Positions 1-64,000 of a stretch of DNA of 64,000 nt are shown one piece after another. The position numbers and the translations under genes were made by a program. The DNA comes from Simiduia agarivorans SA1 = DSM 21679. Its GTDB lineage: Bacteria; Pseudomonadota; Gammaproteobacteria; Pseudomonadales; Cellvibrionaceae. Position 1 is the stretch's first letter; each line of letters opens with the position of its first letter. Under the pieces are notes generated by a model, which did no database searches, had not been told where the DNA came from, and saw only the letters and a list, made by a program, of their open reading frames with translations. The stretch is from NCBI RefSeq assembly GCF_000305785.2, contig NC_018868.3:3208270-3272269 (forward strand), given 5' to 3'.

Positions 1-1
1 C

Positions 2-2398
2 CTGATTCAGACCGGTGAAATGCTGGACGACGCAGCCGCCGCGCAAAAGCGTTATGTGAATGCGATTTGTAAGGGCTTGCTGAAAATTTTGTCCAAGATG
101 GGCATTTCAACCGTCGCGTCTTATCGCGGTGCGGCTCTGTTCGAAATTATCGGATTGGATGCCGACGTGGTGGCGCTGTGCTTCCCCGAAACCCCAAGCC
201 GGATTGCTGGTGCAGGTTTTGATGATCTGCAGTCGGATTCCGCCACGGTATTGAAGTATGCCAATACCACGCGCAAACCCATCCAGCCCGGCGGCTTGTT
301 GAAGTACATGCACGGTCAGGAATATCACGCCTTTAACCCGGATGTGGTGCAAACCCTGCAGCGTGCAGTACAAACCGGCGATTATTCTGTGTGGCGCGAT
401 TACGCGGGGCTGGTCAATCACCGGCCTACAGCGACGCTGCGCGATTTGCTGAAAATCAAAGACGGCATCACGCCGGTGCCGCTGGAAGAAGTGGAGCCGG
501 TGGAGGCGATCGTCAAGCGCTTTGACTCCGCTGCCATGTCACTCGGTGCCCTGTCACCGGAAGCGCACGAGGCGCTTGCGGAAGCCATGAACCGGTTGGG
601 TGGTCGTTCAAACTCCGGTGAAGGCGGTGAAGATCCCGCGCGTCACGGCACCATTAAAACCTCTAAAATCAAACAGGTGGCCTCGGGTCGCTTCGGTGTG
701 ACGCCGGAGTATCTGGTGAATGGCGAGGTGCTGCAGATTAAAGTGGCGCAAGGTGCCAAACCTGGCGAAGGGGGGCAGCTGCCCGGTGGTAAAGTGAATA
801 AACTGATTGCCCGCCTGCGCTATTCCGTGCCGGGTGTGACGTTGATTTCGCCGCCGCCCCATCACGATATTTATTCTATCGAAGACTTGGCGCAACTGAT
901 TTTCGACCTGAAGCAGGTGAATCCGGATGCGTTGGTTTCCGTGAAGCTGGTATCGCGTCCGGGCGTGGGCACCATTGCTGCGGGTGTGGCAAAAGCTTAT
1001 GCCGACCTGATCACCATTTCCGGTTACGACGGTGGTACTGCGGCGAGTCCTATCACGTCTATCCGCTACGCCGGTTCACCCTGGGAGCTGGGTCTGTCTG
1101 AAACTCATCAGATGCTGCGCGCGAACAATCTGCGCGGCAAGGTGCGGGTACAGACCGATGGCGGTCTGAAGTCCGGTCTGGATGTGGTGAAAGCGGCTAT
1201 GCTCGGCGCCGAAAGCTTCGGTTTTGGTACCGCGCCTATGGTGGCGTTGGGCTGTAAGTACCTGCGCATTTGTCACCTGAACAACTGCGCCACCGGTGTG
1301 GCGACCCAGAATGACAAGCTGCGCAAAGACCACTATATCGGCACCGTGGATATGGCCATGAACTTCTTCAAGTTTATGGCGGAAGAAACCCGCGAATGGA
1401 TGGCTCGACTGGGTGTGCGTAGCCTGGACGAACTGGTGGGCCGTGTGGATTTGCTGGAGCGCATTGAAGGACGCACTAAGCGTCAGGGTCAATTGGATCT
1501 GAGCCCGGTGATATACACCGATGATTTCCTGGCCAGCAAACCGCAAACCTGTCAGCAGCCGCGCAATGTGCCATTTGATGAAGGTCAGTTGGCGGAAACC
1601 ATGGTGAAAACCCTGTTACCCGCCATCGAAGCAAAATCCGGTGGCGAGTTCAGTTTTACTGTGACTAACTGCGACCGTTCCATCGGCGCGCGTTTGTCCG
1701 GCGAAATTGCCAAGCGCCACGGCAACCTGGGCATGAATGACGCGCCGGTTAAACTGAATCTCACTGGTGTGGCAGGCCAAAGCTTTGGCGTGTGGAACGC
1801 CGGCGGTCTGGAGTTGTATCTGGAAGGTGATGCCAACGATTACGTAGGCAAAGGCATGGCCGGCGGCAAGATTGTGATTCGCCCGCCGAAAAATTCCGGC
1901 TTTAAATCACAGGAGACCTCAATCATCGGCAACACCTGTCTGTACGGTGCGACCGGCGGCAAACTGTTTGCATCGGGCACGGCCGGTGAGCGTTTTGCCG
2001 TGCGTAATTCCGGTGCCCATGCCGTAGTGGAAGGTGCTGGCGATCACTGCTGTGAATACATGACTGGCGGTGTGGTCACCGTGTTGGGCAAAGTGGGGGT
2101 GAACTTCGGTGCGGGTATGACCGGTGGTTTTGCCTATGTGCTCGATATGGAGCGGACTTTTTCCGATCGCTACAACCGCGAGTTGGTGGAAATCACCCGC
2201 ATCAACAACGAAGAGTTGGAGCAACACCAAACGCACCTGCAACAGATTATTGAAGAGTACGTCGCTGAAACGGACAGCGAGTGGGGTCGCTATCTGCTGG
2301 AAAACCTGACCGATCTGATCGGCAAATTCTGGCTGGTAAAACCCAAAGCCGCCAACCTTGAAGGTTTGCTCAAGCAAACCGTGGCCAGCCCGCAGTAA
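2..2398 (+). CDS. gltB: Glutamate synthase (NADPH) large subunit, C-terminal part (5' end outside window)
   Basis: The alpha subunit of glutamate synthase makes two glutamates from glutamine and 2-oxoglutarate in the cytoplasm, using electrons from GltD. The frame is open from the first bases, so the N-terminal amidotransferase domain lies outside the window. What is present is the FMN-binding synthase domain, including motifs such as [11 protein letters not shown]. The 3Fe-4S cysteines (C-x5-C-x4-C in [12 protein letters not shown]) lie near position 1255. A glycine-rich GXGXG beta-helix domain fills the last ~250 residues. gltD starts 18 bases downstream, so the two are almost certainly one operon. 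Identification is secure. Confidence 0.97.
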
Positions 2399-3835
<1,437 letters not shown>

Positions 3836-3847
3836 TCCGCTACCCGG

Positions 3848-3943
3848 CCCCGACGCCGGGTGACGCCTGCCGCTCAACGGGGCGTCCTGCCCCGATTCGC
3901 TCGCGGGCATCCTTGTCCTTGCAAGCATCACCCGGCGTCGGGG
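3848..3943. repeat. Perfect 16-bp inverted repeat flanking a 64-bp spacer
   Basis: The arm CCCCGACGCCGGGTGA (3848-3863) is repeated exactly in inverted orientation at 3928-3943. It lies just after gltD. It could fold as a long-range hairpin in the gltD mRNA or be a small mobile repeat; no T-run follows, so it is not a standard terminator. Confidence 0.6.
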
Positions 3944-3987
3944 GCTCCACCTCCGTGCCAGCCTCCGCTAAATCACTTTGATCCGTA

Positions 3988-4028
3988 GGGTGGAATAAGC
4001 AACGCGCATTCCACCGTCGCATTCCACC
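3988..4028. repeat. REP-like palindromic repeat (GGTGGAAT / ATTCCACC)
   Basis: GGTGGAAT at 3989-3996 pairs with ATTCCACC at 4008-4015, and the ATTCCACC arm occurs again at 4021-4028. The pattern 'GTAGGGTGGAATAAGC...GCATTCCACC' resembles short intergenic palindromes seen in many proteobacterial genomes. The role is unknown. Confidence 0.5.
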
Positions 4029-4111
4029 TTTAAGGCCATACCCACCCCACGGCGAATGACCTGCCAAGCCCTCGCTTTTCCCGTACAATGCGCCCTCCAG
4101 AATGAATGTGA

Positions 4112-5182
4112 ATGGCCATGACCGAGTTAAAGAACGACCGCTTCCTGCGTGCGCTTTTGCGCCAACCCGTTGATGTAACCCCTGTATGGATGATGCGTCA
4201 GGCGGGTCGTTACCTGCCCGAATACCGCGCCAGCCGTGCCAAAGCCGGCGATTTCATGGGTTTGTGCACCAATCCCGAGGCCGCCTGTGAAGTGACGTTA
4301 CAACCGCTGGAGCGCTACCCGCTGGATGCTGCCATTCTGTTCTCCGATATCCTGACCATACCCGATGCCATGGGCCTGGGCCTGTATTTCGAAACCGGCG
4401 AGGGGCCCCGCTTCAAAAAACCGGTGCGCACCGAGGCCGACATTCAGGCGCTGAAGGTGGTCGATCCTCACAAAGACCTGCCCTACGTGGTGAACGCGGT
4501 CAGCACTATCCGGCGCGAACTGAATGGCCGGGTACCCTTAATTGGCTTCTCCGGCAGCCCCTGGACGCTGGCTACCTACATGGTAGAGGGCGGTTCCAGC
4601 AAAGATTTCCGTCGCGCCAAGACCATGGCGTTCAATCAGCCGGCGTTGATGCATCAGCTGCTGACTGTACTGGCAGACTCGGTCACCGTTTACCTGAATG
4701 CGCAGATTGAAGCCGGCGCCCAAGCGGTGCAGATCTTTGATACCTGGGGTGGTGCGCTCAGCCACGCGGCCTATCAGGAGTTTTCTCTGGCCTATATGAA
4801 ACGCATCGTGGCAGGCCTGATCCGCGAACGGGAAGGTCGCCAGGTACCGGTGATCCTGTTTACCAAAGGTGGCGGTCAATGGCTTGAGCTGCTGGCGGAT
4901 ACGGGCGCGGATGCGCTTGGGCTGGACTGGACCACCGATATTGGCCAGGCGCGCGCGCGCGTGGGTGATCGCGTGGCGCTGCAGGGCAATATGGATCCCA
5001 CCATGCTGTACGCCAGCCCGGCAAGGATCGAGGCTGAAGTGGGCAGTATTCTGGCATCTTATGGTAATGGCCCCGGCCATGTGTTCAATCTGGGGCATGG
5101 CATCACGCCGGAAGTGGATCCTGCCCACGCGGGCGCATTTATCGACGCCGTTCATCAGCTTTCTGGCAAGTATCATCAATGA
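4112..5182 (+). CDS. hemE: Uroporphyrinogen decarboxylase
   Basis: HemE removes four carboxyl groups from uroporphyrinogen III to give coproporphyrinogen III in cytoplasmic haem synthesis. The 356-residue protein has the usual length. It carries the N-terminal signature [16 protein letters not shown] with the substrate-binding arginines, then the FSDIL segment with the catalytic aspartate, and the [12 protein letters not shown] and [10 protein letters not shown] segments typical of the family. A second ATG at 4118 is an equally possible start. The gltB-gltD-hemE order is the same as in Pseudomonas. Confidence 0.96.
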
Positions 5183-5422
5183 ATGATGGGATTGTGATCC
5201 GATTCCTGCGATAAACTCGCCAAATGCGCCTCTAAGGCGCTAAAATCCATACTTAAGTCAAAAGCTTAGCGCCTGTACCTCATACGTCGTCTGAGGTGCT
5301 GGCCGCCAGCGCGGGGGTATGTGCCCCGCGCGATTGTATATAGCGGGGGCCCATTGGCCCGTCAGGCATGAGTATGGTCTGCCAGAACGGAAGACCGGTA
5401 TAGCCGCAACGAGGAAGTTGCC

Positions 5423-6787
5423 TTGGCGATAAAACAGCTAAAAGTTGATGTAAATGAGTTGACCCTCGGCATGTTCGTGTCGGGTCTGGATCGCCCGTGG
5501 TCGCAAACACCGTTTCCTTTACAGGGTTTTTACATCCGCGAACTGGATGAAATCAAACAGCTCAAAGCACACTGCAAGCACGTTTATATCGATGTGGCCA
5601 AAGGCAAGGCGCCCGTGGCGACCAAGCTCAAAACCCTGGCCAGGCCAGGCGTTTCGCAACCGGTAAATGGCCAGCGCACGGCCAAAAATGCCAGCGTAAA
5701 CATTCCTGTCGCCCCGCTCAAAATCAAGCGCAATGTGTACCAGCAAAAGGCTGCGCTCAAGAAAGAAGTGGCGGTAGCCAAAGAGCTGCACCAGCAGGTT
5801 CACACTGCCATGGGGCAGGTGCTCCAGCAGTTAGAAGCTGGCCGTGATATTCCGGTCAAAGATACCAAGCGCGCGGCCAGTGCCATGGTGGATTCGGTGA
5901 TCCGCAACCCGGATGCGTTTTCCTGGTTGGCGCGGGTGAAAGAAATTGACGAACACACCTATACCCACGCCATGCGCTCCGCCGTGTGGGGCATTCTGTT
6001 TGGTCGGCATATCGGCTTGAGCAAAACTGACCTGGATACGCTGGCGCTCGGCATTCTGCTCAAGGATGTGGGCAAGGTTAACATCGATAAAAAGCTCATT
6101 GCCAAAAAAGACAGAACCCCGGCCGAGGAGCTGGAGTACGAAAAGTTTGTCCTCAATGGCTGCGATATTCTCCGGCAAATGCCCGGCATAGAGCCGCGGG
6201 TAATTGCCGTGGTGAAAACCCACTGCGAGCGTCTGAATGGCAGTGGCTTCCCTCAGCATTTACGCGGCGACAAAATACCGATGTTAGGCAAGATTGCCGG
6301 CATCGTGACCTATTACGATGACACCACCAACCCGCGTGGTGAGACTTACCCCTTGGCTCCTTCAAAGGCGGTTGCCAAGTTGTATGAGTTGCGCGATGTG
6401 CAGTTTCAGGAAGAGCTGGTGGTGGAATTTATCCGCGCCATCGGCCTCTACCCCACCGGTACGCTGGTGGAGCTATCCACGGGCGAAGTGGGTGTCGTGG
6501 TAGAGCAGAATTTTGAGCGCCGGTTAAAGCCGAAAGTGATGCTGGTGCTGGATTCGTGCAAGCATCAGATGCGAAAGCCTTTGCTGCTGGATCTGGCAGA
6601 GGATGACCGGCAAAAACAGGCGCTGATTGATTCCGGTAAAAAGCGCATTTCGGAAGTGGAAAAAATCGAAATCGCGCAGGATCTGGAACCGGGCAGCTAC
6701 GATGTGGATATTGCCTTTATCCGCGATCAGTATTTGTTTAAGCCCGAGAAAAAGGGTTGGCTTTCTACTATCTTCGGTAAGGATTAA
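5423..6787 (+). CDS. DUF3391 / HD-GYP-like protein with degenerate active site
   Basis: HD-GYP proteins normally hydrolyse the second messenger cyclic di-GMP. Residues 1-~65 match the DUF3391 N-terminal domain that usually precedes HD-GYP. The HD-GYP-like domain spans roughly 150-310, with a family-like flank to the end. Key residues are lost: the HD dyad reads K214-D215 (ILLKDVGK), the HHExxxGxGYP motif reads HCERLNGSGFP (267-277), and the later DxYDA motif reads TYYDD. It is therefore probably a non-catalytic binding or scaffold version. The start is TTG, chosen because GAGGAAG lies 5 bases upstream and the DUF3391 domain begins immediately. Confidence 0.85.
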   Translation: MAIKQLKVDVNELTLGMFVSGLDRPWSQTPFPLQGFYIRELDEIKQLKAHCKHVYIDVAKGKAPVATKLKTLARPGVSQPVNGQRTAKNASVNIPVAPLKIKRNVYQQKAALKKEVAVAKELHQQVHTAMGQVLQQLEAGRDIPVKDTKRAASAMVDSVIRNPDAFSWLARVKEIDEHTYTHAMRSAVWGILFGRHIGLSKTDLDTLALGILLKDVGKVNIDKKLIAKKDRTPAEELEYEKFVLNGCDILRQMPGIEPRVIAVVKTHCERLNGSGFPQHLRGDKIPMLGKIAGIVTYYDDTTNPRGETYPLAPSKAVAKLYELRDVQFQEELVVEFIRAIGLYPTGTLVELSTGEVGVVVEQNFERRLKPKVMLVLDSCKHQMRKPLLLDLAEDDRQKQALIDSGKKRISEVEKIEIAQDLEPGSYDVDIAFIRDQYLFKPEKKGWLSTIFGKD

Positions 6788-6839
6788 AACAAGTTGCTAG
6801 TCAGGCGGATTCTCTTGCTGGAGAATTGAGACCAGTGAC

Positions 6840-7463
6840 TTATCCCCCTTTAAACCCTTTCGCCACCACGTAGACTTCCCGCGAGCGTGCGCGCGATGCG
6901 GCCGGTTTGCGGATGACCACTTTGTCGAAGCTTTCGCGAACGTCTTTAAGATAGTCGTCATAACCTTCGCCCATGAATACTTTGGCCACAAAGCTGCCTT
7001 TTTTGCGCAGTACCTGGCGGGCCATGTCGAGTGCCAGTTCTACCAGATACATGGAGCTGGCCTGGTCGGCGGCATTGACCCCGCTGATGTTGGGCGCCAT
7101 GTCAGAAATCACCACATCTACCGCATCGCTGTTGATGGTGGCCATGATCTGGTCGAACACCTTGTCCTCGGTGAAGTCGCCCTGGATAAACTCCACCTGG
7201 GCAATGGCATCCATGGGCAGTATGTCGGAGGCAATCACCCGCCCATGCTCGCCCACCAGCTTCATCGCGACCTGCGACCAGCCGCCGGGCGCCGAGCCCA
7301 GATCCATAACCACCTGGTGCGGGCGGAAGAGTTTGTCTTTTTCATTCAATTCCAGCAGTTTGTAGCTGGCGCGCGAGCGATAACCGTCCACCTGGGCCCG
7401 CTTCACATAGGGGTCATTCACGTGTTCTTCCAGCCAGCGATTACTGCTTTTGGAGCGGGCCAT
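6840..7463 (-). CDS. rlmE: 23S rRNA (uridine-2'-O-)-methyltransferase RlmE (FtsJ)
   Basis: RlmE methylates U2552 of 23S rRNA in the late 50S subunit using S-adenosylmethionine. The 207-residue protein has the family length. It shows the SAM-binding loop [11 protein letters not shown] and the catalytic K-D-K-E tetrad: Lys in SYKLLEL, Asp in SDMAPN, Lys in FVAKVF and Glu in SREVY. It is transcribed away from the FAD oxidoreductase at 7617. Identification is secure. Confidence 0.96.
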
Positions 7464-7616
7464 GGGACTCTCTCTCGCAAAAAAACGCCTATTGTAAGCG
7501 GTGGCCGGGGCAAATTCACGGTCGGAGGCCCCGGTCAGGTTAAAACACAGTTAAAATGGCGGTATCAGGCCTAAACTTATTACCCACTGCCGGATAGCCC
7601 CCGGCCGGAGTTACCT

Positions 7617-9245
7617 ATGTTGCGAATTAACGAGCTTTCCCTGCCCTTAGATCACCCGGAGGACGCGTTGGTGCAGGCGATTGCCAAGCGCCTGAAGCTC
7701 ACGCCGGGCGAGCTGCAGGGCTTTGAGGTGTTCAAGCGCAGCTACGATGCACGCAAGAAAAACTCGGAAATCAAGTTTATCTATATCGTGGATGTCGCCG
7801 TGGCTGACGAGGCTTCAGTGCTGGCCCGGTTGGGGAAAGACAACAAGGTCGGCCCGGCGCCCGATACCCGTTATTACCCGGTCGAGCCGGCACCCGCGGC
7901 GTTGACCGAGCGCCCGCTGGTGGTGGGCTTTGGTCCCTGCGGCCTGTTTGCCGCGTTAATATTGGCGCAGGCCGGCTTCAAGCCCATTGTGTTGGAACGG
8001 GGCCGCGATGTGCGCAAGCGCACCAAGGACACCTGGGCATTGTGGCGCAATAAAGTGCTGACGCCCGAATCCAATGTTCAGTTTGGCGAGGGCGGCGCGG
8101 GGCTGTTTTCCGACGGCAAACTCTACAGCCAGATCAAAGACCCGAAGTTTTACGGCCGCAAGGTCATGCAGGAGTTCGTCAAGGCCGGCGCACCGGAAGA
8201 AATTCTGTACGTGAGTAAACCGCACATTGGCACCTTCCGCCTCACCGGTGTGGTCTCGCGCATGCGTGAAGAAATCATCCGCCTGGGTGGCGACGTCCGG
8301 TTTGAAAGCCGTGTTACCGAATTTGACATTCAGGATGGTCGCATTGCCGGGGTGACACTGGCCGACGGTTCCCACATCGCCAGCCGCTACGTGGTGTTGG
8401 CGTTGGGTCACAGCGCACGCGACAGTTTCCGGCAGTTACACAAGCAGGGAGTGTTCATTGAACCCAAACCTTTCGCCATCGGGTTTCGCATTGAGCACCC
8501 GCAATCGATGGTGGATCAGGCACGTTTGGGGAAATACGCCGGTCACCCGGAGTTGGGTGCGGCCGATTACAAGTTGGTGTATCACGCCAGCAACGGGCGG
8601 CCGGTGTACAGCTTTTGCATGTGCCCCGGTGGCACCGTGGTGGCAGCCACCAGCGAGCCCGAGCGGGTAGTTACCAATGGCATGAGCCAATATTCACGCA
8701 ACGAGCGCAATGCCAACGCCGGCATCGTGGTGGGTATCAACCCCGCAGACGATTTCCCGGGCGATGCATTGGCGGGCGTTGCCTTGCAGGAAGAGCTCGA
8801 ATCGGCGGCTTACACGCTAGGGGGCAGCGACTACTGCGCGCCAGGGCAACTGGTGGGCGATTTCATTGCCAATCGTCCGTCCACGGCATGGGGGGAGGTG
8901 GAGCCATCCTATAAGCCGGGCGTAAAACTGGGCGATCTGACGCCGTCACTGCCCGCTTACGCAATTGAGGCCATTCGCGAGGCGTTGCCCGAATTCGGCA
9001 AACAAATTAAAGGCTTTGACCGCGCCGACGCCGTGCTCACCGGTATTGAAACCCGCACCTCCTCGCCGGTGCGCATTACCCGCGATCGCGAAACCTACCA
9101 GAGCCTGAATACCCGCGGACTCTTTCCCGCCGGTGAGGGTGCCGGTTATGCGGGTGGAATTCTTTCTGCCGGCGTAGACGGCATTCGCGTGGCCGAAGCC
9201 GTGGCGCAGGCAATGCGCGCCGACTGGCAGGCTGAGAACGCCTGA
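7617..9245 (+). CDS. FAD-dependent oxidoreductase of the COG2509 type (uncharacterised)
   Basis: This 542-residue protein belongs to a widely conserved but uncharacterised family of FAD-dependent dehydrogenases. The first ~95 residues form the small N-terminal domain typical of the family. A Rossmann FAD motif follows (VVGFGPCGLFAALILAQAG, near residue 102), and the C-terminus has an FAD-binding GLFPAGEGAGYAGG segment. No signal peptide is seen, so it is probably cytoplasmic. The substrate is unknown. The RNA methyltransferase gene begins 10 bases downstream, suggesting co-transcription. Confidence 0.88.
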   Translation: MLRINELSLPLDHPEDALVQAIAKRLKLTPGELQGFEVFKRSYDARKKNSEIKFIYIVDVAVADEASVLARLGKDNKVGPAPDTRYYPVEPAPAALTERPLVVGFGPCGLFAALILAQAGFKPIVLERGRDVRKRTKDTWALWRNKVLTPESNVQFGEGGAGLFSDGKLYSQIKDPKFYGRKVMQEFVKAGAPEEILYVSKPHIGTFRLTGVVSRMREEIIRLGGDVRFESRVTEFDIQDGRIAGVTLADGSHIASRYVVLALGHSARDSFRQLHKQGVFIEPKPFAIGFRIEHPQSMVDQARLGKYAGHPELGAADYKLVYHASNGRPVYSFCMCPGGTVVAATSEPERVVTNGMSQYSRNERNANAGIVVGINPADDFPGDALAGVALQEELESAAYTLGGSDYCAPGQLVGDFIANRPSTAWGEVEPSYKPGVKLGDLTPSLPAYAIEAIREALPEFGKQIKGFDRADAVLTGIETRTSSPVRITRDRETYQSLNTRGLFPAGEGAGYAGGILSAGVDGIRVAEAVAQAMRADWQAENA

Positions 9246-9255
9246 GGAAGCACTG

Positions 9256-9978
9256 ATGAAATTGGATGACGCAAAAAAATTGCATCAGAAGAAATACCGT
9301 CAGTTAAGCGGATGCTATCTGGTGGAAGGCGAGCATTTGGTATTGGAGCTGCTGCGCGCCTTGGCACAACGAACGGCGCTGGCGCAAAGCCACGTGTATG
9401 TGACCGAAGAATACCGCGATTTTCAGCAGCAATTGCCGCAAACGGTTGTTTCTGCCAGGCAGATGGCGCAGATGTCTGATACCAAGTCTCCGCAGGGGAT
9501 TGTGGCGGTGGTACCGCAGCTGCCCGTCTCCGCGCAGGGGCAGGAGCAGGCCATTTATCTGTGGCAATGTCAGGATCCGGGTAACCTCGGCACCATCATG
9601 CGTACATTGGCCTGGTTCGGGCGTTTTCAATTACTGCTGAGTCCGGATTCGGTGGACCCTTACAACCCGAAAGTGGTGCGGGCAAGCATGGGGGCTGTAT
9701 TTCACTTGCCCATGCAATTGGATGTGGCTCCCGATACCCTGCCATCCCGGTTTTCCCACTTCGCCTGTCTGGATATGGCCGGGCAACCGCTGACCGAATT
9801 GCGGGCAAGCGGCGGCAGTTGTTTAGTGTTTGGCAATGAGGCCCGGGGTCTGCCAGCGGAATTGGTGCAGGCGCTGGGTGCCGAGGCATTTACCATTCCC
9901 GGCAGTGGCGCCATTGAATCGCTGAATCTGGCGTCCGCACTCAATATGTGCGTGTGGGAGCTGCGAAGGAGCGGGTGA
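9256..9978 (+). CDS. TrmH/SpoU-family RNA 2'-O-methyltransferase
   Basis: The 240-residue protein carries the three SPOUT-fold motifs of RNA ribose methyltransferases: an early DPGNLGTIMRT (motif 1), FGNEARGLP (motif 2) and IPGSGAIESLNLASAL (motif 3). These form the trefoil knot that binds S-adenosylmethionine. Residues 1-~95 are a substrate-binding domain (YLVEGEHLV...). The exact RNA target cannot be read from sequence. It follows the FAD oxidoreductase by 10 bases. Confidence 0.9.
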   Translation: MKLDDAKKLHQKKYRQLSGCYLVEGEHLVLELLRALAQRTALAQSHVYVTEEYRDFQQQLPQTVVSARQMAQMSDTKSPQGIVAVVPQLPVSAQGQEQAIYLWQCQDPGNLGTIMRTLAWFGRFQLLLSPDSVDPYNPKVVRASMGAVFHLPMQLDVAPDTLPSRFSHFACLDMAGQPLTELRASGGSCLVFGNEARGLPAELVQALGAEAFTIPGSGAIESLNLASALNMCVWELRRSG

Positions 9979-10352
9979 TGGCGGACTTCTTTCTGCGGTT
10001 GACGTGGTGTGCAGTACTTTTTTATTTTGCACGTCGAGCCTGACTGCCGCGCAAAATGCCATTGAGCCAGAGCATGCATTCGAAGAGCAGTCACCGTTTG
10101 ATGGTGACCTGGCCATCGAAGCGTTAATGCCGGTGAGTCATCAGGATGACTTGTTTGAAATGCTTGAGAGTGGCGTGGTCCGGCAATGCAGAGCACATGG
10201 CGGCGCGGTATATCGGCCGTGAAACAGTGAGTTACGTAGCGAATATTGCCAAGTATTATCTGGCCTACAAATTGATTTCGGAGCAGCAAGCCATTCGAGA
10301 CGAATTAAAAACCGTGTCTGATGCAAGCTGCGTTACAGCGCTTGCTTGCTGA
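9978..10352 (+). pseudogene. Small exported-protein-like gene broken by apparent frameshifts
   Basis: Three partly overlapping reading-frame segments follow one another. An ATG at 9978, overlapping the last base of the methyltransferase gene, gives MADFFLRLTWCAVLFYF, which resembles a signal peptide. The adjoining frame (10004-10222) gives an acidic stretch (AIEPEHAFEEQSPFDGDLAIEAL). From about 10170 the first frame resumes with a helical segment (AEHMAARYIGRETVSYV...AKYYLAYKLISEQQ) ending at 10352. Together they read like one ~110-residue protein interrupted by two compensating shifts. It could also be a sequencing error or chance. Function is unknown. Confidence 0.4.
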
Positions 10353-10812
10353 CCGCCAGCCAGAAAATTGCCAGGGTTACGGGCGGTAGGGTGAAGGTCG
10401 CCACGCGGGTGAAAGGGCCATGATAAAAGGTTTCCGCGCGGGTGAGCGGGGTTGGTTGCGCGGCGTTGCGACGCCGATGCAGGCGCACTAACAGAAAATT
10501 TCCCAGCCAGATATCAATCACTTCCAATACCACGATGGCACTTACCAGCCAGAGCTTTTGTTGCAACCATGGTGCCTGCCACCAGTTGAGCAGGGAGGCC
10601 ATCAGAATGCCTGTGGTAATCAATGTAAAAAAGGCCAGGTGTTCAACGATCAGCGTACCCAAAAATACCCGCTCCACCAAACGGTATTCGCTTGAGTGTG
10701 CCGGGAACGCGATACGGGCTTTGCGCAGTACTAACCAGGCGCCCAGTGCCGGACCAATCCACAGGATCAGTGCACCCAGATGAATGACTTTAAGCAGGCT
10801 GTAAGTCAGCAC
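10333..10812 (-). CDS. DUF2269-like integral membrane protein
   Basis: A 159-residue protein with about four hydrophobic segments (starting near residues 6, 50, 86 and 136) and conserved-looking histidines at the membrane edge (KVIHLGALILWIGP and VEHLAFF). The pattern resembles DUF2269/CopD-like four-helix membrane proteins; the function is not known. Its start overlaps the end of the upstream gene by 23 bases, so the two are probably translationally coupled and part of the psd transcription unit. Confidence 0.65.
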   Translation of the reverse strand: MLTYSLLKVIHLGALILWIGPALGAWLVLRKARIAFPAHSSEYRLVERVFLGTLIVEHLAFFTLITTGILMASLLNWWQAPWLQQKLWLVSAIVVLEVIDIWLGNFLLVRLHRRRNAAQPTPLTRAETFYHGPFTRVATFTLPPVTLAIFWLAVSKQAL

Positions 10813-11440
10813 GATTAAATAAGGTGTGGGCGATGATCAGCATCCAGAGTGTGCTGCATACCATGGCGGTGGCGGTGAAAAATTCCGTGAGCGCCATATT
10901 GCCCACGGCAACGGCCGCACTGAGTCCCAGGCCGAGGCTCCAGCTGATCAGGCCGCTCACCGCGATCCAGCGCGCGAGCGTCCGCTGTCGGATCAGCAGC
11001 AAGGTCAACAGCATGCCGCCCAGATTGTATAAGCCATTGCCGAGAAAACCCGTGAGGAACATGGCGAGCTGCTCGATCAAGGCCAGCTGGCTTGCGCCCA
11101 CCGCGATGGCTTGGGGCAGAATAAAACTGTAAATCACCTCGGCCATCAGATCGGGCGCGATGCCAATGGCCACCAGTGTCAGTCCCAGCGTGCGCAAGGG
11201 GCCCGGGTTCACCTGTTGGGCCAGCAAGGTACAGAAAGTTAACAGCCCCAGTGCGGACAGCATCCAGAGATACCAGCCGGCGCGCCACAGACCCAGATTG
11301 TCCACAATGAACTGCATGCGTTCGCCCAGTTCATTGCCCACCGGGAAGCCGCCGCGCATGGGGCCTGCCATCATCAGGCAGGCTGCGGTGATGACCGCTA
11401 CGATGCCATAGGTGAGGATGAGTTGGTGTTTTCCCTGCAT
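10790..11440 (-). CDS. Six-helix integral membrane protein of unknown function
   Basis: 216 residues with about six predicted membrane spans (roughly residues 8-25, 52-72, 85-105, 128-150, 160-178 and 185-207). I do not recognise a family with confidence; it is somewhat like DUF4386-type membrane proteins. Its ATG shares one base with the psd stop codon (TGATG) and its 3' end overlaps the next gene by 23 bases, so it is in an operon with psd. Confidence 0.7.
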   Translation of the reverse strand: MQGKHQLILTYGIVAVITAACLMMAGPMRGGFPVGNELGERMQFIVDNLGLWRAGWYLWMLSALGLLTFCTLLAQQVNPGPLRTLGLTLVAIGIAPDLMAEVIYSFILPQAIAVGASQLALIEQLAMFLTGFLGNGLYNLGGMLLTLLLIRQRTLARWIAVSGLISWSLGLGLSAAVAVGNMALTEFFTATAMVCSTLWMLIIAHTLFNRADLQPA

Positions 11441-12300
11441 CAGGCAGACTTGACGAGGGTGCCAATTTTCTCACCCATCACGGTGGGAGTGCCGGCGGCG
11501 TATTGGGCATCCCATTCAATGACATCTTTACCGAATACCACGATGGCCGTGGAGCCAAGTTTAAAGCGGCCCATTTCATCGCCCTTGTCCAGAAATACCG
11601 GTTTCTGGTCGAGGTAATCGGTGCTGACAATCTGACGCTTGTAGGGTGTCACCTGGCCGGCCCACACGGTTTCGATGGAGGCCACGATCATCGCGCCCAC
11701 CAACACCAATGCCATGGGACCGGCGTCGGTTTCAAAAAAACACACCACGCGCTCGTTGCGGGCAAACAGCCGCGGTACATTGTCGGCGGTGGCTTCATTC
11801 ACCGAAAACAGGTCGCCCGGTACGTGCACCATGCGCGTGAGCTTGCCCGCCAGCGGCATGTGGACCCGGTGGTAGTCTTTGGGCGATAAATACACAGTGG
11901 CGAATTTGCCGCCCTGAAAGGGCGTGGCATGGTCAGCGTTGCCGCCGAGTAATTCGGTCAGGCTGTAATCCTGGCCTTTGGCCTGGAATACGCGGCCCAT
12001 TTCGATATTGCCGAGCTGGGAAATCGCGCCGTCGGCGGGGCAGACGATGCTGTTCGGCGAGTCATCAATCGGGCGCATGCCGGGCTTGAGTGCGCGGGTA
12101 AAAAACGCATTGAAGCTTTTGTAGGCGCAAGGGTCCTGTTCCAGTGCCTCATCCATATTGACCTGGTAGCGGTTGGCAAACCAACGGGTAAACGGGTCTT
12201 TGATCCAGCTGATGGAGGTTTCGGCCAACCAGCCTGCGGCACGTGACAGCGCGTGCTGGGGAATAAGGTACTGGAGCAAGGCAAAAAATTTCGGATTCAT
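11440..12300 (-). CDS. psd: Phosphatidylserine decarboxylase proenzyme
   Basis: Psd converts phosphatidylserine to phosphatidylethanolamine at the inner membrane. The 286-residue proenzyme has the usual length and the LGST self-cleavage motif at residues 248-251 (RFKLGSTAIVVFGKD). Cleavage between G249 and S250 would create the pyruvoyl prosthetic group. The conserved YHRVHMP and CPADG segments are present. rhdA lies just upstream on the same strand, the arrangement also known from Pseudomonas. Confidence 0.96.
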   Translation of the reverse strand: MNPKFFALLQYLIPQHALSRAAGWLAETSISWIKDPFTRWFANRYQVNMDEALEQDPCAYKSFNAFFTRALKPGMRPIDDSPNSIVCPADGAISQLGNIEMGRVFQAKGQDYSLTELLGGNADHATPFQGGKFATVYLSPKDYHRVHMPLAGKLTRMVHVPGDLFSVNEATADNVPRLFARNERVVCFFETDAGPMALVLVGAMIVASIETVWAGQVTPYKRQIVSTDYLDQKPVFLDKGDEMGRFKLGSTAIVVFGKDVIEWDAQYAAGTPTVMGEKIGTLVKSA

Positions 12301-12327
12301 GAGTCTGTTGTCGTGTTGGTCGGAAAA

Positions 12328-13125
12328 TTAAATTTCAACGGGCGTATCGGGGTGGTTGCCCCACTCGCTCCATGAGCCGTGGTAGGCGCGGATGTCAAAG
12401 CCCAGAGTTTTGCCTACCAGGTAGGTAAAACCGGAGCGGTGATGGGTCTGGCAATGGGTGATGATGTGTTTGTCGCGGGTAATGCCCAGACTGGCCAGAT
12501 ACTCGCGTGCATCCTCGCGAATGCGCAGCTGGCGCTTCTGGTCCATGAGGTTGGTCCATTCACAGTTGATTGCACCGGGAATATGCCCGCCTTTCTGGGC
12601 AAACACTTTTTCGCCCCGGTATTCGGCCGGGCTGCGCGCGTCCCATACCAGAAAATTGTCGTCGCCAATGCGCGCGAGAATGTCCGGGATGTCGACAGTA
12701 AACTGGGCACTTTTAAACAACTTGGCGTCAGATGCTTTGACCGGACGGGTCATTTGTTCCAGCGGCAGGCCTTCGGCTTTCCAGGCCAGTAAGCCCCCGT
12801 TGAGGTAGGAATACTTGTGGTGACCGATCACGTCCAGAATCCAGATCATGCGCCCGGCCCAGCCGCCGCCCTCATCGTCGTAGACCACCACATGGGAGGC
12901 TTCGGTCAGTCCCAGCCGGCTGAACAAGGCCTTCAGGTGTTCATCCGATGGCAGCTTACCAACGCCCGGTGGAGTGCCGGCGGCCGTCTCTTGCGGCAGC
13001 ACGCTTTGTGCGCCGGGTATGTGGCCGGTGGCGAAGGATTGTTCGTTACACAAGTCGATGATCAGCAGGTGTGGGTCGTTCAGTTTGTCCTGAAGCGCCT
13101 GGGGTTCAATAACGAGCGGTAGCAT
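12328..13125 (-). CDS. rhdA: RhdA-type thiosulfate:cyanide sulfurtransferase (rhodanese)
   Basis: The protein has two rhodanese domains; the second carries the active-site loop HCQTHHRS with the catalytic cysteine (residue 225 from the chosen start). This loop is the one known from Azotobacter RhdA, rather than the CGSGVTA loop of SseA. It transfers sulfur from thiosulfate to cyanide or to cellular acceptors. I start at the ATG at 13125 (MLPLVIEPQ...), which matches the known N-terminus and gives 265 residues; an upstream in-frame start at 13158 would add 11. Confidence 0.9.
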   Translation of the reverse strand: MLPLVIEPQALQDKLNDPHLLIIDLCNEQSFATGHIPGAQSVLPQETAAGTPPGVGKLPSDEHLKALFSRLGLTEASHVVVYDDEGGGWAGRMIWILDVIGHHKYSYLNGGLLAWKAEGLPLEQMTRPVKASDAKLFKSAQFTVDIPDILARIGDDNFLVWDARSPAEYRGEKVFAQKGGHIPGAINCEWTNLMDQKRQLRIREDAREYLASLGITRDKHIITHCQTHHRSGFTYLVGKTLGFDIRAYHGSWSEWGNHPDTPVEI

Positions 13126-13226
13126 GGGATCGCGTCCTGTGCAGATCGGGTGAATCAAACCCGCATTGTAAACAACTCAGGGCTGTTGGCACCAATGGAA
13201 TCGCGTGGCCATAAAACCACGCGTTT

Positions 13227-14795
13227 CTAGCCCGAGGCCACCTGTCGGCGCAGCTTCATGGCCAGGCGTTCCGTGGCGGTCTGCAAAGCCAGATTGAGCT
13301 GTTTGAGCGCACGCAGCCTTGGCGGGCTTAGGTCGGGCTCGGCGCACAACAGTAAGGCAACGGGTTTGCGCTGCATCACCAGTGAGTGCAGCAGCAGATG
13401 ATTGGTCTGGCTGAGCACGGCCAATTCTGCTGGCAGGTGTGGGCGCATGGCATCGCGGTTGTCGTCGTTAATAAACACGCTGGCGGTTTTTTCGCACAGC
13501 TTATCGAGCAGTGCGCTGGTTTTCAGGGTGGCAAGGTCGCCCGCCGGATTCTGGAACCGGGCCAGCCAATGCTGGCGGTTTTTGTCGGGAATCAGCACGG
13601 CACACACCGCCATACCCATACCGTCGGCACAGCCGCTGAGCCAGCTGTTGAGTAGATGATTGAGCGATTGTAAGCGCTCATGGCCACGCGCCAGATCGGC
13701 GAGCTCGCGTTTGACAATGTCGGCGTTGCGAAAACGGTTGTCCAACAAGCGCGCGGTGCCGGCAGCGGTTGGCGTGTCTTTCGGGGCGATTGGCGCTGGT
13801 TTGGCATCGCGGCTTTGTGGCGCCTTGGGCAACGCATACACCGGGCCCGCGGGTCGATGGCGGGCACCGGCTAACAGCGCACGTGCCGGGTGCTGGTCCA
13901 CCAGGCTGTGATGGACGGCATCCAGTTCGCCCGCAGCCTGGTGCAGGCAGCCCGATACTTTATCTGCGCTGGTTTGCAGCAGTTGTGCCAGCATGCGCAC
14001 CAATCGGTTAACCCTGGGGTGCATCGGCGCTTGCATGAACTGCCGGCCCAGCTGGTCCAGCAGAAACACCAGCGCGTGGCGCCGGTGAGCAATAGGGTCA
14101 AATGCCAGGCCCTTCGCGGCGCGCAGTAAAGCCCTGGCCTGCGCGCGCCATTCAGCGGGTTTAATGGCCAGGGTTTCCAGCAGCGGTTTGGGCAGGGCTT
14201 CACGGCCAAGCCACTGGCTCCAGGGCAAGGGCTGGCCGTACACCAATTGCGTGGCCTTGGCGGGGCCGATGCGCGGATTGCGGGCAAGGCCAGCGCGATT
14301 GAGCTCTTCGCGCGCGGCGCTGTGCCAGCAGAGCCAATGCGGCAAGCCGGAAAAGAGCACCGAAAAGTGTAGCTGTTGCGCATCGATCCCCGACTGGCCC
14401 AGTGGCAGCTTGTGTAAAAGTGTCGTTCTCAGCAGGCCTTCCTGCAGTTGGCGCCAGTAAAACGGCAGCGGCCGTTCGGCCACCGGCAGCGCGGCGAGCA
14501 GCTGATTGCATTGCGGGTACCCCAGCAGGCTGACCAGGTGCGCCAGGTTGTGGATCTCGTTGCCAGTGCGCGATACCAGTTGATTGGCGCGCAGGAAAAA
14601 ATGCAGGCAGGCAGCCGGATCGGCGGCAATGGCCAGGGCGACCTTGTCGGCATTGCTGTTGATGCCCTGCAGAGCGCGTTTGATACGGTCGTAACTGCCC
14701 GGTAACAGGGTCAGCTTTTTACACACCAGCTGTGCGCGCCAGTGGTCCAGCCCCTTGGGTGGCGGTAATTGCAGGGTTTCAATGGGATGTGTCAT
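13227..14795 (-). CDS. HDOD-domain protein
   Basis: The 522-residue protein begins with a segment resembling the HDOD output domain (residues ~25-220: LLPGSYDRIKRALQGINSN..., FFLRANQLVS, LVSLLGYPQCNQLLAAL). The HD residues of true HD hydrolases are not evident, as is normal for HDOD. The rest (~330-522) may be a degenerate sensor domain with GAF-like hydrophobic spacing. HDOD proteins act in signalling and gene regulation. A similar gene sits between rhdA and rsgA in Pseudomonas, so the assignment also rests on position. Confidence 0.7.
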   Translation of the reverse strand: MTHPIETLQLPPPKGLDHWRAQLVCKKLTLLPGSYDRIKRALQGINSNADKVALAIAADPAACLHFFLRANQLVSRTGNEIHNLAHLVSLLGYPQCNQLLAALPVAERPLPFYWRQLQEGLLRTTLLHKLPLGQSGIDAQQLHFSVLFSGLPHWLCWHSAAREELNRAGLARNPRIGPAKATQLVYGQPLPWSQWLGREALPKPLLETLAIKPAEWRAQARALLRAAKGLAFDPIAHRRHALVFLLDQLGRQFMQAPMHPRVNRLVRMLAQLLQTSADKVSGCLHQAAGELDAVHHSLVDQHPARALLAGARHRPAGPVYALPKAPQSRDAKPAPIAPKDTPTAAGTARLLDNRFRNADIVKRELADLARGHERLQSLNHLLNSWLSGCADGMGMAVCAVLIPDKNRQHWLARFQNPAGDLATLKTSALLDKLCEKTASVFINDDNRDAMRPHLPAELAVLSQTNHLLLHSLVMQRKPVALLLCAEPDLSPPRLRALKQLNLALQTATERLAMKLRRQVASG

Positions 14796-14812
14796 CCCTT
14801 AAGCATAGAGCG

Positions 14813-15853
14813 TCAGCGGTTGGGCGTCAGACTTTCCAGGATCATCTGGCAGCTGTCGTAGCGCGACTGGCTGATGTCGCCGGCGTCGATGGCGCGGTGA
14901 AGCGCGCAGCCCGGTTCCGACTGGTGCCGGCAGTCGCGGAATTTACAGTGGCCCAGGTGCGGCCGGATCTCGATAAAGCCTTCTAATACCTGTTCTGGCG
15001 CCATGTGCCAGAGCCCGAACTCGCGGATACCGGGCGAATCGATCAGGTGCCCGCCCGAGGGGAAATGGTAAAGGTGTGCGGTGGTGGTGGTGTGGGTGCC
15101 TTTCTGGGTGGCCTCCGACAGCTCGCCCACCTTGATCTCATAGCCCGGCAGCAGGGCATTGATAAGTGAAGACTTACCCACGCCTGACTGCCCCACAAAC
15201 ACACTGGTATAGTTTGCCAAAAACCCCTTCAGTGCCTCGATGTTTTCACCCGTGCGCGTAGACACCGTGAGCACTTCGTAGCCCAGCTGCTCGTAGCGGT
15301 CGCGCAAGCGGTCGATTTTTGCCCGATTGTTGTCGTCTATACGGTCGGCCTTGTTGAACAGCACCAGCGGCGTGATGTCCAGCGCCTCGGTAGCGACCAG
15401 ATAGCGGTCGATCAGATTCGCGTGGGGCTCGGGGTAGGGGGCAGACACGATGATAATGCGGTCGATATTGGCGGCCACTGTTTTCATGTCGCCGTAAGGG
15501 TCGGGGCGTTGCAAATGGGAGTGCCTGGGTTGAACCGCTACAATCACGCCGGCGTCTTTGCCACGGCGCCAGATCACCCGATCGCCGGTGACCAGTGAGC
15601 CCAGGTTGGCCCGGAAATGGCAGCTCACCACCTCGCCATCGGTGTGGCCGGCATCGGCCTCATCAGCAATCGCCTCTACCATAATGCGCTTGCCATAGTG
15701 TGCCACCACCAGCCCGAATTCCTCCGGCCCCAGGCTGTCATCGCTGAGCTTGTCATCCACCTGCGCGTCCCGCCGGGCTGCGCGCTCGGCACGTTCAGAC
15801 TGGATTTTTTCAATGCGCCAGGCCTGGCGACGGGTGAGCTTGCGTTTGCTCAT
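14813..15853 (-). CDS. rsgA: Ribosome small-subunit-dependent GTPase A
   Basis: RsgA is a late 30S ribosome assembly GTPase. It shows the circularly permuted G-motif order of the family: G4 (LFNKAD), then G1 (GQSGVGKSSLINALL), then G3 (DSPGIREFGL). A C-terminal zinc-binding cluster of Cys and His follows (CKFRDCRHQSEPGCALH). I start at the ATG at 15853 (MSKRKLTRRQ...), matching the usual N-terminus; a GTG at 15868 would add five residues. It diverges from orn, as in related genomes. Confidence 0.95.
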   Translation of the reverse strand: MSKRKLTRRQAWRIEKIQSERAERAARRDAQVDDKLSDDSLGPEEFGLVVAHYGKRIMVEAIADEADAGHTDGEVVSCHFRANLGSLVTGDRVIWRRGKDAGVIVAVQPRHSHLQRPDPYGDMKTVAANIDRIIIVSAPYPEPHANLIDRYLVATEALDITPLVLFNKADRIDDNNRAKIDRLRDRYEQLGYEVLTVSTRTGENIEALKGFLANYTSVFVGQSGVGKSSLINALLPGYEIKVGELSEATQKGTHTTTTAHLYHFPSGGHLIDSPGIREFGLWHMAPEQVLEGFIEIRPHLGHCKFRDCRHQSEPGCALHRAIDAGDISQSRYDSCQMILESLTPNR

Positions 15854-15958
15854 GGGTGTTGGCTGCACAAATTGCTAAACTTGCCGCATTGTAATGCCCG
15901 GTCGGCCAAATGCCTATGACCCGCCATTGCCCCAAATCAAAACAAGGAATACACACCC

Positions 15959-16507
15959 ATGACCCAATTGGCTGACGACAACCTCATCTGGATTGACCTG
16001 GAAATGACCGGCCTGGACCCGGATACCGATGTCATCATCGAAATCGCCACCATCGTCACCGACGCCCAGCTCAACATACTGGCCGAAGGCCCCGTATACG
16101 CCATTCAGCAACCCAAGGCCGTCATGGACGCCATGGATGATTGGAATACCAATCAGCACGGAAAGTCGGGCTTAACCCAGCGGGTACTGGATTCCAAGGT
16201 AACGCTTCAGCAAGCAGAGGCGGACACCATCGCCTTTTTAGAAAAGTGGGTGCCCAAGGGCAAATCGCCGATCTGCGGTAACTCCATCTGCCAGGACCGT
16301 CGCTTTTTAGTGCGCGGTATGCCGGCACTTGAGCGCTACTTCCATTACCGCAACCTGGATGTCAGCACCGTTAAAGAGCTGGCCCGCCGCTGGGCGCCAG
16401 AGGTACTTAACGGCGTGAAAAAATCATCAACCCACCTGGCGATGGACGATATCAAAGATTCCATCGCCGAGCTGCATCATTACCGCAAAACGTTCATAAA
16501 AGCTTAA
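15959..16507 (+). CDS. orn: Oligoribonuclease
   Basis: Orn is a DEDDh 3'-5' exoribonuclease that degrades 2-5 nucleotide RNAs and, in many gammaproteobacteria, linear pGpG from cyclic di-GMP breakdown. The 182-residue protein has the exonuclease motifs: I with D-x-E ([10 protein letters not shown]), II with NSICQDRRF, and III with [11 protein letters not shown]. The ATG is preceded by AAGGAA. It marks the last recognised host gene before the cassette array. Confidence 0.97.
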
Positions 16508-16750
16508 TCTCACCCGCCGGTTTTACCGAGCCAGCAGTCAAAGTCTTTGCGCGCCGTTGGGGCGCAAAGGCCAGACCAACTCACCCCCTGATTACAAAAA
16601 CCTCCGGGCCAAAAGCGGCGGCAAGCATACTGCGCTAGAAGTGTATGTTTCGCCCTGCAACTGCCCCAATTGATAGTTGAGCTCCGCCAGATGAACTTGC
16701 CATTGCCTGCCACACGTGTTTTTTGTGGGTTGGCCAAAGGGGGACGAAGT

Positions 16751-16766
16751 CTGAACGTTTATACAG
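16751..16766 (-). promoter_or_regulatory. LexA-box-like operator
   Basis: On the minus strand the site reads CTGTATAAACGTTCAG, close to the gammaproteobacterial LexA consensus CTGT-N8-ACAG with one mismatch in the second half-site (TCAG, as also found in the E. coli uvrA operator). A LexA site commonly controls integron integrase genes. Here it faces toward orn and has no integrase downstream. Confidence 0.5.
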
Positions 16767-17032
16767 TGTAATTGAAAAAGCCAGATTATATGGCTCGTTT
16801 TGCTTTTCCATTTGGCTCGTTTTGCGCCTAGCAGAAAAACAAATCTTCTGAAAAATCAGAGTGTTATAAAATCCGACGGGTAGTTATGGGGGTGGCTCGA
16901 AAAGGTTTTATAGTGCGCGCACGCTTTTTTGGCGTATAGTTCAACCACTATTAAAAACAATAGATAAATCAATAAATTACAGCCGTTGATTTGCGCGCCA
17001 AATGGCAAAGCGAGTTGGCTCAGTAATTAAAT

Positions 17033-17039
17033 GTTAGGA
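17033..17039 (+). other. Possible attI or attC recombination core (GTTAGGA)
   Basis: GTTAGGA fits the integron core GTTRRRY except for the last base and lies 10 bases before the first cassette gene. It could be the attI crossover point or the right end of an eroded attC. No convincing attC hairpin is visible to its left, which favours attI or its remnant. Confidence 0.35.
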
Positions 17040-17049
17040 TTTACCTACA

Positions 17050-17478
17050 TTGAATATCGATTTAAAAAAGCTATCTGGTCGTGAGTCTGGCCCAAGCGGA
17101 ATGACTGACCGTGATCGAATTTATATGAGTCCTGATAGCAAGGCTTTTGCACTAGCATATTCGATAGATGAGTGGAGGATGGGTGCGCCAGCAGGAATTC
17201 TAGCGTACGGTGTTTTGCAAGGAGATGAGGCAAAAATTTTGGGCAATCCGCCCGGTCTTATGGTTGATCTGCTTGGAAGGCCCGCCCTTCATTGGCTCAA
17301 CAATACCCAGTTTGTGTACAGGTCGGTGCAGCGCCTCAATGATCGAACAAACACCGATCTACGAAGGAGCTTTCCTGTTTGCGTAGTAGATATAAATAAG
17401 GGAGTCTGGGTAGATGTAAAAGGGTATGTTGGTTCACTCAGTGAATATGTTTATGAGTCAACGTACGAAAAATCCTAA
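17050..17478 (+). CDS. Cassette protein of unknown function (142 aa)
   Basis: First gene of the array. The 142-residue product has no signal peptide or membrane segment. It reads as a beta-rich soluble protein with repeated aromatic and Gly-Pro segments (SPDSKAFALAYSIDEWRMG, GNPPGLMVDLLGRPALHWL). I do not recognise the family. The start is a TTG preceded by AGGA, and the stop codon falls within the left core of the attC that follows, as is usual for gene cassettes. Confidence 0.65.
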   Translation: MNIDLKKLSGRESGPSGMTDRDRIYMSPDSKAFALAYSIDEWRMGAPAGILAYGVLQGDEAKILGNPPGLMVDLLGRPALHWLNNTQFVYRSVQRLNDRTNTDLRRSFPVCVVDINKGVWVDVKGYVGSLSEYVYESTYEKS

Positions 17479-17519
17479 CAAACGCTTGCAGCCGACAAGC
17501 GGCTGAAGCGGGCGTTATT
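17472..17519 (+). other. attC site 1
   Basis: Left core ATCCTAAC, right core GCGTTATT. Between them, AACGC pairs with GCGTT and CAGCCG with CGGCTG, leaving an unpaired base, which is the attC fold. It is a short site of about 48 bases. Confidence 0.8.
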
Positions 17520-17540
17520 GAGCCTTAATTAATTTAGGGC

Positions 17541-17756
17541 TTGGCAAGAAAGGATTGGGTTCAGGAGCGTGCCAGTGTTCGGCGCGCCGGCATCAAGGAA
17601 TGTGCTGTCATCAGCATTGCAGTTTCGTTCCTTGTGCCACTAGGTAGGCCCAATAGCCGGGCCATACGGCACTTCGCATTTTGGGGTGCCACTAAGCAAG
17701 TACAAAGCTGGGTCAAGTACGGTATTCTTGCCCCATTGGTGGTCTTAAGCCGTTAA
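17541..17756 (+). pseudogene. Cassette ORF, copy A of a duplicated family (start codon altered)
   Basis: The frame encodes a ~63-71 residue product (VRRAGIKECAVISIAVSFLV..., ending VQSWVKYGILAPLVVLSR). Its twin 350 bases downstream has a clear ATG at the aligned position, but here that codon reads as part of CAGGAGCGT, so the ATG is lost. The only in-frame alternative is a TTG at 17541 that has no obvious ribosome-binding site. Copy A therefore keeps the full reading frame but may not be translated well. Function is unknown. Confidence 0.5.
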
Positions 17757-17787
17757 ACGTACTCTGTAGGTTGGGTGGTGCAAAAGG

Positions 17788-17849
17788 CCAATAACAAGTA
17801 AAGGCAAACCGACGCGCAAACAGCGCGCGCGGTTGCTTTAGGCGTTATT
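17788..17849 (+). other. attC site 2
   Basis: Left core CCAATAAC and right core GCGTTATT bracket a hairpin whose arms include GCAAACCG and CGGTTGC with a GC-rich terminal loop. It ends the first of the two duplicated cassettes. Confidence 0.75.
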
Positions 17850-17894
17850 GAGCCTTTATTAATTTAGGTTCAATCAAGAAAGGATTGGATTCAA

Positions 17895-18086
17895 ATGCGT
17901 GCCATTGTTCGGCGCGCCAGCATTAGGAATCGTGCTGTCATAAGTATCGCAGTTTCGTTCTTTGTGCCAGTAGGTAAATCCAATAGCCGGGCCGTACAGC
18001 ACCTTGGATTGTGGCGTGCCCTTAAGTAAGTACAATGCTGGGTCAAGTACGGTATTCTTGTCCCATTGGTGGCCTTAAGCCGTTAA
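17895..18086 (+). pseudogene. Cassette ORF, copy B of the duplicated family (internal stop)
   Basis: ATG at 17895 with AAGAAAGGA upstream starts MRAIVRRASIRNRAV..., but a TAA at 18027-18029 stops it after 44 residues. The same frame then continues for 18 codons (VQCWVKYGILVPLVALSR) to the stop at 18084-18086, matching the C-terminus of copy A. The stop replaces a glutamine codon of copy A. It is therefore a truncated or decayed paralogue. Function is unknown. Confidence 0.55.
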
Positions 18087-18117
18087 ACGAACGCTGTAGG
18101 TTGTGCAGTGTAAAAGG

Positions 18118-18175
18118 CCAATAACAAGTGCAAGCAGCCGACTCGCTACGCTCTCGGCTGTTACAGGCGTTACGT
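18118..18175 (+). other. attC site 3
   Basis: Left core CCAATAAC, right core GCGTTACG. The arms GCAGCCGA and TCGGCTGT pair around CTCGCTACGCTC. It closes the second duplicated cassette. Confidence 0.78.
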
Positions 18176-18188
18176 TGCAAGGTAAGGT

Positions 18189-18719
18189 ATGAAGCAAGCA
18201 TCACGGTTTATGCCCAAGTACGAACCCAAAAAGGCAAGCAAGCCCGTGGTATTTGCTTTTTTTGCGATAGCGGTTGCAATCGTTATTTATCAGCCTTGGT
18301 ATCTGCTAGTGATTGCAGGAATAGCCTTGGTAGTAATTGTTTGGAGTGCAATTGACCAGCCTAATGTAGAGCGCCATTTCCAGAATTTGTGCAAGGAGCG
18401 TAGCGGTTCATCTATCTGTGAATTTGCCAGAGAATTTGATTCAAAGGTAGTAGATACTTGGATTATCCGAGCAGTCTATGAGCAGCTGCAAGCTGCGCTT
18501 CCAACAAAGCAAAGTGTTCCTATAAAGGCCTCTGATGGCCTCTTCGACACATTGATGCTTGACGAAGATGATCTCGACCTGGAATTAATTGAGGAAATAG
18601 CGCAGCGAACTGGCCGAAGTGTTGAGGGCTACGAAAGTAATCCCTATTACGGCAAGGTGACAACGGCAGGAAACTTGGTGTTATTTTTCAATCATCAGGC
18701 CCGTGCCAATGCAACGTAA
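18189..18719 (+). CDS. Cassette protein: membrane anchor plus acyl-carrier-like domain
   Basis: 176 residues. Residues ~19-54 form two closely spaced hydrophobic segments, so the protein is probably anchored in the inner membrane. The rest is cytosolic-type and acidic, with a helical pattern (IIRAVYEQLQ, then LFDTLMLDEDDLDLELIEEIAQRTG, then YYGKVTTAGNLVLFF). This spacing resembles an acyl-carrier-protein fold such as DUF1493, but the phosphopantetheine serine is replaced by Asp (DDLD). The C-terminal domain is clearly related to the cassette protein at 21783-22199. Function is unknown. Confidence 0.65.
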   Translation: MKQASRFMPKYEPKKASKPVVFAFFAIAVAIVIYQPWYLLVIAGIALVVIVWSAIDQPNVERHFQNLCKERSGSSICEFAREFDSKVVDTWIIRAVYEQLQAALPTKQSVPIKASDGLFDTLMLDEDDLDLELIEEIAQRTGRSVEGYESNPYYGKVTTAGNLVLFFNHQARANAT

Positions 18720-18787
18720 CAAGTCAAAGCAGCAAGGGCCTGCGGCCGGGACGCGCTAACGCGCGCCCCTGTTTGAGGCGTTAAGTT
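18713..18787 (+). other. attC site 4
   Basis: Left core AACGTAAC, right core GCGTTAAG, about 75 bases. GC-rich inverted arms (AGGGCCTGCGGCCGGGACGCG with CGCGCCCCTGTTTG) lie between them. The left core overlaps the stop codon of the preceding gene. Confidence 0.72.
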
Positions 18788-18798
18788 CTAGGGGAAGC

Positions 18799-19632
18799 AT
18801 GAAGCTCAAAAAGCTACTGTCGCTGGATTTTATGCAAGGTTTTCAAACTCTATTGGAGACAGACTTTGAGAACCGATTGTTTGTGGCCAGTTTAAGAAAT
18901 TATGCGTCACATGGTAATCCACTGAGATTTCACAACTTCGCGTTCTCGATGAGAGAGTTGGTGCTCCATGTAATACAAAGAAAAGCTCCGCCTAAGAAAG
19001 TAAAAAATGTTACTTGGTATGAGCGCGAGAGTGATGAGCATGAAGTTACAAGGAGGCAGCAGCTAAAATATTGCGCACAATCAAATATATCAGATGCTTA
19101 TCTCGGTGAGGCTGTTCTAGAGCATCTGAATGAATGCATTTCAGAGTTCCTTGATGAATTTCGCTTCTTCAATAAGTACACACACATTACCGAGAAGTAT
19201 TTTGATGTATCGCCAAAATCCTTTTTTCAGGATGCTAAGGCAGTTATTGAAATAGCGAAAGATTCTTTAAATCAACTAGAAGATATTGAAGGGATAGTTA
19301 TAGATGCTCTTGAAGAAAAGGTAAGAGATGCTGTTATCTCAACGGCTGTAAGTGCAATACCCGATAGCTTGTCTATTCTCGCAAATCACGTATACATCGA
19401 GTACACAGAAGTGGAAGAGATCGAGTGCACTGGAATAGATGATCAGTTTATTTATGTGACAGCTCAAGGAAATGTATACGTCACGCAGGAATATGGTCCC
19501 AAGAATGACTTATGTGAAATTAGCGAATGCTACCCTTTTACTTTGAGCATGAAATCTCATGTAGAAAACCCAGAAGACTTTACCGTCGAGGCCGAAGAGC
19601 TGGATGTGGATACATCATCATGGTACGAATAG
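18799..19632 (+). CDS. Cassette protein resembling predicted pPIWI-associating nucleases (277 aa)
   Basis: A soluble, acidic 277-residue protein with no signal peptide. Residues ~40-110 carry a pattern (LRFHNFAFSMRELVLHVIQRKAP, then WYER, RRQQLKYCAQSNISDAYLG) that I associate with proteins annotated as predicted pPIWI-associating nucleases. That match is from memory, so it is held with low to moderate confidence. The C-terminal third is beta-rich and very acidic. A GGGGA ribosome-binding site precedes the ATG. If the match holds, it would be a defence-type cassette. Confidence 0.6.
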   Translation: MKLKKLLSLDFMQGFQTLLETDFENRLFVASLRNYASHGNPLRFHNFAFSMRELVLHVIQRKAPPKKVKNVTWYERESDEHEVTRRQQLKYCAQSNISDAYLGEAVLEHLNECISEFLDEFRFFNKYTHITEKYFDVSPKSFFQDAKAVIEIAKDSLNQLEDIEGIVIDALEEKVRDAVISTAVSAIPDSLSILANHVYIEYTEVEEIECTGIDDQFIYVTAQGNVYVTQEYGPKNDLCEISECYPFTLSMKSHVENPEDFTVEAEELDVDTSSWYE

Positions 19633-19633
19633 A

Positions 19634-19738
19634 ACTTAACAAGAGCCTGCAACGGACAAAATACAAGTGGCGGCTTTTTCGCGCTGCGCGGCAAAAAAGC
19701 CGCCACTTGTATTTTGCGCGTTGAGGCTGGCGTTAGAT
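19634..19738 (+). other. attC site 5 with very long perfect stem
   Basis: Left core ACTTAAC and right core GCGTTAGA. Inside, a 23-base arm (19657-19679) is repeated perfectly in inverted orientation at 19694-19716 around a 14-base loop. The stem is unusually long and lacks mismatches in the arm. Confidence 0.78.
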
Positions 19739-19751
19739 TTATGGAGACATA

Positions 19752-20141
19752 TTGAAACTACTATTGATTTTGCTTCTTGTATTTCCAAGTATCGCTATCG
19801 CTTGTGGTCTAAATGTACCAGTAGAGTCAATGTTTGAGTTTGGAAAAAAGCCAACGGATAGTAATGAAGGATATCTATTAATCCTTGCGCCTTTAAAGTA
19901 TGAAGGGTGGAGTATTAATAGTCTTCAATATGCCAAAGGGAAGAATTCCATTTCAGTAATGCAATATATTGATGAGTCTAGGTTCCCTGGTAAGGCTGCA
20001 TTTCAGATTACAGGCACCTCGGACTTCTTTGACGGGGCAAAACTTACGGTCTCATATACTCCTGATCCAGTAGTAAATGAAGATGGGACGGTATCTGGTC
20101 TGCAATGTATCCATACGCAGGAAGTAATCATTGAAATCTAA
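19752..20141 (+). CDS. Exported cassette protein of unknown function (129 aa)
   Basis: The N-terminus (MKLLLILLLVFPSIAIA) is a clear signal peptide, with cleavage likely after AIA and the mature chain starting CGLN. A lipoprotein is possible, but the lipobox is poor. The mature part is ~112 residues with two cysteines (C18 and C121) that could form a disulfide, and a beta-rich pattern resembling a small periplasmic Ig-like fold. The start is TTG with GGAGA six bases upstream. No family recognised. Confidence 0.65.
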   Translation: MKLLLILLLVFPSIAIACGLNVPVESMFEFGKKPTDSNEGYLLILAPLKYEGWSINSLQYAKGKNSISVMQYIDESRFPGKAAFQITGTSDFFDGAKLTVSYTPDPVVNEDGTVSGLQCIHTQEVIIEI

Positions 20142-20207
20142 CAAACGCAGGCACACTGGCCTATCGGCCTCGACTCGCTCCGCTCGCGTGTGCTGCGGAC
20201 GTTAGAT
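20136..20207 (+). other. attC site 6
   Basis: Left core ATCTAAC, right core GTTAGAT, exact inverted cores. The internal segment with GGCCTATCGGCC and CGACTCGCTCCGCTCGCG is nearly the same as in attC site 8. Confidence 0.82.
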
Positions 20208-20223
20208 GAAACCAAGGGACACC

Positions 20224-21201
20224 ATGTTACCAAGACATGCCGCAGGCTCTTTTGAGTTGAAAGAGGGAACTGGACCCATCACAGGAATGCAATCATGTGG
20301 TGAATTTCTTGAAATTTATAAGGTTGATAAAACTTTTCGAGTCAAATCCCCCGAAAGTATCGACCCAGAAGAAACCAATCCAAATGCTATGTGGGTAACA
20401 TCACCAACTGATGACGTTGGGACAGGGAACCCTATTGTTGCAAGGGCATTTCTACAAAATTGCCAAATGCTGAATTCAGCTATATTCGACCAAGAAATTG
20501 ACAAAGATGAAGTCATAATGACTTTGCATAGCTGCAAGGAAGCTCTAATCACATGCGACAAAATATGCAGGAAGGTGACTAAATCTGTCTTGGATATCTG
20601 CAAGGTTATAGAAGGCAGTGGAGTTGAAAGAGATAATCGTGGCAGAGGTCTCAATCCTTTTCCTCAAGTCGAGCAGCTCGATACTGATTGCGGCACCTTT
20701 TTGGTTCAAGCTAATCGAGTCATAAAGATGTTAAGCGGCTTGCCTAGCCTTCTTTTACCCCTTTCAAAGGAAGATAGTAACTTTGATTATTTAGCAAAAA
20801 GAATTGAAAGTGAGGCTGTCGATGCACCAAGACTTTTAGAATTCATAAAAGATAATGCAAAAGGCGTAAAGTATTTGGCTGAGCTTAGGAATTTCCATGA
20901 GCATCCAAAGAAAATTAGGACAATTATCAATAACTTTACCCTGACTCCAAATTCTTCGATTGAGATTCCAACCTGGCATCTCTCAGGAGAAGCAAAAAGT
21001 CCTATCCATGAAGAAATGAGGGCGGCTACAAATTTTCTACTGGAGCTAATAGAAATAACATTTATTCATACGCTCATGGCTTCGTTATCAAAAAGCTATC
21101 CTTTTATAATACAAAAGGAAAAGAAAATCGATGAAGCAAACCCAATACAGTATCGTCTTACTATCGATGTTGGTCAGTTTAATGTCGAGCAAATCATCTA
21201 A
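20224..21201 (+). CDS. Cassette protein of unknown function (325 aa)
   Basis: A soluble, mostly helical protein of 325 residues from the ATG at 20224, which has AAGGGA just upstream. An earlier in-frame ATG at 20206 lies inside the attC core and is less likely. It contains several cysteines in the first half (CGEFLEIYK, NCQMLN, SCKEALITCDKICRK) and a basic segment LAELRNFHEHPKK that recalls HEPN-type RNase motifs (R-N-x3-H), though the context is not convincing. No family assigned. Confidence 0.65.
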   Translation: MLPRHAAGSFELKEGTGPITGMQSCGEFLEIYKVDKTFRVKSPESIDPEETNPNAMWVTSPTDDVGTGNPIVARAFLQNCQMLNSAIFDQEIDKDEVIMTLHSCKEALITCDKICRKVTKSVLDICKVIEGSGVERDNRGRGLNPFPQVEQLDTDCGTFLVQANRVIKMLSGLPSLLLPLSKEDSNFDYLAKRIESEAVDAPRLLEFIKDNAKGVKYLAELRNFHEHPKKIRTIINNFTLTPNSSIEIPTWHLSGEAKSPIHEEMRAATNFLLELIEITFIHTLMASLSKSYPFIIQKEKKIDEANPIQYRLTIDVGQFNVEQII

Positions 21202-21300
21202 CAAGGCCAGCCAGAGGGACACAAAAACCGCCGCTTCGCTCTGGTTTTCGTGCCCCTGCTGGCGGACTCGCTACGCTCGCCTTTGTCGCGGGCGTTATGC
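21195..21300 (+). other. attC site 7
   Basis: Left core CATCTAAC, right core GCGTTATGC, about 105 bases. Inner arms include AGGCCAGCCAGAGGGACAC with the GTGCCCCTGCTGGC stretch, followed by GACTCGCTACGCTCGC as in the other sites. Confidence 0.75.
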
Positions 21301-21307
21301 GTAAATC

Positions 21308-21460
21308 ATGATTGAAGATGTAATCAGAGAAATATTGAATCGCCCTGATCTTAGAGCAAGTGATGGAGATGATTTGTTGGGCATGGACTACGATGTTTTC
21401 CATGCTTTTGAATCAAGCGAAACATTTGAGGTGCAAGAGATAGTTCAGACTTTGGACTAG
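21308..21460 (+). CDS. Small acidic cassette protein (50 aa)
   Basis: ATG at 21308 opens a 50-residue acidic protein (MIEDVIREILNRPDLRAS...). It lies 8 bases after the attC core, where cassette genes normally begin, and 6 bases before the next small gene, so the two appear to be one two-gene cassette. No ribosome-binding site stands out. The composition (14 Asp/Glu) resembles small antitoxin or immunity-like proteins, but this is only a guess. Confidence 0.5.
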   Translation: MIEDVIREILNRPDLRASDGDDLLGMDYDVFHAFESSETFEVQEIVQTLD

Positions 21461-21466
21461 TCCTGC

Positions 21467-21706
21467 ATGTTCGATATCAAGTTGTTAGCTTCTCCATCAG
21501 TAAAAGAGCTGCTTGATATAAAGCGGGCCCTTAAAGAAGCCTGGTACTTTTTACAATACCCATATTTTGAGGCATCAAATTTTCAAGTGTCTCGCAAGTA
21601 TTTGATTTTTAGGTTTGTAACTCTAATTGGCGAAAATCAGTTTTACGTTACAGGAAAGGTAACAGTTTCTGGTATTGTATATGAGCAGCTTGCAAAGAGC
21701 GCATAA
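21467..21706 (+). CDS. Small cassette protein (79 aa)
   Basis: 79 residues, basic and rich in Phe and Tyr, mixed helix and strand (LKEAWYFLQYPYFEASNFQVSRK, then a strand-like C-terminus). There is no signal peptide or membrane span. It follows the 50-residue gene by 6 bases in the same cassette. The last codons and stop overlap the left core of attC site 8. No family recognised. Confidence 0.55.
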   Translation: MFDIKLLASPSVKELLDIKRALKEAWYFLQYPYFEASNFQVSRKYLIFRFVTLIGENQFYVTGKVTVSGIVYEQLAKSA

Positions 21707-21772
21707 CAAACGCAACCAACCCGGCCTATCGGCCTTGACTCGCTACGCTCGCGTGTGCTGCGGGCGTTATGC
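21701..21772 (+). other. attC site 8
   Basis: Left core GCATAAC and right core GTTATGC are exact inverted copies. The inner part (GGCCTATCGGCC, GACTCGCTACGCTCGCGTGTGCTGCGGGC) is nearly identical to attC site 6, suggesting the two cassettes share a recent source. Confidence 0.85.
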
Positions 21773-21782
21773 ATAAATCACT

Positions 21783-22199
21783 ATGACCTATATCTATGTC
21801 ATCTTGGGGATAATCGTATTTATAGTAGTACTTACAGCTATTAATCGTCGGCGTATGAAGGTCCTGGCATTGGAAAGGGGTGAACCGAATATATGCTCTT
21901 ATGCACGTTCGTTCGATTTCCGCAATGTGGACACTAAGATAATGCGAGAAGTCTACAACCTTGTTCAAGAGTGGGCAGGTAAGTATGAAGACATTCCATT
22001 TCCAGTTCAGGCAGATGATACTTTTGATGGTATATATCGCATGGACCCCGATGATCTGGATGACATTTACTTTGAAGTCGCAGAAAAACTTGGCATTAGC
22101 AAAGAGAATTCAGAGGCTAACCCTTACTATGACAAAGTTGAAACAGTAAAGGATTTAGTGCTATTTCTAAATGATCAGCCAAGAGTCAACAATGAATAA
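21783..22199 (+). CDS. Cassette protein: single membrane anchor plus acyl-carrier-like domain
   Basis: 138 residues. Residues 2-20 form one hydrophobic segment followed by a basic RRRMK, indicating a membrane anchor with the rest in the cytoplasm. The domain from ~34 on parallels the 18189-18719 protein: ICSYARSFDFRNVDTKIMREVY, then FDGIYRMDPDDLDDIYFEVAEKLG, then NPYYDKVETVKDLVLFLNDQPR. The serine that would carry phosphopantetheine is again Asp. Function is unknown; a homologous pair in one array suggests selection for it. Confidence 0.65.
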   Translation: MTYIYVILGIIVFIVVLTAINRRRMKVLALERGEPNICSYARSFDFRNVDTKIMREVYNLVQEWAGKYEDIPFPVQADDTFDGIYRMDPDDLDDIYFEVAEKLGISKENSEANPYYDKVETVKDLVLFLNDQPRVNNE

Positions 22200-22291
22200 C
22201 AAAGTGGTCAAGTACACTCCGGCCGTAAAATTCGCGGCCTGCGCGGGACAGCCTACGCGTTGCTTCGGCTGCCCCAAACAACGGCGTTAAA
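22194..22291 (+). other. attC site 9
   Basis: Left core GAATAAC, right core GTTAAAA, about 98 bases, GC-rich between (GCGGCCTGCGCGGGACAGCC with GGCTGCCCC). The arms GGGACAGCC and GGCTGCCCC pair imperfectly. Confidence 0.7.
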
Positions 22292-22304
22292 ACTCAGAAA
22301 AGCA

Positions 22305-22880
22305 ATGAGGATAATTCATAAAGTTGGTGTCTATTTAGTGATGCTCGTGGTTGCAGTATTTGTTGCTGCTATTTATGGGGTGATTCAGGGCCAATTTAGC
22401 TATACGTTATCTACAGAGTATTTTAGTCAGTATAGATTTAAGCAGTTGAACATTCTCTGGGCGTATGACTATCCAAGGCTAGGAGTCGCCTTGGTTGGTG
22501 CGGTGACTAGCTGGTGGGTAGGAGCCGTGTTGTCAATTGTCGTTGGCTTGTTTGGTTTTATGTTTTCCTCGCCATCGTTAATGGCTAAATATCTCACTCG
22601 AACACTTTGTTTGGTAATCGGTGTGGTATTTTCTGCAAGCGTTCTTGGTCTGGGATATGGATACTACAGTATTGATCATGAGGCCGTAGTTCAGATAATG
22701 CCTTGGATGTATCCGGGCGTAAGCGACCCTATTCAATTTATGCGTGTGGGCTTTATGTACAACGGAAGTTTCATTGGTGGATTTTTAGGGCTTATTTTCG
22801 GCGTTTTATATATTATCTATAGTAAATTTCGGTATAACAATCCACTGCAGCCGATCGCAAAAAGCGCGGTGGCTGACTGA
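22305..22880 (+). CDS. Cassette-encoded integral membrane protein (191 aa)
   Basis: About four membrane segments (near residues 6-28, 58-80, 90-115 and 153-175 from the ATG at 22305). No catalytic motif is visible. The first in-frame codons upstream (from 22260) run through the attC site and are unlikely to be used. The last ~14 residues (NNPLQPIAKSAVAD) are encoded inside attC site 10, a C-terminal tail often produced when a cassette gene reads into its attC. Function is unknown. Confidence 0.65.
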   Translation: MRIIHKVGVYLVMLVVAVFVAAIYGVIQGQFSYTLSTEYFSQYRFKQLNILWAYDYPRLGVALVGAVTSWWVGAVLSIVVGLFGFMFSSPSLMAKYLTRTLCLVIGVVFSASVLGLGYGYYSIDHEAVVQIMPWMYPGVSDPIQFMRVGFMYNGSFIGGFLGLIFGVLYIIYSKFRYNNPLQPIAKSAVAD

Positions 22881-22890
22881 GGCGTTAGGG
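22832..22890 (+). other. attC site 10
   Basis: Left core GTATAAC, right core GTTAGGG. CAGCC pairs with GGCTG around GATCGCAAAAAGCGCGGT. The membrane protein gene reads through almost all of it. This is the last clear attC of the array. Confidence 0.72.
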
Positions 22891-23135
22891 GTGCAAGAGA
22901 TTAACCAGAATCATGGAGTCGATTTGGAAAAAAGACCAAATTGATGAAAAGTGCCAGTAACTATTTTAGTGTTTGACGGCCTATCCCTAGAAAGCACAGC
23001 CACTAAAGCCCCTTCGGGGCTGGGCCTCCGCTCCGGCGCTTCGCACCCTCCGCTCCGGCGCTTCGCACCCTCCGTACCGCTGGTGTTGTGGGTGCTATGC
23101 AAAGCCAGTTCGAATAACCGTTGTAGGAGGCGAAA
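22891..23135 (+). other. Cassette-like remnant with no clear gene
   Basis: Only a 15-codon frame (MESIWKKDQIDEKCQ, 22913-22960) is open after attC site 10; its stop merges into CCAGTAAC, which looks like a left attC core. The following GC-rich stretch ends in GTGCTATGC (about 23091-23099), a possible eroded right core. This may be a degenerate cassette with a damaged attC. Confidence 0.4.
23025..23074 (+). repeat. Tandem 22-bp repeat (2 copies plus partial)
   Basis: The 22-base unit CCTCCGCTCCGGCGCTTCGC followed by AC occurs at 23025-23046 and 23047-23068 without mismatch, followed by CCTCCG. It lies in the suspected eroded attC. Confidence 0.75.
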
Positions 23136-23198
23136 ATGGATCAGAGTGATATGGCACTAGAATTGTTTCGGCAAATTGCGCTTAGCGCAGCGTTGTAA
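23136..23198 (+). CDS. Short peptide ORF (20 aa) ahead of a membrane protein
   Basis: ATG at 23136 is preceded by TAGGAGG, a near-ideal ribosome-binding site, and encodes MDQSDMALELFRQIALSAAL. It ends 12 bases before the next gene, whose own ribosome-binding site (AAGGGGGG) overlaps the stop. It may be a translational leader or a real small protein. The evidence is the strong ribosome-binding site only. Confidence 0.4.
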   Translation: MDQSDMALELFRQIALSAAL

Positions 23199-23210
23199 GG
23201 GGGGTTCGCT

Positions 23211-23570
23211 ATGACGTTCTTGAGTGTGCTTTTAACAGCGCTGGATGGCACGGAAAAGGTTGTTGTGAGAGCTGTGGGTATTATGGCTATCGCTGCAGTG
23301 TTACTGGTCGTTGCTACTCTTGGAGCAACACTTCTCGTAATTGGCGTGCAACAGCTGGGGCTGTCTTTTAATTTTAATGGTTGGCCTTCTAGCTTGCTGA
23401 GAACTAAATGGATAACAGAGTTTTCATTCTTTGTTGGCATTCTATCCCTTTTTGGTGGCATCGGAATTAGTGGGTTTTGTAAAAATCGTACACTTGGATT
23501 TGTTACATCTATACCAGCTTTATTCGGTTTATCTTTGCTATTGCTCATTTTTATTCCAACATTCAATTGA
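23211..23570 (+). CDS. Small integral membrane protein of unknown function (119 aa)
   Basis: Three to four hydrophobic segments (near residues 22-44, 65-85 and 95-117) with short loops and few charged residues. AAGGGGGG precedes the ATG by 6 bases. It is closely linked to the upstream 20-residue frame. No family recognised; its composition and position suggest a cassette-derived gene. Confidence 0.6.
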   Translation: MTFLSVLLTALDGTEKVVVRAVGIMAIAAVLLVVATLGATLLVIGVQQLGLSFNFNGWPSSLLRTKWITEFSFFVGILSLFGGIGISGFCKNRTLGFVTSIPALFGLSLLLLIFIPTFN

Positions 23571-23660
23571 ACAGTAGCATGTGGCCCTACCGGAAAAAGC
23601 CCGCAGCTGATTCCAATCGCCAGCTACGCCATCAATCGGTGTCGGCGTTCTGTATGAAAT

Positions 23661-24074
23661 ATGAAAATTTACAGTGTTCTATATAAAATATTCGCTGCAG
23701 TTATATCAATTCCAATATTGTGGCTTTCGTTTATTGGGGGCGTTGGGCATAACTACGGCCAATTAATGATTGCTTTCATTCTGCTTGTTGTCGTGTGGGT
23801 CGGTGCGATATTTGCGGGGAAAAGAAGCCAAAAATTCGTCATAACGTCTGTTTTTATTGCGGCAATCATTAGTCTTCCTCTGTTTTATCGCTTGGCAGAA
23901 AGGGTTCTGTTTGTGCTAGAGAACGATGGGTTGGAGGGTCCCGATGGTTATGGTTCTCCAATGGCATTTCTGATAAGCGGTTTTATTGAGCTACTTTTAT
24001 TCTTTCCATTTTTCACTATATTCGTGTTTGGGTCTGTGCTTTGCGTTAGGTATAAAAAAGGCGCACACGAATAA
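23661..24074 (+). CDS. Small integral membrane protein of unknown function (137 aa)
   Basis: About four membrane spans (near residues 5-24, 33-52, 60-78 and 101-125), with a short acidic, glycine-rich loop (ENDGLEGPDGYG) between the third and fourth. There is no clear ribosome-binding site. The preceding 90 bases contain paired arms (GGCCCTACCGG..., GGCGTTC) that may be a worn attC site. No family recognised. Confidence 0.55.
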   Translation: MKIYSVLYKIFAAVISIPILWLSFIGGVGHNYGQLMIAFILLVVVWVGAIFAGKRSQKFVITSVFIAAIISLPLFYRLAERVLFVLENDGLEGPDGYGSPMAFLISGFIELLLFFPFFTIFVFGSVLCVRYKKGAHE

Positions 24075-24183
24075 ACTGCAGTCAGTGATAAAACGTGCTT
24101 ATGGGTGGTTTCTATCTTGCTTCAATAGGCCTGCACAAAGACGATATGCAATATGGGGTAAATTAGTAAGGAGGTGCTACTCA

Positions 24184-24408
24184 ATGGCGGCAGGTTTCTA
24201 CATGATGTTTGCTGTATCCATAATCCTATATCGTGTTGCTATCGCAGACAGGAAAAAGGGTTGGATATGGTTTGGCGTCAACCTTTGCGTTTCTATGCTT
24301 ATGGCGAAATTATTTGGATCGAGTATTCCGATAGCCATATTGGCCGGCGTTGTCACTTATATCGGTATGTTTATTGTTAACATCGTTTCACCCATGAGGT
24401 TTAAGTAG
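24184..24408 (+). CDS. Small integral membrane protein (74 aa)
   Basis: ATG at 24184 has a perfect AAGGAGGTG seven bases upstream, which decides this start over longer open frames. The 74-residue product has two or three membrane spans (residues 3-19, 27-44, 47-68) with basic ends. No family recognised. It is the last small gene before the ABM-fold protein. Confidence 0.55.
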   Translation: MAAGFYMMFAVSIILYRVAIADRKKGWIWFGVNLCVSMLMAKLFGSSIPIAILAGVVTYIGMFIVNIVSPMRFK

Positions 24409-24526
24409 TCCGCGTTTGCGCATCGTGGCCTTCGCTCTTTTTGTTATCAAAACCACGTCGCAACGTTGTAGTCATGCAGCAGAGGTGTCAGAGCGCTGAA
24501 GAATTGAAAACCAGGAAGTTTCGCAT

Positions 24527-24868
24527 ATGCAGGAAGTGTCCATTATTAACCATATTGTCGTGCCCGCGGGAATGCAGTCAGTCGCGGAATCTATCCGGGA
24601 CCAATATATCGCTTATTTCAAAACACAGGATGGTTTCGTCAGTTCCACGTTTTATCGGTCGTTAGATACCGAAGCAGACGGATCGATAAAATACGTGAAT
24701 ACCGTAGTCTGGCAGTCATTCCAGCACTATCAGGCGGTCGTCAATAAAGGATTTTCCAACCCCGATGGGTTGAACAACGATGGCTATAAAGTGTTGGGGA
24801 AAGGTTTCCCCGAACCTATCCGGGTCTCACCGGGTCGATACATTATTGTGGCTGACAACCAAGCGTAG
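24527..24868 (+). CDS. ABM-like (antibiotic biosynthesis monooxygenase fold) protein
   Basis: 113 residues with the dimeric alpha-beta barrel pattern of ABM-type small proteins: a first strand (INHIVVPAGMQ), a helix ending YFKTQDGFVSSTFYRSL, and a strand plus helix with the TVVWQSFQHYQAVVN motif. The fold is found in monooxygenases and haem-degrading or sensing proteins; the catalytic role cannot be read. AGGAAG precedes the ATG. Confidence 0.65.
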   Translation: MQEVSIINHIVVPAGMQSVAESIRDQYIAYFKTQDGFVSSTFYRSLDTEADGSIKYVNTVVWQSFQHYQAVVNKGFSNPDGLNNDGYKVLGKGFPEPIRVSPGRYIIVADNQA

Positions 24869-25246
24869 GTATTACGCAAGCGCAGCGTCCTGATTCAGTA
24901 CGCTTGGTAAAATGTCGATCTGAATGGCATCCATTGAGCCAGATGCGGATAGCCGCTGGCGGATTCTGTCTGTGCCTTACAGATCAGCCAGAGCTTGCCC
25001 GTGTATCTCACTATTGCCGCTTCAGCCGGGCCGGATAACTTCCCGCCATGTTCCATTAATGCACAAATAGGCCGGATATCTAGTCTATTCAGGTCAATTG
25101 GTGCGAATTAGAAGTAAAAATGGCAATAATCTGCCTATATTTGCCTAAAAGCCGACGCATATCGGTGAAATTCACCCCATTTGCTGCTCTATACTGGTAG
25201 ATTCCCGCGCTACCCGCGCTTAGTGTTGATTATAAGGAGTGACCGG
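24869..25246. other. Intergenic region upstream of hppD, no gene seen
   Basis: The right third is AT-richer and likely holds the hppD promoter: TATACT at 25190-25195 is a possible -10 element. The perfect palindrome GGTGAAATTCACC overlaps the matching -35 region. Confidence 0.5.
25164..25176. promoter_or_regulatory. Palindromic operator candidate upstream of hppD
   Basis: GGTGAA-A-TTCACC is a perfect 13-base palindrome at about -83 to -71 from the hppD start codon and overlaps a possible -35 region. It could bind a regulator of aromatic catabolism; the protein is unknown. Confidence 0.4.
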
Positions 25247-26326
25247 ATGGCAGATTTATTCGAAAACCCCATGGGCCTCGACGGCTTTGAGTTCATTGAA
25301 TTCGCGTCTAAAGAGAAAGGTATTCTGGAGCCAGTCATTGAGATGCTGGGCTTTACCCATGTGGCCAACCACCGCTCCAAAGACGTGACCTTGTGGCGTC
25401 AAGGCGACATTAACTTCATCATTAACTACGAGAAGAAGCACCCGGCCGGTTTTTACACGGAAGAGCACGGACCAGGCGCTTGTGGCATGGCTTTCCGGGT
25501 GAAAAATGCCGCCAAAGCCTACAAGCTGGCGTTGGAAAAAGGTGCACAGCCTATCGAAGTGCCTACCGGCCCTATGGAGCTGAAGCTGCCTGCGATCAAA
25601 GGAATCGGTGGCGCGATTCTGTACCTGGTAGATCGTTACGATGACGAGCTATCCATTTACGACATCGACTTCGAGTTCCTCGAGGGTGTGGATCGTCATC
25701 CTGAAGGATGTGGTTTCAAGCTGATCGACCATCTGACACACAATGTTTACCGCGGTCGCATGGCTTACTGGGCCGCCTATTATGAGAAGCTGTTTAACTT
25801 CCGTGAAATCCGGTTCTTCGATATCAAGGGCGAATACACCGGTCTCACGTCCAAGGCGATGACCGCGCCGGACGGCAAGATCCGTATTCCGTTGAATGAA
25901 GAAGCGGGCGGCAATGGTCAGATTGAAGAGTACCTGATGGCCTACAATGGTGAAGGTATTCAGCACGTGGCCTTCTCCTGTGATGACCTGCCCAAGGCCT
26001 GGGACAAGCTCAAGGCACGCGGCATGCGCTTCATGACACCACCGCCAGACACCTACTACGAAATGCTTGAAGAGCGTCTGCCAGGTCACGGTGAGCCGGT
26101 AGACGAGCTCAAAAAGCGTGGTATTCTGCTCGACGGTTCTACCGAAGCGGGCGACCCCCGTTTGCTGCTGCAGATTTTCTCAGAGAACCTGGTAGGTCCT
26201 ATTTTCTTTGAGTTTATCCAGCGCAAAAAGGACGAAGGTTTCGGTGAAGGTAACTTCAAGGCACTGTTTGAATCCATGGAGCGCGACCAGATCCGTCGCG
26301 GCGTGCTTAAAACAGAAGAAGCCTGA
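25247..26326 (+). CDS. hppD: 4-hydroxyphenylpyruvate dioxygenase
   Basis: The enzyme converts 4-hydroxyphenylpyruvate to homogentisate, an early step of tyrosine degradation, using non-haem iron. The start at 25247 ([10 protein letters not shown]...) has AAGGAG upstream and gives 359 residues, the usual length. The three iron ligands are visible: H162 in [14 protein letters not shown]240 in [11 protein letters not shown] and E322 in [11 protein letters not shown]. An intrinsic terminator follows. Downstream homogentisate genes are not in the window. Confidence 0.96.
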
Positions 26327-26349
26327 TAGCGCCAATGCGTTGATTGAAA

Positions 26350-26372
26350 GCGGGGCCTGGCCCCGCTTTTTT
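26350..26372 (+). terminator. Rho-independent terminator after hppD
   Basis: Seven-base stem GCGGGGC / GCCCCGC with a CTG loop followed by six Ts. Confidence 0.85.
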
Positions 26373-26389
26373 ATGATGAAGAGGAAAGC

Positions 26390-26971
26390 ATGAAAACATT
26401 GATTATTGCAGGCAGCCAGCGCGCCGAGTCTCAGTCGGCCCGTTTGGCCGGTGAAATGAATCGCCGTTTTTTTGATGGCGAAGCCGAGTTATTGAACCTG
26501 GCGGATAAACCGTTGCCAGAATGGGATGGCACCGGGTTTGACCGCGACGATGTGAAATCGGTAAAAGCCAAAGTGGCCGCGGCCGATGCCTTGGTACTGT
26601 TGGTGCCGGAATGGAATGGTATGGCGCCTTCCAGCGTGAAAAATTTCTTTCTGTGGTGCGGTGCGGCCGAACTGGCCCATAAGCCAGCGCTATTGGTCGC
26701 GGTGTCGGCTGGAACCGGCGGTGCCTACATTATCAACGAAATGCGTACCAGCAGTTACAAAAACTGCCGTTTGCTCTACTTGCCCGAACATTTGATTTAC
26801 CGCGATGCGGCCAATCTGTGGACTGCAGATGCGCCCACCAAGTCAGATGATTACCTGCAGAATCGCACGGCGTTTGTCGTGGGCTTGCTGCGTGCCTATG
26901 CGCACGCGTTAAAACCCGTGCAACAATTGGCGCGTGACACGCAGGGCGATTTTGCCAACGGCATGTCCTGA
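26390..26971 (+). CDS. NADPH-dependent FMN reductase family protein
   Basis: 193 residues with a flavodoxin-like fold: the N-terminal phosphate-binding loop IIAGSQRAESQSARLAG, then LVLLVPEWNGMAPSSVKNFFLWC, where the family motif (P-E-[YW]-N) contacts the flavin. It reduces FMN or quinone-like substrates with NAD(P)H. An AAGAGGAAAG site precedes the ATG. It abuts the convergent regulator gene with no space between stop codons. Confidence 0.88.
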   Translation: MKTLIIAGSQRAESQSARLAGEMNRRFFDGEAELLNLADKPLPEWDGTGFDRDDVKSVKAKVAAADALVLLVPEWNGMAPSSVKNFFLWCGAAELAHKPALLVAVSAGTGGAYIINEMRTSSYKNCRLLYLPEHLIYRDAANLWTADAPTKSDDYLQNRTAFVVGLLRAYAHALKPVQQLARDTQGDFANGMS

Positions 26972-28117
26972 TCAATGGGAGAGGGCGTGACTCTGCTTGC
27001 GGTACTGGCTCGGAGTCACGCCTTCTGTTCGTTTGAATACGCCATTAAATGTGGCTTTGGAATTGAAGCCGGCGGCGTACATAATATCCAGCACTGTAGT
27101 GCTGCGCTTTTCAATCAGTAGACGCTTCGCTTCTTTTAGCCGGTGTCGGTTAATATATTCTGCAAAACTACAGCCATAGTAGCCATTGATCACTGAAGAT
27201 AGCGTGCGAGTGGAAATCTGCATTTGGCGGGCCAGTGATTCCAGCGACAAGCCTGGGTCGGTGAACTGTTTCTGCCGCTCCATAAGTTCTTCCAGTTTGG
27301 CAACATAAGCTGGATTAATGTTCTGGTTCACATCTTTCTGTTGGCTGAATTCAATCGCCACCAGCGGGCGCAGTAACAATGCGTCGCGCACGTAGTAAAA
27401 CAGCGCACAGCTGAGCCCCAGCAATGCCAGATAATTTTGCGATAACCCTGTAGCGCCAACGGGCAACGCCAGTTGCCATTCTGTGTGGGCCAGTAACATG
27501 GCTGCGACCAGCATGCCGATAAACGAAAAACTCACCCAATAACATGCTATGGCAAGTGGCCAGCGTGCAGGCCGACTGGCACTGGTGCGTTGCCACCATT
27601 GCAATACCAGATACGCGGCCATCAGGGCGAGTGTCAGCCGGAATATTTCTCTGGCCAGTTGTACGAAAAACCATGAAGTTGATACATCGGCGAGGGCGGT
27701 ACTTTGTTGCAGATGGATTTTCGTTTCCACCGGCAGGCTGTGATAAAGCACCAACTGATGGAGGCTGTGGAGCAAGAAGGGACAAAATAGCAGCCAATAG
27801 ACCGGTTTAAACTTGAATTGAGCATCCAGCAGGCTGGCAATCATCAAGAAGCCAAAGGGCGCTTGTAACCAGGCACCAAATTCAAACAGGTAAATTAATC
27901 CGGGCGCTTGTGCAACTACGAAGGGGTGAAAGGCTGAGCCAAAGTTAATCAGTGTGTCTAGCGCTATGGCGCCGCTACTGAGAAAAAACCCTACAGCGGA
28001 CAGGGTGAAAGCCTTTTGTCGGCACTTTCCCGGTACCACACACGCTGCACAGAAGGCCGCGACGAACATGGTGGTGAGGAGCACGAGATCGTGTCCATTG
28101 AATAACACTGTTGCCAT
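26972..28117 (-). CDS. Membrane-embedded AraC-family transcriptional regulator
   Basis: 381 residues. Residues 1-~235 hold about seven hydrophobic segments, so the sensor part is integral in the membrane. The last ~100 residues form an AraC/XylS DNA-binding domain: first helix-turn-helix at LSLESLARQMQISTRTLSSVINGYYG, second at STTVLDIMYAAGFNSKATFNGVFKRTEGVTPSQYR. It diverges from the GH5 cellulase gene, so control of the cellulolytic cluster in response to a membrane or periplasmic signal is a reasonable guess. Confidence 0.82.
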   Translation of the reverse strand: MATVLFNGHDLVLLTTMFVAAFCAACVVPGKCRQKAFTLSAVGFFLSSGAIALDTLINFGSAFHPFVVAQAPGLIYLFEFGAWLQAPFGFLMIASLLDAQFKFKPVYWLLFCPFLLHSLHQLVLYHSLPVETKIHLQQSTALADVSTSWFFVQLAREIFRLTLALMAAYLVLQWWQRTSASRPARWPLAIACYWVSFSFIGMLVAAMLLAHTEWQLALPVGATGLSQNYLALLGLSCALFYYVRDALLLRPLVAIEFSQQKDVNQNINPAYVAKLEELMERQKQFTDPGLSLESLARQMQISTRTLSSVINGYYGCSFAEYINRHRLKEAKRLLIEKRSTTVLDIMYAAGFNSKATFNGVFKRTEGVTPSQYRKQSHALSH

Positions 28118-28530
28118 GATAAAACCCCGAGTACTTCATTTATTATTTCTTGTTTCCTTTGGGAAACTTGTGCTTTTCAGCCTCGAAGCAGCACTCGCGT
28201 GCCATCAAAAGGTCAAAAAGACAATATGACAATTTTCCATGATTCGCAAGTTGCTTGCCGGTAATTGGTCTCATAGATTTGAGGGGACTGTTCACAAAAG
28301 TTACAGAGAATTGTGACTGGAAACGCGTTTTGCAACGTTCAGAAAAACGAAGAAAGGTTCAGCTTGGCGTGATTGTGTACGTGTTTGCGCAAATATAAAC
28401 GTATGATTTTTTGCAGCGCAGGGAGTGAGACGCCAATGGCGTAAGTGCTTGTTACTTTGTGCGCAGGTAATTGGTGGAAACTGATCAGACCAATTATCTG
28501 TGAATAACACGAATAACAGGAGCATAAAAA
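28118..28530. other. Divergent intergenic region between AraC regulator and cellulase
   Basis: 413 bases without a gene, moderately AT-rich. It must hold the promoters of both flanking genes. AAACGCGTTT at 28321-28330 is a perfect palindrome with a CG centre. The region just before the cellulase start has AGGAG (28516-28520). Confidence 0.55.
28321..28330. promoter_or_regulatory. Palindromic operator candidate AAACGCGTTT
   Basis: Ten-base perfect palindrome with the CG centre common in LacI-family operators, ~200 bases before the GH5 start. A short palindrome like this can occur by chance. Confidence 0.25.
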
Positions 28531-30228
28531 GTGAAGAGAAAAATATTAGGTATGGCGATGGCTGGCCTGTTTGCCACTTTCGCTGAGGCCGCTCAGGTTT
28601 CAATGTCTGCGTCCGGCGACTGGGGCAGCGCGTTTCAGGGTGACACCAAAATCACCAATGATGAAGCGGGCGCCGTTAACGGTTGGACCATTACATTTGG
28701 TGCCAGTTTTACTATCGATCAGATTTGGAACGCGCGTATCATATCCAAGACCGGGAATACCTATGTGATCGGTAATCTCGATTACAACGGTGCAATCAAT
28801 CCGGGCGAGAGTGTCAATTTCGGTTTTATCGGGTCGCCGGGCAATGCGATGATGCCAGTGGATATCGTTTTTAACGGAGGTGCTGCGCCAACCCCAACCC
28901 CGACACCAACCCCGACACCAACCCCGACACCAACACCTACGCCCACACCGACCCCAACGCCTACACCAACCCCAACCCCTGGAAATGGTTTGCCCGGTGA
29001 CGACTGGTTGAGCGTGTCCGGAAATACCATTGTCAATAAATCTGGTCAGCCGGTCTGGCTTACCGGCGCCAATTGGTTTGGCTTTAATACCACCGAGCGT
29101 GTCTTCCATGGGCTGTGGAGCGTTAATCTCGACGCGACAGTTAAAGCTATGGCCGACAGAGGTATAAATCTGGTGCGCGTGCCATTCTCGACCGAATTGG
29201 TTAAGGAGTGGATGGCGGGTCAGTTCAAGGCGATTAACATCAACACCCATGCCAACCCTGAGCTGACAGGCATGAACAGCCTGCAGGTATTTGATGCGTT
29301 TCTGGCCGCGTGCAAAAAGTATGGCGTAAAGGTCCTGCTGGATGCGCATTCAGCCGAAGCCGATAACTCGGGTCACGTTCAGCCCCTGTGGACCAAGGGC
29401 AATATCACCGAGGCTGACTTTATAAACACTTGGGTATGGTTGGCCGAACGTTATAAAAACGACGACACCATTGTCGCGTTTGACCTGGAAAACGAGCCGC
29501 ATGGCAAGGCGCATAGCGATACAGTATTTGCCAAGTGGGATGGTTCAACCGATGCCAATAACTGGAAGCATGTGTCGGAAAAAACGGCAAAGGCGGTGCT
29601 GGCAGCGAATCCCGAAATACTGATCATGATCGAGGGCATTGAGGTGTACCCGATAGACGGCCTGAGTTGGGATTCGAAAAATGAGAAGTCGTACCATTTC
29701 AACTGGTGGGGCGGTAATTTGCGCGGTGTTGCCGATCATCCAGTGTTAGTGCCCGGCCACCAGAATAAAATCATGTATTCGCCACATGACTATGGCCCGC
29801 TGGTATTTGCGCAGGATTGGTTTTATCCCGGTTTTTCGAAGGAAACGCTGATCAATGACGTATGGCAGGACAACTGGCTTTACATTCATACCCAGGGTAT
29901 TTCTCCACTGCTGATGGGTGAGTGGGGCGGCTTCCTTGATGGTGGCGACAACGAAAAATGGATGCTGGCCCTCAGGGAGTTGATGAATGACTACAAAATC
30001 CATCACACCTTCTGGTGCCTTAACCCTAACTCGGGTGACACCGGCGGATTGCTCACTGGCGATTGGACCAACTGGGATGAGGCCAAATACAAGGTGCTTG
30101 AACCGGTACTCTGGCAAAACGCAGCCGGCGCTTATATCGGCCTTGATCACGAAGTGCCATTGGGCGCCAACGGCATAACGGTGAAACAACATTACCTGAA
30201 CGGTGGGGCTCGGCCAATCGGTCTGTAA
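28531..30228 (+). CDS. Secreted GH5 cellulase with N-terminal CBM2-like module
   Basis: 565 residues. The GTG start is set by AGGAG upstream; residues 1-20 are a signal peptide ending AEA. Residues ~22-116 are a CBM2-like cellulose-binding module without the usual cysteine pair. A threonine-proline linker spans ~119-151. The GH5 domain fills the rest, with acid/base E322 in DLENEPHG and nucleophile E464 in LLMGEWGGF. It would cut cellulose or related beta-glucans outside the cell. Two further cellulose-active genes follow on the same strand. Confidence 0.92.
28888..28983 (+). repeat. Coding (Thr-Pro)n linker repeat
   Basis: Degenerate ACCCCGACACCA-type hexamer repeats encode a Thr-Pro run of about 30 residues, the flexible linker between the CBM2-like module and the GH5 domain. 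Slippage could change its length. Confidence 0.9.
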
Positions 30229-30305
30229 TCCACTGCAACCTGACCTATTTAATCAATGAAATCCGATCCGCCGCATTCTGCGGCGGGTGCGGGGAGATTC
30301 TGTCT

Positions 30306-33300
30306 ATGAAAAAGCAATATTTGAAAAAAGCCTTGTTCAGCGCAGTGGCATTTGCTGCCTCTGCCGGTGTGCAAGCAGCAACACCCAACTATGGTGAAGC
30401 GCTGCAAAAATCCATCTACTTTTACGAGGCGCAGCAAGCAGGCAAGCTGCCTGCCTGGAACCGCAACGAATGGCGTGGCGATTCTGTATTGCAGGATGGT
30501 AGCGATGTGGGTGTGGATCTGTCCGGCGGCTGGTTTGACGCGGGTGACCACGTGAAGTTCGGCTTTCCGATGGCGGCCTCTGCGACCCTCCTCGCATGGG
30601 GTGTCTTGGAGTATCCAGAGGCCTATACCCAAGCCGGCCAGATGGTTCATATTAAAAACAACCTCCGTTTTGTGGCTGACTATTTTGTCAGTGCGCATAC
30701 CGCACCTAACGAACTTTACGGCCAGGTGGGCAGTGGCAGTGCCGATCATGCCTGGTGGGGTTCGCCAGAAGTAATTCACCTGACCGATCGCGCCGCGAGC
30801 ACGCGCCCCTCCTATAAAATTGATGCAAGCTGCCCGGGTTCAGACCTGGCGGGTGAAACGGCCGCCGCGCTGGCAGCGATCAGTATGGTGTTTAAAGCGG
30901 ACGACCCGGCTTACGCCGCTACGTTGCTCAGTCATGCACGCGAGCTCTATACCTTTGCGCATACCTACAAAGGTAAGTACAGCGATTGTATTACCGATGC
31001 CAAAAGCTTTTATAACTCCTGGAGCGGCTACAACGACGAGCTGGTGTGGTCTGCTATCTGGTTACACAAAGCCACCGGTGAAGCGGGCTATTTGAATTCG
31101 GCGAAAGTCGCATACGCCAATCTCAACACGGAGCAGCAATCCACCGTTAAATCCTACAAGTGGACCCATGCCTGGGATGACAAAGGCTATGGCTCCTATG
31201 TATTGATGGCAAAGCTCACGGGCGATGCGCAATACGAGGCGGATGCGGAGCGTTGGTTAGACTATTGGACTACAGGCTATAACGCCGCCCGCGTAAAATA
31301 CACCGCCGGCGGTCTGGCCCAGCTGGATACCTGGGGCGCGACCCGGTACGCGGCAAACACGTCGTTTATTGCATTGATCTATTCCGATTACCTGAAGAGT
31401 AAAAACCCCGCCAACCCGCGCGTTTCCACCTACTACAATTTTGCCAAAGGCCAGCTGGAATACATTCTGGGCGACAACCCCATGGGTATTCCTTACCAGA
31501 TAGGCATGGCCGCCAATGGCCCCAAAAATCCGCATCACCGCGGCGCACACGGCACCTGGGCTGACAGCCTGCAAAACCCGACAGATTCGCGACACTTGCT
31601 GGTGGGTGCGCTGGTGGGTGGACCGGGTACCGGTGATGCCTATGTGGACGACCGGGGTGACTACATTGCCAACGAAGTGGCGACCGATTACAACTCGGGT
31701 TTTACCGGCGCCCTGGCGCGTTTGTATTTGGATTTTGGCGGTAATCCGATTGCTGAAAGCCAGTTTCCTGCCAAAGAAGTACGCGACCTGGAATATTTTG
31801 TGGAGGCTAAAAGCAATGCCACCGGTCCACGTCACATTGAGATCGCGGCCAAGGTGTATAACCGTTCCGCGTGGCCGGCGGCCAATGGCGATAAGCTGAA
31901 GTTCCGATACTTTGTCGACCTTTCCGCGGAGATGGCAAAGGGCTATACGGCGGCCGATGTTACTGTCAGCACGGCCTATTCGCAGGCCACCAGCGTTTCC
32001 CAGTTGAAGGTCTGGGGAGATCCATCGAAAAATATTTACTACACCGAAGTGGACTTCACCGGCGTCAACATTTTTCCCGGTGGCCAGTCCGATCATAAAA
32101 AAGAAGTGCAGTTCCGCTTGAGTTTACCCACCACCGGCAATTCACCTGACTGGGTGAACGAAGGCGATCCGTCATGGGACAGCTACGGCGCGGCCGACAA
32201 AAAAGCCCCGAAAATTGCGCTTTACAGTGGCAATACGTTGATCTGGGGCGCTGAACCCACACCGGCCTGCGGCGCGGGTACCAGTATCAACTGCGCGCCG
32301 GTGGCGGACAATGTAACGGTGACTACTGCGGCGGACACGCCGGTTGCTGTCATCCTGAAAGGCTCAGACAGCGACGGCACTGTCGCAAGCTATCAGGTCG
32401 CTGCTCCTGCGCATGGTGTTCTGTCCGGCACCGGCGCCAATCGCACCTATACACCCAACAACGGTTTCTTTGGCGTAGACAGCTTTACTTACACAGTCAC
32501 CGACAATCTGGGCGCAGTATCTGCTCCGGCCACAGTGAGCGTGAGTGTGAGCGAGCCGGTTGTGCCTTCGGTTGCCATCTCAAGCCCTGCCAATGGGACA
32601 ACTGTTTACACCTCAGGCTCATTTACCCTGCACTACGCACTGGCCAACGCCGCCAGCGTGCGCATTCTGGTTAATGGTGGTCAAGTGGCTAGCGGTGTTA
32701 CCGGTGGTACCGCACAACTGGTAGCGCCCGCGACGGTGGGTAATTTCCTGGTGGAGGTTATCGCGCAGGATTCTGCGGGTAATGACCTGAGTGCCACTTC
32801 ATCGGTCACGCTCAGTGCGGTAACGCCACCGGCCAATACGCCGCCAGTGGCGAGCTTCACTCTGACCAGTGCGGGTCTCACCGCTACGGCTAACGCATCA
32901 GCGTCGTCCGATGCCGATGGTGATCCGTTGACCTACAGCTGGAGCTTCGATGGCGTGACGAAAACCGGCGTCAACGCCAACCACACCTTCGCAACGGCAG
33001 GTACCTACAGTGTGGCATTAACCGTCAGTGATGGTATCGATACCGATACCTTGATCCAATCGGTCACTGTCACGCCACCGGTTGCTGGCGTGCAGTGTGA
33101 CTTTGTGGTGTCGAATGAGTGGAACACCGGCTTTGTTGCGGTGATCCGCTTGACCAACAACGGTTCCGCAGCGGTGAACGGGTGGAATGTAAGCTGGCTC
33201 TTTCCCGAAGGTGTGACACGCACCAGCGGTTGGAACGCCACAGTCACCGGCAACAATCCTTATTCGGCAACAGGGCTGAGTTGGAACAGCGTGATCCAGC

Positions 33301-33392
33301 CGGGCCAGACGGTGGAATTTGGAATGCAAGGCAGCAAACCCGACGGAACTGCTGCGCCTGTACCCACTGTCACCGGGGACGTGTGTATCTGA
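30306..33392 (+). CDS. Secreted GH9 endoglucanase with CBM3, Ig/PKD-like and CBM2 modules
   Basis: 1028 residues. Signal peptide ~1-24 (ending VQA). The GH9 catalytic domain (~26-485) has D78/D81 in [13 protein letters not shown] and the acid E457 in [16 protein letters not shown]3-like module follows (~493-650: [10 protein letters not shown]...). Then come a cadherin-like repeat (~660-755), another Ig-like domain, a PKD domain (~845-922) and a C-terminal CBM2 (~929-1028). The GH9-CBM3 pairing is that of processive endoglucanases. It follows the GH5 gene by 77 bases. Confidence 0.93.
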
Positions 33393-33404
33393 TTCCCAGA
33401 GCAT

Positions 33405-33432
33405 GGCCCGGCCTCCGGTCGGGCCTTTTTTT
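33405..33432 (+). terminator. Rho-independent terminator after the GH9 gene
   Basis: GGCCCG pairs with CGGGCC around a ~9-base loop, followed by seven Ts. Confidence 0.8.
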
Positions 33433-33473
33433 GCCAAACCTGTTTTGGCGCAATTACCGAGGAGAAGGACATC

Positions 33474-35006
33474 ATGAAATGTTTAAGTAACACGCATTGC
33501 CCATCGAAGTGGCTCGCTGTATTGCCGCTGGCAATTGCAGCGGCTGGCGTGAGTGCACATGGGTTGATGGTAGATCCGCCCGCCCGCAATGCGGTGTGTG
33601 GATTGAATGAAAAGCCGGACCAGGCGAGTACCCAGGCGTGTGTGGATGCATTCGCAAACGACCCGCAGGGCGGTTATTCCTTTATGAGTGTACTGACCCA
33701 CGATGTAGGGCGCGCTGGCGTAACGCCATTGCCCTCAAATGTCTGCGGATTTGACAGCGAGGTTTGGAATGGCGGTGCCACGCCGTGGGATGTGGCAACC
33801 CAATGGCCAACACAACCTGCGACCGCGGGCCCGGTCGACATCACCTGGAATATTTCCTGGGGCCCGCATTTTGATGACACTGAAGAATTCCGCTACTGGA
33901 TTACCAAACCCGAGTTTGTGTTTGACCCAGCCAAACCGCTCACCTGGGCCGACTTTGAAGAGACGGCGTTTTGTGTACTGAATTACGATGACAAAAACCC
34001 GTCAGCTAACCCGGCGGTCATCGCCGATAAAGCGGCGCAAACGTTTACCACCCAATGCGATCTGCCGGCGCGCTCCGGACACCACGTGGTTTACGGTGAA
34101 TGGGGACGAAATTACTTTACCTATGAGCGTTTTCACGGCTGCATTGACATGGCCTTCGGCAATGGCCCGACGCCGCCTGTTGCGAATGCGCAAGCACTGA
34201 CCACCAACGCCAACCAAACGTTGGCGATCACGCTGAGCGGCCAGGATGCCGATGGTCAGGTAGTGGATTTCAATGTGGTGAGCGCGCCGGCCTCGGGCAG
34301 TCTATCGGGCGCCGGCGCGGATCGGGTATATTCCCCCGCGGTGGATTTTGCGGGCACAGACAGCTTTGCGTTTGTTGCCATCGATAACGACGGGCAATCT
34401 TCTGCGCCGGCCACCGTTGCCATTACGGTGAAAGGCAGTAATCAGGCACCCGTTGCCGTCATCGGTGCTGACATCAACGGTTTGAATGTGATGTTGCATG
34501 CCCACGACTCAACCGACCCAGACAATGATGCGCTAACGTTTGATTGGGATCTGGGTGATGGCAACCTGGCGAGCGGTCCGCACGTGAATCATACCTATGC
34601 CGTGGCCGGCAGTTACCCGGTGGTGTTAACAGCGTCCGATGGCACGGCCAGTTCAACGGCCACGCAAACCATCAGTGTCAGCTCGGCACCGCCTGCCAAT
34701 GGAGTGACCTGTGAGCATGTGATCAATAATGAATGGAACACTGGATTTGTGGCATCGGTTCGCTTAACCAATCACGGTTCGGCGCCGGTCAGTGATTGGT
34801 CTGTGAACTGGGCCTACCCCGCCGGCATCAGCCGAACCAGCGGTTGGAACGCGACGGTGACCGGCACCAATCCTTATACGGCAACCAGTGTGGGATGGAA
34901 CAATAGCGTACCGCCGGGACAAACCGTGGAGTTTGGCATTCAGGCCAGCAAACCCGCAGGCGCCAGCGTGCCCGCGGTAGTGGTGTCGGGGGCAGTGTGT
35001 GAATAA
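33474..35006 (+). CDS. AA10 lytic polysaccharide monooxygenase with CBM2
   Basis: 510 residues. The signal peptide ends AGVSA, so the mature protein starts with His29, the N-terminal copper ligand of LPMOs. The second histidine-brace residue is H132 in SWGPHFDDT. The AA10 domain spans ~29-228 with several cysteines and an axial aromatic near its end (RNYFTYERFHGC). A cadherin-like domain, a PKD domain and a C-terminal CBM2 (~411-510) follow, paralogous to those of the GH9 enzyme. It would oxidatively cleave crystalline cellulose. Confidence 0.93.
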   Translation: MKCLSNTHCPSKWLAVLPLAIAAAGVSAHGLMVDPPARNAVCGLNEKPDQASTQACVDAFANDPQGGYSFMSVLTHDVGRAGVTPLPSNVCGFDSEVWNGGATPWDVATQWPTQPATAGPVDITWNISWGPHFDDTEEFRYWITKPEFVFDPAKPLTWADFEETAFCVLNYDDKNPSANPAVIADKAAQTFTTQCDLPARSGHHVVYGEWGRNYFTYERFHGCIDMAFGNGPTPPVANAQALTTNANQTLAITLSGQDADGQVVDFNVVSAPASGSLSGAGADRVYSPAVDFAGTDSFAFVAIDNDGQSSAPATVAITVKGSNQAPVAVIGADINGLNVMLHAHDSTDPDNDALTFDWDLGDGNLASGPHVNHTYAVAGSYPVVLTASDGTASSTATQTISVSSAPPANGVTCEHVINNEWNTGFVASVRLTNHGSAPVSDWSVNWAYPAGISRTSGWNATVTGTNPYTATSVGWNNSVPPGQTVEFGIQASKPAGASVPAVVVSGAVCE

Positions 35007-35059
35007 ACTTGTTTGAAACTGCACCTATTTTCTCGTTAACGCTGTCTCAGCGTGTTGAT

Positions 35060-35083
35060 GCCCGGCCGTGAGCCGGGCTTTTT
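35060..35083 (+). terminator. Rho-independent terminator after the AA10 gene
   Basis: GCCCGGC pairs with GCCGGGC around CGTGA, followed by five Ts. Confidence 0.85.
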
Positions 35084-35323
35084 AGCGTCCGGTCTCAAAA
35101 AGGTGCCAGCACCTAAGTCTGATTTTGCGTTTCTGTTCTAATAGCGCGGTTGCTGTGCTCTCCACGTTAACAGTTGATGCATTAGCGACAAATTGCCCAC
35201 ATTTTATAATGATTAATGGCGCCTTGTTGAACATAAAAAGTATGAGTGTCGGGCATCACAATCCTACCCGGTTCATACGCGCCATCGTCGGAATTTTTCT
35301 ATAATTCAGTCCCCGATAAACCT
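35084..35323. other. Intergenic region upstream of the sigma54 activator
   Basis: About 240 bases with no gene. TATAAT at 35300-35305 is an ideal -10 hexamer, but no good -35 lies 17 bases upstream. Confidence 0.45.
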
Positions 35324-36637
35324 ATGGATGGGTTTGCTATGTCGCTGGCTGTGTATCCCATGGTTGTGCCGGGTGTGGCTGAAAGTCACCGGGCGCAATG
35401 TCTTGAAAGTTTGCAACAGGCGGGAGTGAGCGTTTGCACTCAGCCATTTCCCTTGAGTCCCTGTCTGGTGGTGGCTTCGGAGTCGTGCAGCGATGAGCCC
35501 GACGTCATTCCGCCGGGTGTTGGCTTAAATTGTCTATTGTGGTTTGGCGCGCCAACCGAAAAATTCTGGCGCCTTGCTTGCCGGTGTAGCTTGTGGCTAT
35601 TGTGGGACGAGCGGCAGGCCTCGCCCGTGCACCCATTAAGAGAAAAGTTGCAAGCGTTGACATCAGCGCAAGCCAATATCGAGCGTGCGCTCGACGCCCA
35701 GGGGCTGGTGGCTCAATCGGCCAGTATGCGACAGGTGCTGTTCCACCTGTACACGGCTGCCCGGCGGGGGGTGGATGTGTTGCTGCAGGGCGAAAGCGGT
35801 ACCGGCAAGGAGCAGTTGGCCCGGCTGTATCACCAATTCCGTCGATGCGACGGTGATCTTGCGACGCTGGATTGTACCACCCTGGATGAAGGGCTGGCCG
35901 GCAGCGAACTCTTTGGCCATGAACGCGGCGCATTCACCAGTGCCCACCGCAGCCGCGACGGCGTGATTGCCGATGCAGACAATGGCACCTTGTTCCTGGA
36001 TGAAATTGGCGATCTGCCGCTGGCGATTCAACCCAAATTATTGCGCACAATCCAGGAGCGGCAATACCGTCGGGTGGGCGGCAATCAATGGATGACCTCA
36101 ACCTTTGGTCTTGTGTGTGCGAGCCACGTGGCATTGGAAAGCGCGGTAGATGCCGGCAATTTCCGATTGGATCTGTATCACCGCATTGCGGCTTGTGTGA
36201 TTATGGTGCCGCCGCTGCGCGAACGGGTGGAAGATATTGTGCCGTTGGCGGAGCATTATTTTGCCAGTCGATGCGGCGATGGCGTGTCGCTCAGTGGGCC
36301 CCTGCGGCAATGGTTGTGTCAATATCATTACCCCGGCAACGTGCGTGAACTCTATCAGCGCTTACGTTTGATTCAGCCTGAAGCCGGTGCCGCGCAGGCG
36401 TGTCTTTCCGATATGGTTATGCCCTGTAGCATTCCGGAGCGCAGCGCAACCGGCGATAACTGGATTCATCAGAGTGTCAGTGCCGGGCTTGGGCTGGACG
36501 CAATTAAAGAGCGTGCTACGCGCGAGGCCAAAGCCAGCGCCCTGCGATTGTGTGATGACAGCTGCAAGCAGGCGGCACAATTATTGGGTGTGAGTGAACG
36601 CACGCTGCAGTTGTATAAATCAGAATTATCTGGCTGA
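35324..36637 (+). CDS. Sigma54-dependent transcriptional activator (enhancer-binding protein)
   Basis: The central AAA+ domain has Walker A (GESGTGKEQLARL), Walker B (NGTLFLDEIGDLPL) and an arginine-finger region (LRERVEDIVPLAEHY). The sigma54-contact loop reads GAFTSA instead of GAFTGA. A Fis-type helix-turn-helix lies at the end (KQAAQLLGVSERTLQLYKSEL). The N-terminal ~140 residues are not a receiver domain and are unrecognised. The start is uncertain: ATG at 35324, ATG at 35339, or a GTG at 35246; I favour one of the ATGs because a TATAAT lies just upstream. Confidence 0.88.
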   Translation: MDGFAMSLAVYPMVVPGVAESHRAQCLESLQQAGVSVCTQPFPLSPCLVVASESCSDEPDVIPPGVGLNCLLWFGAPTEKFWRLACRCSLWLLWDERQASPVHPLREKLQALTSAQANIERALDAQGLVAQSASMRQVLFHLYTAARRGVDVLLQGESGTGKEQLARLYHQFRRCDGDLATLDCTTLDEGLAGSELFGHERGAFTSAHRSRDGVIADADNGTLFLDEIGDLPLAIQPKLLRTIQERQYRRVGGNQWMTSTFGLVCASHVALESAVDAGNFRLDLYHRIAACVIMVPPLRERVEDIVPLAEHYFASRCGDGVSLSGPLRQWLCQYHYPGNVRELYQRLRLIQPEAGAAQACLSDMVMPCSIPERSATGDNWIHQSVSAGLGLDAIKERATREAKASALRLCDDSCKQAAQLLGVSERTLQLYKSELSG

Positions 36638-36675
36638 AAATCATGCATAAAAAGGCTGTATAAAACAGGTGGTAA

Positions 36676-36701
36676 GAAAAAGCCTGCGCACAGCGCAGGC
36701 T
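36676..36701 (-). terminator. Rho-independent terminator of the leftward operon
   Basis: Nine-base stem AGCCTGCGC / GCGCAGGCT with a 3-base loop; on the minus strand it is followed by a run of Ts (36676-36680). It serves the operon 41288-36723. Confidence 0.75.
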
Positions 36702-36722
36702 GGTAAAGATACGAACAGGCGA

Positions 36723-38384
36723 TCAGGCCGCCTGATTCTGAATGCGCGATTTAAGCAGTTTGGCGGGCGCTGTACTGTTCACCTGACCACCCTCCGGCAC
36801 CGAGGCCAGATTGACACCAGTGGCGGCCCGATAGGCGTGCAGGTAGCGTTGGATTTTTGTGCGCCAGTGGTTGGCCCAGTTGGCCGCGTTGGCATCCACC
36901 ACGGTATCGGTATCGGACCAATTGCCAAAGCGGATGCTCAGCAACAGCTGCTCGCCGGTCACCGCCAGCTCGCGGAAGTGATTGGTAGACAGGTCGCCCC
37001 AACCCTGCAATTTACGCATCACATCCACGCGATCCATCCAGGGTTCGGGTTGCGGCACCATCGGGCGGGTATTCAGAAATTCGCGCATTTCCGGCCGCGC
37101 TAACAGCCATTGGCAAATCAGCATTTCCTTGCGCAAGGTCCGTGGCAGATCACCGTATTGGTTGTGCATGCCTTCTGCCAGCAACATGTGGACTTCGCGC
37201 AATGCATGCAGCACGGGGAAGGCATCCGCCACATAACGTTGGTCGTCTACCTGCAAGAAGTAGCGCGAGCAGGTCCACAGCAATTGATGGAAGGCCTGCA
37301 AAAAACGCGAACGACTGTCAGCCGAATGCAGGGGCGGCACGGCTTTGCCTTCGATACTGAAACCGTAGTGGTGATCGTATTCGTAGGCGCGGCGCGCAAG
37401 CCCCAGGCGTGAGCCTTCTTTCTGAATAAAGCCCCACATCAGATTGTTGAGTCGACGCAGCGGATCAAGATTCAGGTTGGCCAGTGGGTCTGCCGTTTTC
37501 AATGCGCGGTTCTGAAACCTGAGCGCAATGGCGTTGATGGATTGCATCAGGCCCGACTCTTCTACCCAGTAACTCCAGATCAGTTCGCAGGGCGTGATAT
37601 AGCGCACCGCATCCAGTGCGATCGTCACTTCAGTGTCGGTCAGGCACGGGTTGGTTTCAATGGCGGTATCCTGCATGCGGCGCAATACCCGTTCCATGTA
37701 GGGCAACACTTTGTAATCCTGATGCTCCACCATGTACTGCCGGTACGCAGAGCCTTTGGCATCGTCGAATTGCGACCAGTCCACTTTGCCTTTGGCCAGG
37801 TTGGCAATATAGCACTCAATGGTTTTGTCGATGATTTCATAACTCTGGGTGCCGCGACCACACAAGTCATCTACCAGTGCCGGGCAACGTTCCACAATTT
37901 CGTCGTCGTGGCAGAGGGACTCCAGGTGTTTGGCCACCTTGTTGTATTGCAATTGATCACTCACGTGTTCGATGTATTTCCATAGCACCTGATCGGTGGT
38001 TTGGGGGATTTCCGGGGTGCCACCGTAAACCGGTCTGGGGCTGGTGATGGGCGCTTGCGTCATCGCGTCGGCGGCTGCCAGTGTCAGCTCCAGTGTGCTG
38101 CCGCCTTTCAGGCTGACACTTTCTCGTCGGGCCAGCTCGCGGAAATCCGAACCGCGGATCGATACGCTGAGCACGCCATCTCCCGATTTCGGGGCGTGTT
38201 GCTTAATCAGTTCATCGGCGTTGAATTCAAACTCTGCCCGGCCTTTTTTGGCGTCGCAGGTTTCAACCACCAGATCGTCGTCGTCGGTTATCAAGTGCAG
38301 ATCGAGCGGGACTTTATCGGTAAAGAGTCCGCCATCCTGGCGCTTGAGGTGTACCGTTAGCTTGGTTGAGTTGGCTTTGCTCAT
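36723..38384 (-). CDS. Operon protein of unknown function (553 aa)
   Basis: Last gene of a five-gene leftward operon. Residues 1-~105 look like a beta-sandwich domain (KLTVHLKRQDGGLF..., VSLKGGSTLELTL). The rest is mostly helical with many Trp and Tyr (IEHVSDQLQYNKVAKHLESL, LIWSYWVEESGLMQ, MWGFIQKEGSRLGLARRAYEY). There is no signal peptide or membrane span. Its start overlaps the stop of the zinc-protease-like gene by 4 bases (ATGA). I do not recognise the family; a structural or carrier role with the protease is only a guess. Confidence 0.75.
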   Translation of the reverse strand: MSKANSTKLTVHLKRQDGGLFTDKVPLDLHLITDDDDLVVETCDAKKGRAEFEFNADELIKQHAPKSGDGVLSVSIRGSDFRELARRESVSLKGGSTLELTLAAADAMTQAPITSPRPVYGGTPEIPQTTDQVLWKYIEHVSDQLQYNKVAKHLESLCHDDEIVERCPALVDDLCGRGTQSYEIIDKTIECYIANLAKGKVDWSQFDDAKGSAYRQYMVEHQDYKVLPYMERVLRRMQDTAIETNPCLTDTEVTIALDAVRYITPCELIWSYWVEESGLMQSINAIALRFQNRALKTADPLANLNLDPLRRLNNLMWGFIQKEGSRLGLARRAYEYDHHYGFSIEGKAVPPLHSADSRSRFLQAFHQLLWTCSRYFLQVDDQRYVADAFPVLHALREVHMLLAEGMHNQYGDLPRTLRKEMLICQWLLARPEMREFLNTRPMVPQPEPWMDRVDVMRKLQGWGDLSTNHFRELAVTGEQLLLSIRFGNWSDTDTVVDANAANWANHWRTKIQRYLHAYRAATGVNLASVPEGGQVNSTAPAKLLKSRIQNQAA

Positions 38385-39712
38385 CGTTCACCTCCTGTTG
38401 GTGATGGATGCATTGAGGGAAGAAAAATACCCGCAGGGGACTTGGCGCCCGCCAGGTAAGTGAGGGGGTGATTGGAAAAACCGGCAAACTGATCCGTGTG
38501 CTTGGGTGAGCTGGCCCAGTAGTTCAGTGCCTGGTCCAATAGCATGGCTTCGCGCTCGGCCGACACGGCATTTTCCAGCCGTGCTAAACCAAGCAATGCA
38601 AATACCCGGGTTGGCCGCCAGTGGCGGATGATGCGCGGATAGCGTAAAAACTGTTGCAAGGGCGCGCGTAACCGCACGGGGTTGACCTGCCCGGTATCAA
38701 ACAAACTGAGCCACGGCTGGCCGTTTACCTGCAGCGTTTGCAGTTGTTCAATAAACCAGGGCATGGCGGCCAACAATTGCTCGGCGTTTTTGCGCGAAAT
38801 CGCCGTGGCGTCGTCCAGCGGATAAACCCGCAGCCAGTGTTGCTCAAGGCGCTTGAAGTGATCGCTGCCAAACAATGCGTAGCCTAAACGACAACTGAGC
38901 ATCACCCGCAACCAGGGCCAGGGGTGCGGATCGTCGAGACCGGTCATTTTAAGTACGAAGGGTTTGGGCAGGCTCATCACTGAAATCAGACCGGTGGTGG
39001 CAGCACAGCCGAGCTTTGCCAGGGCCCAGACATCGGCAATGATCTCCGAGCGCCAGCGCGTCCAGTGATCCTTGGTGGGATGCTGACCCCGGCTTAATTG
39101 TTCGCCGAACAACTGCACCAGGTTCAGCAAGGCCGCGCCCTGGTGGCCGACTTCGTGGTAAAGCGACGCCGCGATACCGGCACCCACCATCCGTTCGCGC
39201 GGAATGCGGATGATCGACACCGGATTCTCTTCACCACTGGGCAGGCGCGTGCGCACCCGTCGGATAGCCGCACCATGGCCGCGATCGAGATAGCAAATCA
39301 TCGCTGGCAATGCCAGGGTTGCGTTGGCTAGTTGAAGAGCATCCTTGGCGGCTACATCGAGCCCACCCAGCCAGGCACCGTAAGTGGCTTCTGAGCGCTG
39401 GTTAAGGGCATCGGCAAAAATGTCCAGCTCCGACAGCACCAGGTTGTACTTCACTTTCAGCGTGCTGTATTCGCGCATCAGTTGATCCGGCGAAAACAGA
39501 TCGCTATTGGCGCGCCGGATAAACAGCTCAAGCGCTTGCGCAACGCGTTTCAGGCCCTGGCCGATATGGTGATCCAGGCGTTGAACCACCCAGGCTCCCG
39601 GGCTGGCAGCGGTACTCATGGGCATGGCGTGGCCGAGTTTCACCACTTTCCGTGCCCGGTGCAGTAGCCCTTGAGCATCCTCGGCCAGCAGTTGATGGCT
39701 GCTCGTGCTCAT
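38381..39712 (-). CDS. Zincin-like metallopeptidase of unknown target (443 aa)
   Basis: The motif HEVGH (residues 186-190, within AGIAASLYHEVGHQGAALL) supplies two zinc histidines and the catalytic glutamate. E223 and D227 in SEIIADVWALAKLG fit the downstream ExxxD of gluzincins, which gives the third ligand. The rest is helical with no signal peptide. It lies between the paralogous acidic proteins and the 553-residue protein, with 2-4 base junctions, so it is co-translated and could process its operon partners. The family is not recognised. Confidence 0.75.
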   Translation of the reverse strand: MSTSSHQLLAEDAQGLLHRARKVVKLGHAMPMSTAASPGAWVVQRLDHHIGQGLKRVAQALELFIRRANSDLFSPDQLMREYSTLKVKYNLVLSELDIFADALNQRSEATYGAWLGGLDVAAKDALQLANATLALPAMICYLDRGHGAAIRRVRTRLPSGEENPVSIIRIPRERMVGAGIAASLYHEVGHQGAALLNLVQLFGEQLSRGQHPTKDHWTRWRSEIIADVWALAKLGCAATTGLISVMSLPKPFVLKMTGLDDPHPWPWLRVMLSCRLGYALFGSDHFKRLEQHWLRVYPLDDATAISRKNAEQLLAAMPWFIEQLQTLQVNGQPWLSLFDTGQVNPVRLRAPLQQFLRYPRIIRHWRPTRVFALLGLARLENAVSAEREAMLLDQALNYWASSPKHTDQFAGFSNHPLTYLAGAKSPAGIFLPSMHPSPTGGER

Positions 39713-39714
39713 GG

Positions 39715-40284
39715 TCAGACTCCGCTGATAATCAGGTGCCTGCCTGCGCGCCGGACCTGACCGCCGGTGGTTGGAGCCGCCGACAAAAACACCTTGCGGG
39801 CCAACGCCGGCGTAATGGTTTGTCCGCGCGCTTTGGCGTTGACCAGCGCACGTGTGCCCTTGTGCATGGCATTGGCCAGTCGGTTCGCGGTCTCATAATC
39901 CAACTCGAGTTCGCGGCTGCTGAAATAGCGGTGGCCGGCACGGGTTGCGGTGTTGACGGCGGCACCGATGGCGGGTGTCAGTAAATCCGAGGCGCCGAGT
40001 TTTTTGGCTAACAAGCTTGCGCCCAGTCCGAGTGCCGAACCCAGGTCGCTGCCCACCCGGCTGTCACGCCAGCCGCCTTTATAGCGCGACTTGAGTGCGT
40101 TTTTCGCCATGGAAAGTAACTTGAATTCGAGTTCCTCTTCGCTGGTGGCTTGCATGAGTGCCTGCGCCGGGTCGTCATGTTCGAATTCAGTATCCGTTTC
40201 GAATTCGAATTCATCGTCGAACTCGTCCATTTCAAACTCGGAGAATGGGTGGTTATCAACGCGAGTGCGGTTAATGGCGTGCAT
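39715..40284 (-). CDS. Acidic/Gly-Ala-rich operon protein C (189 aa)
   Basis: Start at 40284 is set by GGAGA upstream. Residues ~14-40 are very acidic and aromatic (FEMDEFDDEFEFETDTEFE). Then comes EEELEFKLLSMAKNAL, a Gly/Ala-rich segment (~85-115: GSALGLGASLLAKKLGASDLL...IGAAVNTA) and a C-terminus ending GGQVRRAGRHLIISGV. The layout is the same as operon protein A at 40701-41288. No family recognised; the hydrophobic core may insert in a membrane or pack into an assembly. Confidence 0.72.
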   Translation of the reverse strand: MHAINRTRVDNHPFSEFEMDEFDDEFEFETDTEFEHDDPAQALMQATSEEELEFKLLSMAKNALKSRYKGGWRDSRVGSDLGSALGLGASLLAKKLGASDLLTPAIGAAVNTATRAGHRYFSSRELELDYETANRLANAMHKGTRALVNAKARGQTITPALARKVFLSAAPTTGGQVRRAGRHLIISGV

Positions 40285-40696
40285 GGTAATCTCCTGGTCC
40301 TTGGGTTGTGTCTGGTGTGTATAACGCGCTTTGGTGTAGCAATTGTGCGAGTTGTGATAACAACGGCGTGGGCTTATCGGCACGCTTGCGCGCGAGGACG
40401 CGCGCAAGTTTTTTCGACCATTCCAGCGCAGTCGGTTCGATTGCCGGGCTTTCGCCCAGCAATCTGAGCCGGATCAGTTGCGCGGCTGTTACCAGTGCCG
40501 GTTCATCAAGCTGACTGCTGCCCTGGCGCACCTGTTGATGCAGTTCAATCAGGACCGGCGCAATCTCTGCTAAGGACTGATTGAACGACTGCCGGTTGAG
40601 CCAGTGGGCAAAGTCATCGGTAACGGGCTCGCTCGCTGGTGCGGAAACAGGTGCGGATTCCGGCACTCCCGCGTTAGTCAGGTCGACGTCGTGCAT
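40271..40696 (-). CDS. Operon protein B, unknown (141 aa)
   Basis: The start at 40696 follows the stop of protein A by a few bases. 141 residues, helical, with an Ala/Pro/Ser-rich N-terminus (PESAPVSAPASEPV) and a helical middle (FAHWLNRQSFNQSLAEIAPVLIELHQQ). It contains no acidic-aromatic or Gly-Ala core. Its 3' end overlaps the protein C start by 14 bases, so it is tightly coupled. No family recognised. Confidence 0.65.
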   Translation of the reverse strand: MHDVDLTNAGVPESAPVSAPASEPVTDDFAHWLNRQSFNQSLAEIAPVLIELHQQVRQGSSQLDEPALVTAAQLIRLRLLGESPAIEPTALEWSKKLARVLARKRADKPTPLLSQLAQLLHQSALYTPDTTQGPGDYHARH

Positions 40697-40700
40697 GGTG

Positions 40701-41288
40701 TTACCCGCCATAAACGTTCTGCAAAATGATGCGGTTGCCCTTGCGGTACCAACGACCGGACTGGCCGCCAGCGCCACCACCTCGGCGGTTGATTTGTGCC
40801 AGGGCCATCTTCACGCTTTGCTTGGCTGCCTGTGGTGCCGGTGCTGAACGCTGCAACTGCTCGGCATTTTTGGCGGCGACTTTCGCCAACTGCACAATTT
40901 TCTTGGCGGTTTCAAGTTCGGCATCTTCCGGGCTCAGACCTTCCAGTTCCATCTCAAACAGACTGGACGCAAAGCTGCCCAGTTTGCCGCCAATAGCGCC
41001 GCCTATGCCCGGTGCCACCATATTGCCGACGGCGGCGCCCACTGTGGGCAAGGCTTTTTTTGCAATGCCCTTGAGTGCGCCTGTGACCATGCGACCGGTT
41101 TTGGACTTCAGGAATTTGCCCGCACGTTTCACCAGCTTGCCAAAAAAGTAATCCAGCTCTTGTTCGGAGCCGGCGCTCAGGAGTTCGTAGGCAAGTTCCA
41201 GTTCGTCGGCAGATTCAAAATCCTGCTCGTCGTCCCAGCCGCCTTCGTAATCCATTTCAAAATCCAGTTCGTCATCGAGTTCCCACAT
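40701..41288 (-). CDS. Acidic/Gly-Ala-rich operon protein A (195 aa)
   Basis: First gene of the operon; start at 41288 set by AAGGAGATAAATGCA. Residues 1-~50 are strongly acidic and aromatic (WELDDELDFEMDYEGGWDDEQDFE). Next is a basic helix (FFGKLVKRAGKFLKSKTGRM) and a Gly/Ala-rich hydrophobic stretch (~80-115: ALPTVGAAVGNMV...GIGGAIGGKLGS). An acidic helix and a C-terminal GGQSGRWYRKGNRIILQNVYGG-like end follow. The C-terminal pattern G-x-x-R-x-G-x-x-I-I recurs in protein C. I recall similar uncharacterised proteins in other bacteria but no function. Confidence 0.75.
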   Translation of the reverse strand: MWELDDELDFEMDYEGGWDDEQDFESADELELAYELLSAGSEQELDYFFGKLVKRAGKFLKSKTGRMVTGALKGIAKKALPTVGAAVGNMVAPGIGGAIGGKLGSFASSLFEMELEGLSPEDAELETAKKIVQLAKVAAKNAEQLQRSAPAPQAAKQSVKMALAQINRRGGGAGGQSGRWYRKGNRIILQNVYGG

Positions 41289-41329
41289 TGCATTTATCTC
41301 CTTGGGTGTAATAGGGTGAAGGGGATAAA

Positions 41330-41344
41330 TCACAATGTGTGCCA
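41330..41344 (-). promoter_or_regulatory. Sigma54-like promoter of the five-gene operon
   Basis: On the minus strand: TGGCAC (41344-41339), five bases, then GTGA where consensus has TTGC. The -24 element is perfect; the -12 element has its invariant GC as GA. The expected start would be ~41319, giving a ~31-base leader with AAGGAG before the ATG at 41288. The match is suggestive, not proven. Confidence 0.35.
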
Positions 41345-41441
41345 ACTTGTATGTATTTGATTTTGTTGGATTTACTGATTTTATAGCGTGCGCGCGCGCG
41401 AAGATGGTTTCGGCGACGGGTAAAAAAACGAACCAGACTTC

Positions 41442-41491
41442 GCTTGGCGCTGCACGCTATAGATGGGCTTGGCGCTGCGCGCTATGGATGG
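41442..41491 (+). repeat. Tandem 25-bp direct repeat
   Basis: The 25-base unit GCTTGGCGCTGCACGCTATA followed by GATGG (41442-41466) recurs with two differences at 41467-41491, just before the metallo-beta-lactamase start. It may affect its promoter or be recent slippage. Confidence 0.7.
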
Positions 41492-41511
41492 GATGAACAG
41501 GAAGAGGCAGA

Positions 41512-42399
41512 ATGGGCTTACCAAAAGGGTTGCAGTTTTTTTTGTTAGCGCTGCTGGCGATGCCAATGGTCGGGACTCAAGCACAGACTGCGGTAACGGC
41601 GGAGCACTGGGTAGATAGCTGCGCAGACTGGGACGCGTGGGATAAACCGGGTCCGCCGTTCCGGGTATTGGGTAACACTTACTACGTAGGTACCTGCGGC
41701 ATTGCTGCCATATTGATTACCGGCGATGCCGGGCATGTGCTGATCGACAGCGGTACTGACCGGGGCGCCGTGATTGTGCGCGACAATATTGCCCGGCTCG
41801 GATTTTCGCTGTCGGATGTGAAAATCCTATTGCACAGCCATGAGCATATTGACCATGTAGGCGGTATGGCCAGCTTGCAATCGCTTTCGGGTGCAACGCT
41901 CTATGCGTCGCCTGCTGCCGCCGCAGTAATGCGCAATGGTACCGCAGGCGAGGACGACCCGCAGGCGGGCGCGCTGGCGTCTTTCCCGGTGGCGCGCGTT
42001 GGCGGTCTGGTGAACGACGGCGATCAGATTGCGCTGGGCAATCTGCGTTTAACGGCCTACGCCACACCGGGCCACACGCCCGGAGCCTTGAGTTGGCAAT
42101 GGCGCGCGTGCGAAGAGGACCGGTGTACGACGCTGGTGTACGCCGACAGTCTTTCGCCGGTCAGCGCCGAGGGGTATCGCTTCAATGCACACCCTGAATA
42201 CCTGCAAGCCTACCGGCTTGGGTTGGCAACACTTGCCGACCTCGAATGCGATTTGTTGTTAACGCCGCATCCCTCCGCCAGTCAAATGCGGCAGAGACTG
42301 AGTGAGCGGCAATCTTTGGCAGTGCCCGACGCTTGCCGGCAGTATGCCACTGGCATCAGCGCCCGGCTCGCGCAGCGGCTGGCTAGCGAAGCTGACTGA
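41512..42399 (+). CDS. Subclass B3 metallo-beta-lactamase
   Basis: 295 residues with a signal peptide (~1-24, ending TQA), so the enzyme is periplasmic. Zinc ligands are visible: H110-x-H112-x-D114-H115 in LHSHEHIDHVGG, H188 in TPGHTPGALSW and H253 in LLLTPHPSASQ. The TPGHTPGxxxW context and the absence of a Zn2-site cysteine fit subclass B3, which hydrolyses beta-lactams. GAAGAGGCAG precedes the ATG. Nothing about its actual activity can be read from sequence. Confidence 0.9.
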   Translation: MGLPKGLQFFLLALLAMPMVGTQAQTAVTAEHWVDSCADWDAWDKPGPPFRVLGNTYYVGTCGIAAILITGDAGHVLIDSGTDRGAVIVRDNIARLGFSLSDVKILLHSHEHIDHVGGMASLQSLSGATLYASPAAAAVMRNGTAGEDDPQAGALASFPVARVGGLVNDGDQIALGNLRLTAYATPGHTPGALSWQWRACEEDRCTTLVYADSLSPVSAEGYRFNAHPEYLQAYRLGLATLADLECDLLLTPHPSASQMRQRLSERQSLAVPDACRQYATGISARLAQRLASEAD

Positions 42400-42668
42400 T
42401 GGCACTTGTAACCGCGTGCCGGATTGGACGCCAGCTACCTTGCCAAGGCTGCAGCAGCCCGCGGGCTTGATCGACGATCTAACCGGCCTGCGTTGCAGGT
42501 TTGGCTGGCACAGGCGTGCCACTCGGGCGGCCGCCAGCCTTGTCATCTTTTTGCACATTGTTGCGTTTTAGTTCCACAAATTGAACTTTCTTAACCCATC
42601 TTGACTCTTACTGTGGCTATAGTCAGGCGCCCATGATGGGCCGGGTAAAATTTAAAAGTGGAACAACT

Positions 42669-44063
42669 ATGTTGGCAGAAAAATCTATTAAGGGTGCGTT
42701 GAAGGCACTGACATTTATTTCGGTGTTGAGTTTGTTGGTCGGTTGTCTGAACGATGACGACGATGACAGTAGCGACTCGACCAGCTATGGCACGGTTCAG
42801 TTTTACAATGCCAGTAGCAATTCTTCCTCGACGCGTTTTTTAATCGATGCCAGTCTCAAGTCTGTAGTGAGTTTTGGTGATGCCTCATCCCGCATTTCTC
42901 TGGAGCCAGAAACCTATGAGATCTCCATTGAAAGAACCAATGTGGATAATGCCAGTGACTATGTGGAATTGTTGTCCCAGGAAGTGACCATTGCCAATGG
43001 CACAAACCGGTTGTTTGTTATGTCGGGTGAGTTTTCAGCACCCACATTAACAGAGTACTCATTTGACCCCGAAGATGATTTGGAATCGGATGAATTGGCC
43101 TTGATGGGATTTAATCTCACCAGTGAATACGCCCAGCTTGAAATTTATTATGGACCAACCGATGGCGATCAGACATCGGCGACTTTGTTGGCCACTCTGG
43201 GCAATCAGGCGCAGTCTGAATTTGTCGCGCTGGACGCTGATGATTACTTGTTTTATGTGGTGGACGCCGACAGTGGCGATACCCTTTTAACAACCAAGTC
43301 TGTGCCCTTTACCGGTGGTTACAACTATTTTGTCATCGTGCGCGATGATGTGGTTAACGGCGGTATCTCATTGGATCAGATGTCCAGCTCTACGTTCGTT
43401 TACAACTATCCCAATCCGGAGGCGAATGCCCAGGTCCGGGCTTACCAGTCCATCGACAATCTGAATGCGGTGGATTTGACGCTGGCGGGAGCAGGCGAGG
43501 ATTTTGCTGAAAACGCGCTGGCGATCGACACCCTGTCTGAATTTATTACCCTGCCGTATGGGGATTATCTGATGCGCCTCTCGGCCGCGGGCAATCCCGA
43601 TGAAACCCATTTGCAGAATAAACTGGTGTCACTCCAGCCGGGCGCCGCAAAAAACGTCCTGTTTTATCGCAACAGCAACGCTGCGGTCGCAGCCCTGGTG
43701 TATAGCCAGGACATGCGCGCAAGGGTGTATGAGCACGATATCAATCTGGTCAGCCTGTCGGACATACGGGATGCAGACGGCGATCGGTATCTGTTGCGAG
43801 CCTATTTTGTGAACGAAGAGAAGGGTGAAACCAAAGAAACGGCTTCTCAGGTGGTCACGGGCATCGAGTTTGCCAGCGTTGAAAACTTTACCCTGGTCAC
43901 GGGTAATTATGCGGTTTATCTGATGTACACCGATGAGGATAACCAGGAACACCTGGCGGCCGAGAAAACCCAGTTAAACCTGGAAGCCAGCACCAACTAC
44001 CAATTGATACTGGAGCCGGACGAGACTGTCTACACGGGTTATCGCCTGTCGGTCTTGCACTGA
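42669..44063 (+). CDS. DUF4397-type lipoprotein 1
   Basis: The start at 42669 gives 464 residues. The N-terminus (MLAEKSIKGALKALTF...LSLLVGC) is a lipoprotein signal with cysteine in a LVGC lipobox, followed by an acidic tail DDDDDSSDS. The mature part repeats a ~100-residue beta-rich unit (VQFYNASSNSSSTRF..., LEIYYGPTDGDQ..., VRAYQSIDN...), as in DUF4397 surface proteins. The paralogue at 44278 lies directly downstream. The function is unknown; it is expected in the outer membrane or periplasm. Confidence 0.82.
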   Translation: MLAEKSIKGALKALTFISVLSLLVGCLNDDDDDSSDSTSYGTVQFYNASSNSSSTRFLIDASLKSVVSFGDASSRISLEPETYEISIERTNVDNASDYVELLSQEVTIANGTNRLFVMSGEFSAPTLTEYSFDPEDDLESDELALMGFNLTSEYAQLEIYYGPTDGDQTSATLLATLGNQAQSEFVALDADDYLFYVVDADSGDTLLTTKSVPFTGGYNYFVIVRDDVVNGGISLDQMSSSTFVYNYPNPEANAQVRAYQSIDNLNAVDLTLAGAGEDFAENALAIDTLSEFITLPYGDYLMRLSAAGNPDETHLQNKLVSLQPGAAKNVLFYRNSNAAVAALVYSQDMRARVYEHDINLVSLSDIRDADGDRYLLRAYFVNEEKGETKETASQVVTGIEFASVENFTLVTGNYAVYLMYTDEDNQEHLAAEKTQLNLEASTNYQLILEPDETVYTGYRLSVLH

Positions 44064-44277
44064 TCCGGTGGCGCCTACCGGCGCCGGCTGCGCCCGGCGC
44101 CTGTTGGCAGGGTGTAGGTCAGGGCGGACCTTGCCCTTTTCCGACCGGCAGGTCATGGCCGTTTCGGCCTGAAAGCCCGGTTTGCCGCACCTGCGAGCCG
44201 ATTAGGCTCGACTTGCCAGTTGAAGCCATTACAATGGCCCATTCCGCCGATTGGCGTGTCAGTAATGATTGGGATAG

Positions 44278-45729
44278 ATGATGAGTTGGTTAAAAAACAG
44301 GCTGCTTGCCTTGGGAACGCTGGCTGTGGCGACGGCCATGGTGTTGTCGGGGTGTTTGGGTGATGACAACAATAACCGGAATTCCAGCTCGGGTGTTTTT
44401 GGCCGCGTGCAGTTCTATAACGCGGTGGCGGATAGCCCAAAGGTCATGTTTGAGTTGCCCGATGGCCGGTTAGTCGGCAATGGTCAGCGCGAGGACTGGA
44501 ATGTGGTTGCCGGTTATGGCCGGGGCAGTCAGCGTTTGGCGATTACGCCGAATGAGTACAGTCTGAATGTATACCGGCTCGGAGCTGTTTCAGGCGAATA
44601 CGATCAACTTTTGTTGAACCAGCCACTGACCGTAGTGGATGGCGTGCATCAGTTTATTGTAATGACTGGCGATTTCAGTGCACCTGCCCTGAAGACATTT
44701 ACCTATTCGACCAACACTGACCGCGATGCGTTGAATTTTGATTTACGGGTGCTCAATTTTACCTCGGACTATGCCCAAATCGAGGTGTTATACGGGGCGG
44801 AAGGTGGCGCGCTGGAAGATGCGACCTTGCACGCCACTATCAGTCAAACGGAGGCCTCCGAGTTTGAAGAGCTGGGTGAAGGTCGCTACACCCTGTATGT
44901 GGTGGATGCAGACACCGGTAATCTGCTGCTGACCACGGAGCCCATGTCTTTTGTCCGCAATAATACCTATTTTGTCAGTGTGCGCGATGATCTTGCGACA
45001 GGTGGTGTGATTGTCGATCAGCTCAATGCCAGCGGGTTTGTGTACAGCTACGGCGTGCCCCAAACCCAGGGGCAGGTGCGGATCTATCACTCTCTGGAAG
45101 ATATTGGCTCGGTTGATGTGGCGTTGGTGGGCGATCAGGATGAAGCCACAATCCCCAATGCAGCCGCAGATCAGTTTTCTCCTGCTGTTGCACTGGAGGC
45201 GGGGACTTATTCGTTGACCATCACTGCCAGCGGCGCCAGCGACAGCATCATCGAAGATGTAAACGTGGCGGTTCCAGCGGGTCAAGGGCGTGATCTGGCG
45301 ACGCTTCGCTATGATGGCGAAGTGAAAGTGTTGAGCTATGTGCGTGAATTGCTGACCAATGCCTACGAGAGTCAGGTCAATATCATGAACCTGGCCGATG
45401 TGCGGGATGACGAGGATGAACCCGAGCTTCTGAAATTTTATCTGGTGCCTTCGGACAGCTATACCGGCGATCCTGCAGTGGATAAGCCATTGGGTATTGG
45501 CTTAACAAAAATGTCCACCGGCACCGTGGTGAATGCCACGCTGACACCGGATGACTACTACGTTTATGTGGCTTATGAAGTTACTGAAACCGTGGGTGAT
45601 ACTACCACCACCGTCGATGTCGATTTGATCGACGGGCAAATGATCAGCATTGTGTCGGGGGTTAATAATCAATTAATTTTTGAGCCCGATTCTACCCAGC
45701 CAAGCGGATATCGATTAACGCTTTACTGA
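44278..45729 (+). CDS. DUF4397-type lipoprotein 2
   Basis: 483 residues from the ATG at 44278 (a second ATG follows at once). Lipobox LSGC with acidic/Asn-rich DDNNNRNSSS after the cysteine. It shares with the upstream gene the pattern FGRVQFYNAVADSPK..., LDFEV-type strands and VRIYHSLEDIGSVDVAL, and the same length class. The two are clearly duplicates. A terminator follows. Role unknown. Confidence 0.82.
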   Translation: MMSWLKNRLLALGTLAVATAMVLSGCLGDDNNNRNSSSGVFGRVQFYNAVADSPKVMFELPDGRLVGNGQREDWNVVAGYGRGSQRLAITPNEYSLNVYRLGAVSGEYDQLLLNQPLTVVDGVHQFIVMTGDFSAPALKTFTYSTNTDRDALNFDLRVLNFTSDYAQIEVLYGAEGGALEDATLHATISQTEASEFEELGEGRYTLYVVDADTGNLLLTTEPMSFVRNNTYFVSVRDDLATGGVIVDQLNASGFVYSYGVPQTQGQVRIYHSLEDIGSVDVALVGDQDEATIPNAAADQFSPAVALEAGTYSLTITASGASDSIIEDVNVAVPAGQGRDLATLRYDGEVKVLSYVRELLTNAYESQVNIMNLADVRDDEDEPELLKFYLVPSDSYTGDPAVDKPLGIGLTKMSTGTVVNATLTPDDYYVYVAYEVTETVGDTTTTVDVDLIDGQMISIVSGVNNQLIFEPDSTQPSGYRLTLY

Positions 45730-45736
45730 GTAGAAT

Positions 45737-45764
45737 AAAATGGGGCCAAAGGCCCCATTTTTTT
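45737..45764. terminator. Bidirectional Rho-independent terminator
   Basis: AAAATGGGGCC pairs with GGCCCCATTTT. It has an A-run on the left and a T-run on the right, so it can serve both the DUF4397 gene and the convergent metalloprotease gene. Confidence 0.82.
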
Positions 45765-45770
45765 GCCAGG

Positions 45771-48167
45771 TTATATGGGCGAGCCCGGTGGCATGGCCGC
45801 TTTTTTCAGTTTGTCATTGGTCGGCATTTGTGAGGCCGCTTTTTCTGCCCAGCGTTTAAGGTATTGATGCCTTGGCTCCTTGCGCCACTGGGTGTTATCC
45901 AGCGTGTGCTGTGCAAACCCTTTAAGCGCGGCAAATACCTCAGGTGCCAGGACATCATCGGTCATCATGTGACTGAGGTGCGTGAACAATGCGAGTTGAT
46001 TGCGCCACTGCAGAGTGCTTGCTTCAGTATTGGTTGCGGGCTGATTCAATGTCAGCCAGATCTGATTCAGCAGCGCGCCGGTTGTCAGGGGATGTTGGTC
46101 ATGGGTCGCCTGCCATTCCAGTCGGGCCAGTCGCTCGGGGGCCAATAATATAGCGTAAGTGTGTCGGACACTGGCTTCTGCCATGCTGACGGGGTCGAGT
46201 AATGCGCCGGTAAAGCCCTGAGTGCTTTCCCGGGTTTTTTCGTGGCCGTAGGCTTTGGGTGGGATATGTTTGATCACCTGGTCAGGCAGTTGCAGAAAGG
46301 CCGGGCTCAGGGTGGCCAGTAATTGATTCAGTGCGCGCGACTGGTCGGCCGCGGCGACCGGGGTAAACTGCAGCTCGCCGGCCTGGCCTTTTACCCCATA
46401 GTTGTAGTGGTAGCCGCCCAGCCATTTACCGGCCGCTTCGGCCTGGTAGCGATGGAAGTAATACACCGGCACCAGAATTTCTTCCAGATCGGAATAGGCC
46501 CGCCCGCTGGCCAGCGATTGTGCGCCAAAGTTTGCCAGCGCATGGGCGCGCAGTGCCATAACGTCGGACAGTGCGACGGCGGCGTCGGCGCCATTGTCCC
46601 AGAGACTCGCCGTGGCGTGGAAATCAGACGCCGCGCGGCTGTCGGGGTCGGAAATAAAATCAAAGCCCAGGGCACGCGATTGGTCGATAAAGGCCAACCG
46701 GGCCCGATCATCGGCAAAATCGCCATAGCCGTATTGGATGACGCGCTTGTCCCACTCGCCTATACCCTCGGCGTAGGCGTGAGTCAGTGATACCTGATTA
46801 TTTTCCAGCGCGAGCAACGGGTGCGGGTAATCCATGACCGAAGCCCGGTCTTTTGGGCTGGCGGCAAAGTTATGGGCGATGCCCAGTGTGTGGCCGATTT
46901 CGTGCGCCGACAATTGCCGGATGCGTGCCAGCGCCATGGCAGAGAGTGGCGCGGTGTCGGCATTGTCATCGTTAAACGGCGAGGTCATGCCCTGTGCGAT
47001 CAGATAGTCCTGGCGGACGCGCAAGGAACCCAGGGTTACGTGGCCCTTGATGATTTCACCGGTGCGGGGGTCGGTCAGCCCGTAGCCATAGGACCAGCCG
47101 CGGGTGGCGCGGTGCACCCACTGGATGACGTTGTAGCGCACATCCAGAGGATCGGCATCGGCCGGCAGTACCCGGATCTGAAACGCGTCTTTGTAACCGG
47201 CCGCTTCAAACGCCTGGTTCCACCAGCGCCCGCCTTCCAGCAGTGCGGTGCGCACGGGCTCGGGCGTGCCCGGATCAAGATAATAAATGATGGGCTCAAC
47301 AGCTTCGCTGAGGGCGGCACCCGGGTCTTTTTTCTGCAACCGGTGCCGGGGAATGTAGCGTCGGGTCATGTCCTGTTCGATGGCGACGCCGTAATCCTTG
47401 AAATCAAACGCCCAAAAACCGCTCTGCGGATGAAACGCGCGTGGGCTGAAATCACTGTCGGGCAAGGCCACAAAACTGTGGTGCATGCGCAAGCTGATGG
47501 CGTGCGGATCGGCGGCGACCTGGCGCACAAACTCGCCCGGGTTGTCACCGGTAAAGGTGACCGTGGCTTCAATTTCTGTGTTGCGTGGGAAGGCTTTGGT
47601 GCGGGCCGGGTAGATGGCTGAACGGCTGGCGTCGAGGCTGTAATCGCCCTGTTTGGTTTGCTGCAGGCGCCGGCTCACGCCGTGGCTGTCGCGGGTGGCA
47701 AATCCGGTGGCATCCACGAGTACCCGGTCAGACTCGCGGGCCACCACGGGAAAGCCCCACAGCACCGCATCGGCGAAGGCTTCGGACACCGAGCGCTGTT
47801 CCAGCTGGTTTTCCGTTTCTGCGCGATAGTGGGTATTGCGCTGGCGCAGCAGGACCTTGTCGCCGGCGTCGTCAAACCGCACCAGCTTGGTGTTCAGCCC
47901 CATCAATTGGCCGCGATCCAGCCCGACATCGTTGGACCCCAGGCCTTGTGGCAAGCTGAAATAGTAAATGTATTCCTGCTGATCCAGCGGGATGGTGAGG
48001 TAGAGCTTGCCGGTATCCGGCGCATAATCTAATGGCAACAAACCTGCCTGATGCTGCATGCCTTGTGTGAAGCTGCGGATATCGGTGCCGGTGGCGCCTG
48101 GCTGGCAGGCGCCGAGTAACAGACCTGCCAGCAGGCAGGCGCAGAGTGCGATACGGCGAGACAACAT
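45771..48167 (-). CDS. Zinc-dependent metalloprotease lipoprotein (DUF5117/DUF4953-like)
   Basis: 798 residues. Lipoprotein signal ending LLLGAC (C20). The full metzincin zinc motif HEIGHTLGIAH sits at residues 422-432 (H422, H426, H432 and catalytic E423), and a Met-turn-like VMDYPHP follows. Flanking domains match large gammaproteobacterial proteins annotated as zinc-dependent metalloproteases with DUF5117 and DUF4953 segments. It should sit at the periplasmic or outer-membrane surface. Its substrate is unknown. Confidence 0.86.
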   Translation of the reverse strand: MLSRRIALCACLLAGLLLGACQPGATGTDIRSFTQGMQHQAGLLPLDYAPDTGKLYLTIPLDQQEYIYYFSLPQGLGSNDVGLDRGQLMGLNTKLVRFDDAGDKVLLRQRNTHYRAETENQLEQRSVSEAFADAVLWGFPVVARESDRVLVDATGFATRDSHGVSRRLQQTKQGDYSLDASRSAIYPARTKAFPRNTEIEATVTFTGDNPGEFVRQVAADPHAISLRMHHSFVALPDSDFSPRAFHPQSGFWAFDFKDYGVAIEQDMTRRYIPRHRLQKKDPGAALSEAVEPIIYYLDPGTPEPVRTALLEGGRWWNQAFEAAGYKDAFQIRVLPADADPLDVRYNVIQWVHRATRGWSYGYGLTDPRTGEIIKGHVTLGSLRVRQDYLIAQGMTSPFNDDNADTAPLSAMALARIRQLSAHEIGHTLGIAHNFAASPKDRASVMDYPHPLLALENNQVSLTHAYAEGIGEWDKRVIQYGYGDFADDRARLAFIDQSRALGFDFISDPDSRAASDFHATASLWDNGADAAVALSDVMALRAHALANFGAQSLASGRAYSDLEEILVPVYYFHRYQAEAAGKWLGGYHYNYGVKGQAGELQFTPVAAADQSRALNQLLATLSPAFLQLPDQVIKHIPPKAYGHEKTRESTQGFTGALLDPVSMAEASVRHTYAILLAPERLARLEWQATHDQHPLTTGALLNQIWLTLNQPATNTEASTLQWRNQLALFTHLSHMMTDDVLAPEVFAALKGFAQHTLDNTQWRKEPRHQYLKRWAEKAASQMPTNDKLKKAAMPPGSPI

Positions 48168-48308
48168 GGTGCGAGGTCCTTTGTTGGGATTGTATACAGT
48201 TCTCTATATAGACCGCTGAGTCGACCCAGCCCTCAATGGCTTGATCTGGGTCATATGCCCGGGGCTGCGCCGGTTGCACAATGGCATGCTCAATGGGAGA
48301 CCCGGAAC

Positions 48309-48689
48309 ATGATCAATAATTTCAGCGATTTGCTGGCCATTGCCGCCACACAGCCCGATGCACAGCGGCTGTTGCTATTGTTTGCCAATGCCGAAGTGGA
48401 AGACCACGATAACGCGGAAATCCGCGGCACGCTTTCGCCGGTGATGTGTGTGGATAAGCTGCCCGCGCAGCTGACGGATTTCAGTACCCTGGTTAAGGAA
48501 GCGGATGGCGTTTCCACCGGCTGGAATATGGTGTTTGTGGCGGGACTGGCCGGCAAGGGCAAGGTGCCGCCCACCGAAAAAGACGCCGAGCCCTACCTCA
48601 ATCAGATGACCAGTGATTTGCGCACCGGTCAGGACCTGTCGCGTTATCTGGTGTTTGACCGGGACGAGCAGCTGGTGAGCTTTGGCTGA
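48309..48689 (+). CDS. Conserved small protein of unknown function (often misnamed ribonucleotide reductase)
   Basis: 126 residues from the ATG at 48309. The pattern (NNFSDLLAIAATQPDAQRLLLLFANAEV, PVMCVDKLPAQLTDF, WNMVFVAGLAGKGKVPP) matches small proteins that databases often label 'ribonucleotide reductase subunit alpha'. No reductase catalytic motif is present, so that name should not be trusted. It is soluble and probably cytoplasmic. Confidence 0.72.
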   Translation: MINNFSDLLAIAATQPDAQRLLLLFANAEVEDHDNAEIRGTLSPVMCVDKLPAQLTDFSTLVKEADGVSTGWNMVFVAGLAGKGKVPPTEKDAEPYLNQMTSDLRTGQDLSRYLVFDRDEQLVSFG

Positions 48690-48918
48690 TACGTAAAGTT
48701 TATCGACAAACCCGTCTGCGCACTGCATGGCAACGGCGCACGCGCTCGGGCGGAGCGGGTGATTCTGTCGGATATTCTTACACAGTCGTGCAAAGGCTTT
48801 ACTTAACCTATTGATTCTCATGGCTTATTTATATTGGCGCGGAAATTGCCCTCAGTAGTTGCTGAATAGTGGCAAAGGCAGTGATTGCCGAAATCCGTTT
48901 AAAGGGAATCAATTGAAT

Positions 48919-49467
48919 ATGTTTACGCATTGTCTGCGGTTGTTAGTGGCCGGTTTCAGTTTGGTGCTGGCGGCTCAGGCTGGTGCTTATCAGATTACCA
49001 CCGATCAGGGCGCTGTGGATGTGGGCGGTCTGGATATCCTGAAAGGGCAGATGCAAAAGTCAGGCAATGCCAACCCGGCGACCGAAGAAGCCTGGGCTGA
49101 GGGCGTTCTGGGGCTGGATCTGGATTTCGGCAATGTGAAAACCGAAACGGTCGACTATTACATGACCGATGCCAATAACATTATTGCCTTTGCACTGGCG
49201 AGCGACCCGGGTTTCTACATCATCAAAAACGCCAAATGGTTTGCCTTGTTCGAGAACACGGCGTCGCTGGGATGGGGTGTCGTTGATATTGGTGCCTTAA
49301 GCGCAGGCTTCAACCTGAAATACAACTGCGACAACTGCTCCTACACCATCAGTCATGTGACCGAATTCAACAGCTGGCAAACCAGTGTGTCGGAGCCGGG
49401 CAGCGCCTTGTTGATGCTCTTGGGTGTCATCGGGCTGTGGGCAGGCCGGCGGCAACAGCGCGCCTGA
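48919..49467 (+). CDS. Exported protein with PEP-CTERM-like anchor
   Basis: Signal peptide (residues ~1-22, ending AGA) and a C-terminal tripartite end: SEP motif, a hydrophobic segment (GSALLMLLGVIGLWA) and RRQQR. This matches PEP-CTERM sorting signals except that the motif is SEP. The mature part is ~155 residues, beta-rich, with CDNC. AAAGGGA lies 11 bases before this ATG and 5 before a TTG at 48913, so the TTG is a real alternative start. A terminator follows. Confidence 0.72.
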   Translation: MFTHCLRLLVAGFSLVLAAQAGAYQITTDQGAVDVGGLDILKGQMQKSGNANPATEEAWAEGVLGLDLDFGNVKTETVDYYMTDANNIIAFALASDPGFYIIKNAKWFALFENTASLGWGVVDIGALSAGFNLKYNCDNCSYTISHVTEFNSWQTSVSEPGSALLMLLGVIGLWAGRRQQRA

Positions 49468-49490
49468 ACGCCATAATCTGAGTTTTGAAA

Positions 49491-49515
49491 AGCCGGCCCA
49501 GTGCCGGCTTTTTTT
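49491..49515 (+). terminator. Rho-independent terminator
   Basis: AGCCGGC pairs with GCCGGCT around CCAGT, followed by seven Ts. Confidence 0.82.
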
Positions 49516-49636
49516 GTTTGGGTGTCCGCTGATCCTGGCGTGATGTTCATGAGATTTTCGGCGAGCAAAAGCCTTGTATTTGGGGCCCTCGGCCTTGACC
49601 ATGTGGGCTTTACCAAACTGTATTCAGGAAGCTCAG

Positions 49637-50437
49637 GTGCATGTAACTGGTTGGTTTGACTCCCACTGCCATCTCGATCTCGACCCGCTGGCGGCCGGTG
49701 CCAGCGGCTATTGGCAGCAGGCAAGGGCTGCGGGCGTGATGCGTGTGCTGATCCCGAGCGTGGCGCCGGATCATTGGCGTGCAACCCAAGCGCTCGCGCA
49801 GCAATTGCCCGGTGCGCGTTATGCGTTGGGCATTCATCCCTGGTGGTTGGATGGGCTGGAGGGCCCGCCGGAACGTTGGGCTGCGCCTTTGGCTGAGGCT
49901 TTGTCTGACGGGGCCGTCGCGTTGGGTGAATGCGGACTGGACGGCGCGCGGGCGATGCCGCTTTCGCAACAGCTGCCATGGCTGGAGATGCAATTGGCCG
50001 TAGCGGAGCAGCGTAAACTGCCCGTTGTCCTGCATGCGCACAAGGCCCATAACGAATTAATCCGCGCGCTCAATGGTTACCCTGGCGTGCGCGGGCTGGT
50101 GCATGGTTTCAGTGGCAGTCGCGCACAGGCCGACGACTTTTTATCGCGTGGTTTTTTATTGGGTATTGGCGGCGTGGTGACCTACGAGCGCGCGCGCAAA
50201 ACCCGGGCAACGGTCAAAACCTTACCGGCAGGTAGTTTTTTATTGGAAACAGATGCGCCTTCCATGCCGCTGGCGGGTTTTCAGGGCGAGCCGAATAAAC
50301 CGGCGCAGTTGGTGCGGGTCGCCGATTGTGTGGCTCAATTGCGGGGCGAGTCACTGGCCGCGCTTCACGCCGCGGTGATCGCGGCGGAAGTCAGCTTGTT
50401 CGGTAGCCATCAGGCCGGTGCACAGGTCCCGGCGTAA
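49637..50437 (+). CDS. TatD-family metal-dependent hydrolase (nuclease)
   Basis: 266 residues from the GTG at 49637, which has AGGAAG five bases upstream; earlier starts add no conserved sequence. Motifs are SHCHLDLD (metal-binding HxH) at the N-terminus, GIHPWW, GECGLDGA with the metal-binding Glu, VLHAHKAHNE, HGFSGS, and LLETDAPSMPL with the catalytic Asp. These define the TatD DNase/deoxyribonuclease family, usually cytoplasmic. The family also includes uncharacterised members, so no gene symbol is given. Confidence 0.88.
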   Translation: MHVTGWFDSHCHLDLDPLAAGASGYWQQARAAGVMRVLIPSVAPDHWRATQALAQQLPGARYALGIHPWWLDGLEGPPERWAAPLAEALSDGAVALGECGLDGARAMPLSQQLPWLEMQLAVAEQRKLPVVLHAHKAHNELIRALNGYPGVRGLVHGFSGSRAQADDFLSRGFLLGIGGVVTYERARKTRATVKTLPAGSFLLETDAPSMPLAGFQGEPNKPAQLVRVADCVAQLRGESLAALHAAVIAAEVSLFGSHQAGAQVPA

Positions 50438-50441
50438 AGAC

Positions 50442-51032
50442 TTACTTGCGGATACCTTCCACATTCAGCCACAGCTTAACGGTTTCGCTGGCCGGGCCGA
50501 GGTTGTAGGTGTAGCCCCATTCGCTCGGTTTGATGGTGATTTCGCCGGAAAAACCCACCCGGTAGCCACCCCATGGGTCTTTGCCTTCGCCCACTTTGGT
50601 CACCGCAATGGTGATGGGCTTGGTGGCGCCATTCATGGTCAGGTTACCGTTGAGATCGAAGCCACCGTCTTTTGTCACGTTGGTGATGCCGGTGCTTTCA
50701 AACACGGCCTGCTTGTTCTTGTCGGTATTCAGGAAGTCGCTCGAGCGGATGTGTTTGTCGCGTTCGGCGTGATTGGAATCAATGCTGGCCATGTCGATGG
50801 TGACGTTGATTTTGGATGCTTCGGGCTTGGCGGCATCGTAGGAAAAGTCGCCGGAAAACGTGTTGAAGCGGCCGGTGAGCCAACTGTATCCCAGGTGCTG
50901 GATCGCAAAGTTCACGCTGGCGTGGGCACCTTTGGTGTCGATGACATAGTCAGCCGCCTGCGCGGGCAGGGTAGCTAAGGCCAGAGCCGCAGTGCAGGAG
51001 AGTCCGAGGGCAATTTTTTTAACGGCGTTCAT
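50442..51032 (-). CDS. YceI-family periplasmic protein
   Basis: 196 residues with a signal peptide (~1-26, ending AQA) and the YceI lipocalin-like beta-barrel pattern ([28 protein letters not shown]..., [23 protein letters not shown]). YceI proteins bind isoprenoid or similar lipids in the periplasm. Its start overlaps the end of the cytochrome b561-like gene by 14 bases, so the pair is co-translated. Confidence 0.92.
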
Positions 51033-51591
51033 TGTGTTCTCCGGTTTGAGTGAAAGGTAACATGCGGGCCAAGGTTAAATCCCGCGCGATAAAATGGTGG
51101 TACAGGGCCGCCAGACCATGGCCTGCGGCCAGTAAGATCAAACCCCAGGCAGCCCATTCGTGCAGCTCGCCCAGTAAGTCCACGCTGTCGCTGCCAAGCG
51201 TCAACAAAGATGGCAGGGTGGCGAGCTCAAAAAAATCCGCGCCACTGCCATCGGCGCCGGTAATCAGGTAACCGCTGACTGCCATAAACAACAACAGCAG
51301 GTAGAGCATAATTTTGCTGGCGCTGGCACCGGCGCGTGTGACCCGGCTGCCTTCCAGCGGGGGTGATCCGTTTTGTACGGCGCGCCAGAGCATCCGGATG
51401 ACAGTCAGCGCCGCCAATACCAGACCAAAGCTGATATGCAGGGCCGGCGCGTCATGGTACCAGTCGTCATAGTAGCCCAGTTCCACCATCCAGAGCCCCA
51501 AGCCGAATAAGCCGATCACCAGCACGGCGCTCAGCCAGTGCAGGGTCTGGGTCAGTGTGCCATAGCGTTGGGTTGAATCGGAAAGCTTCAT
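51019..51591 (-). CDS. Cytochrome b561-family membrane protein
   Basis: 190 residues with four membrane segments and histidines placed for two b-type haems (HWLSAV in helix 1, HISFG in helix 2, LHEWAAW and [10 protein letters not shown] in later helices). This is the cytochrome b561/CybB pattern, an inner-membrane electron carrier that may oxidise ubiquinol. It is commonly encoded with YceI, as here, with a 14-base overlap. Confidence 0.9.
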
Positions 51592-51640
51592 CGTGGGTGC
51601 CTTACGTTACAATAGCGCGTTAACAGTAGCTGAAGGTTGA

Positions 51641-52063
51641 GTGGCATTGAAAGCCTGGAATTATCAAGAAGAGTTCAGCCCGGCCTCGTTTCAGGCTTTG
51701 CAAGCGGCGGGTCATTGGCAGGCAAAATACCGTTTATTGCTGCAGTGGGGCAAGGCGGTGGACGCCAAACTGTGGTTGCGACAGGATGAATTTCTGGTGC
51801 GGGGTTGTGAAACGTCGCTTTGGTTGCAGGCCGAGCAGCGCGACGGTCATTGGTTTTTTGCGTTGGATGGCGATTCGCGCATTGTCAAAGGCCTGGCAGT
51901 TTTGGTGTTGGGTGAGCTCAACGGGACGCAATGCAATCCGGCCTGTATGTCGCGCCTGTTGCCTGCGTTGACCGATGCCGGTGTCAGTCAGCACCTGTCG
52001 CCTTCGCGCAATAACGGGCTCAGGGCGTTGCTGGTGCGTCTGCAGGCGCTTTGCGCTGAATGA
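51641..52063 (+). CDS. csdE: Cysteine desulfurase-associated sulfur acceptor (SufE-family, CsdE-like)
   Basis: 140 residues with the SufE fold; the acceptor cysteine is in VRGCETSLWL (residue ~51-52). SufE/CsdE takes sulfur from a cysteine desulfurase for Fe-S or tRNA sulfur metabolism. The GTG start has GAAGG upstream. It overlaps the 3' end of the convergent tcdA gene by 44 bases. A CsdA partner gene is not in the window, so csdE versus sufE rests on the neighbour tcdA. Confidence 0.83.
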   Translation: MALKAWNYQEEFSPASFQALQAAGHWQAKYRLLLQWGKAVDAKLWLRQDEFLVRGCETSLWLQAEQRDGHWFFALDGDSRIVKGLAVLVLGELNGTQCNPACMSRLLPALTDAGVSQHLSPSRNNGLRALLVRLQALCAE

Positions 52064-52844
52064 GTTTTTCCACGGCGCGGCTGGCCATCACCATGCCGAA
52101 ACTGGCGGTCACCATGGTGATGGCGCCCAGACCGCCGCTGCAGTCGAGTTTCACACTCTCGCCCAGTGCCGATTTGTTTTCACACACGCCGCCTTCCGGT
52201 GTGGGAAATTTTAATTGCTCGGTGGAGTAGACGGCTTCCACGGAAAAGTTACGCTTGGGGTTGCGGCTGAAGTGATAGAGCCGCCGCAGATTATTGCGGG
52301 TTTTGGCCAGCAAAGGGTCATTGGTGGTCTTGGCCAGATCCAATGTGCTGATCTGGCGCGGATCGGTTTTGCCGCCCGAGGAACCGGCCGTGATCACCGG
52401 AATTTTTTGGCGCTTGCAATGGCCGATAATGGCCGCCTTCACAAACGCCGAGTCGATGCAATCCAGCACGCAGTGGTGGGCTTTGGTCAGTCGCAGTGCC
52501 ACATTTTCCGGTTCGACAAAATCATCGATGACGTGCAGGGTGATCTCCGGATTGATACCCCGCAATCGCTCGGCCATGACCTCGCCTTTGCTGGCGCCAA
52601 TGGTGGTGGTCAGCGTGTGCAGTTGGCGGTTGGTGTTGGTGACGCAGATCTCATCCATGTCAATCAGGGTGATTTCACCCACCCCCGAACGCGCCAGCGC
52701 TTCCGCCGCCCAGGATCCCACGCCGCCAATGCCGATGACCACGCAGTGGGCTGACGCCAGCGCTTCCAGTGCCCGCTGGCCGTAGAGGCGGCCAATGCCG
52801 GCAAAGCGCTGTTGGTAGCTTTCGGTGAGGTGGGGTAGGGACAT
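52020..52844 (-). CDS. tcdA: tRNA threonylcarbamoyladenosine dehydratase
   Basis: TcdA cyclises t6A37 of tRNA with ATP. The start at 52844 (MSLPHLTESYQQRF...) gives 274 residues, the family length. An adenylating E1-like Rossmann domain is visible: VVIGIGGVGSWAAEALARSG, then LIDMDEICVTNTNRQLHT, and CDD-type catalytic segment DCIDSAFVKAAIIGHC. The pairing with csdE matches the known csdA-csdE-tcdA relationship, but here the two are convergent. Confidence 0.92.
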   Translation of the reverse strand: MSLPHLTESYQQRFAGIGRLYGQRALEALASAHCVVIGIGGVGSWAAEALARSGVGEITLIDMDEICVTNTNRQLHTLTTTIGASKGEVMAERLRGINPEITLHVIDDFVEPENVALRLTKAHHCVLDCIDSAFVKAAIIGHCKRQKIPVITAGSSGGKTDPRQISTLDLAKTTNDPLLAKTRNNLRRLYHFSRNPKRNFSVEAVYSTEQLKFPTPEGGVCENKSALGESVKLDCSGGLGAITMVTASFGMVMASRAVEKLIQRKAPADAPATP

Positions 52845-52950
52845 AGCCGGTGCGTGCTGGTTTAACAGGGGCGCCATTATAGGTGCAGGATGCAGCCGGG
52901 CAAAGGTTTGCAGTCGCGGCTGGCGGCCCCCACAGTCCCTCGCTCTTGCC

Positions 52951-54543
52951 TCAGGACGCCAGCATGTCCTTTTCCTGTACTTCAATCAGCAGCGGCTTGT
53001 CTGCAGGGATCTGGCCGAGGGCGGCTTTGAGCGCATCCAGGGATGTCGCGCGCACCGCCTCGCAACCGTAGGCACGGGCCAGGGCGATAAAATCCGGTGA
53101 GTAGATATCGCAGGCTTGCGGCTCCATACCCGCGTCGCGGAAATTCATGGCAATCATTTCGTAACAGCTGTTGTGCCAGACGATAATGGCCACACCCAGC
53201 CTGGCTTCCACTGCGGTGGCCAATTCATTGATGGAAAACTGGATGCCACCATCGCCCAATAAGCCAATGACCGGCGCCTGGGGCTGGCCCAGTTTGGCGC
53301 CAAACGCCGCCGGCAAGGCCCAGCCCAGCGTGCCGTAGCCAGTGGCGGCGGAGCCGAACCGGCGGGGTGCGCGGGCGTCGAACTGGTTGGCCGCATAGTA
53401 GGCCGGCTGGGTCGAGTCGCCCAGAATAATCGCGTCCGGCTGTGCCGCCAGCAACGCATCCAGAAAGCGCTGATAGCCCGGGTGTTGTTCGTTCTGGTGC
53501 TTGGCCTTTGCCGCTTGCACGCGGGCCTGACTGTCAGCGGTGCGTGCCGCGGACGCTTTCAGCATGGGTTGCAGATCGGTGCAGAAGCTGGCGGCATCGG
53601 CTTGAATCGCGAGGCTGGGCCGGCAGTTGCGGCTCAATTGATCGTTGGCTATATCCACCCGGATCAGCTCGCCGCCAATGGCAAAGTCGCCCTCGAAAAA
53701 GAAGTCGTAGTCGGTTTCTGACAGTTCGGTGCCAATGGCAAGCACCCGATCTGCCGTTTCGAATTCGTGCCGGATGCTGGCAAAACTTGGGTTGGAACCG
53801 AGTAATAGCGGATGGTCCGGGGGCAGCAGTCCCTTGGCATTGTGGGTGAGGCTTACCGGTGCCTGCAGCGCCTCAACCAATGCCAGCACCTCGGCCTGTG
53901 CATCGGCACACCCGCCGCCCAGCGCCAGCAATGGGCGCCGGGCGCTGTTGAGCAGGCTGGCGGCGGTGGCGACTGAAGCGGCACTGGCGGCCGGCCGGGT
54001 TGGCAGCGGCCAGACCTCGACAGACAGGTGACCGGCGGGCGCGGTAATGACATCCAGTGGCAGTGTCAGGTGCACGGGGCCAGGGCGTTCGGATTGGAAG
54101 ATGGCAAAAGTGCGCGCCATGACCTTGGCTAATTCTTCCGGCCTCGTCAGCGTATGCGCCCAGCGCGCGGACTCCGCCATGGCGGCCTGCAGATTGCGGG
54201 TTTCGTGCAATCGTCCCTCACCCATCCCGCGTTGCCAGGTGTTGTTGTCGGCGGATATGACCAGCATGGGTTGGGAGTCCTGCAGTGCCTGTCCCATGGC
54301 GCCGGCAATGTTCAATGCGCCGGGGCCGGATACCGTGATGCAGGCAGCGGGCTTGCCGGTTACTCTGGCATAGCCATCGGCCATAAATCCGGCGCCCTGT
54401 TCATGCCGGGGTGTGACGTGCCGGATGCGGGTCTGCGGCAGGCCCCGGTACAGCTCGATGGTATGGGTGCCGGGAATGCCAAAGGCCACTTCAATGCCAT
54501 AGGCCTCAAGGTATTTTGCTAACAACTCGCCGCAGGTTTGCAT
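52951..54543 (-). CDS. Thiamine-diphosphate enzyme, 2-ketoarginine decarboxylase-like
   Basis: 530 residues with three ThDP-fold domains. The catalytic Glu is in RHEQGAGFMADGYAR; the ThDP/Mg motif is GDGG...N (LLGDGGIQFSINE to IVWHNSCYEM). The N-terminal segment TCGELLAKYLEAYGIEVAFGIPG matches proteins annotated as 5-guanidino-2-oxopentanoate decarboxylase (AruI-type, arginine transaminase pathway), and it is also similar to acetolactate synthase. The specific substrate is inferred, not certain. Confidence 0.8.
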   Translation of the reverse strand: MQTCGELLAKYLEAYGIEVAFGIPGTHTIELYRGLPQTRIRHVTPRHEQGAGFMADGYARVTGKPAACITVSGPGALNIAGAMGQALQDSQPMLVISADNNTWQRGMGEGRLHETRNLQAAMAESARWAHTLTRPEELAKVMARTFAIFQSERPGPVHLTLPLDVITAPAGHLSVEVWPLPTRPAASAASVATAASLLNSARRPLLALGGGCADAQAEVLALVEALQAPVSLTHNAKGLLPPDHPLLLGSNPSFASIRHEFETADRVLAIGTELSETDYDFFFEGDFAIGGELIRVDIANDQLSRNCRPSLAIQADAASFCTDLQPMLKASAARTADSQARVQAAKAKHQNEQHPGYQRFLDALLAAQPDAIILGDSTQPAYYAANQFDARAPRRFGSAATGYGTLGWALPAAFGAKLGQPQAPVIGLLGDGGIQFSINELATAVEARLGVAIIVWHNSCYEMIAMNFRDAGMEPQACDIYSPDFIALARAYGCEAVRATSLDALKAALGQIPADKPLLIEVQEKDMLAS

Positions 54544-54622
54544 GGGGGTGCTCCGCTATTTTCAGGACTCCCCAAGCTTAGCGGGCCGGCGGCGAAGGGA
54601 AAAATGAATTTCCCTTCTGGGA

Positions 54623-55327
54623 TTATGCGGAAACGGGATGATTTGCCGTTATCTGCATGCGACCCATGAAGTCCTCAGTCAGGCTTTGCAGGAAGGCGTC
54701 GCGGGCTTCGGGGTCGGTGAAGTCTTCAAGGGGGAAACCCTCCGGAGCAAAGGAAAAACAGATATATGCATCGTTGCGAACAGGGAGGTAGTAGTGCCAC
54801 GGTCGGATTTCATCAAATGGGCCTCCCATCCTGGCAACGTGAAACACAAAGTTGCCTGAAGTGCGCTCGGAGAAATGAGAAGAGGCTTTTGGGTACAGAT
54901 ACGTTGGTGTTGTATCCAGGGGTTCACCAGTCCAAGCAGCATTCTCGGCTTTTATGTTGCGGGCAAATTTCTCTCTGGCTTCGAATAGTGTGATCAGGTG
55001 CGCCTTCAGTAAGTCGGTGTCCAGCAAGTTCTTGCTCATGTTGTTCATTTGGACATACAAGTGGAGGTTCATGCTGCCGGCAATGGATTCTCGGGATTGG
55101 TATCTGTATGTCCAGTCCTGACGGAGTATGTCGCAATGCCTGTTGCCGGCCTCATCACACTGCAGAACGGTCTTTCTGCAATCTAAGTTTACTACTGGAT
55201 TGTCGATTTTTAGTTGACAAAATCCATGGATGGGCAGCACTAAACAAAGCACTCTATCGCCAATGGTAATGTTGGTTGGGATTGCGTCTTTGAAAGGCAA
55301 ATCGGAATCGATCACTATTTTGTCCAT
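54623..55327 (-). CDS. Protein of unknown function (234 aa), partner of the upstream gene
   Basis: 234 residues, soluble, with several cysteines near the start (VLCLVLP, GFCQLKI, LDCRK, LQCDE) and a C-terminal half containing FVFHVARMGGPFDEIRPWHYYLPVR. Its start overlaps the stop of the upstream gene by 13 bases. I do not recognise the family. Its position is where an immunity gene would be if the upstream gene were a toxin, but no evidence supports this beyond layout. Confidence 0.6.
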   Translation of the reverse strand: MDKIVIDSDLPFKDAIPTNITIGDRVLCLVLPIHGFCQLKIDNPVVNLDCRKTVLQCDEAGNRHCDILRQDWTYRYQSRESIAGSMNLHLYVQMNNMSKNLLDTDLLKAHLITLFEAREKFARNIKAENAAWTGEPLDTTPTYLYPKASSHFSERTSGNFVFHVARMGGPFDEIRPWHYYLPVRNDAYICFSFAPEGFPLEDFTDPEARDAFLQSLTEDFMGRMQITANHPVSA

Positions 55328-56421
55328 CTGCCCAATCGATTGGCTTGTTTTACTGCATTTAAAAAAACAGAGTTATTTGATATTGAACGTGAGGCATTCA
55401 ATATCGCCGTGGTTGCCGCCGTTGATTCTTTTACACCTTTGGAGAGTTTTTTTTCATGGGTATCAGAAAGTGCTTGGCTGAGTTGAAAACGCACTTGCGA
55501 TAACGAGATTAAACTCGCTTTATTGGTTGAAATTATAGGGCTCGAATTTTTTCCATTTTTGTTCTTTATCGAATTTATAGCCAGTGCAATATTCCCCACA
55601 GGCTCTATGAATTGGAAATCTAACGAATCAATGTGTCCTGAACTTCTATTGAGAGCTCCAGCTATGAATTTACATGCCTCACCGTGTATTTGTATACGGA
55701 TAGGTTCTCCCTTTTTAAGCGACTGCTGTCTTTTTTGAGTCTGCTCTAAGGTGTGAGAAATTTTGTTTTCAATCTCAACAGGATTTGATTGTTTCTCCAT
55801 TGGGCAAAGCCAGTTCCCTTTTTCGTTGGCAAGCTTTGAGGGTATGAAGAAAACTTCGCGAGTGGCTATGCCGCCCCATCCATCTGGGGCCGCATGCTTT
55901 GCGGTTTCGGAAACGGAGTCGCCAACGCTGGCTGCGCTGCTTAAAGCGGCATCATTTAAAGTAAAAAATGTATTGTTTGTGGCGGTGTAGCCTGACTTAT
56001 CGACAAGGTAGATATCTGCTTTGACCGAAGCGCCTTTAGCGACCCGCTTTAAGCTTGTGATAAACAATCCGGCCGGCATGCCATTACCCTGTGCCTGCTC
56101 AATAAAATAATAGACTTCAATTTCTTCCAGCAGGCTCATATGTCGCGCCGCACGCGAGATGCTCTGGTAGCTACTGATGCCGCCGCCAATGGATCTGAGT
56201 CCCTCAATGCCGCGCACGATGCGTTGGCCTTTGGCGGTGTCCACATCAATCAGGCTCAGAAACTGGGGTAATAGCCGGGCATCGATAAAAACGGGTCTGC
56301 CCGAGCGGCCCTTGGTGTTTTCTGAAAATGTGACAAAGTGATTGCGTTCTGCAAGCGATAGAGCGGGTTGAAATCCCAGCGCGCGGGCGCCGCCGATGGC
56401 GGGAGAGCCGAATCCGTTCAT
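55315..56421 (-). CDS. Protein of unknown function with GC-shifted C-terminal half (368 aa)
   Basis: 368 residues without a signal peptide. The N-terminal ~180 residues are in host-like GC-rich sequence (GFGSPAIGGARALGFQPAL..., HMSLLEEIEVYYFIEQAQG), while the C-terminal part (from ~205) is AT-rich, basic and helical (EKQSNPVEIENKISHTLEQTQKRQQSLKKG). This modular look with a linked small gene resembles polymorphic toxins, but no toxin domain is recognised. It is an operon with the following gene. Confidence 0.6.
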   Translation of the reverse strand: MNGFGSPAIGGARALGFQPALSLAERNHFVTFSENTKGRSGRPVFIDARLLPQFLSLIDVDTAKGQRIVRGIEGLRSIGGGISSYQSISRAARHMSLLEEIEVYYFIEQAQGNGMPAGLFITSLKRVAKGASVKADIYLVDKSGYTATNNTFFTLNDAALSSAASVGDSVSETAKHAAPDGWGGIATREVFFIPSKLANEKGNWLCPMEKQSNPVEIENKISHTLEQTQKRQQSLKKGEPIRIQIHGEACKFIAGALNRSSGHIDSLDFQFIEPVGNIALAINSIKNKNGKNSSPIISTNKASLISLSQVRFQLSQALSDTHEKKLSKGVKESTAATTAILNASRSISNNSVFLNAVKQANRLGRWTK

Positions 56422-56922
56422 TACATCATTCCTTGATACAAAGTGTGCCGATCATACTGGCAGTGCCAATGGGGCGGCAACGTTTTGGCCGCTTCCCTGC
56501 GCTAGTTTGTATGGGCGTTCCATAACCGGTGGTAAAGGGCTTACAGGTTTGGTACGAATGTGCAGTTTATGGGTCGGAGAGCAGGTGACCTATCTGTTCT
56601 AGTTATTTCGTATTAGAAAGAATTTCGCCGTTAGTAAAAACCGCTGAATTTAGGCCAATTGATACCAATCGGTGATGGGTTTTTATGTGGAATTTGGCGA
56701 CTCTTTCGTTCTCAAGAGGTGCTTCGAATAACCACAATAATTATCACGTTTTTCAGGTTGTTCAGAGTCTCGCTGGTGGGGTGTGGATTGACCCAATCCG
56801 GGCTCCCCGCTGGAAGATTCCGGCCTACATGAAGTATTACCAGGTACGGTGCTTCCCCATCCACGATACCAACGCGCCACAAGCGCGGTGGTCTTGTTTA
56901 ATTTGTCGAAGGAGTCGGCGTC
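56422..56922. other. Intergenic region before the subtilase gene, no gene seen
   Basis: About 500 bases between the divergent 368-residue gene and the protease. Short open frames exist but have no ribosome-binding sites or protein-like composition. AAGGAG at 56910-56915 serves the protease. An AT-rich middle (56600-56700) may hold promoters. Confidence 0.5.
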
Positions 56923-59859
56923 ATGCACAAAAAAAGATTTGGGGCCTTGGGGCAATCCCTGGCACTGTGCCTTTCCTGTTCTGTGGCTGCACTGGCAGGT
57001 GCGCAAGGTCTGGACCCCAGCAAGCTGTCATTAGAGAGAACCCCATTGGACGCGGCCAAGGCGCCCATCGCCAATGGTCAGAACCGCATTGAAATATTTG
57101 TCGAGCTGGAGTCACCTTCAGTGGCGGGCTTTGTGGTCAATGAGTTGGCCGCGACTGAAGCCGAGCCCACCGTTGAGCGCCAGCTGGCTCACGCAGAAAA
57201 AATCCGCGCCGAGCAGGCTGCAATCCGTAGCAAGCTGGAAAAGCTGGGCGCGGTTGAGGTCAAGAGCTTCAAGGCCGGCGTCAACGGCTCCAAATGGCAG
57301 GTCAATCGCCGCGACCTGGCAACTATCCAATCGCTGGTGGGCGTAAAACGTGTCATGCGCATCGCCGAGCACAAGTTGCTGAACGACGTTTCCGTGCCCT
57401 GGATTGGCGCAACCGATGCCTGGGCTGAAGGCTTCTCCGGTGCCGGCACCAAGATTGCCGTAATCGATACCGGTGTGGATTACGCGCACCTGAACTTTGG
57501 CGGCGATGGTAACTACGAGGGCAATGACCCCACCACAATCGAGCCCGGTACCTTCCCAACCGGCAAAGTGACCCGCGGTTACGACTTTGCAGGCACCAAC
57601 TACCATGCCGGTGGCACTCCCGAACAGCGCATCCCTCAGCCTGATCCGGACCCCATGGATTACAACGGCCACGGCACCCACGTAGCGGGTTCTGCTGCCG
57701 GTAACGGTGTGGAAGGCAAGGTTGGCGCCGGTGTGGCAAAAGACGCGGAAATCTGGGCACTGAAAGTGTTCGGTGATGTGGCCGGTTCCACCAACCTGAC
57801 GGTAGATGCGATTGAATATGCGCTCGACCCCAATGGCGATGGCTCGGTAGATGATCGCGCCGACGTAATCAACATGAGCCTGGGTTCAGACTTCGGACAC
57901 CCCGATGATCCGTCCTCGGTGGCGGCTGACAATGCGTCCAAGATGGGCGTAGTGGTAGTCGTGGCTGCGGGCAATGCCGGCAATGGCGTGCCTTACGTGC
58001 TGGGTGCCCCGTCTGCAGGTGAGGATGTTATTTCTGTCGCGGCATCCGTTGCCGGTGGCGCAAAAGAATTTGCCGTCAAGATCAACAGTGATCAGGTTGG
58101 CGGCGACTATCGCGCGGCCTACGCGGCCATTTCCCCGCCGTTGGAAGAAGGCAATGTGCTGGAAGGTCCATTGGAGATCGCCAGCCCGCTCAACGCCTGT
58201 ACGCCGCTGGCCAATGACATGACCGGCAAGGTAGCGTTCCTGCAGCGCGGCGCGTGTGCGTTCACCACCAAGTTGCAGAATGCCAAGGATGCCGGCGCGG
58301 TTGCGGCACTGGTTTTCAACAACGTGGAAGGGGCTCCCATCATCATGGGCGGAAGCCCGGTTGATCTGGCCGGTGCGATGATCTCCCTGACGGAAGGCGC
58401 AAACATTTATGGCGCTATCTCCGGCGGTGATATGCCAGAAGGTGTCTTCGATGCTGCTAACCTGGTGGAATTCCCCGAGGACGATGACACCCTGGCGGCA
58501 TTCTCTTCGCGCGGTCCGAACGGTGGCAGCTCCAGCTTCAAGCCCGACGTCAGCGCGCCAGGTGTAGGTATCTCCTCCGCTGCAGCCCGTTCTGGCGATG
58601 GCGCGTCTTCACTGTCGGGTACCTCCATGGCAACGCCGCATGTGGCGGGTGCCGCGGCGGTACTGGTGCAGAAGTTCCCGCAACTGAAGCCCAATGCCAT
58701 CAAGGCCATGCTGCAGAACTCGTCCCATCCGGCCAACATTGCCGGCCCGGGTTCGAATACGCCTTATCCATTGACGCTGCAGGGTACCGGTGTGATCAAC
58801 GTGGGTGAGGCTGCCAAGCTCACCAGTTACATCCAGCCGGGTGCCATCAGCTTTGGCCGTATCAATGAAGACCGCGACAGCCGCGTGTTTGAATTGGTTA
58901 TGCTGAAGAACATGTCAGGTTCCTCGCGCAGCTACAACGTCACCCACGTGCCAAATCGTGCGCTGCCCGGTGTGACGTTGGACTTCCCGAGCCGTGTACA
59001 TGTCGGTCGGAACATGAAGCGCCCGGTCATGGTGTCGATGAAAATCGACGCGTCCGAGCTGCCGGCTGACGACGCCTTTGTCAGCCAGACAGAAGTGGAC
59101 GGCTGGCTGATCTTTGACGACGGCGAAGACAAGTTGACCGTAGGCTATCTGGCTGTGGTTGACCCGGCATCGCGCGTGCGGGCCCGCAAAGACCCCCGCG
59201 GTAACTTTGTGTTACACAACCAGGGTCAGGGCATGGGTATCGCCGAAGGCTTTACGCTGGCCGGTGAAGGCGGGTTGTTGCTCGACGACGCACCAAACGC
59301 CATCAAGGCCCTTGGCTGGCGTACCGCGGACTTCGGTACTCCTGTGTTGCAATTCGGTTTAGCCACCGAGCAGCCCTGGAACAACCTGTCCTCGCTCTGG
59401 TCGGCCATGTACATCGATACCGATGAAGACGGCATCGATGACTACATCCTGTACACCTACGATCTGGGCTGGTTGCAGGGCGCCTCTGACCCAAGTGGTC
59501 AAATGGTGACCGCATTGCAAAACCTGAATACCGGCAGTTTCCTGCTGGAATACCTGGTGGCCAATGACTACAACGATGCGTCCGCTATTCACACGGTGGA
59601 ACTGTACGGTGACTACGGCTTCCTGACCGAAGGCGATACCACTTTCAACTACTGGTTTGAATCCTACGATCAAACCAATGGGGATGCGGTTGACGTTCAA
59701 TACGGTAGCATTGACCTGGCTAACGAAATCAAGCTCGAAGCCTCGTCCGTCGCTATCGATCCACGTTCACGCGTGAAGATCGAGCGCGTGTCCGGAAGCG
59801 GTGACTACATGTGGTTGCTGCCCAACAATCAGGCCAAGCGCCAGGTTGAGATCGACTAA
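56923..59859 (+). CDS. Secreted subtilisin-family (S8) serine protease with PA domain
   Basis: 978 residues with a signal peptide (ending AGA, ~27). An inhibitor I9-like propeptide follows (~30-150). The catalytic triad is D182 (AVIDTGVDYAH), H250 (NGHGTHVAGSAA) and S568 (LSGTSMATPHVAGA). A protease-associated (PA) domain is inserted at ~400-500 (ACTPLANDMTGKVAFLQRGACAF). The C-terminal ~350 residues form beta-rich domains. It should act outside the cell or in the periplasm. A terminator follows. Confidence 0.94.
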   Translation: MHKKRFGALGQSLALCLSCSVAALAGAQGLDPSKLSLERTPLDAAKAPIANGQNRIEIFVELESPSVAGFVVNELAATEAEPTVERQLAHAEKIRAEQAAIRSKLEKLGAVEVKSFKAGVNGSKWQVNRRDLATIQSLVGVKRVMRIAEHKLLNDVSVPWIGATDAWAEGFSGAGTKIAVIDTGVDYAHLNFGGDGNYEGNDPTTIEPGTFPTGKVTRGYDFAGTNYHAGGTPEQRIPQPDPDPMDYNGHGTHVAGSAAGNGVEGKVGAGVAKDAEIWALKVFGDVAGSTNLTVDAIEYALDPNGDGSVDDRADVINMSLGSDFGHPDDPSSVAADNASKMGVVVVVAAGNAGNGVPYVLGAPSAGEDVISVAASVAGGAKEFAVKINSDQVGGDYRAAYAAISPPLEEGNVLEGPLEIASPLNACTPLANDMTGKVAFLQRGACAFTTKLQNAKDAGAVAALVFNNVEGAPIIMGGSPVDLAGAMISLTEGANIYGAISGGDMPEGVFDAANLVEFPEDDDTLAAFSSRGPNGGSSSFKPDVSAPGVGISSAAARSGDGASSLSGTSMATPHVAGAAAVLVQKFPQLKPNAIKAMLQNSSHPANIAGPGSNTPYPLTLQGTGVINVGEAAKLTSYIQPGAISFGRINEDRDSRVFELVMLKNMSGSSRSYNVTHVPNRALPGVTLDFPSRVHVGRNMKRPVMVSMKIDASELPADDAFVSQTEVDGWLIFDDGEDKLTVGYLAVVDPASRVRARKDPRGNFVLHNQGQGMGIAEGFTLAGEGGLLLDDAPNAIKALGWRTADFGTPVLQFGLATEQPWNNLSSLWSAMYIDTDEDGIDDYILYTYDLGWLQGASDPSGQMVTALQNLNTGSFLLEYLVANDYNDASAIHTVELYGDYGFLTEGDTTFNYWFESYDQTNGDAVDVQYGSIDLANEIKLEASSVAIDPRSRVKIERVSGSGDYMWLLPNNQAKRQVEID

Positions 59860-59882
59860 GCGTCCGTGCGTTGTACCCTAAA

Positions 59883-59909
59883 AGCCCCGTCCCCGACGGG
59901 GCTTTTTTT
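59883..59909 (+). terminator. Rho-independent terminator after the subtilase gene
   Basis: Nine-base stem AGCCCCGTC / GACGGGGCT with loop CCC, then a T-run. Confidence 0.88.
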
Positions 59910-60063
59910 ATGGCGATTGGAAAGGGGCCGCCGGTTCGCCGTCACTGCGCACGCCCTTATCTTACCGGCTGGGCACCACTCTCGTTGAAAATGCGCAGTC
60001 TGTACAATGGTACGAACGGGTTTTTCGCTTATACTTCCCGTGTCTAACAATTGCTGGTCGCCA

Positions 60064-61980
60064 ATGACAAAAAAATATCGCACCAGACAATGGATCTTAT
60101 CTGTCGCTTTTGGGTCGGGATTGGCCTGTTCTATCGCCCTGTGTGTGGGCGCACCTGCCGTATTGGCCGAATCGGAATCGCTGAGTGCTGAGGAGCTGTT
60201 CCGCGGTCTTGAAAATGCGGAATTTATTGGTGGGCTGGAACTCTACAAGAGTAAATTGGCGCAGCTCAGGCAACAGATTGACATGAGCGATGCGCGCATG
60301 CGCGAGCGCTATGACCGGCTGGCCTGTTGGTACCAGCCCGACTCCAACAAGGATGAAGCGTTTGCCGCGATTGCGCAGGCGGAGCAATGGATCAAAGCCG
60401 CCAAAGCTGAAGAACATCTTGCAGCCCAAGCTGATTTCACCCTGTGCCGGGGCTGGTTCCGCGAACTCATCGGCGAATGGACTGACGCGCAATCGGACTA
60501 CAATGCGGCGCTGGCACTGGCCGAACAGGCGGAGGACCGCCGTTTGGTGGCCGATGCGTTGGGCGCCAGAGCGGAGTTGATGGCTTTCAGGGGCGATCTG
60601 GGGCAGGCGCTGGAAGACTTTCAGGCCGCACATCACATTTTCCACAGCCTCGGCATACGGTATTGGTCCACCTACTACGTGTCGATGATTGCGAACACCT
60701 ATCGGCGCATGGGCGACTATGTACAGGCGCGCGAACTGCTGGAAGATGTTATTCAGCAGTTCCGCCAGCGCGGTGATCAGGACAGCGTTCGCCAGTCGGA
60801 GACATTGCTGGCGCTGACGTTAGATGAGTTGGGTGAATTTGCTGCGGCCGAGGCGATTTACGCCGATCAACTCAAAAATTATCGCGAGAAAAACGAGCAG
60901 TACGGTGTATTGAGCACGCTGATCAGCCTGGCGGACAACCGGCAACGCGCCGGGCAACCGGACGCGGCGTGGACCTATCTGAAACAAGCCGAGCCCCTGC
61001 TGCACCTGTCCTACGATGGCGGTACCCTCGCGCTCTGGCATCTATTGACCGCGGCGGTGCTGGTTGACAAGGACCAGGCTGAATCGGCGCTGGTTCACAT
61101 TGTCGAGGCCGAGGCGCCTCTGGCCCAGCATGAGAGTCTGCGCTATCTGTCGTGGGTCCAGAAGCTGAAAGCCGAAGCGCTGGCGCAAACGGGGCAGTGG
61201 GAAGCCGCGTTTAACGCGATGCAAATCTACCAGCAAACCCAGGAAACCCTGGCCAAAAAACAACGCGAACTCACCAGCACCCGGTTGCGCGTAGAGTTTG
61301 ATTCGGCCCGGAAGGAAGCTGAGAATGAAATGCTGCGGGCGGAATCGCGCGCCCAGAACGCCCGCCTGGAAAGTCTGGAGGAGCGCCGCCGCTGGCAGGG
61401 TTTAGTGTTTGTCTTGTCGGCTGTGCTGTTAACCGTGCTGGGAGTGTGGGGCCACAAGCAGTGGCGCCATTCGCGCCGGATGCACCAGCTGGCACTGACC
61501 GATGAATTGACCGGTATGCCCAACCGGCGCGCGGTGTACGCCTACGGTGGGGACATCCTGTTGCGCTGTATCGGAGACGAGAGCGCATTCTCCATTCTGG
61601 TATTTGATGTGGATTATTTTAAACGCATCAATGACACCTGGGGTCACGATGTGGGTGACTCGGTGTTGCAAACGCTGGCGCGCATCTCCGGTGGCGTGGT
61701 GCGCAAAGGCGACTTGGTGGGCAGAACCGGAGGCGAAGAGTTTCTTGCGATTCTGCCCGGCGCTGATGTGGGGCAGGCGACGGAAGTTGCCGAGCGCTTG
61801 CGCAAACGGGTGGAGCAGGCGGATATGCGCGCTGTTGCCGATGACCTTACCGTCACCATCAGTATTGGCGTTGCGCAGTACCAACCGGCAGACCAGGATT
61901 TCCCCCGGTTGATTCAGCGCGCCGACAACGCCCTTTACGCGGCCAAAAATGCCGGCCGCAACCGGGTGGAGTTAGCCTGA
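60064..61980 (+). CDS. Diguanylate cyclase with TPR-like sensor region
   Basis: 638 residues from the ATG at 60064. A signal peptide or N-terminal segment (ending VLAE, ~36) is followed by ~360 residues of helical TPR-like repeats in the periplasm (e.g. AQSDYNAALALAEQAEDR, YVQARELLEDVIQQFRQRGDQ). One membrane segment (~455-475: VFVLSAVLLTVLGVW) leads to a GGDEF domain with active-site GGEEF (556-560) and an RKGD (547-550) product-inhibition site. It should make cyclic di-GMP. Confidence 0.9.
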   Translation: MTKKYRTRQWILSVAFGSGLACSIALCVGAPAVLAESESLSAEELFRGLENAEFIGGLELYKSKLAQLRQQIDMSDARMRERYDRLACWYQPDSNKDEAFAAIAQAEQWIKAAKAEEHLAAQADFTLCRGWFRELIGEWTDAQSDYNAALALAEQAEDRRLVADALGARAELMAFRGDLGQALEDFQAAHHIFHSLGIRYWSTYYVSMIANTYRRMGDYVQARELLEDVIQQFRQRGDQDSVRQSETLLALTLDELGEFAAAEAIYADQLKNYREKNEQYGVLSTLISLADNRQRAGQPDAAWTYLKQAEPLLHLSYDGGTLALWHLLTAAVLVDKDQAESALVHIVEAEAPLAQHESLRYLSWVQKLKAEALAQTGQWEAAFNAMQIYQQTQETLAKKQRELTSTRLRVEFDSARKEAENEMLRAESRAQNARLESLEERRRWQGLVFVLSAVLLTVLGVWGHKQWRHSRRMHQLALTDELTGMPNRRAVYAYGGDILLRCIGDESAFSILVFDVDYFKRINDTWGHDVGDSVLQTLARISGGVVRKGDLVGRTGGEEFLAILPGADVGQATEVAERLRKRVEQADMRAVADDLTVTISIGVAQYQPADQDFPRLIQRADNALYAAKNAGRNRVELA

Positions 61981-62037
61981 TCCAGCGCCGGATGGGCGTC
62001 GTACCTACCGGATCATTGATTAATCGGGGATTATTGC

Positions 62038-62580
62038 GTGAATAAAATTTTGTGTTCGTTAGTGGCGCTTGCCTTGGCAGGTCTGAGTGTGTCGGCATCG
62101 GCGGCCTGCCCGGATTTTCTCAATCAGGAATACCGTAAACTGCACAGCACCGCTGTGGAGAGCGTCTGCCGTGACGAGGCTAAAGCCTACTTGTTGGTCA
62201 ATACCGCCAGTCATTGCGGGTTTACCCCGCAATTCAAGGGGCTCGAGCAGCTCTACCAGCGCTTCAAGGATCAGGGGCTGGTGGTGGTGGGATTTGCCAG
62301 TGACGACTTCAAGCAGGAAAACAAAGACGAAGCCAAAGCCGCGGACATTTGCTACATCAATTACGGTGTGACCTTTACCATGCTGGCACCCACCCATGTG
62401 CGCGGAGACCAGGCGAATCCTACGTTCAAGGTGTTGGGGGCGGCATCAAGCGAGCCCGCGTGGAACTTCAATAAATACCTGGTCAGTGCAGACGGTACCC
62501 GGATACAGCATTTTGGCAGTTTTGTTGAACCCGCTGATAAAAAATTAGTGGCGGCAATCAGCGACGAATTAAGTCAATAA
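62038..62580 (+). CDS. Glutathione peroxidase-like exported protein
   Basis: 180 residues. GTG start with GGGGA upstream; signal peptide ends ASA (~22), so it is periplasmic. The redox cysteine is in NTASHCGFTPQ and the Trp-Asn of the active site is in PAWNFNKYLV. The motif that normally reads NQF (catalytic Gln) reads DDF (GFASDDFKQE). It should reduce peroxides, but the changed residue suggests altered activity. GPx-family proteins are usually cytoplasmic in bacteria, so the export is noteworthy. Confidence 0.85.
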   Translation: MNKILCSLVALALAGLSVSASAACPDFLNQEYRKLHSTAVESVCRDEAKAYLLVNTASHCGFTPQFKGLEQLYQRFKDQGLVVVGFASDDFKQENKDEAKAADICYINYGVTFTMLAPTHVRGDQANPTFKVLGAASSEPAWNFNKYLVSADGTRIQHFGSFVEPADKKLVAAISDELSQ

Positions 62581-62600
62581 CCTTCCTCTCATGCCGTTTA

Positions 62601-62631
62601 ACGGTAGCTCAGGACCCCGGGCTACCGTTTT
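62601..62631 (+). terminator. Probable terminator after the GPx gene
   Basis: Perfect 8-base stem ACGGTAGC / GCTACCGT with a 12-base loop, followed by only a few Ts. Confidence 0.5.
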
Positions 62632-62708
62632 ACATTGAGCAGATTGCCCGGCTTTGCTAGTTTGATACCCTCCAATATTCTTTCGCGATCCTTACCGGGT
62701 AACCCTTC

Positions 62709-64000
62709 ATGATTCGTTTGATCAAGCAACTGCTATTGCTGTCGGCGCTGTTTTGCAGTCACGTGTCAGCGGCGGAGTCCTTGCGTCAGCAAGTTGAGAG
62801 CTGGCATGCGGGTTTCGCTGCCGAGGCCGGCGGGGCAATGCTACACCTGCCTCAGGACACCGCGCGGTTTTATGAACTTTCGGGTTTCCAATACCGGTGG
62901 TCCGTCAACAGCGCGGGCGTGCTGGCATTGAGCGATGAAGCCAATGCGTTGTTCGATTTTCTGGGTAACATCCACCTCGAAGGGTTGTTGGCAGTGGATT
63001 ATCACTATCCTGCGCTGCAGGCTGCGCTTGCGCGCCAGGATTGGTTGGCGTTTGACCTGTTGATGACCGATGCTCACCTCATGCTTGCGCATCATCTGCT
63101 CAAGGGTAAAGTGGATGTGGCAAGCCTCAATGCAGATTGGGTCGCTAATCCCCGGACGCGGGATCTGGTTCAGCATCTTCTGCCGAATGGCGGCGACCCG
63201 GTGGTGGAAAAACTCACGGCATTGCGGCCCAGCCAGGCGCGCTACGACCGGTTGCTAAGCCGCCTGGCCTGGCTGACCGAGCACCCGGCATCGGAGTGGC
63301 CCGCGCTGGCGGTCTCGCCAAAAATTGAGCCGGGCGCATCGGACGCCCGGCTGGCCTCGATCGCCCAACGTTTACGGTACTGGGGTGATCTGTCAGACGA
63401 AGACCGGTTGTTCAATCAATACGCGTCTGAATTGGTGGACGCGGTCAAACGTTTCCAGATGCGCCATGGCCTCAAGCAGGATGGCGTCATAGGCAAAGCC
63501 ACCTTGACGCAGCTGAATGTGACGCCGGCAGAACGGGCCCGGCAGCTCGTGGCCAATCTCGAGCGCTGGCGCTGGTTGGGTGAGGATTTCGGGCACCGCT
63601 TTTTGTTGGTCAATATCGCAGACTTTTCGCTCACAGTGTACGAGGCTGGTCAGCCCGCCGTGCGCATGCCGGTGATCGTCGGGCGGCACTATCGCAAGAC
63701 GCCGGTGTTCAGCGATCGCATGCGTTATCTGGTGTTTAATCCAACCTGGACTGTGCCAGTGAAGTTGGCAGTGCAGGACAAGTTGCCGGATATCCAGAAA
63801 GACCCGGATTATCTGAGCCGTATGGGCTTCAAAGTGTACCCGCACGGCAGTCAGGTTGAAGTAGATCCCGGCACGATAGACTGGGCAACTCTGACACCGC
63901 GGAATTTCCCTTACCGATTGGTACAGATGCCAGGCCCCTTGAATGCGCTGGGGCAGGTTAAGTTCATGTTCCCCAATCGTTACGATGTTTATTTGCACGA
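62709..64000 (+). CDS. L,D-transpeptidase (YcbB/LdtD-type), 3' end outside window
   Basis: ATG at 62709 opens a frame still open at the right edge (~430 residues present). Signal peptide ~1-21 (MIRLIKQLLLLSALFCSHVSA). A YcbB-type scaffold domain follows, then a peptidoglycan-binding segment (VKRFQMRHGLKQDGVIGKATLTQLN, ~250), then the start of the L,D-transpeptidase catalytic domain (FLLVNIADFSLTVYEAGQPAVRMPVIVGR..., ending FPNRYDVYLHD). The active-site SxGCIR motif is beyond the window. It would cross-link peptidoglycan in the periplasm. Confidence 0.9.
   Translation, partial: MIRLIKQLLLLSALFCSHVSAAESLRQQVESWHAGFAAEAGGAMLHLPQDTARFYELSGFQYRWSVNSAGVLALSDEANALFDFLGNIHLEGLLAVDYHYPALQAALARQDWLAFDLLMTDAHLMLAHHLLKGKVDVASLNADWVANPRTRDLVQHLLPNGGDPVVEKLTALRPSQARYDRLLSRLAWLTEHPASEWPALAVSPKIEPGASDARLASIAQRLRYWGDLSDEDRLFNQYASELVDAVKRFQMRHGLKQDGVIGKATLTQLNVTPAERARQLVANLERWRWLGEDFGHRFLLVNIADFSLTVYEAGQPAVRMPVIVGRHYRKTPVFSDRMRYLVFNPTWTVPVKLAVQDKLPDIQKDPDYLSRMGFKVYPHGSQVEVDPGTIDWATLTPRNFPYRLVQMPGPLNALGQVKFMFPNRYDVYLH

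Follow-up and report, generated by a model that had tools for sequence, protein, structure and literature searches.

Bacteriocins and other antimicrobial peptides with acidic propieces combine an acidic leader, a cationic, glycine-rich amphipathic core and a maturation protease. Holin-endolysin systems include type 10 secretion and holin-endolysin fusions, a subject of PMC9527704, and according to PMC7159879, which cites Haft and Basu 2011, a zincin-like peptidase accompanies FxSxx-COOH precursors. Within a window of 64,000 nucleotides of the Simiduia agarivorans SA1 genome, the whole stretch of DNA analysed here, the original prediction had noted an uncharacterised five-gene system. This observation is confirmed, and the system is larger than first described: the minus strand carries a compact operon of genes A, B, C, Z and D, and a convergent gene, R, belongs with them.

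35246..36637, plus strand: gene R, a sigma-54 activator that converges on the operon and was overlooked in the original prediction
36723..38384, minus strand: gene D, 553 residues, with a predicted mainly helical core at about residues 120-553
38381..39712, minus strand: gene Z, 443 residues, a gluzincin-type metalloprotease candidate
39715..40284, minus strand: gene C, 189 residues, a divergent paralogue of A
40271..40696, minus strand: gene B, 141 residues, an orphan
40701..41288, minus strand: gene A, 195 residues; of 1,297 candidates, 422 are homologues at E <= 0.01

The gene set occurs in many bacterial phyla and is undescribed within the libraries and literature searched; the open PMC literature yielded no recognised description of the cassette. 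In a set of 80 loci covering at least eight phyla, as named in the sequence records, 79 have a same-strand match to the A profile no more than 4 kb upstream of Z and 78 have D downstream of it, the three missing partners (one A, two D) belonging to Z genes that sit at contig ends; the condition named beforehand as refuting the original prediction, that homologues of A and C never accompany the zincin, is not borne out. The same four of 369 gammaproteobacteria carry Z, D and clear A homologues. The usual layout in other bacteria is one to three copies of A followed by Z and D, often with E, cargo and F, and then R on the opposite strand. Genes of the R cluster are present at 55 of the 80 loci, and at 48 loci R lies beyond Z on the other strand, downstream of it; the recurrent extras are a BioF-like enzyme (47/80), an amidohydrolase (44/80) and an M20 dipeptidase (15/80); the figures for genes R, E, F and G are only approximate, deriving as they do from a first clustering by a crude ORF caller and single linkage, in which Z was called at only 73 of the 80 loci and 20 of 133 A-cluster members, joined through peptidoglycan-binding or other parts, had no A-profile match. 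The counts for A and D come from a later profile-based recount. Pairwise distances correlate between Z and D (0.67), E (0.87), R (0.81) and A (0.50); shared descent is an alternative source of this correlation. That the cassette is one system is well supported; its function we infer.

Gene A encodes an acidic N-terminus (50 residues, net charge -20), a cationic Gly/Ala-rich core (60 residues, net +11) and a C-terminal GxWxRxGxxII-like motif. The odd layout that had been remarked on in A and C is borne out as bipolar by charge analysis: among the 103 segmentable A proteins (120 tried), the N-terminal net charge is -8 or lower in 99% and that of the core +3 or higher in 99%, with medians of -22 and +9. 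C is related to A beyond mere composition (it scores 20.8 bits, whereas the best of 1,000 shuffles reaches 7.8), as had been proposed, and in two Thiothrix loci an A-family copy (96-100 bits) stands between A and Z. Directly upstream of a divergent Z at two further loci (L101, L103) lies a protein that is acidic, then cationic, as judged by eye, where the A profile is silent. Gene B, previously taken for a helper, is found only here: its best match among 13,709 ORF segments of the 80 loci has an E value of 0.4, and it has no family in Pfam or NCBIfam (146-residue form) or in PADLOC or PHROG (141-residue form), although it begins with MHDVDLT, much as many A proteins begin with MHDIDRT. A role for B as conserved helper is accordingly rejected, and with R included and the layout elsewhere variable, the system is not a fixed set of five genes. 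The interpretation offered in the original prediction is supported in part, proteolysis, pores and self-assembly being conjectural.

In gluzincins the downstream Glu ligand follows an ExxAD rule. Z carries HEVGH at residues 186-190 and SExxAD with E223, and the putative zinc site of this gluzincin-like protein, suspected from the HEVGH motif, is invariant (H186, E187, H190 and E223 in 34 of 34 members). In an AF2 model (mean pLDDT 88) these residues lie on helices 178-195 and 214-234, so that Z has both the HExxH motif and the downstream Glu on a following helix that mark a gluzincin. The model matched no known fold, and the 34 members gave only weak family matches, such as Zn_peptidase (E 0.047) in one. 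D has conserved His and Glu in its core, and of 7,997 sequences scored 3,053 are homologues at E <= 0.001; as the original prediction had it, the protein has no recognised fold, with no significant match in PDB or viral fold libraries. Neither Z, including in PDB sequence searches and comparison with named Pfam and NCBIfam peptidase families, nor D matched anything in Pfam, NCBIfam, PHROG, PADLOC or PDB, and the earlier statement that no known system fits stands, no convincing family having been found for the proteins of the operon.

R combines an AAA+ domain (Sigma54_activat, PF00158, E 4e-51) with an HTH domain (HTH_23, E 8e-5 but below its cut-off), as sigma-54 activators (bEBPs) do. Sigma-54 promoters follow a -24/-12 consensus. 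With weights set by the analyst, 34 of 59 regions upstream of A score at least 10.9 for such a promoter, against 0.52 expected; the window's own element scores 9.9 of 12.9, a value reached by 7.5% of its shuffles.

41329..41344, minus strand: TGGCACACATTGTGAT, a sigma-54-like -24/-12 element about 56 bases upstream of A, with an imperfect -12 part
41382..41491, both orientations: repeated CACGCTATAG-like elements, candidate activator sites, including a 25-base tandem repeat at 41442-41491

The AAA+ and HTH part of R is most like that of RtcR, and RtcR- and PspF-type activators are its nearest relatives. R differs from RtcR-type activators in having another N-terminal domain and in sitting with the cassette, and its score against the RtcR equivalog is far lower (228.9 bits, cut-off 650); matches to RtcR-type models begin at model positions 148-181, leaving the N-terminal CARF part unaligned, and an identity as RtcR, the RNA-repair regulator, is rejected.

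The cassette is mobile and horizontally acquired. In a sister genome (G001) the same flanking genes adjoin without the 7.6-kb island, and among 97 genomes searched only its own has the cassette.

35007..42632, no strand: the 7.6-kb island (R, D, Z, C, B, A, SAM), absent from the sister genome
41512..42399, plus strand: a SAM-family metallo-beta-lactamase (subclass B3) that lies within the island and is divergently oriented to A

The SAM-family lactamase is a possible member of the cassette. The island ends have no clear repeats. A foreign base composition is not seen (operon GC 57.6%, window 54.9%). A phage origin is unsupported: there are no Z matches at E <= 1e-5 in 50,697 phage records, and none among 90 pattern matches in viral contigs.

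The window's cassette is a minimal version; fuller ones elsewhere also have a BioF-like enzyme and interchangeable cargo in the form of peptidoglycan hydrolases, proteases and lipases, and the linked peptidoglycan hydrolase of many relatives is absent from the window's operon. Among 53 accessory proteins hand-picked from 139 ORFs, domains at E <= 0.01 are PG_binding_1 (23), trypsin (8), Amidase_2 (4), muramidase, M74 and M23 (2 each) and VanY, M15, YkuD, PLD and LCAT (1 each); OmpA and GIY-YIG domains also occur. Nine long proteins contain an internal A module behind parts that by eye are peptidoglycan-binding or GIY-YIG-like. Cargo N-termini appear by eye to be acidic, unlike signal peptides, and often share a short motif with A. 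This motif, defined after inspection on the same loci as were scored, several of them close relatives, fits 31 of the 101 accessory ORFs, where shuffles give 9.1, and 32 of the 93 A-cluster proteins that lie upstream, where they give 5.3. Among core proteins it fits 15 of 311, against 14.4 in shuffles, and among flanking genes, with a small excess, 36 of 570, against 26.2; it fits by eye two of four accessory proteins from three later loci (L093, L094, L102).

The reading we favour, at a little below an even chance, is that the cassette is a mobile, inducible device for breaching the cell envelope. R and sigma-54 would switch on the A-B-C-Z-D operon, a step well supported by sequence. A and C may be bipolar precursors whose membrane-seeking core, cationic and rich in Gly, is neutralised by the acidic N-terminus, and cleavage by Z would release membrane-active units. 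To judge from the fuller versions, swappable lytic enzymes would then be delivered to the lesion, where they would act on the envelope, so that A would be like a holin or bacteriocin and the cargo like an endolysin or effector; D may be a dedicated partner or enzyme, and the target either a rival cell or, for release by lysis, the producer. For the window's genome the lytic step may be irrelevant, because the operon is without cargo and the A profile, searched genome-wide, matches only A and C. Against envelope breaching, peptidoglycan hydrolases can also serve wall remodelling, the lysis model leaves the BioF-like enzyme, amidohydrolase and M20 dipeptidase unaccounted for, the window's own promoter element is weak, no immunity gene was identified, and the clusters present in at least ten loci, part of which were annotated, revealed no exporter-like family on inspection.

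It is less likely than not, though quite conceivable, that the cassette is a bacterial lytic apparatus of an undescribed kind: a sigma-54-inducible mobile kit in which the zincin activates charge-neutralised, lesion-forming precursors and exchangeable lytic enzymes share their N-terminal sorting motif, so that any enzyme bearing the motif would be deliverable through the lesion. In logic it would resemble a granule of antimicrobial peptide and lysozyme. Unlikely is an intracellular compartment, in which the opposing charges of A and acidic cargo tags condense into an enzyme-storing granule or shell with D as scaffold and Z remodelling it. The acidic-aromatic N-termini, most marked in A and less so in accessory ORFs (D+E fraction of the first 60 residues 0.29 and 0.15, against 0.09 in flanking genes), the Gly/Ala-rich core of A, its frequent occurrence in several copies per locus (123 copies, 79 loci) and the lack of a noticed exporter would suit such a body, but most recognised accessory domains are extracytoplasmic hydrolases and, as weak evidence, D matches nothing significant in the fold libraries. 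Quite improbable is defence or programmed death, with R sensing internal damage as its RtcR relatives do and the cassette lysing or permeabilising the producer, thereby stopping phage or releasing products; the kinship of R and the compact, island-borne, patchily distributed cassette are consistent with this, but the CARF part does not align to R, and no PADLOC defence model is matched by A, B, C, Z or D at E <= 0.01. Least probable is remodelling of the wall or surface, with Z trimming A, a structural protein of the surface, and peptidoglycan enzymes adjusting the wall, which the peptidoglycan-binding and OmpA domains favour but to which the patchy distribution and unrelated cargo (GIY-YIG, LCAT, PLD, trypsin) are ill-suited as housekeeping.

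Z and D, each with more than 3,000 scored homologues and unmatched in the libraries searched, are now linked with a regulator, a type of promoter, a family of precursors and a repertoire of cargo, and thousands of hypothetical proteins thereby become one testable system. Should the envelope-breaching mechanism be true, it would be a new route for maturing membrane-active proteins and carrying lytic enzymes across membranes, and the short N-terminal motif would be a candidate for cargo delivery. The spread over distant phyla suggests a role in environmental bacterial competition or lysis.

Among known systems, the contractile injection sheath PF04984 is absent from the cassette's own genome and positive in 3 of 14 control genomes; T6SS sheaths may fall outside PF04984, and the same genome has a TssK-family gene at another site. 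The cassette contains no recognisable holin, the only PHROG holin match being a weak one of C to phrog_126 (E 0.089). Like holin-endolysin systems, its fuller versions elsewhere pair a small, membrane-active-looking protein with a peptidoglycan hydrolase that by eye has no obvious signal peptide, and like holin-endolysin fusions they include A modules that share one chain with such enzymes, but the cassette brings a protease of its own as well as D and sigma-54 control, and its cargo extends to proteases, lipases and nuclease-like domains. Acidic-propiece bacteriocins share with A and Z the acidic leader, the cationic Gly-rich core and the protease, although A is much longer and no leader-peptidase exporter or immunity gene was noticed. 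The FxSxx-COOH systems differ in their precursors and C-terminal motif, and the cassette is coupled to sigma-54 control, D and lytic cargo instead of the conflict systems of PMC7159879; they share with the cassette a dedicated zincin beside a variable precursor.

Genes A, B, C, Z (the zincin) and D (encoding a 553-residue protein) lie head to tail; two of their four junctions leave 4 and 2 bases between neighbours and the other two overlap by 14 and 4, in keeping with the tight junctions of the original prediction.

Features of the operon and its upstream region in the window
41288-40701, minus strand, gene A (open reading frame)
40696-40271, minus strand, gene B (open reading frame)
40284-39715, minus strand, gene C (open reading frame)
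39712-38381, minus strand, gene Z (open reading frame)
38384-36723, minus strand, gene D (open reading frame)
41329-41344, sigma-54-like -24/-12 element, weaker than relatives' (score 9.9 of 12.9, equalled by 7.5% of its own shuffles)
41512-42399, plus strand, full-length SAM-family subclass B3 metallo-beta-lactamase gene, divergent from A

For none of the five did Pfam, NCBIfam, PADLOC or PHROG yield a convincing family; A and C gave weak matches only (best E 0.005). Z has 3,099 homologues and D 3,053 (E <= 0.001, about 8,000 candidates scored for each); A has 422 (E <= 0.01, 1,297 scored). Among the 120 matches listed for each, most are nameless, 'hypothetical' or 'uncharacterized protein'; some A homologues are labelled DUF697 and one UPF0352, and one D homologue is named 8-amino-7-oxononanoate synthase, which fits the neighbouring BioF-like gene E of other cassettes, not D.

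Analysis of other genomes indicates that the components are co-inherited. The best 80 of 206 loci from a genome scan span, by record title, at least eight phyla (Bacteroidota, Pseudomonadota, Acidobacteriota, Verrucomicrobiota, Planctomycetota, Chloroflexota, Nitrospirota and Gemmatimonadota). When profiles were run on six-frame segments of these loci, 79 of the 80 had an A match (123 copies in all) on the strand of Z and no more than 4 kb upstream of it, bearing out the proposed co-occurrence of A and the zincin, and D lay downstream of Z in 78; in the misses (L041, L009, L052) Z is at a contig end. This recount strengthens the case for a unit and has no bearing on mechanism. By rough clustering, 55 loci have the activator gene R (in 48 downstream on the opposite strand, as in the window), 47 have E, 44 an amidohydrolase, F, and 15 an M20 peptidase, G. 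Among 369 gammaproteobacteria, D and strong A matches occur in the same four genomes, Z in these plus one divergent case, and a fifth genome has one weak partial A match without D or Z. The layout recurs in three plasmid loci and another genome, and the components' pairwise distances correlate, which shared descent also fits. The BioF/serine-palmitoyltransferase-like enzyme (L054:13492-14604) and the amidohydrolase (L051:15178-16008) recurrent in cassettes are absent from the window's operon. Loci L101 (3892-11530) and L103 (7558-9954) encode a very divergent Z directly preceded by an acidic-then-cationic protein, to which the A profile has no match; L101 also encodes a 791-residue cargo-like protein.

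The expected gluzincin-like character of Z held: across 34 aligned homologues both histidines and both glutamates of the zinc site are invariant, and HEVGHQ and SExxAD invariant or almost so, making Z a candidate metalloprotease. AF2 models it confidently (mean pLDDT 88), and a PDB search gave nothing significant. D, mainly helical from about residue 120 in its AF2 model and without a match in fold searches, is possibly an enzyme; across 62 aligned sequences its core keeps E, W, R, N and G, among other residues, without exception, and H338, H366, H399, H407 and H516 almost without exception.

Because C scores 20.8 bits against an A-family profile of 29 rows built without it, while 1,000 shuffled versions of C reach 7.8 at most, A and C are on profile evidence paralogues, their predicted kinship extending beyond composition. 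The A family is bipolar: in the 103 segmentable of 120 listed homologues (the window's own included), the N-terminus has a median of 68 residues and net charge -22, the core 60 residues, +9 and 38% Gly+Ala, and the tail +6; the corresponding charges are -20/+11/+5 in A and -16/+7/+7 in C. B begins MHDVDLT, close to the MHDIDRT of many A proteins, has no other likeness to them, and lacks a convincing homologue in the 80 loci. Polyprotein-like chains (long proteins of L019, L035 and L047; L065, L070, L072, L077) have either A modules within the chain that end in a GRWxRRGxxI-like motif and have further sequence behind them, or a tandem pair of A modules, and look as if cut into units.

Downstream of D, fuller cassettes carry swappable accessory genes (139 ORFs). 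A domain scan (E <= 0.01) of 53 hand-picked from 40 loci, some of which may be unrelated neighbours, found 23 PG_binding_1, 8 trypsin, 5 OmpA and 4 Amidase_2 domains, two each of muramidase, M74, M23 and GIY-YIG, and single matches including VanY, M15, YkuD, PLD, LCAT and Beta-lactamase2; one protein is an M20 peptidase. Within their first 60 residues, 31 of 101 accessory ORFs have the motif [FLIYM][EDNRK]xxP[FLWMED] (9.1 expected from shuffles), as do 32 of the 93 upstream proteins of the A cluster (5.3); it is slightly enriched in flanking proteins (36/570 versus 26.2) and is at chance level in core proteins (15/311 versus 14.4). By profile, nine long proteins (L019, L028, L033, L034, L035, L037, L038, L046, L047) include an A module, behind peptidoglycan-binding or GIY-YIG-like parts judged by eye except in L037, where a domain scan gave PG_binding_1 and Amidase_2.

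Co-inheritance and, in many relatives, promoter type are shown by sequence; the mechanism beyond these is inferred. That the bipolar proteins build a storage compartment seems unlikely; programmed death is less probable, and surface remodelling the least. We tentatively favour an inducible envelope-breaching cassette, in which a signal would reach R, sigma-54 transcription would follow, A and C would be produced as bipolar precursors and cleaved by Z into membrane-active units, and tagged lytic cargo, where present, would get to peptidoglycan or membranes.

Among 97 genomes of relatives searched, Z occurs only in S. agarivorans itself. In the sister genome the chitin-binding gene (33474-35006) and the gene at 42633 have homologues that adjoin each other, so the 7.6 kb of 35007-42632 are additional here. 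This island includes the lactamase gene (SAM, for Simiduia agarivorans MBL; PMC10740994), which has no match at E <= 1e-60 in 18 other relatives searched; a Beta-lactamase2 domain also occurs in one accessory protein of another cassette. Two related genes encoding 476 and 483 residues stand side by side at 42633-45729 (plus strand), and two relatives of the former are adjacent at the same place in the sister genome. The organism's own genome has no A-family gene beyond A and C (E <= 1) and no PF04984 sheath, and a TssK-family gene is more than 2 Mb away.

In 58 loci and the window, 59 regions in total, a near-consensus -24/-12 element precedes the first A gene in 34 (0.52 expected from shuffles), and on this survey many relatives have a promoter of the sigma-54 type. 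In the window, repeated CACGCTATAG-like elements 100-200 bases upstream of A may be activator sites; a 25-base tandem repeat (41442-41491) between A and the lactamase gene, partly copied in inverted orientation near 41382-41391, provides candidate regulator sites. R (35246-36637, plus strand) encodes a sigma-54 activator. Its AAA+/HTH part is nearest the RtcR and PspF types, whereas its variable N-terminal domain is unlike theirs.
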